From contig QBMB01000007.1 in NCBI GenBank assembly GCA_003241965.1, positions 7,353 through 45,234 of the forward strand: a DNA stretch of 37,882 nt, in the 5' to 3' direction. A program made the translations under genes and the position numbers. Each line of letters starts with the position of its first letter. Position 1 is the first letter of the stretch. Shown in pieces: positions 1 through 37,882 of the stretch. The notes under the pieces are model-generated. The model saw nothing but the letters and a program-made list of their open reading frames with translations. It was not told the DNA's origin and ran no database searches. The DNA is from Burkholderiales bacterium. GTDB lineage: Bacteria > Pseudomonadota > Gammaproteobacteria > Burkholderiales > Burkholderiaceae_C.

Positions 1-57
1 CTCCGAGAATAGGGCAGACCAGGCTTCGGATTTCTTGTCGAGTTGGTTGGTGGACAT
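1..57 (-). CDS. argH: Argininosuccinate lyase, N-terminal 19 codons (partial)
   Basis: Reading the minus strand from the ATG at 57 to the window edge gives MSTNQLDKKSEAWSALFSE, which I recognise as the start of proteobacterial ArgH (last step of arginine synthesis, argininosuccinate to arginine plus fumarate). The rest lies outside the window. Divergent neighbourhood with an AlgZ/AlgR two-component pair is the familiar argH-algZ-algR order, which supports both calls. Only 19 residues are visible, so the identification rests on the N-terminal pattern and synteny. Confidence 0.8.
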   Translation of the reverse strand, partial: MSTNQLDKKSEAWSALFSE

Positions 58-219
58 GGTGTTGCCAGCGGCTTTGGGGGACAGAGAAGCAGCGGGAGAC
101 CGCTGAACAGGGGGGCTTTGGGGGGTGCTTGCGAGCAAGGCATCCTGCGTTTTCAGGGCAACGGGGCCGGACCCGCGCACAATCCAACGTCGACCGACCC
201 CAGCATTGACGCACGCCCC

Positions 220-1281
220 ATGAAAGACTCCCGAATTTTATCGACCTTCCAGGACCTGCCCAGCACCTTGGGCACGCAGGCGCTGGACGAGATGCCCGAG
301 CACATCCGGGCGCGCGACCGCGTGTTCGACACCTGCCAGGTGGGCGTGGTGCTGCGCGCCGTGCTGTTCGTACAGGCCATCGTGGCGGTGGCCGCCATTT
401 TTGTGTCGTCCGATCCCGTGAGCTGGATCACCCAGATGGCGGTGCTCACCGGCGCTGCGCTGCCCGCCGCGCTGGCCTGGCTGCTGTGCGTGTGTGCGCT
501 CAAGCGAAAGCTCGGGCGCCTGGAGGTGAAGGCCCAGTGGGCGGCCGGCGTCGGGCTGGGTGTGCTGGCGGGGCTCTATGGCTGCGGCCTGCTGGTGCTC
601 ATGGGTTTGGCCAACCCGGCGCCCTGGGTCGCCAGCGGTGCCGCGGGCGCGCTGGTGGCCGCGGTGCTGGTGGGTGCGCTGGTATGGCGCGCCAAGGCGC
701 GCATGCCCGCAGGTACCACGGCGCGTCTGGCCGAGCTGCAGGCGCGCATTCGGCCGCACTTCCTGTTCAACACGCTCAACAGCGCGATTGCACTGGTGCG
801 TGAGGAACCCGCCAAGGCCGAAAGTCTGCTGGAAGACCTGAGCGAGTTGTTTCGCCACGCCCTGGCCGATGCCCAGGAGGCCGTGCCCCTGTGGCAGGAG
901 CTGGAGCTGGCAGAGCACTACCTCGCCATCGAGCAGGTGCGCTTTGGCGACCGGCTGAAGGTGGAGTGGAGCGTGGACGACTCGGCTTCCAAGGCAAAAT
1001 TGCCTCCACTGATCCTGCAGCCGCTGGTAGAGAATGCGGTGAAGCACGGTGTGGAGCCCAGCCCCACCGGAGCGGTGGTGCGCATCAGTACCCAGCGACG
1101 CGGCAGTCTGGTGGTGATCAAGGTCACCAACACGGTGCCAGCGGGGAGTGGTCGGCGTGGCAACGGGCTGGCGCTGGACAACGTTCGCCAGCGCTTGACG
1201 CTGTTGCACGACGTGCAAGGTCGGTTTCAGAGCGCATTGGTCAATGGGGTGTTTCAGGTTCGCCTTGAAATACCGGTATAA
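220..1281 (+). CDS. algZ: LytS/AlgZ-type sensor histidine kinase
   Basis: Membrane histidine kinase of the LytS/YehU (His_kinase, PF06580) type, 353 aa from the ATG at 220. Four hydrophobic segments lie at about residues 42-62, 72-94, 107-130 and 136-156. The phosphoacceptor block RPHFLFNTLNS follows with His180, then the N box ENAVKHG (Asn272) and a glycine-rich ATP lid GRRGNGLALDNV (about 311-322). The frame is open upstream to 43, but the upstream residues look like non-coding DNA and the hydrophobic core begins only after the 220 start. It is followed after 35 nt by a LytTR response regulator and is divergent from argH, the classic place of AlgZ/FimS. AlgZ is known from Pseudomonas for alginate and type IV pilus control; the signal and targets here are unknown. 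Confidence 0.9.
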   Translation: MKDSRILSTFQDLPSTLGTQALDEMPEHIRARDRVFDTCQVGVVLRAVLFVQAIVAVAAIFVSSDPVSWITQMAVLTGAALPAALAWLLCVCALKRKLGRLEVKAQWAAGVGLGVLAGLYGCGLLVLMGLANPAPWVASGAAGALVAAVLVGALVWRAKARMPAGTTARLAELQARIRPHFLFNTLNSAIALVREEPAKAESLLEDLSELFRHALADAQEAVPLWQELELAEHYLAIEQVRFGDRLKVEWSVDDSASKAKLPPLILQPLVENAVKHGVEPSPTGAVVRISTQRRGSLVVIKVTNTVPAGSGRRGNGLALDNVRQRLTLLHDVQGRFQSALVNGVFQVRLEIPV

Positions 1282-1316
1282 GCGGGTATTGAACGGGTCT
1301 GGCTACGGAGCGTGAC

Positions 1317-2051
1317 ATGACACTGAAGGTACTGATCGTTGACGATGAAGCGCTGGCACGGTCGCGGCTGCGCACGCTGTTGAGCGAATGCAGCGAGCCG
1401 CGCGCCGACGTGGTGGGCGAGGCGGCCAATGCGGTGCAGGCGATGGAGCACATCCAGCGCGGCGGCTGTGATCTGGTGCTGCTGGACATCCACATGCCGG
1501 GGGTGGACGGCATGACGCTGGCCAGGACCCTGCGCGAACTGGCGGCACCACCGGCGGTGGTATTCATCACCGCCTACGCCGAACACGCGGTGCAGGCCTT
1601 TGACCTGGAGGCGGTGGACTACCTGACCAAGCCGGTGCGCCGCGAGCGTCTGCAGCAGGCCCTGCAAAAGGTGCAGCGACTGCGCGCCGACAGCGCGGTG
1701 GACGTGGGCTTGCCCGAGAGCCTGATCATCCAGGAGCGCGGGCGCAGTGAGCGCGTGGCGCTGGCCGACGTGATCTACCTCAAGGCCGAGTTGAAATACA
1801 TCACGGTCCGCACGGCCGACAAGGAACACATTTTTGACGGCGCGCTGAGCGATCTGGAACAGCGTTACGCCCACCTGTTTGTGCGCGTGCACCGCAACGC
1901 CCTGGTGTCGCGCCGCGCGGTGCGTGCCGTTGAAAAGCACAACGATCCGGTCGAGGGTGAGGGCTGGACGGTGCGGCTGGACGGTGTGGACGAGCGCCTG
2001 GCGGTTTCGCGCCGTCAACTGGCGGCGGTTCGTGAAGCGCTGATGAGCTGA
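1317..2051 (+). CDS. algR: LytTR-family response regulator (AlgR type)
   Basis: DNA-binding response regulator of 244 aa. The N-terminal receiver (about 1-120) has the acidic pair Asp9/Asp10, the phosphoacceptor Asp57 in LLDIHMPGVDG, Thr85 and Lys105 (LTKP). The C-terminal LytTR domain (about 135-242) has the usual DVIYLKAELKYITV strand and the FVRVHRNALVSRR recognition segment. It lies 35 nt downstream of the sensor kinase on the same strand and is almost certainly cotranscribed and phosphorylated by it. Many relatives have hemC next; here the next gene is recJ on the opposite strand, after two hairpin repeats. Family and partner assignment are firm; the regulon is not visible from this window. 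Confidence 0.92.
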   Translation: MTLKVLIVDDEALARSRLRTLLSECSEPRADVVGEAANAVQAMEHIQRGGCDLVLLDIHMPGVDGMTLARTLRELAAPPAVVFITAYAEHAVQAFDLEAVDYLTKPVRRERLQQALQKVQRLRADSAVDVGLPESLIIQERGRSERVALADVIYLKAELKYITVRTADKEHIFDGALSDLEQRYAHLFVRVHRNALVSRRAVRAVEKHNDPVEGEGWTVRLDGVDERLAVSRRQLAAVREALMS

Positions 2052-2069
2052 TCTACTTCGTGGGTTGCT

Positions 2070-2175
2070 GAGGGCGTTTCCGGATGGGGCAACCGGCTCC
2101 GCGAATGTCCTCCGGGGCCTTCGGCCCCTCCCCCTTGATTTCGCTGCGCCGGTCGCCCCATCCGGCAACGCCCTC
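2070..2175 (-). repeat. Nested-hairpin repeat, copy A (minus orientation)
   Basis: Read on the minus strand, a 28-position outer stem (26 Watson-Crick pairs, one G-U, one G-A mismatch) encloses a 3x3 loop, the 5-bp helix GCGAA/TTCGC, an internal loop ATCAAGGGGGA opposite GGAGGACA, and a GC-rich inner hairpin with a GAA triloop. The internal loop and short helix are nearly identical to copies B (2221-2320) and C (16241-16334), whereas the stems differ in sequence. It starts 19 nt after the end of the LytTR regulator and runs against it. Confidence 0.85.
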
Positions 2176-2220
2176 CCTGGCGCACGTACCAAAAAACATC
2201 GACTGCAGACACGCCACTCG

Positions 2221-2320
2221 CTCGTGAGGGTGGTGCGTTCTGCGCAGCGAAATCAAGGAGGAAAACCGGCGAAGCCGGTTTGGGGGACATTCGCGGAGCA
2301 GAGCGCGCCGCCCTCACGAG
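2221..2320 (+). repeat. Nested-hairpin repeat, copy B (plus orientation)
   Basis: Outer stem 2221-2243 pairs with 2298-2320: 23 bp, of which 2231-2310, 2234-2307 and 2238-2303 are U-G wobbles on the plus strand. Then come a 3x3 loop, GCGAA (2247-2251) pairing with TTCGC (2290-2294), and a conserved internal loop with AAGGAGG at 2255-2261 opposite GGGGGACA (2282-2289). The inner 8-bp hairpin is 2263-2281 with a GAA triloop. It lies 45 nt from copy A, in opposite orientation, and 25 nt before the stop of recJ. Confidence 0.85.
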
Positions 2321-2345
2321 CCCGCGAAGGTCCCTGAGTGAGATC

Positions 2346-4082
2346 TCAGATTTCTGCAGCCTCAACCAAAAACCGCACGCGCCGCTGACCCTGCCACTCG
2401 TCCGCGTCCAGGCGAAACGCGATCTTCACACGCTCGGGCAAAGGCTCTGTGTGCCCGAACCAGATGCCGTCCACCGGCTCGCCCTGGTGCTTGAGTTTGA
2501 GCGCCAGATGCTTCTCGCCCACCAGCCGCTGCGACACCACCTGCACCTCTTCGCAGAACACCGGCGGCGCAAAGCCCTGGCCCCACACTTCCTTGTGCAG
2601 CGTGTCCACCAGATCGGCGCGACGGTACTTCGTGTCCAGTGCGCCGTCGGCCTCCATGCGGCGTTGTAGCGTCGCCGCGTCCAGCCATTCGTGGGCCACC
2701 TGCTGCAGCGCGGCCTCGAAGGTCTCCAGGTGCTCTTCGTCGATGGTGCAACCCGCCGCCATGGCATGACCACCGAAGCGCAGCAACACACCGGGGTGGC
2801 GCTTGGCCACCAGATCGAGTGCGTCGCGCAGATGAAAGCCGGCGATCGAGCGACCCGAACCCTTGAGCTCGTTTTCCTTGCCCTCGGCGCCGCTGGCCGC
2901 GAACACGAAGGTGGGCCGGTGCAGCTTGTCCTTCAGGCGCGAGGCCACGATGCCGACCACGCCTTCGTGGAAGTCGGGGTCGAACACCACCAGCGCGGGC
3001 GGGGGCTCCTCGGAATCGTCGAACATCTCCTCGGCCATCTGCAGCGCCTGCTCGCGCATGTCGCCCTCGATCACCTTGCGCTCGCGGTTGATGCCGTCCA
3101 GCGTGCGCGCCAACTCATCCGCGCGCAGCGCGTCGTCGGTGGTCAGGCACTCGATGCCCAGCGTCATGTCGGCCAGGCGCCCGGCGGCGTTCAGGCGCGG
3201 GCCGAGTGCAAAGCCGAAGTCGAATCCGGTGGCCGTGTCCGGCTTGCGCGCGGCCACGTTGAACAAGGCCGTCATGCCCGGTGGCATGGCGCCGGCGCGC
3301 ACACGCTTCAAACCCTGGGCGACCAGGCGGCGGTTGTTGGCGTCGAGCTTGACCACGTCGGCCACGGTGCCCAGCGCCACGAGTGGCAGCAGTGAATCGA
3401 TCTTCGGTTGATTCTGCGCAGTGAACACGCCGCGCTCGCGCAACTCCGCACGCAGCGCCAGCAGCACATAGAACATCACACCCACACCAGCGATGGACTT
3501 GCTTTCGAAGGTGCAGCCGGGCTGGTTGGGGTTCACGATGATGCAGTCCTGCGGCAGCGTGACCACGCCGTCTTTCAACGCAGGCAAGTGGTGGTCGGTC
3601 ACGATCACCTGCAGGCCCAGCTCGCGTGCGGCACGCACGCCGTCCACGCTGGCGATGCCGTTGTCCACCGTCACCAGCACATCGGCACCTTGCGCCTTCA
3701 CCCGCTTCGAGATGGACGGCGTGAGGCCGTAGCCGTCGGTCACGCGGTCGGGCACCAGGTAGTTCACCCGGTCGAAGCCCATCGGCGCGCCGAGCAGGCG
3801 CAGGCCGCGCAGGCCAACCGCGCAGGCGGTGGCACCGTCGCAGTCGTAGTCGGCCACGATACAGATGGACTTGTTCGCCGCCATGGCGTCGGCCAGAGCG
3901 CGGGCAGCGTCTTGTGCGCCCAGCATTTGAGACGGCGGAATCAGGCGGGCCAGTGCGTCGTCGAGTTCGTCGGTGCTGGTGATGCCGCGCGCGGCAAACA
4001 GGCGTGCCAGCAACGGGTGCAGGCCGCCTTGCTCCAGTGCCCAGGCAGCGCGGGGCGGCACGTCGCGGGTGATGATCTTCAT
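2346..4082 (-). CDS. recJ: Single-stranded-DNA-specific exonuclease RecJ
   Basis: 5'-3' exonuclease on single-stranded DNA acting in RecFOR recombination, mismatch and base excision repair. The start MKIITRDVPP at 4082 gives 578 aa, the normal RecJ length; the frame stays open further upstream but that part overlaps the neighbouring gene and looks non-coding. The DHH phosphoesterase motifs are present: ADYDCDG (77-83), VDNGIAS (around 140), TDHH (162-165), and the DHHA1 signature GGHAMAAG further on, followed by the OB domain. The start codon overlaps the end of the upstream RpfE-type gene by 4 nt (ATGA), so the two are translationally coupled. The same recJ-rpfE pairing is known from Xanthomonas and Ralstonia. 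Confidence 0.96.
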   Translation of the reverse strand: MKIITRDVPPRAAWALEQGGLHPLLARLFAARGITSTDELDDALARLIPPSQMLGAQDAARALADAMAANKSICIVADYDCDGATACAVGLRGLRLLGAPMGFDRVNYLVPDRVTDGYGLTPSISKRVKAQGADVLVTVDNGIASVDGVRAARELGLQVIVTDHHLPALKDGVVTLPQDCIIVNPNQPGCTFESKSIAGVGVMFYVLLALRAELRERGVFTAQNQPKIDSLLPLVALGTVADVVKLDANNRRLVAQGLKRVRAGAMPPGMTALFNVAARKPDTATGFDFGFALGPRLNAAGRLADMTLGIECLTTDDALRADELARTLDGINRERKVIEGDMREQALQMAEEMFDDSEEPPPALVVFDPDFHEGVVGIVASRLKDKLHRPTFVFAASGAEGKENELKGSGRSIAGFHLRDALDLVAKRHPGVLLRFGGHAMAAGCTIDEEHLETFEAALQQVAHEWLDAATLQRRMEADGALDTKYRRADLVDTLHKEVWGQGFAPPVFCEEVQVVSQRLVGEKHLALKLKHQGEPVDGIWFGHTEPLPERVKIAFRLDADEWQGQRRVRFLVEAAEI

Positions 4083-5074
4083 AGGGTTTCCAGGATCTTC
4101 CATGCCGGGGCGTTGCCCAGCAGGTTCTTGATGAGTCGTCCGGCGCGCGCCACGGCGCCGCGCGGAGCGTTGGTGAAGCGCTGCGCAGTGCGCTCGCCAC
4201 ACAGGGTGAGTGTGACCGGCTCGCCACGGCGCACGCTTTCCAGCAGGTTTTTGATCTCGTTTGCGTCGAGGCTCGTCCACGCGTGCTTCCAGCGGGCCCA
4301 GTCGGCCTGCAGGGCTGCGCTGCGCAGTTGGTCCGGCATGGTTGGGGCTGGTTGCAACGACGTCGGGTGGTCGATGGCGCCCGCGCCACTGAGCCAGAAC
4401 CCGTTGACCGGGTGCAGGCGCAGCGCCTCGCGCGCATCAAATGCGGGGTGTGTATAGAACAACATTTGCGCCTCGCTCTGCAGGCGCTTGAGCAACTGGC
4501 CACCGGCGGGGTTGGCCGAGCTGTCGGTCATCCAGGCTTCCACCGAACGACCGCCCACGCGGTCCAGGCTGGCGCAGGCGATGCCGCGCAGCACCTCGCC
4601 GCTGGCGTGCCAGCGTGTGGCGGACTCGTAGCGCAGCGTGATGCCGTCTTCGTCGCAATAGGGCGCCAGCGCGTCGAAGAGGGGGCGGGCGTGTTCGTCG
4701 GTGAGGCCGAGCTGGTCGCCGGGCAGCAGCGACACCTGCTCCATGCCCACCTGAAAGTGGCAAGGCGTGAACCAGGCTTGGGGCAGTTCGGGCGTGCTGC
4801 TGTGTGCGGCGGCCCAAGGCAAGAGCCCATCGGGGTAGGCCGAGCCATCGGCCCGCACCAGGCCCATGGCCTGCGCCAGCGCACGTTCGTGCGGTGCGCT
4901 CAGGCTGTGGTCACTTGCGCTGTCGGTGTGCACGGGTTGCAGTTCGGCCAGCAGGGCGGTGAGGTGGGGCAGTTGCAAGCCCGGCATGAGAGCCCGGCAG
5001 GCGGGGTCGCTGGCGCTGGCGAAGGGAACCAGCAGGTGGGCAGAAGGCTCAGAGGCCATGTGGGAAGCGGGCAT
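4079..5074 (-). CDS. RpfE-type conserved protein (phosphoglycerate-mutase-like family)
   Basis: 331-aa cytoplasmic-looking protein of the family annotated as RpfE-type regulatory protein or uncharacterised phosphoglycerate-mutase-like protein, common beside recJ in beta- and some gammaproteobacteria. No signal peptide or membrane segment is visible. Recognisable stretches include LLPWAAAHS and the block around TPCHFQVGMEQVSLL, which in relatives recurs as a family signature. I see no classical catalytic motif that would prove an enzymatic role. The start is uncertain: ATG at 5074 or 5059, neither with a clear Shine-Dalgarno sequence. It overlaps recJ by 4 nt and is divergent from lolC with about 46 nt between starts, so both promoters share that short gap. 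Function unknown; family call moderate. Confidence 0.7.
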   Translation of the reverse strand: MPASHMASEPSAHLLVPFASASDPACRALMPGLQLPHLTALLAELQPVHTDSASDHSLSAPHERALAQAMGLVRADGSAYPDGLLPWAAAHSSTPELPQAWFTPCHFQVGMEQVSLLPGDQLGLTDEHARPLFDALAPYCDEDGITLRYESATRWHASGEVLRGIACASLDRVGGRSVEAWMTDSSANPAGGQLLKRLQSEAQMLFYTHPAFDAREALRLHPVNGFWLSGAGAIDHPTSLQPAPTMPDQLRSAALQADWARWKHAWTSLDANEIKNLLESVRRGEPVTLTLCGERTAQRFTNAPRGAVARAGRLIKNLLGNAPAWKILETL

Positions 5075-5120
5075 GACGCGATTGTCGGGGATGCCACAAT
5101 GCCCCGCAGGACCTCACCGC

Positions 5121-6377
5121 ATGCAAACCCCCTACGAACTCATTCTCGGCTGGCGCTACACCCGCGCCGGCCGCGCCACCCGGCGCAACGGCTTCATCTC
5201 CTTCATCTCGGGCGTGTCCATGCTGGGCATTGCGCTGGGCGTGGCCGCACTCATCATCGTGCTCTCGGTCATGAACGGCTTCCAGAAGGAAGTGCGCGAC
5301 CGCATGCTCGGTGTGCTGTCGCACATCGAGGTGTTCGAGCCCGGAGGCCAGGCCATTCCCAACCTGGCCGACACCTTGGCAAAGATCGAGCGCCACCCCG
5401 AGGTGGTGGGCGCTGCGCCGTTTGTGGGCGCCCAGGCGCTGATTGCGCGCGGCGAAGACATGAAGGGTGCGCTGGTGCGCGGCATCGACCCGGCGCTGGA
5501 GCCGAAGGTGACGGACCTTGCAGCCCAACTGGCCGACACGGTGCTGCCGCGCCTTGTGCCGGGCGAATTCGGTGTGATCCTGGGCGGCGAACTCGCGCGC
5601 AGCCTGGGCGTGATCGCGGGCGACAGCGTCACGCTGATCGCGCCCAGCGGTCAGGTGACTCCGGCCGGCGTGGTGCCGCGCATCCGCCAGATGACGGTGG
5701 TGGGCACCTTCGATTCGGGCCACTACGAATACGACTCCGCGCTGGCCCTGCTGCACCAGGAAGACGCGGCGCGCATTTTCCGCGTGGAAGGACCGACGGG
5801 GGTGCGCGTGAAGATCAAGGACCTGCACCAGGCGCGCGAGGTGGCCGTGTCCATCGCCGCCGACCTCGACCCCGGCCTGCTCGTGCGCGACTGGACGCGC
5901 CAGAACCGCACCTGGTTCGCCGCGGTGCAGCTCGAAAAACGCATGATGTTCATCATCCTCACGCTCATCGTGGCGGTGGCGGCGTTCAACCTCGTGTCCA
6001 CGCTGGTGATGACAGTGACCGACAAGCGCGCCGACATCGCCATCCTGCGCACGCTGGGGGCGAGTCCGCAAAGCATCATGGGCGTCTTCATGGTGCAGGG
6101 CGCGATGGTGGGCATCATCGGCACCGGCGCGGGCCTGTTGTTGGGCCTGGGTATCGCCTTCAACATCGACACCCTGGTGCCCGCGCTGGAGCGGCTGCTG
6201 GGTGCGAGCTTCCTGCCGCAGGACATCTACCTCATCAGTCGCATGCCCAGCGACCCGCAGCAGGCCGACATCCTGCCGGTGGCGGTGATCTCGCTGGTGC
6301 TCTCGTTCCTGGCCACCATTTACCCAAGCTGGCGCGCGAGCCGCGTCAATCCTGCCGAAGCCCTTCGCTATGAGTGA
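5121..6377 (+). CDS. lolC: Lipoprotein-releasing ABC transporter permease LolC/LolE family
   Basis: Inner-membrane permease of the LolCDE complex that extracts mature outer-membrane lipoproteins and hands them to LolA. The 418-aa protein starts at MQTPYELILGWRYTRAG (5121), the typical LolC/E beginning; the longer open frame upstream is antisense to the RpfE-type gene. There is one N-terminal membrane helix (about 25-50) ending in VMNGFQKEVRDRMLG, a periplasmic domain, then three helices (about 276-298, 322-345, 385-405) and the terminal WRASRVNPAEALRYE, all standard for the MacB/FtsX-like permease fold. The ATPase gene lolD follows 90 nt downstream. Only one permease gene is present here, so this may be a LolF-like single permease acting as a homodimer; that is inference. 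Confidence 0.94.
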   Translation: MQTPYELILGWRYTRAGRATRRNGFISFISGVSMLGIALGVAALIIVLSVMNGFQKEVRDRMLGVLSHIEVFEPGGQAIPNLADTLAKIERHPEVVGAAPFVGAQALIARGEDMKGALVRGIDPALEPKVTDLAAQLADTVLPRLVPGEFGVILGGELARSLGVIAGDSVTLIAPSGQVTPAGVVPRIRQMTVVGTFDSGHYEYDSALALLHQEDAARIFRVEGPTGVRVKIKDLHQAREVAVSIAADLDPGLLVRDWTRQNRTWFAAVQLEKRMMFIILTLIVAVAAFNLVSTLVMTVTDKRADIAILRTLGASPQSIMGVFMVQGAMVGIIGTGAGLLLGLGIAFNIDTLVPALERLLGASFLPQDIYLISRMPSDPQQADILPVAVISLVLSFLATIYPSWRASRVNPAEALRYE

Positions 6378-6384
6378 TTTCATG

Positions 6385-6454
6385 ACCCCCACGCTCCGCC
6401 GCTGCGCGGGTCGCTGCCCCCCGAGGGGGCGTGTTTCGCCTTGGGGCGGCCCGG
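6385..6454 (-). repeat. GC-rich intergenic repeat, family 2, copy 1
   Basis: The 90-nt gap between lolC and lolD is filled by an element that, read on the minus strand, matches 14026-14103 almost throughout: GGGCCGCCCCAAG at one end, a central CCCCCTCGGGGGGCAGCGA and a CGCGCAGCGG...AGCGTGGGGG end. The centre can fold as a CCCCC/GGGGG hairpin. I associate this sequence with intergenic regions of Comamonadaceae, from memory only. Lying inside an operon, it is transcribed as part of the lolCD message. Confidence 0.8.
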
Positions 6455-6467
6455 CGGCGAAACCTCT

Positions 6468-7142
6468 ATGACACAAGCAGTACTTCAGGCCAAGGGCCTC
6501 ACCAAACGCTTCACCGAAGGCCGGCTCGACGTCACCGTGCTCACCGGTGTGGACCTCACGGTGCGCGCGGGCGAAACCGTGGCCATCGTCGGGGCTTCGG
6601 GCTCGGGCAAGAGCACCTTGCTGCACCTGCTGGGCGGACTGGACGCGCCCACCAGCGGCAGCGTTCAGCTCATGGGGCAGTCGATGTCGGGCCTGAGCGC
6701 GACGCAGCAGGGCGTGTTGCGCAACCAGCACCTGGGTTTCGTCTACCAGTTCCACCACCTGCTGCCCGAGTTCAGCGCGCGCGACAACGTGGCCATGCCG
6801 CTGTGGATCCGCCGCATGCCGCGCGCCGATGCCGCCGAACAGGCGCGCAAGATCCTCACGCGGGTGGGGCTGGCCGATCGCCTGAGCCACCGGCCGGCCG
6901 AGCTCTCGGGTGGTGAGCGTCAACGCGTGGCCATTGCGCGGGCGCTCGTCACGCAGCCCGCGTGTGTGCTGGCCGATGAGCCCACCGGTAACCTGGACCG
7001 CGCCACCGCAGAAGGGGTGTTCCAGCTGATGCTGGAACTGGCTCGCGATCAGGGCACGGCCTTCATCGTCGTCACCCACGACGAAACCTTGGCCGCGCGC
7101 TGCAACCGCGTCTTGCGGTTGACCGCCGGTGTACTGACCTAA
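6468..7142 (+). CDS. lolD: Lipoprotein-releasing ABC transporter ATP-binding protein LolD
   Basis: Cytoplasmic ATPase that powers LolC/E-mediated lipoprotein release. 224 aa from [15 protein letters not shown]. Walker [10 protein letters not shown] (42-50), Q-loop in [12 protein letters not shown] (the [12 protein letters not shown] string is typical of LolD among MacB-type ATPases), signature LSGGE (146-150), Walker B CVLADEP (about 166-172) and the H-loop VVTHDE. The 6468 start was preferred over ATG at 6441 because the latter lies in repeat-derived sequence. It is cotranscribed with lolC. Its stop overlaps the stop of the convergent META-domain gene by 4 nt. Confidence 0.95.
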
Positions 7143-7555
7143 GGTTTGGTTCGCGAAAAGCGCAGGGGTTTGTCCAGCCCCTGCACGTGCATCAGCATGG
7201 TCGTGCCCCGCACTTCCAGCCGCTGTGCCTTCTGCAGCGCGTCCAGGTAGCGCGCTTCCTGCTCGTCCACCGCTGGCGCGCACGCCATGCGTGTGCCGCC
7301 GAGCTGACCCAGCGCAATGCGGTCCTGCATCAGCGTGTAGGAGCCAAAGAAGCGGTTGCACGAGCTGTTGCCGGCTACGCGCCCGGCTTCGGGAAAGGCC
7401 AGCGTGGCCTGCGCGCGGTCGAGCACGCCGCGCCCACCCATGTCTTCGAGCCGCCATTCGCTGCCCACCAGCGGTGCAGCGCCGGGCGCGCCGGGCAGGG
7501 CGCAGGCGGTGAGGGCGAGCAACACGGGCGCGGCGAACCAGGAGAGGCGTGACAT
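7139..7555 (-). CDS. META domain-containing lipoprotein (HslJ-like)
   Basis: Small envelope lipoprotein, 138 aa from ATG 7555. The N-terminus is a lipoprotein signal peptide with lipobox LTAC (Cys18). The body is one META/HslJ domain: [14 protein letters not shown] at its start, the [20 protein letters not shown] block and [12 protein letters not shown], which are the conserved features of the fold. META-domain proteins are linked in other bacteria to novobiocin resistance (HslJ) and envelope stress, with no proven biochemical activity. The frame remains open upstream but overlaps the TatD start region. The gene is divergent from tatD (68 nt between starts) and convergent with lolD. Family call firm, role unknown. 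Confidence 0.88.
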
Positions 7556-7623
7556 GGGGGGTCCTTTCAGGATGGGGCCGGGCCCTGAGAGAGCTTGTCG
7601 GCACAATGGTCCGTTATACCGCC

Positions 7624-8469
7624 ATGTGGATCGACACACACTGCCATCTGGATGCGCCTGAGTTCGGCGCTGATCACGCGCTCGCGTTGAGCCTGCGCGA
7701 GCGTGCGGCCGCGCTCGGCGTGGGTCTGTGTGTGATCCCGGCGGTGGAGCGCTCCAACTTCGACACCGTGCGCCAGCTCGCACACCGCCTGGGTGACGCC
7801 TATGCCCTGGGCATCCACCCGCTGTTCGTGCCGCGTGCGCAAGACACCGACCTGGCTGCGCTGGACGCTGCGCTGAACGAGCACCGCGACGACCCGCGCC
7901 TGGTGGCGGTGGGCGAGATCGGGCTCGACTTTTTCGTGCCTGCGCTGTGCACGCCCGAGATGCGCGAGCGCCAGGCGTTTTTCTACCGTGCGCAGTTGCG
8001 CCTGGCGCGCAAACACGGTCTGCCGGTGATCGTGCACGTGCGGCGCAGCGCCGACCAGTTGCTCAAGCACCTGCGCGAGCTGCCCACAGGCGGAGGCATC
8101 GCACACGCGTTCAACGGCAGTGCACAGCAGGCACAGGCGTTTGTCGGGCTGGGCTTCAAGCTGGGTTTTGGTGGGGCGTGCACCTTCGAGCCCGCGCGGC
8201 AGTTGCGCCGCCTGGCCGCCGAGCTGCCGCTCTCGGCCCTGGTGCTGGAGACCGATGCGCCCGACATTCCGCCGCACTGGCTCTACGCCACGGCTGCCGA
8301 GCGTTCCGCCGGGCGGGCGCAGGGCGTCAACAGTCCGGCCGAGTTGCCTCGCATCGGTGCGGTGGTGGCTGAGCTGCGCGGCCTGCCAGTTGACGCGTTG
8401 ATGAAGGCCACCACAGAAAACGCGCTGGCGGCGTTGCCGCGACTGGCCGCACTGGTGCAAGCTTCGTGA
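7624..8469 (+). CDS. TatD family metal-dependent hydrolase/DNase
   Basis: Metal-dependent nuclease of the TatD amidohydrolase family, 281 aa from MWIDTHCHLDAP. The metal ligands are in place: His6 and His8 (THCH), Glu98 (GEIGLD), His138 (VIVHVR), His161 (AHAFNGS) and Asp211 (LETDAPDIPP). Relatives have 3'-5' DNase activity and take part in DNA repair and turnover; YjjV is probably the nearest E. coli paralogue, judged by eye. ATG 7624 places the HxH motif where the family has it; an in-frame ATG lies at 7606. The downstream glycosylase starts with GTG overlapping the stop codon (GTGA), so the two are coupled, which makes a small DNA-repair unit plausible. Confidence 0.93.
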   Translation: MWIDTHCHLDAPEFGADHALALSLRERAAALGVGLCVIPAVERSNFDTVRQLAHRLGDAYALGIHPLFVPRAQDTDLAALDAALNEHRDDPRLVAVGEIGLDFFVPALCTPEMRERQAFFYRAQLRLARKHGLPVIVHVRRSADQLLKHLRELPTGGGIAHAFNGSAQQAQAFVGLGFKLGFGGACTFEPARQLRRLAAELPLSALVLETDAPDIPPHWLYATAAERSAGRAQGVNSPAELPRIGAVVAELRGLPVDALMKATTENALAALPRLAALVQAS

Positions 8470-9020
8470 GCCGATTGCAAGGTTTGCCGCCGGTGCTGGA
8501 CGCCAACACGCGGGTGCTGGTGCTGGGCAGTTTTCCGGGGGTGGCTTCATTGCGCGCGCAGCAGTACTACGGCCACCCGCAGAACCAGTTCTGGAAGATT
8601 CTGGGCGCGTTGTGGGGTTTGCCACTGCCGGCCATGGCTTACCCCGAGCGCGTGGCTGCTGCGTTGGCGCATGGCCTGGGCGTGTGGGATGTGTACGGCG
8701 CTTGTGAACGCGAAGGCAGCCTGGACGCGAACATCCAGAACGCGGAGCTCAACGATTTTGCGTGGGTGCTGCGCTCGTGCCCGCTGCTGGAGGCGATTGC
8801 GCACAACGGTGGCGAGAGCTTTCGCCATGCGCGGCATACGGAGAAGCTGGGGGTGCCGGTGTACAAGCTGCCGTCCACGAGTCCGGCGAATGCGGGCTGG
8901 AGCTTTGATCGAAAGTTGGCGGCGTGGTCGGAGGTGTTGAGTCGGCATGCGGCAGCTCCGTTCGGGCAGCAGGAGCCGCCGGAGAATGCAAAGCGCCGTG
9001 TCCATAATGAATTCCCTTGA
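8466..9020 (+). CDS. Hypoxanthine/uracil-type DNA glycosylase (UDG superfamily)
   Basis: 184-aa member of the uracil-DNA glycosylase superfamily, closest to the family 6 hypoxanthine-DNA glycosylases that remove deaminated adenine. Motif 1 is LGSFPGVAS (20-28), followed by YYGHPQNQFWKILG (34-47), Asn114 in the HNGG turn, and the motif 2 region KLPSTSPANAG (134-144). Start GTG 8466 overlaps the TatD stop by 4 nt; no better start exists. The C-terminal 25 residues after the fold are likely a disordered tail. Substrate (hypoxanthine versus uracil) is inferred from motif style and would need an assay. Confidence 0.88.
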   Translation: MSRLQGLPPVLDANTRVLVLGSFPGVASLRAQQYYGHPQNQFWKILGALWGLPLPAMAYPERVAAALAHGLGVWDVYGACEREGSLDANIQNAELNDFAWVLRSCPLLEAIAHNGGESFRHARHTEKLGVPVYKLPSTSPANAGWSFDRKLAAWSEVLSRHAAAPFGQQEPPENAKRRVHNEFP

Positions 9021-9068
9021 AAACGCATCCATCAACATGCACTACCCATCCCGTGAAGGACGTCTGAC

Positions 9069-9851
9069 GTGAAAGAAGGCGCCAACGCAGCCGCCCGCAA
9101 ACGAAGCCCGGTTCAAACCCTGCCCGAGGTGACCATCTCCGAAGACAGCGAGGTGCGCTTTCTGCACCTGGGCACCGAGTGGATCCAGGGCTCCATGCTG
9201 CTGGACGCGCCGTTCGACATCGAGCTCGACTACGTCCAGCGCATGATGGCCTGGCTGCTGTTTGTCGAACCCGACTCGGTGGGCAAACGCCGCGCCCTGC
9301 AGCTCGGCCTGGGGTCGGCCGCGCTCACCAAGTTCTGCTTCAAGAAACTGCGCATGGACACCACCGCCATCGAGATCAACCCGCAGGTGGTGGTGGTGTG
9401 CCGCAGCTGGTTCAAGCTGCCGGCCGACGGCCCCAAGCTGCACGTGGTGCTGGCCGATGCGGGCGAGGAAATCCGCCGCGCCGACCACCTGGGCGCCTAC
9501 GACGCACTGCAGGTGGACCTGTACGACCACGAGGCCGCCGCACCCGTGCTGGACAGCCCCGACTTCTACGCCGACTGCCGCAACGCCCTCACCGACGACG
9601 GCTGCCTCACGGTCAACCTGTTCGGGCGCGATGCGAGCTACGAGCGCTCGCTGCAGAGCCTGTGCGCCGCCTTTGGCGATGACGCCGTGTGGGCCTTCAA
9701 GCCCACGCGCGAAGGCAACACCGTGGTTCTGGCCCAGCGCACACCCAGCCGGCCCACCCGCATGCAGCTGCTGGCGCGGGCCGAAGCGGTGCAGGAACGC
9801 TGGGGCCTGCCGGCGGTCAAGTGGATGAAACTGTTCAAACCCGTTTCCTGA
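9069..9851 (+). CDS. Spermidine synthase-like methyltransferase-fold protein
   Basis: 260-aa soluble protein with the Rossmann-like fold of spermidine synthases. The nucleotide-binding glycine motif LQLGLGSAAL lies at 77-86, the acidic residue of strand 2 at Glu102 (AIEINP), Asp130 (VLADAG) binds the adenine side in relatives, and DALQVDLYDHEA holds the aspartate at 150. The N-terminal beta domain of true SpeE is short here, so polyamine synthesis is not assured; many such orphan SpeE-like proteins have unknown substrates. Start is GTG 9069, preceded by GAAGGA at 9055-9060 at a proper distance. Seven nucleotides separate it from the GspE-like gene, so they are probably cotranscribed. Confidence 0.85.
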   Translation: MKEGANAAARKRSPVQTLPEVTISEDSEVRFLHLGTEWIQGSMLLDAPFDIELDYVQRMMAWLLFVEPDSVGKRRALQLGLGSAALTKFCFKKLRMDTTAIEINPQVVVVCRSWFKLPADGPKLHVVLADAGEEIRRADHLGAYDALQVDLYDHEAAAPVLDSPDFYADCRNALTDDGCLTVNLFGRDASYERSLQSLCAAFGDDAVWAFKPTREGNTVVLAQRTPSRPTRMQLLARAEAVQERWGLPAVKWMKLFKPVS

Positions 9852-9858
9852 AACGACC

Positions 9859-11667
<1,809 letters not shown>

Positions 11668-11675
11668 AGCAGCGC

Positions 11676-12068
11676 TCAGTCCCCTGAGAGCCCGTGCCTG
11701 AACTGCTCTGCGGCATCGATCAGATCCCACAGTTCCTGCCCCAGCGCCTCTGCGTCGAGGTCGATATCCACCACGCGCTGGTACAGCGCCACGTTCTCGG
11801 CCAGTGAGATGCCCAGACGATCTGAATGACTCAGGTGGGTGTTGGCCAGCAACAGCGCTTCACACAGGGCGGCGCGCGGGCCACTGTGGCGGGGCAGGGT
11901 GCAGATGTGGGCCTGCATCACCAGGGTGGGTTCGCGGTCGTGGGGGCGCAGCACCACCAGCGTGTCATTCACGTGCAGGAGCGTGGAGCCCTGGCGCGAA
12001 TCGGTCCAGGCTTTCAGCAGGGTGTCGATGCGTTCGACGGGAGGGGTGGAACGGGGAGAAGGCGGCAT
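11676..12068 (-). CDS. CesT-like (type III secretion chaperone fold) small protein
   Basis: 130-aa protein from ATG 12068, chosen because AGGA lies 8 nt upstream; a GTG at 12101 would add 11 residues. The order of elements fits CesT/Tir-chaperone proteins: an N-terminal helix (VERIDTLLKAW), two beta strands (STLLHVNDTLVVLRP), a strand TLVMQAHICTLP, a helix ALCEALLLANTHL, strands around RLGISLAENVALYQRVVD and a C-terminal helix ALGQELWDLIDAAEQF. This is a topology match by eye, not a motif match. It is convergent with the orphan GspE-like ATPase, 8 nt apart. No secretion apparatus is visible nearby. It could instead be an unrelated small acidic protein. Confidence 0.55.
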   Translation of the reverse strand: MPPSPRSTPPVERIDTLLKAWTDSRQGSTLLHVNDTLVVLRPHDREPTLVMQAHICTLPRHSGPRAALCEALLLANTHLSHSDRLGISLAENVALYQRVVDIDLDAEALGQELWDLIDAAEQFRHGLSGD

Positions 12069-12248
12069 GTGAGCAATCCTGTGAAACGTGTTCGGCGCCA
12101 CCTCAGGCCGGGTGCGCAGGGGGCTGTTGCACAGGTTATGGATTTGCCGGCGCGTGGGGTGTGCGTGCAGGGCTTCATCAGTTTGAAGTCATGCGTGCGA
12201 CAGGAATGCCTGGGCGAACGGCATGAGACATGCCCTGATGCGCAGCCC

Positions 12249-12273
12249 CCGATCGGACGATGCCGATAATCGG
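12249..12273. promoter_or_regulatory. Cluster of ATCGG/CCGAT half-sites before EamA gene
   Basis: The palindrome CCGATCGG (12249-12256) is followed by CCGAT (12263-12267) and ATCGG (12269-12273), just upstream of the ATG at 12277. The 12-mer ATCGGACGATGC occurs twice, 17 nt apart (12252-12263 and 12269-12280). This arrangement could be an operator or a local duplication; no protein is known to bind it. Confidence 0.35.
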
Positions 12274-12276
12274 ACG

Positions 12277-13194
12277 ATGCGCGCCGCTCCCATTCCTCAT
12301 CTCGCCACCGGATTGCTGCTCGCAGGAGCAGGCTCTATCGCCTTCAGCGGCAAGGCCATCATCGTGAAGCTGGCGTACCGCCACGGCGTGGATGCGGTCA
12401 CGCTGATCATGTACCGCATGTTGTTCGCCCTGCCGCTGTTTCTGGCACTGGCCTGGTGGGCCACCTACCGCCAAGGTGGTGCTGCCAAAGCACCCCTCAC
12501 CCGCAGCGATTGGCTGGGCATCCTGGGACTGGGCTTCACCGGTTATTACCTCGCCAGCTTTCTGGATTTCTGGGGCTTGCAGTACATCACCGCCAGCCTG
12601 GAGCGGCTCATCTTGTACCTCAACCCCACTCTGGTGCTGGTGCTGGGCTGGGTGGTTTACAAACGACGCATCACGCGCCTGCAGGCCATCGCGATGGCGG
12701 TGAGTTACGGCGGCGTGTTGCTGGTGTTCGGGCATGAGGCTGGTTTGCAGGGGCCCAACGCGCTGCTGGGCGCCGCGCTGGTGTTCGGCAGTGCCATCAG
12801 CTACGCCATCTACCTTGTGTACAGCGGCGAGCTGGTGCAGCGACTGGGTTCGCTCAGGCTGGTGGGGCTGGCCACCAGCGTGGCCTGTGTGTTGTGCCTG
12901 GTGCAGTTTGTTTTGTTGCGCCCCATGAGCGCGGCGCTGGTGGCACCCGAGGTGATCTGGCTCTCGGTGCTCAACGCCACCCTGTGCACCTTTGCGCCGG
13001 TGCTGATGGTGATGATGGCCATCGAGCGCATCGGCTCGGGCCTGGCGGCGCAGACCGGCATGGTCGGCCCGATGTCGACCATCGTCATGGGCGTGGTGAT
13101 TCTCGGTGAGCCGTTCAACGGCTGGATCGTGGTGGGCACGGTGCTCGTGCTCTCCGGTGTGTTTCTGGTCACGCGCTTTGGCCGCGCCAGCTGA
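12277..13194 (+). CDS. EamA/DMT-family transporter
   Basis: Inner-membrane drug/metabolite transporter superfamily protein, 305 aa, with about ten hydrophobic helices in two EamA repeats: the first from LLLAGAGSIAFSGKAIIVK to the region near residue 150, the second from about 165 to 300, ending with VLVLSGVFLVTRF. Conserved features include the SYGGVLLVFG helix and the proline-containing GPMSTIVMGVVILGEPF helix near the C-terminus. Start ATG 12277 precedes the first helix directly; an upstream ATG at 12223 would add 18 polar residues and cannot be excluded, as neither has a strong ribosome-binding site. The substrate cannot be deduced. The SDR gene follows 23 nt downstream and may share its transcript. 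Confidence 0.9.
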   Translation: MRAAPIPHLATGLLLAGAGSIAFSGKAIIVKLAYRHGVDAVTLIMYRMLFALPLFLALAWWATYRQGGAAKAPLTRSDWLGILGLGFTGYYLASFLDFWGLQYITASLERLILYLNPTLVLVLGWVVYKRRITRLQAIAMAVSYGGVLLVFGHEAGLQGPNALLGAALVFGSAISYAIYLVYSGELVQRLGSLRLVGLATSVACVLCLVQFVLLRPMSAALVAPEVIWLSVLNATLCTFAPVLMVMMAIERIGSGLAAQTGMVGPMSTIVMGVVILGEPFNGWIVVGTVLVLSGVFLVTRFGRAS

Positions 13195-13217
13195 TCATTT
13201 TTTTCAGGAGACTTTTC

Positions 13218-14015
13218 ATGGATCTGGGTATCAAGGGCAAATGGGCGCTGGTGTGTGGCGCGAGCAAGGGCTTGGGGCTGGGCTGTGCGCAGGCGCTGGC
13301 GGCCGAAGGCGTGCATGTGGTGCTGGTGGCGCGCGGTGTGCGCGACCTTGAGGCTGCTGCGCAGGCGTTGCAGACCGCCGCGCCCGATGTGAAGGTGCTC
13401 GCGGTGGCGGCCGACATCACAACGCCCGAGGGCCGCGCGGCGGCGATGTCGGTGGCCGGTGGTCCTGGCACGGCGTTCGACATCGTGGTGAACAACGCGG
13501 GTGGTCCACCCCCTGGTGATTTCCGCGCCTGGGACCGCGACGTGTGGATCAAGGCGCTCGACGCCAACATGCTCACGCCCATCGAACTCATCAAGGCCAC
13601 GGTGGACGGCATGGCGCAGCGCGGCTTTGGCCGCATCGTCAACATCACCTCGGGCGCGGTGAAGGCGCCGATCGACATCCTGGGCCTGTCCAACGGTGCG
13701 CGCAGTGGTCTCACGGGTTTTGTGGCCGGCGTGGCGCGCAGCCCGCTGGCCGCTCAGGGCGTCACGGTCAACAACCTGTTGCCTGGTGCCTTCGACACCG
13801 ACCGCCTCAAGACCACGCTGGCCGGTGCGGCCGAAAAAACCGGCCAGTCGGTGGACGCGATTGCCGACGCGCGGCGCAAGAACATCCCGGCCAAACGCTT
13901 CGGCACCTCGCAGGAGTTCGGCGCGATCTGCGCGTTTCTCTGCAGCGTGCACGCGGGGTACATCACCGGCCAGAACGTGCTGGCCGACGGCGGTGCCTAC
14001 CCCGGCACTTTCTGA
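13218..14015 (+). CDS. SDR-family oxidoreductase lacking the catalytic Tyr/Lys
   Basis: 265-aa protein with the short-chain dehydrogenase fold. The cofactor motif GASKGLGLG is at 14-22, the VNNAGG loop at 91-96, Asn117 in LDANML and the serine Ser145 in NITSG. Counting the usual spacing from Ser145, the catalytic tyrosine position is Ser158 and the lysine position Arg162 (LGLSNGAR), so the YxxxK motif is absent. Such proteins are grouped by others as FabG-like divergent SDRs. The C-terminal LADGGAYPGTF is the normal SDR ending. A good Shine-Dalgarno sequence (AGGAGA) precedes ATG 13218. Whether it is a reductase, or uses a different chemistry, is open. Confidence 0.88.
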   Translation: MDLGIKGKWALVCGASKGLGLGCAQALAAEGVHVVLVARGVRDLEAAAQALQTAAPDVKVLAVAADITTPEGRAAAMSVAGGPGTAFDIVVNNAGGPPPGDFRAWDRDVWIKALDANMLTPIELIKATVDGMAQRGFGRIVNITSGAVKAPIDILGLSNGARSGLTGFVAGVARSPLAAQGVTVNNLLPGAFDTDRLKTTLAGAAEKTGQSVDAIADARRKNIPAKRFGTSQEFGAICAFLCSVHAGYITGQNVLADGGAYPGTF

Positions 14016-14025
14016 AGAGTGCGAT

Positions 14026-14103
14026 CCGGCGCCGGGCCGCCCCAAGCCGGATCAGCCCCCTCGGGGGGCAGCGAACCTCGCGCAGCGGGGAAGCGTGGGG
14101 GCT
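14026..14103 (+). repeat. GC-rich intergenic repeat, family 2, copy 2
   Basis: Same element as 6385-6454 in opposite genomic orientation: GGGCCGCCCCAAG, then CCCCCTCGGGGGGCAGCGA, then CGCGCAGCGGGGAAGCGTGGGGG. AGCCCCC near 14053 can pair with GGGGGCT ending at 14103, enclosing the centre. It fills the gap between the convergent SDR and EamA genes and ends at the latter's stop codon, so it may act as a bidirectional transcription end, although no T-run is present. Confidence 0.8.
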
Positions 14104-15039
14104 CTAGCGTCGCGACGACACCAGAATCCCGCCCACGATCAGCACGAATCCAGCAAAGTGGTAGGTCTGGGGCGGCTCGCGCAGCAGCGTGGCCGACAGG
14201 AGTGCGGCGAACAATGGCGTGAGGTTGGAGAAGATGGCGGCGGTGGCCGGGCCCACGCGTGCCACGGCAGCGCCCCAGCTTCGGTAGGCCAGCAGCGAGG
14301 GCCCCACCGCCACATACACCAGCCCTGCCACCAGGGGCCAACCCCACTGGATGGCGCTCGTGCCCTCGGGACGCGCGGGCAGCATGAACCACTCGCCTGC
14401 CGTGAACGCCCCCGACCAGATCAGGCCGAACACCACCTGGGCGAGCAGAAACGCAGCCCAGTCCGCCTTGATGGCCGCGGGCTCATTGGCCGGCGGGCGT
14501 GCGAGCAGCCAGCTGTACCAGGCCCAGGCCAGGGCTGCGAGCAACACCAGCAGATCGCCCGGCACCAGCTGCACCGACAGAAGGCCACCCAGATCGCCGC
14601 GCGCGATCACCACGGCCACGCCGCAGAGCGACATGAACGCACCCAGCGCCGCACGCCGAGAGATGGGAACGCCGTAGAACACGCGCCCCATGATCAGCAT
14701 CCACACCGGGATGCTCGAAGCCACCAGCGTCACGTTCAGCGGGGTGGAGGTCTTGAGCGCCATGTACTGCAGCGTGTTGTACATGCCCACACCCAGCAAA
14801 CCCAGCAAGGCGAAGCGCCGCCAGTGGGGCCACAGTTCGCTGCCCGGGCGCAGCACCCAACCCGCCAGGGGCAGCAGCATCAGCAGGGCCAGCACCCAGC
14901 GCAGGAAATTGAGCGTGACCGGGGGCACCACGCCCTGCATGAGTCGGCCCACCACGGCGTTGCCCGCCCACATGAGCGGCGGGATCAGCAGCAGGACGAT
15001 GGTGGAGGGCGTGAGACGGGGCGTGGAAGGCGCAGACAT
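14104..15039 (-). CDS. EamA/DMT-family transporter
   Basis: 311-aa membrane transporter with about ten helices in two EamA domains: roughly residues 12-145 (beginning TIVLLLIPPLMWAGNAVVGR, with the typical NFLRWVLALLMLLPL second helix) and 160-308 (ending FAGFVLIVGGILVSSRR). The MYNTLQYMALKTSTPLNVTLVAS segment and the ATAAIFSNLTPLFAALLSATLL segment are standard for the EamA family. It is distinct in sequence from the transporter at 12277-13194, so not a recent duplicate. It is divergent from the quinone oxidoreductase gene (126 nt between starts) and convergent with the SDR. Substrate unknown. Confidence 0.91.
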   Translation of the reverse strand: MSAPSTPRLTPSTIVLLLIPPLMWAGNAVVGRLMQGVVPPVTLNFLRWVLALLMLLPLAGWVLRPGSELWPHWRRFALLGLLGVGMYNTLQYMALKTSTPLNVTLVASSIPVWMLIMGRVFYGVPISRRAALGAFMSLCGVAVVIARGDLGGLLSVQLVPGDLLVLLAALAWAWYSWLLARPPANEPAAIKADWAAFLLAQVVFGLIWSGAFTAGEWFMLPARPEGTSAIQWGWPLVAGLVYVAVGPSLLAYRSWGAAVARVGPATAAIFSNLTPLFAALLSATLLREPPQTYHFAGFVLIVGGILVSSRR

Positions 15040-15165
15040 CGGCTGGACTGTAGCAACCCGCGCTTGTCCGTCGGCCGCTGGGGGGCGAAGCGGTGTCGCT
15101 CAGGCGATCCGGCGCTTTCATGGCAGGATTCAAGGGCATTGATTCAACAACGAGGAGACCCACCC

Positions 15166-16161
15166 ATGAGTTCACAAGAATCCCGCGCCGTGCGCATCCA
15201 TGCCGCTGGCGGCCCTGAGCAACTGGTCATCGACACCCTGAGCGTGGGCGACCCCGGCCCTGGGCAGGTGCGCATCCGCCACCACGCGGTGGGACTGAAC
15301 TACATCGACGTGTACCAGCGCAGCGGCCTCTACCCGTTCCCCATGCCGCTGTCGCTGGGCATGGAAGGCGCGGGTGTGATCGAGGCGGTGGGCGAGGGCG
15401 TCACACACCTCAAGACCGGCGACCGTGCAGCTTACGCCGCCAACCCGCCGGGCAGCTACTGCGACGTGCGCGTGATGCCCGCCATGAACGTGTGCCAGCT
15501 GCCCGACGCCATCGACTTCGAGACTGGCGCAGCCATGATGCTCAAGGGCTTGACCGCGCAGTACCTGCTCAAGCGCTGCCGCCCGGTGGAAGGCCTGGAT
15601 CCGGGCGACTTCGTGCTGTTCCACGCAGCCGCTGGCGGCGTGGGTCTGATCGCCTGCCAGTGGGCCAAGGCACTGGGTCTGCAGCTCATCGGCACGGCGG
15701 GCTCGGACGAGAAATGCAAGCTGGCCCTGGAGCACGGCGCCAGCCACGCCATCAACTACCGCACCGAAGACTTTGTCGCGCGGGTGAAGGAGATCACCAA
15801 TGGCCAGGGCGTGAAAGCGGTGTACGACTCGGTGGGCAAGGACACGTTCGAGAAGTCGCTTGATTGCCTGCGCCCCTTCGGTTTGATGGCCAGCTTTGGC
15901 AACGCATCGGGTCCGGTGGCGCCTTTTGCGCCCGGCATCCTCGGCCCCAAGGGCTCGCTGTACGTCACGCGCCAGACGCTGTTCTCACACATCACCAGCC
16001 GCGAGCGCACGCAAGCCATGGCGGACGATCTGTTTGCGGTGGTTGAAGGTGGGCAGGTGAAGATCCGCATCGACCAGCGTTTTGCACTGACCGATGTGCG
16101 CAAGGCGCATGAAAGTCTTGAGGCTCGCGCGACTACGGGGTGCACTGTCTTGTTGCCCTGA
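15166..16161 (+). CDS. qor: NADPH:quinone oxidoreductase, zeta-crystallin type
   Basis: Medium-chain dehydrogenase/reductase lacking zinc ligands, 331 aa from ATG 15166 (CGAGGAGA upstream serves as Shine-Dalgarno sequence). The sequence has the quinone reductase signature: GLNYIDVYQRSGLYP (43-57), the GMEGAGVIEAVGEGV block, the NADPH-binding HAAAGGVGLIACQWAKALG (153-171), DSVGKDTF and the C-terminal TGCTVLLP. Enzymes of this group reduce quinones by one-electron transfer with NADPH and protect against redox stress. An in-frame open stretch extends far upstream on the same strand but is antisense to the EamA gene and not coding. Downstream is a copy of the nested-hairpin repeat. Confidence 0.93.
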   Translation: MSSQESRAVRIHAAGGPEQLVIDTLSVGDPGPGQVRIRHHAVGLNYIDVYQRSGLYPFPMPLSLGMEGAGVIEAVGEGVTHLKTGDRAAYAANPPGSYCDVRVMPAMNVCQLPDAIDFETGAAMMLKGLTAQYLLKRCRPVEGLDPGDFVLFHAAAGGVGLIACQWAKALGLQLIGTAGSDEKCKLALEHGASHAINYRTEDFVARVKEITNGQGVKAVYDSVGKDTFEKSLDCLRPFGLMASFGNASGPVAPFAPGILGPKGSLYVTRQTLFSHITSRERTQAMADDLFAVVEGGQVKIRIDQRFALTDVRKAHESLEARATTGCTVLLP

Positions 16162-16240
16162 GCTTTTCGTGCCTGCGGGGTTGGTCGCCTGAGAGCACAG
16201 GGCGATCGACTCCAAGGTTTGAGAACCAGCACGCCTTGGG

Positions 16241-16334
16241 TCGGGGCGTGATGGTGTTCTGCGCAGCGAAATCAAGGAGGAGGGGCCGCAGGCCCCGGGG
16301 GACATTCGCGGAGCAGAGCACCGTCATGCCCCGA
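16241..16334 (+). repeat. Nested-hairpin repeat, copy C (plus orientation)
   Basis: Outer stem 16241-16262 pairs with 16313-16334: 22 bp with wobbles 16248-16327, 16252-16323 and 16257-16318, all G-U on the plus strand. GCGAA (16266-16270) pairs with TTCGC (16305-16309). The internal loop ATCAAGGAGGA opposite GGGGGACA is identical to copy B. The inner stem GGGGCC/GGCCCC (16282-16296) has a GCA triloop. It lies between the convergent qor and aminotransferase genes. Confidence 0.85.
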
Positions 16335-16357
16335 TCCCGCGAGGTAGAGGCGCGAAG

Positions 16358-17506
16358 TCAGGCAGGCTGTGCCTGACGCGGCGCCACCTCAGCCAAAGCC
16401 CGCTCCAGATGCTGCAGTGTCGAAGGCACATCGTGCCACTTGTCCAGCCCGAAGAGCCCAACGCGGAAGGTCTTGAACTCCGGACCTTCGTCGCATTGCA
16501 GCGGCACACCCGCAGCCGTCTGCAGACCCACCGCCAGAAACTTTTTGCTCGACTGGATCTCCGGATCGGTGGTGTAGCTCACCACCACACCCGGCGCCTG
16601 GAAACCCGAGGCCGCCACGCTGGGGAAGCCATTGAGCTCCAGCAGCGCGCGCACCTGCGAGCCGAGCGCGATCTGTTCCTGGCGCACCCTCTCATACCCA
16701 TAAGCCTCGGTCTCCACCATCGTCTCGCGCAGCCGCGTGAGCGCGTCGGTCGGCAAGGTCGTGTGGTACGCGTGGCCGCCGCCTTCGTAGGTTTCCATGA
16801 TCTGCAGCCACTTCTTCAGGTCCATGGCGAAGGTGGTGCTCTGCGTGGCGTCGATGGCGGCGCGTGCACGTTCGCTCAGCATCACCATGGCGCAGCAGGG
16901 CGAGCTGCTCCAGCCCTTTTGTGGTGCCGAGATGAGGATGTCCACACCCGTGGCCTTCATGTCGACCCACATCGCACCCGAGGCAATGCAGTCCAGCACG
17001 AAAAGGCCGCCCACCGCGTGCACCGCGTCACTCACGGCCTTGAGGTAGTCGTCCGGCAGGATCATGCCGGCGGCGGTTTCCACGTGGGGCGCGAACACCA
17101 GCGCGGGCTTCTCGCGCGCGATGGTGGCCACCACCTCTTCAATGGGTGCGGGTGCCCACGCGGCCTGTGCGCCAGCGCCGGTGCGCCGCGCCTTCATCAC
17201 CGTGTGGCTGGCCGGGATGCTCCCCATGTCGAAGATCTGTGTCCAGCGGTAGCTGAACCAGCCGTTGCGGATGACGAGCACATGCTTGCCATGGGCAAAC
17301 TGCCGTGCCACCGATTCCATGCCGAAGGTGCCGCTGCCGGGCACCAGCACCGCCGAGTGCGCGCCGTACACACGCTTGAGCATGGCCGAGATGTCGGTCA
17401 TCACGCCCTGGAAGCGTTTGGACATGTGGTTGAGCGCGCGGTCGGTGTAGACCACCGAAAACTCAAGCAGGCCGTCGGGGTCGATGTGGGGCAGCAGTCC
17501 GGGCAT
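16358..17506 (-). CDS. Class V aminotransferase (alanine/serine-glyoxylate type)
   Basis: PLP-dependent fold-type I aminotransferase, 382 aa from ATG 17506, preceded by AGGAGA at a good distance; the frame extends upstream without support. The glycine-rich cofactor loop GSGTFGMES is at 57-65, HVETAAGM (141-148) and the PLP-ring aspartate Asp172 (VLDCIASG) follow, and Lys197 in SAPQKGWSSSP forms the Schiff base. The pattern fits alanine-glyoxylate or serine-glyoxylate transaminases (COG0075), which detoxify glyoxylate; 2-aminoethylphosphonate-pyruvate transaminase is a less likely relative. No pathway partner is adjacent. It lies 92 nt downstream of the Na/Pi cotransporter on the same strand. 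Confidence 0.88.
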   Translation of the reverse strand: MPGLLPHIDPDGLLEFSVVYTDRALNHMSKRFQGVMTDISAMLKRVYGAHSAVLVPGSGTFGMESVARQFAHGKHVLVIRNGWFSYRWTQIFDMGSIPASHTVMKARRTGAGAQAAWAPAPIEEVVATIAREKPALVFAPHVETAAGMILPDDYLKAVSDAVHAVGGLFVLDCIASGAMWVDMKATGVDILISAPQKGWSSSPCCAMVMLSERARAAIDATQSTTFAMDLKKWLQIMETYEGGGHAYHTTLPTDALTRLRETMVETEAYGYERVRQEQIALGSQVRALLELNGFPSVAASGFQAPGVVVSYTTDPEIQSSKKFLAVGLQTAAGVPLQCDEGPEFKTFRVGLFGLDKWHDVPSTLQHLERALAEVAPRQAQPA

Positions 17507-17598
17507 GTGGTTGTCTCCTGGGCGGGTCGCGGAAGGGAGGGGCAGCGTAGCACAGCACCCGCGATTTCGCAGCCCCACTGCACAAGGCCCGGACGCCC

Positions 17599-19260
17599 TC
17601 AGAGTCGGCTGACGTCCGCCGATGGTGGCTCGCGAAGCCGGCTGGGCGCGAGCACGCCCGCGCTGTCGAGGATGGGGTAGGCGATCGAGCAGATGTGCGA
17701 GTTGATGCGTTTCAAATCGCTGATCAGGTCCAGGTGCAGCGCGCTGGTGTCCATGCTTTGCTGGCTCATGCCGGAGAGGCGGTCGAGGTGGGGGGCGGCG
17801 TATTCGCGCTCCTTGTCGCGAAAGCGCACCTTCTCTTCAAGCAGGCGCTGCGCGTCGCGCACGTTGCCGTTGAGGAACACGCTCATGGCCAGGCGCAGGT
17901 TGTCCAGCAGGCGCGTGTGCAGCTCGGTGATCTCGCCCATGCCGGCCTCGGAGAAGTCGCGCCCTTTGCGGATCTTCTTGTCCTCGATGTCGAGCAGAAC
18001 GCGCTCGACCGTGTCGCCGATCTGCTCCATGTTGATGGTGAAGCTGATGATGTCGGTCCAGCGCCGGCTCTCGGCCTCGCTGAGTTGCTGGCGCGAGATC
18101 TTGGTGAGGTAGTACTTGATGGACGAGTACAGGCTGTCAACCGTGTCGTCGAGCTTGCGCAGGTCTTTGGCGAGCTGGAGGTCGTTGGTCTTGATCACGG
18201 TGACCACGCCGCGCAGCATCGTCTCCACCACGTCGGCCTGGTGCAGGGCCTCGCGCGCCGCGCACGAGATGGCCAGTGGGGGCGTGGCGAGCGCGGACGG
18301 GTCGAGGTGGTTGGGCCGGTCCAGCGGGCCCTTGTCGGCCTGCAGCGGCAGCAGGCGCTCGACCAGTCGGGCCACCGGCCGGGTGAGGCCGATGAACACA
18401 GCGCCCACCATGAGGTTGAAGCTCAGGTGGAAGAGCACGGTGAGCGTGGCCGGATCCGGCACCAGCGGCTGCATGACCTGCAGCCACAGCGGAATGAGCC
18501 AGATCGCGATGGCCACGCCGAACACCTTGAAGAGCAGGTTGCCCAGCGGCACCTGGCGCGTGCTGATGCCCGACTTGGCGGTGGTGATCACGGCCAGCAG
18601 GCCGCTGCCCAGGTTGGCGCCCAGCACAATGCCCAGCGCCACGTCCAGCCCCACCACCTGCAGTGCGAGCGTGGACGCCAGCAGCACCACGGCCAGGCTG
18701 GAATAGGCCACCACCGCGAGAACGGCGCCGAGCAGGATCTCAAGCAATCGGTCGCTGGTGAGCGACCCCAGCATCAGCTGCACCGCGGGGTTTTGCGTCA
18801 GCACACTGGTGGCGCCCGAAATCAGCTGCAGGGCCAGCAGCAGCAGACCGAGGCCGATCAGCACCCGGCCGAAGTCACCGGTCGACGTGCCTTGCCGGGA
18901 AATGAACAGCGTGACGCCGAGGAAGATGAACAGTGGCGACAGCCACGACAGATCGAACGAGAACACCACCGCCATCAGGCTGGTGCCGATGTCGGCACCC
19001 AGCATCACGGCCAGTGCGGCGGGCAGGGCGATCAGGCCGCGACCGACGAACGATGCGGTGATGAGCGCGGTGGCGGTGCTGGACTGCACGAGCGCGGTGA
19101 CGCCCAGGCCGGAGAGCGCGGCTGTGAAGCGGTTGCCCATGCTCGCGGCCAGGATCTGGCGCAGGTTGCTGCCGAAAACACGCAGAACGCCATTGCGCAC
19201 GAGGTGCGTGCCCCAGACGAGAAGGGCGATGGCCGCCAGAAGATCCAACAGATGTTTCAT
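17599..19260 (-). CDS. Na/Pi cotransporter family protein with C-terminal PhoU-like domain
   Basis: 553-aa membrane protein of the NptA/YjbB type from MKHLLDLLAAIALLVWGTHLV (19260). The N-terminal half has eight or more hydrophobic segments and the QSSTAT motif (59-64) typical of sodium/phosphate symporters, plus the paired GADIGTS and GANLGSG turns of the inverted repeat. The C-terminal part (about 340-530) is hydrophilic and helical like PhoU, with SLYSSIKYYLTKIS and TINMEQIGDTVERV. E. coli YjbB exports phosphate, so direction here is open. The first repeat has QSS, the second half does not show a clear second QSS, which may bear on coupling. It follows lspA on the same strand after 70 nt. 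Confidence 0.9.
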   Translation of the reverse strand: MKHLLDLLAAIALLVWGTHLVRNGVLRVFGSNLRQILAASMGNRFTAALSGLGVTALVQSSTATALITASFVGRGLIALPAALAVMLGADIGTSLMAVVFSFDLSWLSPLFIFLGVTLFISRQGTSTGDFGRVLIGLGLLLLALQLISGATSVLTQNPAVQLMLGSLTSDRLLEILLGAVLAVVAYSSLAVVLLASTLALQVVGLDVALGIVLGANLGSGLLAVITTAKSGISTRQVPLGNLLFKVFGVAIAIWLIPLWLQVMQPLVPDPATLTVLFHLSFNLMVGAVFIGLTRPVARLVERLLPLQADKGPLDRPNHLDPSALATPPLAISCAAREALHQADVVETMLRGVVTVIKTNDLQLAKDLRKLDDTVDSLYSSIKYYLTKISRQQLSEAESRRWTDIISFTINMEQIGDTVERVLLDIEDKKIRKGRDFSEAGMGEITELHTRLLDNLRLAMSVFLNGNVRDAQRLLEEKVRFRDKEREYAAPHLDRLSGMSQQSMDTSALHLDLISDLKRINSHICSIAYPILDSAGVLAPSRLREPPSADVSRL

Positions 19261-19288
19261 TGACGGAGAAACTATACGCCCGGGTACC

Positions 19289-19309
19289 GCCACACTCGGG
19301 CAGTGTGGC
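19289..19309. other. GC-rich hairpin between lspA and the Na/Pi gene
   Basis: GCCACACT (19289-19296) and AGTGTGGC (19302-19309) form a perfect 8-bp stem with a 5-nt loop, 21 nt after the lspA stop on the minus strand. No T-run follows, so it is not a canonical terminator. It may attenuate read-through into the Na/Pi gene. Confidence 0.4.
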
Positions 19310-19330
19310 CACCCGGCGTGCGAGGCCGGT

Positions 19331-19840
19331 TCAACGGTTGTGCCGAACGCGCAGGATCTCGTCGAGGATCAGTGTGACAGCGCCCACGGTGATGGCCGCG
19401 TCGGCGATGTTGAAGGACGGGAAGTGACCACCCGGAAACAGGCCGCCGAGAATGCCCCAGTGGAAGTCCAGCCAGTCCACCACGTAACCATGCAGCATGC
19501 GGTCGACCACGTTGCCGACGGCGCCGCCCAGAATGCATGCCAGCGCAAACGCGAACAGCTTCTGGCCCGGGTGCGAGCGCAGCATCCACACGATGAACAC
19601 GGCGGCCACCACCCCCACACCGGTGAAGAACCAGCGCTGCCACCCGCCGGCATCGGCCAGGAAGGAGAAAGCGGCGCCGAGGTTGTGCACACGCACGATG
19701 TTGAAGAAGCTGGTGATGTAGGTGCTGTCGCCCAGCTGGTAGTTGGCCAGGATCAGCACCTTGGTGACCTGGTCGACCACCACGAGCAGGGCGGCAAGAC
19801 CCAGCCAGGGCCAGATGCTTGCGTGCGACGTCTGCTTCAT
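19331..19840 (-). CDS. lspA: Lipoprotein signal peptidase (signal peptidase II)
   Basis: Inner-membrane aspartyl protease that removes signal peptides from prolipoproteins after lipid attachment. 169 aa, normal length, four membrane helices (about 10-30, 70-87, 95-112, 145-163). Conserved boxes: DQVTK (23-27), [17 protein letters not shown] (45-61), GNVVDR with catalytic Asp113, and FNIADAAI with catalytic Asp147. The Shine-Dalgarno sequence GGAGA lies 7 nt before ATG 19840 and partly comes from the end of an adjoining repeat. It is downstream of ileS (and ribF) on the same strand, the usual proteobacterial order, which argues for one operon. Confidence 0.97.
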
Positions 19841-19849
19841 TGCAAATCT

Positions 19850-19923
19850 CCGTTCGGGCTGAGCTTGTCGAAGCCTTCAGCGCCTGCATGACGAAAGCCC
19901 TTCGACAGGCTCAGGGCGAACGG
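19850..19923. repeat. Inverted-repeat element (CTTCGACA...GAACGG type), copy 1
   Basis: Two imperfectly complementary arms, 19850-19873 and 19899-19923, share TTCGACA.GCTCAG and GAACGG and can form a long hairpin. The element fills the ileS-lspA gap, ending 2 nt from the ileS stop codon. Similar sequences occur in many proteobacterial genomes as I recall; when translated they give the spurious peptide [10 protein letters not shown] second pair lies at 22812-22886. Confidence 0.8.
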
Positions 19924-19925
19924 GC

Positions 19926-22793
19926 TCACGCAACTCTCCGTTGCTCGCCCGCGCCGAACAGGTTGCTGATGCAGCGCCCGCACAGGGTGGCGTGCGCAGC
20001 GTCCACGCCCACGTCATCACGGTAGTGCCAGCAGCGCTCGCATTTGGCAGCGGTGGCCGGGACCACGGCCACGCCCGCATTGCCTTCCAGCAGCTCGACT
20101 TGCGAGACGATGAGCACGAACTTGAGGTCGTCGCCGAGCGACGCGAGCAGGGTGTGGTCGTCGGCCGGCACGGTGAGTTTCACCGTGGCCTGCAGCGACG
20201 AGCCGACGCCGCCAGCGGTGCGCACCGTCTCGATTTCCTTGTTCACCGTCTCGCGCACTGCGCGGATGCGCGACCATTTCGTCAGCAGCGCTTCGTCCGC
20301 CGCTGGCAGCTTCGCAAAGGTCTCGAAAAAGATCGAGCCCTGGTTCTGCGCACCGGCCAGCACCGGCCAGGCCTCTTCAGCGGTGAAGCTGAGGAAGGGC
20401 GCCATCCAGCGCAACATGGCGTGGGTGATCTGGTGCAGCGCGGTCTGCGCGCTGCGCCGAGCGAGGCTGCCGGGCGCGGTGGTGTAGAGCCGGTCCTTGA
20501 GCACGTCGAGGTAAAACGCACCCAGGTCTTCCGAGCAGTACACCTGCAGCTTGGTCACCACCGGGTGGAACTCGTACACGGCGTAGTGCGCCAACACCTC
20601 GGCCTGGAACTGCGCCGCGCGCGCCAGGGCGTAGCGGTCGATCTCCAGCATCTGGTCCAGCGGCACGGCGTCTGTGGAAGGGTCGAAATCGCTCACGTTG
20701 GCGAGCAGGAAACGCAGCGTGTTGCGGATGCGGCGGTAGGCGTCGACCACGCGGGCGAGGATCTTGTCGTCGATGTTGAGGTCGCCCGAGTAGTCGGTGC
20801 TGGCCACCCAAAGACGCACGATTTCGGCGCCCAGTTTGCTGGTCACGGTCTGCGGGTCGACCGTGTTGCCCAGGCTCTTGCTCATCTTGCGGCCCTGGCC
20901 GTCGGTGGCAAAGCCGTGGGTCAGCAGGCCTTTGTAGGGCGCGCGGTCAAACAGGGCGCAACCCAGCAGCAGCGAGCTGTGGAACCAGCCGCGGTGCTGG
21001 TCGTGGCCTTCGAGGTACAGGTCGGCTTCGGGGCCTTCGGTGTGGAACGCGCCGTTGGGATACGCGTTGGCGTGGCTGCCGCGCAGCACATGCCAGAAGG
21101 TGGAGCCAGAGTCGAACCAGACTTCGAGGATGTCGGTGCTCTTGGTGTAGTGCGGCGCGTCCTCAGTGCCGAGAATTTGCTCGGCGGTGACGCGGCTCCA
21201 GGCCTCGATGCCGCCTTGTTCGACGATGTCGGCCGCCTGGTCGAGGATCTCCATGGTGCGCGGGTGCAGTTCACCACTGTCCTTGTGCAGGAAGAAGGGC
21301 ACGGGCACGCCCCAGCTGCGCTGGCGGCTGATGCACCAGTCGGGCCGGTTGGCGATCATGTCGCGCAGGCGGGTGCGGCCGTTCTCGGGGTAGAAACGGG
21401 TGGCGTCGATGGCGTCGAGCGCGAGCTGGCGCAGCGTCTTGGGTGCCTTGTCTTTCGTGAACACGCCCTCGCCTTCGTCCATGCGCACGAACCACTGCGC
21501 TGCGGCGCGGTAGATCACCGGCGTCTTGTGGCGCCAGCAGTGTGGATAGCTGTGGGTGATGGTCTGGGTCGCCATGAGGCGCCCGGCGTTTTTCAGCGCT
21601 TCCAGGATCACCGGCACGGCTTTCCAGATGTGCAGGCCACCAAAGAGCGAGAGGTCGGCGGCGTAGGCGCCATTGCCCTGCACCGGGTTGAGGATGTCGT
21701 CTACCGACATGCCGTGTGCCACGCAGGAGTTGAAGTCGTCCACGCCGTAGGCGGGTGAGGAGTGCACGAGGCCGGTGCCGTCGGCGTCGCTCACGTACTC
21801 GGCCAGGTACACCGGCGAGAGGCGCCGGTAACCGGCGTCCACATCGAACAGCGGATGGCGGAAGTTCAGGCCGCCGAGCTGCTCGCCCTGCGCGGTGGCG
21901 ATCACGGCGCCGGTGAGGCCGAAGCGCTCCAGGCACTTTTCAACCAAGGTCTCGGCCAGCACCAGACAACCCATGGGTGTGTCGACCAGCGCGTAGGTGA
22001 ACTCGGGGTGGGCGTTGAGCGCCTGGTTGGCGGGGATGGTCCAGGCGGTGGTGGTCCAGATGACGGCGAAGGCGGTCTTGCCCGCGGGCAACGCGCCCAG
22101 GCCGAAGGCGACCGCGAGCTTCGCGCTGTCGTCGGTCTCGAAGGCCACGTCCAGCGTTTCGCTCTTCTTGTCGGCGTACTCGATCTCGAACTCGGCCAGC
22201 GATGATCCGCAGTCGAAGCACCAGTACACCGGCTTGAGACCCCGGTAGACAAAGCCGCGCTCGATCACGCGCTTGAAGGCGCGGATTTCGCCCGCTTCGT
22301 TGGCCGGGTCCATGGTGCGGTAGGGGCGTTCCCAGTCGCCGAGCACGCCCAGACGCTTGAAGTCTTCGCGCTGCTGGCCGATCTGTTCGGTGGCGAAGGC
22401 GCGGCTCTTGGCCTGCATGTCATCGCGGCCGAGGTTGCGGCCGTGCAGCTTTTCGATCGCATTTTCGATCGGCAGACCGTGGCAGTCCCAGCCGGGGATG
22501 TACTGCGCGTCAAAACCCGAGAGCTGGCGGCTCTTGACGATCATGTCTTTCAGGATCTTGTTGAGCGCGTGCCCGATGTGCAGCTTGCCGTTGGCGTACG
22601 GCGGGCCGTCGTGCAGCACGAACAGCGGCGCGCCTTCGCGTGCGTCGCGCAGGCGCTTGTAAAGGCCGCCTTCGTTCCAGCTGTCGACCCAGCCCGGCTC
22701 GCGTTTGGGCAGGTCGCCACGCATCGGGAACGGGGTGTCGGGCAGGTTCAGGGTGCTGCGGTAGTCGGTGGCAGCGGGGGTGGATTCAGACAT
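19926..22793 (-). CDS. ileS: Isoleucyl-tRNA synthetase
   Basis: Class I aminoacyl-tRNA synthetase charging tRNA-Ile, 955 aa. The HIGH motif is at 72-75 within [21 protein letters not shown] at 636-640, the editing domain (CP1) contains [14 protein letters not shown], and the C-terminal zinc finger has CERCWH and LCGRC. The start [18 protein letters not shown] at 22793 was chosen since the 23 upstream in-frame residues, including GLSLSKP, come from a repeat. Bacterial type (zinc-bearing C-terminus, mupirocin-sensitive kind) is inferred from the HIGH context and domain order. Gene order ribF-ileS-lspA is conserved in proteobacteria. Confidence 0.98.
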
Positions 22794-22811
22794 GGCGGGA
22801 TTCCGTGGTGG

Positions 22812-22886
22812 CTTCGACAAGCTCAGCCCGAACGGGGGAGTGAGGGGAAACAGAAGGGACACCGTTCGCCCTGAGCCTGTCGAAGG
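22812..22886. repeat. Inverted-repeat element (CTTCGACA...GAACGG type), copy 2
   Basis: Arms 22812-22835 and 22862-22886 are near-complementary and match those of the copy at 19850-19923, but arranged the other way round. The element occupies the gap between ribF and ileS, so ileS is bracketed by two copies. The first arm is the source of the in-frame extension seen before the ileS start. Confidence 0.8.
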
Positions 22887-22910
22887 GCAGCGACCGGATA
22901 GACGCGAGGT

Positions 22911-23990
22911 CTAAATTCGGTCGCGCGTGGTCTGGCGGTGGGTTTGGGTGTGCAACGAGGCAAAGTAGGCGCGTGCGTCGTCGCAGTCGCGTGCGATGCC
23001 CTGGGTCAGGGCGTCCAGACTGTCGTATTTCAGCTCGTCATGCAGTTTGTGCAGCAGTTCCACGCGGACGATTTTACCGTAGGCCTCTCCCTCCGGCAGG
23101 CTGCGGGCCAGTGCTCCGGGCCAGTCGAGGCAATGGGTTTCGAGCAGCACACGTCCGCCGTTGACGTCATCGGGGTCCAGCGAAGGCCGCACGCCCAGGT
23201 TGGCCACGCCGGCCAGGGGTGGTGAATCGGCCTGCGGTCCCAGGCCGTGCACCAACACCGCGAAGATGCCGCTGGCCGCGGGCTTCCAGTGGGAAAAGCG
23301 CAGGTTGAGGGTGCGAAAGCCGTCCCCCTTGCCGGGGCTGCTCTCGGCCAGCTGGCGGCCGAGCTTGCGCCCGTGCACCACATGGCCGCTGATGCTGTAG
23401 GGCCGACCAAGCAGGGCCGCCACGTCGTCCATGCGGCCATCGGCCAGGGCCTGGCGCACGGCCGAGCTGGAGACGCGCAGGCCATGCACCTCGTAGCTCT
23501 GCATGCGCGCCACGTCGAAGCCCAGGCGGTTGCCGGTGGCGTCCAGCATGGCGTAGTCGCCGGCGCGTTTGGCGCCGAAGCGGAAGTCGTCACCCACCAG
23601 GACGTACTTCACCCCCAGCGCGCCGACCAGCATGTCTTCGATGAAGGCCAGCGGGGTCTGCGCGGCGAGCTGTGCATTGAACGGCAGCACCACGCACTGG
23701 TCGACGCCGCAGCGCTCAAGCTCCTGCAACTTGTCGCGCAGGGTGGCGATGCGGGCGGGTGCGAGTTCGGGCTGGTGGTGCAGAGCCGCGAAGTAGTCGC
23801 GAGGATGCGGCTCGAAGGTCATGACGCAGCTGGGCACGCCGCGGTGCTTTGCTTCGTTGTTGAGCAGCGCCAGCATGGCCTGGTGGCCCCGGTGCACGCC
23901 GTCGAAATTGCCGATGGTGAGGGCGCAGCCGCTGGGGACTGCGTCGGGTGAGTCGGTGAGGCGACTGCGCAAGCCGCGAAAGATTTTCAT
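22911..23990 (-). CDS. ribF: Bifunctional riboflavin kinase/FAD synthetase
   Basis: Makes FMN from riboflavin and then FAD. 359 aa. The N-terminal FMN adenylyltransferase domain has GNFDGVHRGHQ (27-37) and the conserved LVGDDFRFGAKRAGD (131-145) and VSSSAVRQAL (173-182) blocks. The C-terminal kinase domain has VVHGRKLGRQL (204-214), GVANLGVRPS (261-270) and a catalytic-Glu region LLETH (282-286). The kinase motif usually written PTAN reads RTLN here (226-229) after a short insertion of about ten residues; Thr and Asn, the ligands, are retained. It is first in the ribF-ileS-lspA order. No FMN riboswitch was recognised in the 190 nt upstream. Confidence 0.95.
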   Translation of the reverse strand: MKIFRGLRSRLTDSPDAVPSGCALTIGNFDGVHRGHQAMLALLNNEAKHRGVPSCVMTFEPHPRDYFAALHHQPELAPARIATLRDKLQELERCGVDQCVVLPFNAQLAAQTPLAFIEDMLVGALGVKYVLVGDDFRFGAKRAGDYAMLDATGNRLGFDVARMQSYEVHGLRVSSSAVRQALADGRMDDVAALLGRPYSISGHVVHGRKLGRQLAESSPGKGDGFRTLNLRFSHWKPAASGIFAVLVHGLGPQADSPPLAGVANLGVRPSLDPDDVNGGRVLLETHCLDWPGALARSLPEGEAYGKIVRVELLHKLHDELKYDSLDALTQGIARDCDDARAYFASLHTQTHRQTTRDRI

Positions 23991-24181
23991 GCCGGGTCGG
24001 TGGGGTGTGGGGCCGCGGTCAGTGTGGCTGCGGTGGGGAATGTGCCTGTATGACGGGCTGTGTCATCAAAGCGAGCTATATTGACACACGACGATACACG
24101 TCTGCTGGCGCATGCTTGCGGGCGATGTCGGGCCTCTGCAGGCCTGTTTTCCGCTGATGCCATTGCACACAGGAGTCCGTC

Positions 24182-24739
24182 TTGAAGGTCTTGAAACTCT
24201 CAGCCCAGGGGCTGCCACAGTCGTGGATCAGCCTGGAGGAAGCCGTGCTGCACTATGCGGCGGATGAAGTGCGCTGGGAGATGGGGGCCGAGATCGCGGT
24301 GTTTCATGGCGGGCACAACGCGTTGACCGGGCGCCAGTCCATCATCAATGTGAATTCCATCATCGGCACCCAGGGCGTGCCGCGCATCAACCCGTTCGAC
24401 CTGCGACCCACGCTGACCAACAGCAAGCTGTTTGCGCGCGACCGCAACGTGTGTGCCTACTGTGGTGAACATTTTGTCGAGGAAGAACTGACCCGCGAGC
24501 ACATCGTGCCGCTGGGGCAGAACGGGCGCGACATGTGGATGAACGTGGTCACGGCTTGCCGCTCGTGCAACCACCGCAAGGGCAACCGCACGCCCGAACA
24601 GGCGCACATGGGGCTGCTGTACGCGCCCTACGTGCCCAGCCTGTGGGAAGACTTCATCCTGCGCAACCGCCGGATCCTGGCGGACCAGATGGAGTTTTTG
24701 ATGTCGCACTTGCCGAAGACCTCGCGGCTGCACGCCTAG
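24182..24739 (+). CDS. HNH endonuclease family protein
   Basis: 185-aa protein with a C-terminal HNH nuclease fold. Zinc ligands CAYC (Cys91, Cys94) and ACRSCNHRKGN (Cys126, Cys129) bracket the catalytic motif TREHIVP (Glu106-His107) with Asn121 and His131, all in the expected order. The first 80 residues are a conserved region of unknown role seen in betaproteobacterial relatives (ISLEEAVLHYAADEVRWE). The start is TTG at 24182, with AGGAGT 6 nt upstream and the peptide MKVLKLSAQGLPQSW, the family's usual beginning. It is divergent from ribF with 191 nt between. Stand-alone HNH proteins of this kind are of unknown target; no methylase or phage gene is nearby. Confidence 0.9.
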   Translation: MKVLKLSAQGLPQSWISLEEAVLHYAADEVRWEMGAEIAVFHGGHNALTGRQSIINVNSIIGTQGVPRINPFDLRPTLTNSKLFARDRNVCAYCGEHFVEEELTREHIVPLGQNGRDMWMNVVTACRSCNHRKGNRTPEQAHMGLLYAPYVPSLWEDFILRNRRILADQMEFLMSHLPKTSRLHA

Positions 24740-24753
24740 AGCCCTGGCGGGCC

Positions 24754-26130
24754 TCAATAGGTCAGCTCAAGAATCACGAGGCGGTTTTCGGCAGCAGGCC
24801 AGGTACGACCCACGATCTTTTCGCCATTGAACTCCGCCGAGATCGAACGAGCGCTGTCTTCCATCAATTTGATCTTCGAGCTCGACACACCCGCGCCGCT
24901 GGGTGGAACGCCCGGCAGCGCCTTGCCGTCGAACGCCATCTTGTCGCGCTCAGCATCAAAGTAGCCGCGCGGTCGCGTGAAGGTGACGGTGGATTTCGCG
25001 TCCTTGTCGGCGGCGGCGATGCGCTCGGCGCGCAGGTGGATCAGATCACTGCTGCGTGGGAAGGGGCTGCGGTAGATGTGCGTGGTGGCGTAGCCCGGCG
25101 CGCTGATCACGAACTCGTAAGGCACACCAGCCTTTGCAGTGAACGGGCCCCAGAGGCCGTCGGTGCCTACAGTCTTGCCGTGCACGGCAGCGCCCTGGCG
25201 TTCCCCGGTGGTGGCGTTGGTGGCGTACACGGCGAGCTGTGCACCCGGGAGGGGGAGGTTGTTCGAGTAGTTGCCGCTGGCCGGGTCGGTGGGCACGAGG
25301 CCCAGACCGGTGATCTTGCCGTTGAGCACCACGGGGGCCTGCGTTGCCACGCTCAGGGTCTTGGGTGCCTGCCCGGTGATGAAGCGGTACGTGGTGTCGA
25401 AGGCGGCGGGCGAGAACGATGTCTCGCGGTGGTCCACACGCGGCAGCACGGCGTTGGTAGCGCCCTTGAGCGCCGGACCTTCAAACGTCACGTTGGTGGG
25501 CGTGCCCTTGGCACCGATCCACAGGCCGTCGGGCTGCGCGAACTTGTCGTTGTTGTCGGAGCGGATGGTCATCCATTTCACCGGCCCGGTCACCTCGTCG
25601 CCGGCGGCGTTCTTGGGGGCGTTCAAAGCAGTGAGGAAAGGCCCGGTGCCGGAGAACTCGTTGGCTTCGCGAAAGCCTTTGGTAGCCCACACGCCGTGGT
25701 TGGGCGTGCCACCCAACACCGCGTGGCTCACGGTCTTGTCACCGCCGCCGTTCTGGATGTAGTTGCGCACCGCGTTGCCGCCGCGCGAGTTGGCCACCAG
25801 CACCACCTGCTGCGCACCTGTGGCTTTCAGCACCTTCTCCACCTCGGCCTTCAGGTAAGCCATGTGCTCGGTGGTGGACGTGCGTCCGGGCTGGGCCTTG
25901 CCGTCCTCGTCGCGCGACAGCGGGTAGGGCAGGTCGATGGCGTGCAGTAGCTCGCGCGGCCAGCCGTTGGACTCGAAGCGCCACACCGTGCTCTGCCAGA
26001 TGGAGGCCGAATCCCCGTTGCCGTGCACGAACACGATGGGGGGCTGGCTGGCCCCTTGTGGCGCGGTGGCGCAGGCGCCCAGCAGCAGGCTGCTGGCGAC
26101 CAGGGCAAAGAGGTTGCGGCGGGTGGTCAT
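24754..26130 (-). CDS. Alpha/beta-hydrolase lipoprotein (lipase/esterase-like)
   Basis: 458-aa exported hydrolase. The N-terminus MTTRRNLFALVASSLLLGAC combines a twin-arginine pair with a lipobox ending at Cys20, suggesting a lipoprotein possibly exported by Tat. The hydrolase core follows: the oxyanion-type HG in IVFVHGNGDSAS (32-43), the nucleophile elbow VANSRGGNA with Ser115, and a GGTPNHGVW segment as in bacterial triacylglycerol lipases. From about residue 270 a second beta-rich part begins (PGAQLAVYATNATTGERQG and AGVPYEFVISAPGYATTHIY) that looks like a carboxypeptidase-regulatory or carbohydrate-binding-like domain. The substrate is not evident; lipid or polyester cleavage is plausible. 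Confidence 0.82.
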   Translation of the reverse strand: MTTRRNLFALVASSLLLGACATAPQGASQPPIVFVHGNGDSASIWQSTVWRFESNGWPRELLHAIDLPYPLSRDEDGKAQPGRTSTTEHMAYLKAEVEKVLKATGAQQVVLVANSRGGNAVRNYIQNGGGDKTVSHAVLGGTPNHGVWATKGFREANEFSGTGPFLTALNAPKNAAGDEVTGPVKWMTIRSDNNDKFAQPDGLWIGAKGTPTNVTFEGPALKGATNAVLPRVDHRETSFSPAAFDTTYRFITGQAPKTLSVATQAPVVLNGKITGLGLVPTDPASGNYSNNLPLPGAQLAVYATNATTGERQGAAVHGKTVGTDGLWGPFTAKAGVPYEFVISAPGYATTHIYRSPFPRSSDLIHLRAERIAAADKDAKSTVTFTRPRGYFDAERDKMAFDGKALPGVPPSGAGVSSSKIKLMEDSARSISAEFNGEKIVGRTWPAAENRLVILELTY

Positions 26131-26160
26131 GCTGGTCTCCGAATCGTTCTTGGGGTGGCG

Positions 26161-26191
26161 AAAACAAAGCGGCCCGCAGAAAGCGGGCCGC
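26161..26191 (-). terminator. Rho-independent terminator after acyl-CoA dehydrogenases
   Basis: On the minus strand a perfect 9-bp stem GCGGCCCGC/GCGGGCCGC (26169-26191) with a 5-nt loop is followed by TTTGTTTT. It lies 16 nt past the stop of the gene ending at 26207, in the right orientation for ending that operon before the hydrolase lipoprotein gene. Confidence 0.85.
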
Positions 26192-26206
26192 AGCGGGCAA
26201 GCGCTG

Positions 26207-27322
26207 TCAGGCGAACACGCCCGCCGTGTCCTGCATCCGGTTGGACACTTCGCCCAGGTTGTGCAAGGTGTCGCCGAAGGTCATCTCCAGCTGGGTGAGC
26301 TTCTTGAAGTAGTGGCTCACGATGTATTCGTCGGTCACGCCGATGCCGCCGTGCAGCTGCACCGCCTGCTGGCCCACGAAGCGCATGGACGTGCCCAGCT
26401 GCACTTTGGCGCGCGCCATGGCCGCGCGGCGCTCGGGCGCCGGTGCGTTGAGCTTGAGGCTGGCGTAGTAGCTCATGGAGCGCATGAGTTCCAGCTGCAT
26501 CTTCATGTCGGCCACGCGGTGGCGCAGCGCCTGGAAGCTGGCGATCGCAACACCAAACTGCTTGCGCGTGTTCATGTACTCGACCGTGATCGCCACGGTT
26601 TTGTCCATCACGCCCACCGCTTCGGCGCAGGTGGCGGCAATGCCGATGTCCACACCGTGTTCCAGCGCGGTCAGTCCGTCGGTGGTGATGAGCTGGGCCG
26701 GTGCGTCCTTGAGCGTCACGTCACCGGCGCGGCCGCCGTCTTGCGTGTGGTAGCCACGGGTGGCCACGCCCGAGGCGGTGCGCTCCACGAGGAACAGGGC
26801 AAGCTTGCCGCCGGCCATGGCGGGCACGACGAACGCATCGGCCTGGTCGGCAACAGGCACCACGTTTTTGGTGCCCGAGAGCGTCCAGCCGCTGCCGGCC
26901 TGGGTGGCGGTGGTGGTGCACACGTCCAGCTTGTAGCGGGCCTTGCGCTCCTGGTGTGCGAGCACCACCAGCGCTTCGCCCGAGGCCATGCGTGGCAACC
27001 ACGCGGCCTTGAGCTCGGTCGGGGCATAGCCACCGAGCACGCCCGAGGTGATCAAGGTCTGGGCGAGTGGTTCGAGCACGATGCCGCGGCCCAGCTCTTC
27101 CATCACCACCATGCCCTCGATGGGCCCCATGCCCATGCCACTGTGGTCCTCGCTCACGTAGAGCCCGGTCAGGCCGAGTTCGGCGAGTTCGTTGTAGGCC
27201 GCACGGTCAAAACCACCAGCGGCCACGATGCCGGTGTGGCGCTCGAAGGTGTAGGCCTTGTCGACCCATTTGCGCACCGCGTCGCGCAGCTGTTCCTGGT
27301 CGTCGCTGAAATCAAAGTCCAT
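26207..27322 (-). CDS. Acyl-CoA dehydrogenase, small-subunit type (PimD-like)
   Basis: FAD-dependent acyl-CoA dehydrogenase, 371 aa, starting MDFDFSDDQEQLRDAVRKWV. Three ACAD regions are visible: N-terminal helices (1-115), a short beta domain (about 118-215, including the SGTKNVVPVADQADAFVVP strand set) and C-terminal helices with NTRKQFGVAIASFQALRHRVADM and QLHGGIGVTDEYIVSHYFKKL. The sequence style resembles the pimeloyl-CoA dehydrogenase small subunit. Its ATG lies 11 nt after the stop of the large-type subunit gene, so the two are cotranscribed and probably make a heteromeric enzyme. Substrate (dicarboxylic, branched or sterol-like acyl-CoA) cannot be read from sequence. Confidence 0.9.
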   Translation of the reverse strand: MDFDFSDDQEQLRDAVRKWVDKAYTFERHTGIVAAGGFDRAAYNELAELGLTGLYVSEDHSGMGMGPIEGMVVMEELGRGIVLEPLAQTLITSGVLGGYAPTELKAAWLPRMASGEALVVLAHQERKARYKLDVCTTTATQAGSGWTLSGTKNVVPVADQADAFVVPAMAGGKLALFLVERTASGVATRGYHTQDGGRAGDVTLKDAPAQLITTDGLTALEHGVDIGIAATCAEAVGVMDKTVAITVEYMNTRKQFGVAIASFQALRHRVADMKMQLELMRSMSYYASLKLNAPAPERRAAMARAKVQLGTSMRFVGQQAVQLHGGIGVTDEYIVSHYFKKLTQLEMTFGDTLHNLGEVSNRMQDTAGVFA

Positions 27323-27333
27323 GTGTTTTCTCC

Positions 27334-28515
27334 TCAGCCCAGAACCGTCTGCGCGACGATGTTGCGTTGCACTTCATTGCTGCCACCGTAGATGGTGGTC
27401 TTGCGCAGGTTGAAGTAGGTGGATGCCAGTGGCGCGTTGTTGCTGACGCCGCCGGGGTAGTCGCCTTGCCAGCCGGCTTCCATGGCCTCTTCAATGAAGG
27501 GCAGGCTGTAGGGGCCGGCCGCGAGCATCATGAGTTCGGCGTAGCGCTGCTGGATCTCGCTGCCCTTGATCTTGAGCAGGCCCGCGATGTCGAGCGAGTT
27601 CTTGCCCGATTTCTCGGCCGAGAGCACGCGCAGCACCATCATCTCCAGCGCCACCACGTCCACTTCGAGCAGGGCGATCTGGTCGCGAAAACGCAGGTCG
27701 TCCCACACGCCTTCGGCTTTGGCAATGCGCTTCAATCGCTCCAGTTCGCGCTTGGCGCGGTTCACGTCGGCGATGTTGGTGCGCTCGTGGCTGAGCAGGT
27801 GTTTGGCGTAGGTCCAGCCTTTGTTCTCTTCGCCGATCAGGTTCTCGGCCGGCACTTCCACGTTGTCGAACCAGACCTCGTTGACCTCGCATTCCCCGTC
27901 GAGCAGCTTGATGGGCCGCACGGAGACACCGGGCGACTTCATGTCGATCAGCAGGAAGGAGATGCCGGTCTGCGGCTTGCCTTCGTTGCTGGTGCGCACC
28001 AGGCAGAAGATCCACTCGCCGTATTGGCCCAGCGTCGTCCAGGTCTTCTGGCCGTTGACGATGTACTTGTCGCCCTGGCGCTCGGCGCGGCATTTCACCG
28101 AGGCCAGGTCCGAACCCGAACCCGGCTCGCTGTAACCCTGGCTCCACCACACCTCGCCACTGGCGATGCCGGGCAGAAAGCGATCTTGCTGCTCCTTGTT
28201 GCCGAAGGCCATGATCACAGGCGCCACCATCACCGGGCCGAAGGGCACCACGCGTGGAGCGCCGGCCAGCGCGCATTCTTCTTCAAACAGGTGCTTCTGC
28301 ACCGCGTTCCAGCCCGGGCCGCCGAACTCCTTGGGCCAACCCCAGCCGAGCCAGCCCTTCTTGCCGAGAATCTTCGCCCAGCGCTGCATGTCGTCGCGCG
28401 ACAGGCGCAGCGCGTTGTGGACCTTGTGGGCGATGTCGGCGGGCAGGTTGGCCTTGACCCAGCCGCGGATCTCCTCGCGAAACGCCTGCTCTTCGGGCGT
28501 GAATGCCAAATCCAT
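27334..28515 (-). CDS. Acyl-CoA dehydrogenase, large-subunit type (PimC-like)
   Basis: 393 aa from MDLAFTPEEQAFREEIRGWV (28515; AGGAGA upstream). The FAD/substrate strand block QGYSEPGSGSDLASVKC and the NGQKTWTTLGQYGEWIFCLVRT segment are intact, as is the C-terminal YGGSNEVQRN. The residue corresponding to the catalytic Glu of medium-chain enzymes (YEG) is Gly377, as in many PimC-like and heteromeric ACADs where the base comes from another helix or the partner. It is translated just before the small-type subunit (11-nt gap), giving an operon ended by the terminator at 26161-26191. Large/small pairing as in Rhodopseudomonas PimC/PimD is inferred. Confidence 0.91.
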   Translation of the reverse strand: MDLAFTPEEQAFREEIRGWVKANLPADIAHKVHNALRLSRDDMQRWAKILGKKGWLGWGWPKEFGGPGWNAVQKHLFEEECALAGAPRVVPFGPVMVAPVIMAFGNKEQQDRFLPGIASGEVWWSQGYSEPGSGSDLASVKCRAERQGDKYIVNGQKTWTTLGQYGEWIFCLVRTSNEGKPQTGISFLLIDMKSPGVSVRPIKLLDGECEVNEVWFDNVEVPAENLIGEENKGWTYAKHLLSHERTNIADVNRAKRELERLKRIAKAEGVWDDLRFRDQIALLEVDVVALEMMVLRVLSAEKSGKNSLDIAGLLKIKGSEIQQRYAELMMLAAGPYSLPFIEEAMEAGWQGDYPGGVSNNAPLASTYFNLRKTTIYGGSNEVQRNIVAQTVLG

Positions 28516-28593
28516 GGGGTGTCTCCTGGTGGCCTCCACGGGAATGTGGCGGCGAATTGAACAACGCCGCGCAGTTTGGCACGACCGTTCGTT

Positions 28594-29325
28594 TCAAGGC
28601 TGTCCGGGCTGCGACAAGCCGAGTTGTTCGTTCAGATTCTGCAGTTGGTCCTGCAGCGCGGCCATGGTGTTTTCCAGTGTGGCCACACGACGCGTGAGGT
28701 TGATGAGCTCGTCTTCGGTGGCCGCGCTGGTGCTGCTTTGCGGGCTCTGCACCAGCAGGGAAGTGTCCACCGGGCCGCACAGCAGATGCGCCCAGCGCTG
28801 TTCGCGCGCGCCCGGCGCCCGGGGCAGCTTCACCACCAGTGCGCCACCTTTCTCCTCGCTGCGGTCCTGCAGTTCTTCCAGGAAGGCGTCGACCGAAGCG
28901 ATGTCGAGAAACTTGTACCAGCGCTCGGTGTTCAGCCGCAGTTCACCCGCGGTCTGCGGGCCGCGCAGCACCAGCATGCCCAGCAGCACGGCCGATTGTT
29001 CAGGCACGGCCACCGCGCGCATGAAGTTGTGCTCGTAGCGGGTCACGCGGCTGCCGCTGCTCTCCAGCACCAGGTGAAGAGTACGCAAGTCGTCGAGGGC
29101 TTCGAGCACAGCGGCGTCGGCCAGGTTCATCACCGGCTCGCGGCTGGACTTCTGGTTGCACCCAATCACCAGCGTGTTGAGCGTCAGCGGGTAGCTGTCG
29201 GGCACGGTGCGGGCCTTCTCCATGAGCGTGCCAAGCACGCGGGCCTCAGTGAGCGACAGCGGGCGCTGGGTGAAATCGTGGCCGCGTGGGCGGCCGGTTG
29301 ATGGGGTTTGCAGGTCTGAGGTCAT
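28594..29325 (-). CDS. YceH family protein (DUF480)
   Basis: 243-aa protein of the YceH/DUF480 family, two winged-helix domains of unknown function. The start [12 protein letters not shown] at 29325 has GGGAAG upstream; the family signature begins [28 protein letters not shown] and continues with [14 protein letters not shown]. The second wing contains [21 protein letters not shown] in shortened form. An extra C-terminal heptad-like helix ([20 protein letters not shown]) suggests a coiled coil and makes the protein longer than E. coli YceH. Its start is only 14 nt from the divergent purN start. Confidence 0.9.
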
Positions 29326-29339
29326 TACACTTCCCGGCC

Positions 29340-29933
29340 ATGTCTGGCGTGAACAAAAACATCGTGATTCTGATCTCCGGGAGCGGCTCCAACATGGCCG
29401 CCATCGTGGAGACATCCCTCAAGCAGCGCTGGCAGGCCAGGTTCGGCGCGCGTGTGGTCGCGGTGATCAGCAACAAGGTCGGTGCGCAGGGGCTGGCTTG
29501 GGCCGAGGAGCAGGGCATCGCGACGCATACCCTGGATCACACCCGGTTCAGCAGCCGCGAGGCCTTTGATGCGGCGCTGATGGCCGAAATCGATCGCCAT
29601 GAACCCACCTTGGTGGTGCTGGCCGGCTTCATGCGCATCCTCACCCCTGGACTCGTGCAGCATTTTGAGGGCCGGCTGGTCAACATCCACCCCAGCCTGC
29701 TGCCTGCGTTCACCGGGCTCAAGACCCACCAGCGTGCGATCGACGCGGGCTGCAGATTCGCCGGCGCCACCGTGCACCGCGTCACCAGCGAACTCGACCA
29801 TGGTCAGATCCTGGACCAGGCGGTGGTGCCGGTGCTGCCGGGCGACACAGCCGAGGCGCTGGCGGCGCGGGTGTTGACGCAGGAGCACCTCATCTACCCG
29901 CGGGCCTTGGAGCGGCTGCTCAACCCGGCCTGA
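29340..29933 (+). CDS. purN: Phosphoribosylglycinamide formyltransferase
   Basis: Transfers formyl from 10-formyl-THF to GAR in purine synthesis. 197 aa from [18 protein letters not shown]. Conserved: the phosphate-binding GSGSN (14-18), the catalytic triad Asn114 and His116 ([11 protein letters not shown]) and Asp152 (ELDHGQIL). The ATG at 29340 lacks a clear Shine-Dalgarno sequence and an in-frame GTG at 29349 or ATG at 29301 could be used; the family usually begins just before the first strand, which supports 29340 or 29349. Convergent with prfC: the two stop codons abut at 29933/29934 with no intervening base. Confidence 0.96.
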
Positions 29934-31553
<1,620 letters not shown>

Positions 31554-31555
31554 AG

Positions 31556-31575
31556 CCTCCGATTATCCCCGGAGG
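31556..31575. promoter_or_regulatory. Facing Shine-Dalgarno sequences forming an inverted repeat
   Basis: CCTCCG (31556-31561) and CGGAGG (31570-31575) are the purine-rich ribosome-binding sites of prfC (minus) and of the methyltransferase gene (plus). The whole gap between start codons is 34 nt, so no ordinary promoter fits in it and the promoters must lie inside the opposite genes. Confidence 0.6.
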
Positions 31576-31587
31576 ACAATACAGGCT

Positions 31588-32856
31588 ATGCACCCAAAAG
31601 CCCTCCTGGACGAAAGCGCCATCCTGATCGAACAGGTCTTCAAGTTCGAACACCCCACCGACGCCGTCGTTGCCCGCCATTTCCGCGAGAACCGTTCGCT
31701 GGGTTCCCGCGAGCGTGCCACCCTGTCCGACACCGTCTACACGATCCTGCGCGAACGCCTCAAGCTGGAATGGCTGGCTCGCTCCGGCAGCGGCTCCAAG
31801 TGGCGCCGGCTGGCGATCCTGGCGTTCCCCGGCGACCGCGATTTCATCAAGAGCGCGCTCACCGAACCCGAAAAGACCTGGCTCGATCACTGCGACTCCG
31901 TCAAGGATGCCGACCTGATGGCGCCGCACCGCCACAACCTGCCCGAATGGCTCGCCACGGCTCTGCGCGAGCAGGTGGGCAATGAGTTTGATGCGCTGGT
32001 GGCCAGCCTGAACCAGCCCGCTCCGCTGGACCTGCGGGTGAACGTGCTCAAGGCCAAACGCGAAGCGGTGCTTGCTTCGTTGCAGAAAGCCGGCTTGACG
32101 GGCTTTGCCACGCCGTATTCGCCACTGGGCATTCGCTTGCAGGGCAAGCCTTCGCTGGCCAAGCTGCCCGCGTTCACCGAGGGCGATGTCGAGGTTCAAG
32201 ACGAAGGCTCCCAGCTGCTCGCGCTGCTGCTGGATGCCAAGCGCGGCGAAATGGTGGTGGATTTCTGCGCCGGCGCCGGGGGCAAGACCCTGGCCATTGG
32301 TGCAGCCATGCGCAACAGCGGACGCCTCTACGCGTTCGACACCTCGGGCCACCGGCTCGATGCGCTCAAGCCGCGCCTGGCGCGCAGTGGCCTCTCGAAC
32401 GTGCACCCGGTGGCGATCGCCCACGAGCGCGACGACCGCATCAAGCGCCTGGCCGGCAAGATCGACCGCGTGCTGGTCGACGCGCCCTGTTCGGGCCTGG
32501 GCACGCTGCGACGCAGCCCTGATCTGAAATGGCGCCAGAACCCCCAGACGGTGGCCGCTCAGGCCGAACTGCAACTCGCCATCCTGAACAGCGCGGTTCG
32601 CCTGCTCAAGCCCGGTGGGCGTCTGGTTTATGCCACCTGCAGCTTGCTGAAGCAGGAAAACGAAGACGTCTGCGCCGCGTTCGAAGCGGCACATGCCGAA
32701 TTCGAAGCGGTGCCGGTGGCCGGCTTGCTGGAGACCGCTCAGGTCCATAACGCGGCTTCGCTGTGCCTGGGTGACGAAGGGCGCTGGTTGCGTCTGTGGC
32801 CCCATCGGCATGCTACCGACGGCTTCTTTGCTGCCGTCTGGCGGAAAAAGCCTTGA
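31588..32856 (+). CDS. RsmB/NOP family RNA (cytosine-5) methyltransferase
   Basis: SAM-dependent m5C RNA methyltransferase of 422 aa. The N-terminal 140 residues are helical (RNA-binding, NusB-like in position). The Rossmann catalytic domain has the SAM loop DFCAGAGGKT (225-234), AFDTSGHRLDALKPRL, motif IV DAPCSGLGTLRR with Cys301, and motif VI YATCSLLKQEN with the catalytic Cys351. This two-cysteine arrangement is diagnostic of RNA m5C enzymes. E. coli RsmB modifies 16S rRNA C967; the site here is inferred by family only. ATG 31588 begins MHPKALLDESAILIEQV, with GGAGG 12 nt upstream. The frame is open far upstream, but that is antisense to prfC. Confidence 0.92.
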   Translation: MHPKALLDESAILIEQVFKFEHPTDAVVARHFRENRSLGSRERATLSDTVYTILRERLKLEWLARSGSGSKWRRLAILAFPGDRDFIKSALTEPEKTWLDHCDSVKDADLMAPHRHNLPEWLATALREQVGNEFDALVASLNQPAPLDLRVNVLKAKREAVLASLQKAGLTGFATPYSPLGIRLQGKPSLAKLPAFTEGDVEVQDEGSQLLALLLDAKRGEMVVDFCAGAGGKTLAIGAAMRNSGRLYAFDTSGHRLDALKPRLARSGLSNVHPVAIAHERDDRIKRLAGKIDRVLVDAPCSGLGTLRRSPDLKWRQNPQTVAAQAELQLAILNSAVRLLKPGGRLVYATCSLLKQENEDVCAAFEAAHAEFEAVPVAGLLETAQVHNAASLCLGDEGRWLRLWPHRHATDGFFAAVWRKKP

Positions 32857-33022
32857 AAAGCCGTCAATTCACTTGATCTGAGGCAGTGGTTTCCACATTC
32901 GGTGGTGGATATCGGTAGGTGATTGCGACCCCCGCCCTTAAAATCATGGGCGTTTCTGCTCCTGTCGCCCTGGAGCCCATTCGGTGTCCATCCGCCACTT
33001 CAGGCGGTCTATTGGGAAATCA

Positions 33023-34249
33023 ATGTTTTCTTCCGACTTCGGTATCTTCTCGTCCATCTGGGACGGCTTCATCCAGTTCCTCGCAAGCGGCTTGACCGGC
33101 GCGACCTGGTGGCAAGCCATGATCGTGGCCTTGGTGTTCACCCACATCACCATCGTCAGCGTCACGATTTACCTGCACCGCCACCAAGCCCACCGCTCGC
33201 TGGACATGCATCCGATCGCATCGCACTTTTTCCGCTTCTGGCTCTGGATGACCACCGGCATGGTCACCAAGGAATGGACCGCCATCCACCGCAAGCACCA
33301 CGCCAAATGCGAGCACGAAGGCGACCCGCACAGCCCGGTGGTGTTCGGCATCAAGAAAGTGTTCTTTGAGGGCAGCGAGCTGTACCGCGCCGAAGCCAAG
33401 AACCAGGAAACGCTGGACCGCTACGGTCACAACACGCCCAACGACTGGATCGAGCAAGTGCTCTACACCGGTCGCTCGCGCCTGGGCGTGAGCCTGATGC
33501 TCATCCTCAACGTCGCGTTGTTCGGTGTGCTCGGCCTGACCGTTTGGGCGATCCAGATGATCTGGATCCCGATCACCGCCGCCGGCATCATCAACGGCAT
33601 CGGCCACTGGTGGGGTTACCGCAATTTTGAAGCCACCGACGCCAGCACCAACGTGTCGCCCTGGGGCATCATCATTGGCGGCGAAGAGTTGCACAACAAC
33701 CACCACACCTACCCGACCTCGGCCAAGTTGTCGGTCAAGCCCTACGAGTTCGACATCGGCTGGATGTACATCACCCTGCTGAGTTCGGTCGGCCTGGCCT
33801 CGGTCAAGAAGGTGCCGCCGAAGATGGCGTACGGCGACGTGAAGCTGGTGGCGGACGAAAAAACGCTGGAAGCCATCATTGCCAACCGCTATGAAGTGAT
33901 GGCGGGTTACGCCCGGGAAATGCGTGCCGCCTGCAAGCGCGAACTTGACGCCCTGCATCAGCGCCGTGGCGATGCCACCGTGTTGCAATCCGCTCGCCAG
34001 TGGCTGCACCGCGACGACGACAAGGTGCCCGCCAACGTCAAACCCCAATTGGCCCAGGTGCGTGCCGAGCACCCGGTGCTCGACAAGATGGTGACCATGC
34101 GCGAAGAGTTGCGAGCCCTGTGGTCCAGCACCACTGCAACACGCGAACAGCTCGCCACCGACCTGCAAGCCTGGTGCCGCCGGGCTGAAGAAAGTGGCAT
34201 TGCCGCACTGCGCGACTTCTCCATCCGCTTGCGCTCGGCCCACGCCTGA
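33023..34249 (+). CDS. Membrane fatty acid (acyl-CoA) desaturase
   Basis: Integral-membrane di-iron desaturase, 408 aa from MFSSDFGIFSSIWDG. The histidine boxes are H52-R-H-Q-A-H57, H89-R-K-H-H93 and H224-N-N-H-H228, with hydrophobic segments at about 28-50, 66-82, 155-178 and 180-195. They fit stearoyl-CoA-desaturase-like delta-9 enzymes that put a double bond in acyl chains, controlling membrane fluidity. After about residue 275 there is a 130-aa charged helical tail with no histidine box. A GTG at 32984 would give a 13-residue longer form; ATG 33023 with GGGA upstream is preferred. A terminator follows at 34262. Confidence 0.94.
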   Translation: MFSSDFGIFSSIWDGFIQFLASGLTGATWWQAMIVALVFTHITIVSVTIYLHRHQAHRSLDMHPIASHFFRFWLWMTTGMVTKEWTAIHRKHHAKCEHEGDPHSPVVFGIKKVFFEGSELYRAEAKNQETLDRYGHNTPNDWIEQVLYTGRSRLGVSLMLILNVALFGVLGLTVWAIQMIWIPITAAGIINGIGHWWGYRNFEATDASTNVSPWGIIIGGEELHNNHHTYPTSAKLSVKPYEFDIGWMYITLLSSVGLASVKKVPPKMAYGDVKLVADEKTLEAIIANRYEVMAGYAREMRAACKRELDALHQRRGDATVLQSARQWLHRDDDKVPANVKPQLAQVRAEHPVLDKMVTMREELRALWSSTTATREQLATDLQAWCRRAEESGIAALRDFSIRLRSAHA

Positions 34250-34261
34250 TCTGTAGCGCTC

Positions 34262-34297
34262 CATGAAAAAACCACCCTGCGGGGTGGTTTTTTCATG
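34262..34297. terminator. Rho-independent terminator after desaturase gene
   Basis: Twelve bases of A-rich then CCACCC sequence (34266-34277) pair with GGGTGG plus T-run (34282-34293) around a 4-nt TGCG loop; CATG/CATG extend the palindrome outward. It begins 13 nt after the desaturase stop. The T-run exists on both strands, so it may also stop minus-strand transcripts that read through rpmG. Confidence 0.93.
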
Positions 34298-34321
34298 GGT
34301 GAACGATTCCCCGTGGCGCAC

Positions 34322-34347
34322 AAAAAAGCCGCTGATATCAGCGGCTT
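34322..34347 (-). terminator. Rho-independent terminator after rpmG
   Basis: GCCGCTGATATCAGCGGC (34328-34345) is a perfect 18-nt palindrome. On the minus strand it is followed by six T residues (34322-34327), and it starts 22 nt past the rpmG stop. It is the natural end of the rpmB-rpmG operon. Confidence 0.9.
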
Positions 34348-34367
34348 CTTGTTGGAAGAGATCCAGC

Positions 34368-34538
34368 TTATTTCAGCTTGATTTCTTTGTAGTCCACATG
34401 CTTGCGAGCTTTGGGATCAAATTTCTTGATCAGCATTTTCTCGGGCGTGGTCTTCTTGTTCTTGGTGGTGGTGTAGAAGTGGCCGGTTCCAGCAGTGGAT
34501 TCCAGCTTGATCTTCTCGCGTGAGCCTTTGGTTGCCAT
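34368..34538 (-). CDS. rpmG: 50S ribosomal protein L33
   Basis: A short gene of 57 codons. Translation on the minus strand from ATG 34538 starts [19 protein letters not shown] and ends VDYKEIKLK, the 56-aa L33 of proteobacteria, with the typical FYTTTKNKK and [11 protein letters not shown] segments. It is the non-zinc form with no CxxC pairs. AAGGAGAAC precedes the start. It lies 12 nt downstream of rpmB and is cotranscribed; a terminator follows at 34322-34347. Confidence 0.97.
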
Positions 34539-34550
34539 GTTTGGTTCTCC

Positions 34551-34784
34551 TTAAGCTTGACCGCGTGCGCGCAGGTCGGCGAGCACGGCGTCAATGCCGT
34601 TTTTGTCGATCAGGCGCAGGGCGGCACCGGAGACGCGCAGACGCACCCAGCGGTTTTCGCTCTCGACCCAGAAACGGCGGTATTGCAGGTTCGGCAGGAA
34701 CCGGCGCTTGGTTTTGTTGTTGGCGTGGGAAACATTGTTCCCGACCATGGGCTTCTTGCCCGTGACTTCGCAGACGCGTGCCAT
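34551..34784 (-). CDS. rpmB: 50S ribosomal protein L28
   Basis: 77-aa L28, normal length. The N-terminal [20 protein letters not shown] and central [19 protein letters not shown] are the family pattern, and the C-terminus [20 protein letters not shown] matches betaproteobacterial L28. GGAG precedes ATG 34784. First gene of the rpmB-rpmG operon, with a TATAAT promoter element about 153 nt upstream. Confidence 0.97.
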
Positions 34785-34936
34785 GTGGACACTCCGATCA
34801 TTTCAAACAGCTGTGAATCACGACCGGAGGAATCTCCGTGCCCGACCCATTCAGCCTCACCTCGCCAGGAAAGGGTGGCGGTAACCCGAATCTGCTGGGG
34901 TCCCGGACGAACCCGTCAATCTCAGCAAAGCCCGCG

Positions 34937-34942
34937 ATTATA
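34937..34942 (-). promoter_or_regulatory. Candidate -10 element of the rpmBG promoter
   Basis: A perfect TATAAT on the minus strand (ATTATA on plus) lies in the gap between trxB and rpmB, about 153 nt before the rpmB start. No good -35 hexamer is seen at 16-18 nt upstream; TTGG just before it could add an extended region. A leader of about 145 nt would precede rpmB; I recognise no riboswitch in it. Confidence 0.55.
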
Positions 34943-34975
34943 GCCAATCGGGGCCGCGGTGAGCCGAGAGGTCGT

Positions 34976-35989
<1,014 letters not shown>

Positions 35990-36076
35990 TCAGCAGCCTG
36001 CGGTGCAGGGGGCCTTGACTTCAGGTCATTGTATGAAACGGCGCTGCAAGCGCTTCCCAGAAGAAGGAATACACGC

Positions 36077-36751
36077 ATGTCGATACTGTCCAATCTCGAT
36101 CTGATTCGCCGGGTGCCCCTGTTTTCAACCCTCACGCAGTCGCAGGCTGAAGGCGTTGCAGATGCGGTCATCAAGCGCCGTTTCAAGCGGGGCGAATGCA
36201 TCGTGGAGCAGGGCAAGAAGTCGAACTGCCTGGCGATCGTGCTCACGGGCCGTGCGCGCGTGGTGACCACCGATTCCCGCGGTCGCGAGGTGATCCTGGC
36301 CACCATGAACCCCGGCGACTACGTGGGCGAGATGAGCCTGATCGACAACCAGCCCCATTCGGCCACGGTGAAGGCCGAGGTGCAGACCGATGTGCTGATC
36401 CTGGGCCGCGCCGAGTTTGCCCGTTGCCTGCCCGAGAACAGTTCCATGGCTTACGCGGTCATGAAAGGCCTTGTGCAGCGCCTGCGCCACGCCGACCGCA
36501 AGATCGAATCGCTTGCGCTGATGGACGTGTACGGCCGCGTGGCGCGCGCGCTGCTTGAATTCGCCCAGCCCGACAAGGACGGCCAGCTCACCATCAAGGA
36601 CCGGGTGTCGCGCCAGGACGTGGCCAAGATGATCGGCGCCTCGCGCGAAATGGTCAGCCGCGTCATGAAAGACCTGGAAGACCGGGGCTTCATCGAGATG
36701 GCCGAAGACGGCAGCACCATCATCAAGGAACGGCTGAATTCCCTCGGCTGA
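36077..36751 (+). CDS. Crp/Fnr family transcriptional regulator
   Basis: 224-aa regulator: an N-terminal cyclic-nucleotide-binding beta-barrel (about 10-125), a dimer helix (about 128-158) and a C-terminal Crp-type winged helix with VSRQDVAKMIGASREMVSRVM (177-197, close to the DNA-recognition helix of Crp). The phosphate-binding cassette reads GEMSLIDNQPHSATV (84-98): Glu85 is present but the position of the cAMP-binding Arg is His94. No cysteine cluster for an Fe-S centre is present, so it is not a classical Fnr. The start codon ATG 36077 was chosen; a TTG at 36029 is open. It sits between trxB (divergent) and ftsK. Ligand unknown. Confidence 0.92.
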   Translation: MSILSNLDLIRRVPLFSTLTQSQAEGVADAVIKRRFKRGECIVEQGKKSNCLAIVLTGRARVVTTDSRGREVILATMNPGDYVGEMSLIDNQPHSATVKAEVQTDVLILGRAEFARCLPENSSMAYAVMKGLVQRLRHADRKIESLALMDVYGRVARALLEFAQPDKDGQLTIKDRVSRQDVAKMIGASREMVSRVMKDLEDRGFIEMAEDGSTIIKERLNSLG

Positions 36752-36780
36752 ACCCGGTGGCCGCCTCTGTGCGGCCGGGT
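36752..36780. other. GC-rich hairpin after the Crp/Fnr gene
   Basis: ACCCGG...GGCCGC pairs with GCGGCC...GGGT around a CTCTGT loop, immediately after the stop codon of the Crp/Fnr gene. There is no T-run, so it is not a classical terminator; it may be a processing or pausing hairpin before ftsK. Confidence 0.45.
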
Positions 36781-36842
36781 CTGCCGGAGATGGGATTGGG
36801 GTGGGCTTGGGGTAAGCTAGCTGCTGGACATTTGAACAGCCC

Positions 36843-37882
36843 ATGACGTACTCACTGAACACCCTCAACGCCGACCGTGCGGGCCAACCGCAGGTCGGCG
36901 TTTCCCGTTTTGCCCAGGAGATCGGTCTGGTGCTGGGCGCAGCTGCCCTGGCCTTCTGGTTGCTGGCCCTGCTGAGCCACTCGCTGGCCGACCCGGCCTG
37001 GAGCACCACCGGTACCGCCACCGAAGTGGGCAACTGGGGAGGGCGGCTGGGAGCCTTGCTGGCTGACTGGAGCTATTACCTGTTCGGCTTTTCGGTCTGG
37101 TGGTGTTTCCTGGTCGGCGTGCGGACCTGGTTGTCTGCCCTGGCGGGATGGATTCGCGGCACTCGAGCCGAAGAAATTGATGCAGAGGACGCACGCATCT
37201 GGCAGCGCCCTTGGGCGCGTCGCAGCCTGTTCTGGCTGGCACTCGTCACCGTGATGGCTGCGAGCACGGTGCTGGAGTGGAGCCGCCTGTACCGGCTGGA
37301 GGCGCTGTTGCCCGGCCATGCAGGCGGTGTGCTCGGGCATTCGCTCGGGGCGTTCTCCATGCGCTGGCTCGGCTTCACCGGCTCGGCGCTGACCATGCTG
37401 GCGCTGCTGCTGGTGTGCCTGCCGCGCGTGTTCCGCTTTTCCTGGGGCCACTGGGCCGAAGAGGTGGGGCACACGCTGGACGGCTGGTTCGAGTCGCGTC
37501 GCGAGAAGCGCGAGGCGGTGGAAGACCAGCGCATCGGCGAGAAGGCGGCTCGCGAGCGCGAAGAGGTGGTGAAGGTGGAGCGGGTGGAAATCGAAGAACA
37601 CCACCCGACGCCGGTGGTGATCGAGCCCACGCTGGTGGACGTGCCCAAGAGCGAGCGCGTGGCCAAAGAACGCCAGAAGCCGCTGTTCACCGAGCTGCCC
37701 GACAGCAAGCTGCCGCAAGTGGACCTGCTGGACAGCGCGCCGGTGCACCAGCCTGGCGTGGACAGCCAGACGCTGGAGATGACCAGCCGCCTGATCGAGA
37801 AAAAGCTCAAGGACTTTGGCGTGGACGTGCGGGTGGTCGCTGCAGCGCCGGGCCCGGTGATCACACGCTACGAGATCGAGCC
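36843..37882 (+). CDS. ftsK: DNA translocase FtsK, N-terminal part (runs off window)
   Basis: The start ATG 36843 opens a frame with no stop to the window edge (about 346 residues visible). The N-terminal membrane part has helices at about 26-46, 71-95, 127-142 and 174-193, with the FtsK-like SHSLADPAWS periplasmic turn. After it comes a charged linker (REKREAVEDQR...) and the start of the cytosolic domain LIEKKLKDFGVDVRVV followed by PGPVITRYEIE, the beginning of the FtsK alpha domain. The Walker-A ATPase part lies beyond the window. FtsK pumps DNA at the septum for chromosome dimer resolution. Upstream is the Crp/Fnr gene on the same strand. Confidence 0.95.
   Translation, partial: MTYSLNTLNADRAGQPQVGVSRFAQEIGLVLGAAALAFWLLALLSHSLADPAWSTTGTATEVGNWGGRLGALLADWSYYLFGFSVWWCFLVGVRTWLSALAGWIRGTRAEEIDAEDARIWQRPWARRSLFWLALVTVMAASTVLEWSRLYRLEALLPGHAGGVLGHSLGAFSMRWLGFTGSALTMLALLLVCLPRVFRFSWGHWAEEVGHTLDGWFESRREKREAVEDQRIGEKAAREREEVVKVERVEIEEHHPTPVVIEPTLVDVPKSERVAKERQKPLFTELPDSKLPQVDLLDSAPVHQPGVDSQTLEMTSRLIEKKLKDFGVDVRVVAAAPGPVITRYEIE

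What the first reader, a model, noticed from the sequence alone, without database searches (positions are those of the whole stretch)
2070..16334. Three-copy nested-hairpin element with covarying stems around an invariant AAGGAGG internal loop
Copies at 2070-2175 (minus), 2221-2320 (plus) and 16241-16334 (plus) share one architecture: an outer stem of 22-28 bp, a 3x3 loop, GCGAA/TTCGC, a conserved internal loop (ATCAAGGAGGA opposite GGGGGACA; copy A differs at two bases) and an inner stem. Outer and inner stem sequences differ between copies yet stay paired. All seven wobble positions (3 in B, 3 in C, 1 in A) are G-U when read on the strand carrying AAGGAGG, and would be A-C on the other. This points to selection on an RNA of one polarity, for example a structured RNA, a ribosome- or protein-binding decoy, or a mobile repeat whose RNA matters. 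I do not recognise a named family.
Basis: partly seen in the sequence, partly recalled or inferred. Interest (0 to 1): 0.8.

Follow-up and report, generated by a model that had tools for sequence, protein, structure and literature searches.

The report
Back-to-back hairpin repeats between bacterial genes
Many gaps between genes in a large family of bacteria carry a pair of outward-facing hairpins whose stem letters change but stay paired, and whose shape is kept on only one of the two DNA strands, which points to a working RNA or single-stranded DNA that I could not match to a known family.

Summary
The three window copies belong to a set of 25 in this genome (8 divergent pairs, 9 singles). 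The same model matches 137 of 299 family genomes; named carriers include Hydrogenophaga, Variovorax, Rhodoferax and Ramlibacter. Stems covary strongly (24 of 32 pairs change on both sides; 0 of 500 shuffles). The full unit is two hairpins, back to back and pointing outward, about 48 nt apart, with A/C-rich outward tails; all 71 pairs examined have this order, with one exception seen outside the family. It resembles BIME/REP repeats, but lacks a GTAG tag and U-tract and any link to Y1 transposases. A CsrA decoy is refuted. I favour a mobile, BIME-like unit acting as a two-way transcript-end hairpin, with single-stranded-DNA mobility as close rival. RNA versus ssDNA is not settled. No Rfam match; no report in the paper listings I saw.

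The parts
2070..2175 (-). copy A: two-tier hairpin, A-type partner of a pair; variant core AAGGGGG/GGAGG
   Evidence: covariance-model match G000:C155:9426-9523
2176..2219 (.). spacer between the two outward-facing hairpins
   Evidence: 68 of 71 unique pairs have spacers of 35-59 nt, measured between model ends
2220..2321 (+). copy B: two-tier hairpin, B-type, next to the recJ 3' end
   Evidence: match G000:C155:9572-9673
2129..2144 (-). conserved 5' core of copy A (GCGAA + purine-rich loop)
2247..2262 (+). conserved 5' core of copy B
2322..2345 (+). outward flank of copy B up to the recJ stop codon
   Evidence: outward flanks of this family are A/C-rich on average
16238..16337 (+). copy C: single (unpaired) B-type hairpin between convergent genes
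   Evidence: match G000:C155:23591-23688
16266..16281 (+). conserved 5' core of copy C
1317..2051 (+). neighbour: LytTR response regulator, stop 18 nt before copy A
2346..4280 (-). neighbour: recJ (ORF as listed; true start not determined), stop 24 nt beyond copy B

Best explanation
A family-wide, BIME-like repeat unit. Its full form is two ~100-nt hairpins placed back to back, each pointing outward, with a ~48 nt spacer and an A/C-rich, T-poor tail beyond each hairpin. The outward-reading strand of each hairpin is the one that folds and is under selection (shown by covariation and wobble polarity). Proposed mechanism (inferred): a transcript entering from either side folds the far hairpin in its favoured polarity, so that a very stable two-tier hairpin followed by an unstructured C-rich tail sits at the transcript's end. 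There it marks or protects 3' ends and limits read-through in both directions, through a protein that recognises the invariant purine-rich core. Units lie near stop codons and between genes of operons, as REP/BIME do. Copies also come and go at orthologous sites, so the unit spreads by an unknown enzyme.
For: Covariation: 98.1% paired cells, 24 of 32 pairs changed on both sides, 0/500 shuffles. G.U:A.C 481:26 over 210 copies, equal for hairpins read with (127:4, 54 copies) or against (132:4, 55 copies) tandem genes; control without the model 201:7 over 94 copies. The sense strand folds better in 205 of 210 copies with RNA and 210 of 210 with DNA parameters. All 71 unique pairs examined are divergent, 68 with 35-59 nt spacers. 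Where a gene's 3' end adjoins a hairpin, the median distance is 39 nt (108 cases). Outward flanks of 30 nt: A+C 66-68%, T 10% (33 and 52 flanks), against 48% and 17% in 168 control 3' UTR stretches. Paired copies show tighter polarity than singles (323:11 vs 158:15, p=0.018), as if the pair were the working unit. In place between an ABC substrate-binding gene and its permease gene in a genus I take to be Variovorax: 12 copies of each hairpin, 63 G.U to 1 A.C together. Purine swap in the loop: A.G 251, G.A 30, other 13 of 294.
Against: Among copies between tandem genes the hairpin antisense to the mRNA is kept as strictly as the sense one, so the model needs antisense transcripts to matter widely. 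No U-tract follows (0 of 206) and no transcript or termination was observed. Pairs are not concentrated between convergent genes (12 of 65). The GNA triloop (at least 197 of 294) is best known as an ultra-stable DNA loop. Mismatches other than A.C are commoner than A.C (126 cells against 26; 30 against 1 at the orthologous site), so pairing is not perfect. Counts over related copies are not independent events.
Confidence: 0.4

Rival explanations
1. Single-stranded-DNA mobile element: the sense hairpins are ssDNA recognition structures for an unidentified transposase or recombinase, as REP hairpins are for TnpA-REP. Polarity reflects recognition of one strand at each end.
For: Composite inverted pair like REP/iREP; presence and absence at orthologous sites; GNA triloop enriched (at least 197 of 294, vs 34 of 255 control triloops on either strand; the control used stems of 6 bp or more, so it is not matched in stem length), a loop reported to make very stable DNA mini-hairpins (PMC4686876, passages); sense strand better in 210 of 210 copies with DNA parameters.
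Against: No link to Y1 transposases (103/34/119/43, p=0.79); a genome with at least 13 copies (G086) has neither a Y1 nor a Y2 transposase match. No target-site duplication or cargo found. Polarity is kept in place across species at one site, which a passive insertion would not need.
Confidence: 0.3
2. Two divergent small RNAs, each a ~100-nt hairpin, made from promoters in the spacer and acting in trans.
For: Polarity outward and independent of neighbouring genes; spacer length constrained.
Against: Spacers hold no sigma-70-like promoter beyond shuffles (mean best score 6.21 vs 6.28 over 68 pairs, both strands; other promoter types not tested); no U-tract; outer stems differ widely between copies, odd for a trans-acting RNA.
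Confidence: 0.1
3. Decoy for ribosomes or CsrA through AAGGAGG/GGA motifs.
For: GG-purine-GGA conserved on both sides of the loop.
Against: CsrA matches in only 8 of 299 family genomes, none in this genome, and among the 137 element-bearing genomes only one, below the family cut-off. The loop's A and G trade places with the other side, which a fixed sequence decoy would not need.
Confidence: 0.03
4. Passive palindromes kept perfect by hairpin-templated repair, with wobbles left by mutation.
For: Stem middles differ between this genome and four relatives at the recJ site although the RecJ C-terminus is 96-99% identical (G012, G015, G019, G054).
Against: Such repair would leave G.T and A.C equally; observed 481:26. 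Invariant unpaired core and purine swap.
Confidence: 0.05
5. Ordinary intrinsic terminator pair.
For: Hairpins near stop codons.
Against: No run of four T within 15 nt beyond the hairpin in 206 copies; 24-bp stem with two conserved internal loops.
Confidence: 0.03

Closest known systems
BIME / REP (repetitive extragenic palindromes) and TnpA-REP (RAYT)
   Same: Many intergenic copies; composite of two palindromes in inverted orientation with a linker; one strand recognised (definition from the introduction of PMC8266576). Placement near gene ends and between genes of operons is recalled for REP.
   Different: ~100-nt two-tier hairpin instead of 20-50 nt; no GTAG; variable covarying outer stem; conserved purine-rich internal loop; no association with Y1 transposases.
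REPINs
   Same: Inverted pair treated as one mobile unit (recalled; only the start of the abstract of PMC3116915 seen).
   Different: Different size and core; no RAYT link.
Integron attC sites (recalled)
   Same: Conserved folded structure with variable sequence and one active strand.
   Different: Conserved part is internal here, not at the ends; cassettes and integrases were not searched for.
Bidirectional transcription terminators (recalled)
   Same: Would serve transcripts from both sides.
   Different: No U-tract; two separate polarised hairpins.

Membership tests
REP/BIME of TnpA-REP systems | Short (20-50 nt) palindrome | tested here: not met
   Single hairpin ~90-110 nt with an outer stem of about 24-25 bp
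REP/BIME of TnpA-REP systems | GTAG (or CGTC) tag beside the palindrome | tested here: not met
   GTAG in 3 (5' side) and 5 (3' side) of 206 copies, about 11 expected at equal base frequencies; CGTC on the 5' side in 19 of 206
REP/BIME of TnpA-REP systems | Two palindromes in inverse orientation with a linker | tested here: met
   71 of 71 unique pairs divergent; one same-direction neighbour pair outside the family
REP/BIME of TnpA-REP systems | Associated TnpA-REP gene | tested here: not met
   Fisher p=0.79 over 299 genomes for Y1_Tnp; own RAYT-like gene 73.8 bits against a cut-off of 80 and on a contig without copies
Intrinsic terminator | U-tract after the hairpin | tested here: not met
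   0 of 206
Known Rfam family | Score above gathering threshold | tested here: not met
   0 families; weak matches, mostly miRNA precursors, far below threshold around copies A and B
CsrA-binding sponge RNA | CsrA in the host | tested here: not met
   8 of 299 family genomes, none in this genome
Structured functional RNA | Covarying base pairs | tested here: met
Structured functional RNA | Transcript of the predicted strand | not testable with these tools
   no RNA data available

The most novel reading that the evidence does not exclude
A new class of polarised, two-headed nucleic-acid element: each unit carries two fast-evolving hairpins that are selected as single strands of opposite DNA strands, with a non-Watson-Crick core read by an unknown protein, spread through Burkholderiales without needing a Y1 or Y2 HUH transposase. 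It would be either a new bidirectional transcript-end system or a new single-strand-based mobile element.
Probability: 0.35. Interest if true: 0.82.

Novelty: new variant of a known kind. Interest (0 to 1): 0.64.

Why it matters
A structured element with a very clear strand-polarity signal matches in nearly half of the sampled genomes of a large family (137 of 299), with no Rfam model and no report in the paper listings I saw. It gives a direct test of whether BIME-like repeats act as folded RNA or as folded ssDNA: the two strands of one unit carry opposite predictions. The conserved core points to a protein that is not yet known.

Tried and rejected
Rfam at gathering threshold over the window and at a relaxed threshold around copies A and B: nothing real. 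Y1 (REP-type) transposase association: rejected. Y2 transposase: 88 of 299 genomes; it cannot be required, since G086 carries at least 13 copies without a match. CsrA sponge: rejected. Cargo gene between three widely spaced hairpin pairs: by eye no ORF that looks like a transposase (not scanned against a family library). Sigma-70 promoter in the spacer: none above shuffles. Phage carriage: no match in viral contigs by exact pattern or in phage records by blastn with one unit. Plasmids: with a Variovorax unit 4 records, with the window unit 3, all Variovorax replicons of 1.2-2.5 Mb (on three of them gave no annotation). My early idea that copies sit only beside the 3' end of an opposing gene held for most copies in this genome but not in relatives (pairs: convergent 12, tandem 43, divergent 10 of 65 with both neighbours called). 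Target-site duplications were not established; a short inverted motif (GCCCYGAA-like) beyond both hairpins occurs in only 4 of 71 pairs and on at least one side in 19. A gene-call summary, made before masking the hairpins, was replaced. Paper searches whose listings (6 to 20 papers each) showed no report of this element. Terms for Variovorax, Acidovorax and relatives do not occur in the main texts of PMC4666352, PMC3733652 and PMC12306157 (these papers were searched for terms only).
Full report
Observation. As RNA each folds into a long outer stem, a 3x3 loop, a 5-bp helix, a purine-rich internal loop and a small inner hairpin, at z -8.14 to -8.21 against 200 shuffles. Copy C's stem runs a few bp beyond the given coordinates and holds a fourth G.U. 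In the three outer stems the only wobbles are G.U on the AAGGAGG strand; copy A has one further mismatch.

Copies in this genome. The exact 5' core occurs 13 times and the reversed control 0 times. A covariance model from those 13 (alignment, model) finds 25 separate places (of the 35 rows, 7 are the opposite strand of listed copies and 3 are weak): 8 divergent pairs and 9 singles. On the 13 copies 98.1% of pair cells are standard pairs, 24 of 32 pairs show changes on both sides, and no shuffle of 500 reaches any of the five measures; sliding the partner by 1-3 columns drops pairing to 33-44%.

Distribution. With the same model 137 of 299 genomes of the family match at E<=1e-4, in 77 of 141 genera. 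Only 13 candidates per genome were scored, so copy numbers there are lower bounds. I looked at the sequence of the best match in 30 genomes returned as loci (the printout missed two of them, which one search covers); the weak single matches in other genomes were not inspected. In an order-wide sample 13 of 300 genomes match at E<=1e-6; 8 of them lie outside the family, in two other families. In the eight alignments shown from those, the middle helix GCGAA/TTCGC is replaced by GCGAA/TGAGC, with a tandem G.A in place of two Watson-Crick pairs, and the next A is a G; the same form is also seen inside the family.

Polarity. Over 210 unique copies (the 30 lowest rows were dropped, all of them the opposite strand of kept rows) the 24-bp outer stems hold 4362 Watson-Crick pairs, 481 G.U, 26 A.C and 126 other mismatches. 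Because model-based alignment could favour G.U, I repeated the count on 94 copies chosen by core letters alone, reading 20 bp outward without gaps: 201 G.U, 7 A.C, 58 other mismatches. Among copies between tandem genes the bias is the same for hairpins on the mRNA strand (127:4, 54 copies) and on the opposite strand (132:4, 55 copies). It is weaker in singles (158:15) than in paired copies (323:11; p=0.018). Many wobbles are shared by descent, so the counts are not independent events. The sense strand is predicted more stable by about 10 kcal/mol as RNA (better in 205 of 210) and also with DNA parameters (210 of 210).

Core. Over 294 unique copies found by a loose core pattern, the middle helix takes several forms (GCGAA/TTCGC 210, GCGGC/GCCGC 39, GCGAA/TGAGC 27, GCGAC/GTCGC 7, others 11). 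The purine pair inside the loop is A.G in 251, G.A in 30, A.A 7, C.G 5 and G.G 1. At least 197 terminal loops are GNA triloops, against 34 of 255 control triloops counted on either strand (control stems of 6 bp or more, so not matched in stem length). GNA loops are described as giving very stable DNA mini-hairpins (PMC4686876, passages). This is why I leave RNA versus ssDNA open.

Unit. All 71 unique pairs examined are divergent, 68 with 35-59 nt between model ends and three with 96-146 nt; no other order was found within 400 nt in those loci. Two listed places looked like exceptions. In G148 two same-direction copies turned out to belong to two neighbouring divergent pairs; in G661, outside the family, two same-direction copies 29 nt apart are a real exception. 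The two hairpins of a pair are of different sequence types in 21 of 22 pairs from named Variovorax loci; the 22nd is cut by a contig end. In other genera the two types are less clear by eye. In Variovorax one type (GATCACG-like) tends to lie next to the upstream gene's stop (by eye). My own simple gene caller (GC3-based, not a trained one) gives for 65 of 71 pairs with both neighbours called: tandem 43, convergent 12, divergent 10; where a gene's 3' end adjoins a hairpin the median distance is 39 nt (108 cases). Beyond each hairpin the outward strand is A/C-rich and T-poor (T 10%, A+C 66-68%; 33 flanks toward gene 3' ends, after dropping those closer than 30 nt, and 52 toward 5' ends), against T 17% and A+C 48% in 168 control 3' UTR stretches.

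Gain and loss. Of 30 loci downstream of recJ in the genus, 12 could not be oriented by my script; of the other 18, six show the pair, one a single, one a cut hairpin, three a hairpin running into a contig end, two another repeat (G028, G041) and five none. In four species with a RecJ C-terminus 96-99% identical to this one (G012, G015, G019, G054) the outer stems differ from those here. At the ABC-transporter site the 30 loci show the pair, a single or partial unit, other palindromic repeats, or a short gap without any. So the unit comes and goes; how is unknown.

Partners tested. Y1 transposase: 103 genomes with both, 34 with element only, 119 with Y1 only, 43 with neither (p=0.79). Y2: 88 of 299. 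G086 carries at least 13 copies with neither. CsrA: 8 of 299, not in this genome, and in one of the 137 element-bearing genomes, below the family cut-off. The own genome's one Y1 gene, RAYT-like, scores 73.8 bits against a cut-off of 80 and lies on a contig without copies.

Comparison. The nearest kind is BIME/REP (definition from the introduction of PMC8266576). Inverse orientation with a linker is met. Size, GTAG tag and TnpA-REP association are tested and not met, so I do not file it as a REP. Rfam has nothing above threshold in the window. The paper searches named in Tried and rejected showed no description. REP-like stabilisation of mRNA between genes of an operon (malE-malF) and bidirectional terminators are recalled, not read here.

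Verdict. Structure, covariation, polarity and unit architecture are shown. That the sense strand works as a transcript-end hairpin in both directions is my preferred inference (0.4), with ssDNA mobility (0.3) next. Strand-specific 3'-end mapping would decide.

Noticed in passing
L101, L104 (recJ 3' flank of G028, G041); L259, L260, L263, L269, L270, L274: A different palindromic repeat family (with AAGGGGGCAACACC and GCCGGTTCCGCGGTGTT-like pieces or their complements) occupies the same intergenic spots as the hairpin unit.
   Followed up: no
L251, L256, L268, L273 and L262, L265, region between the ABC substrate-binding and permease genes: Two further unrelated palindromic repeats (GCCGAACGCAGAAGG-like and CCGTTCGGGCTGAGCCTGTCGAAGC-like) sit at this one site: it looks like a hot spot for large hairpins downstream of a substrate-binding protein gene.
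   Followed up: partly
L249, L254, L261 (hairpin next to the substrate-binding gene): Three species share a hairpin whose 3' arm was partly replaced (ATTCGCTTCGCC...), breaking the inner part of the stem while the outer part stays paired.
   Followed up: no
L287 (G661:C1:691800-693600), 766-869 and 899-1004: Two same-direction copies 29 nt apart in a genome outside the family, the one exception seen to the divergent order.
   Followed up: partly
L074 (G000:C107): One REP-associated tyrosine transposase-like gene beside an ORF I recognise (recalled, not scanned) as glutamate-synthase-like; 222 of 299 family genomes have a Y1 match, without correlation to the element.
   Followed up: partly
L189 (MAG named Stagnimonas): A pair of the elements on a contig of a MAG whose label I recall as a gammaproteobacterium; binning error or transfer.
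   Followed up: no
family-wide: CsrA is almost absent from this family: 8 of 299 genomes have a match.
   Followed up: no
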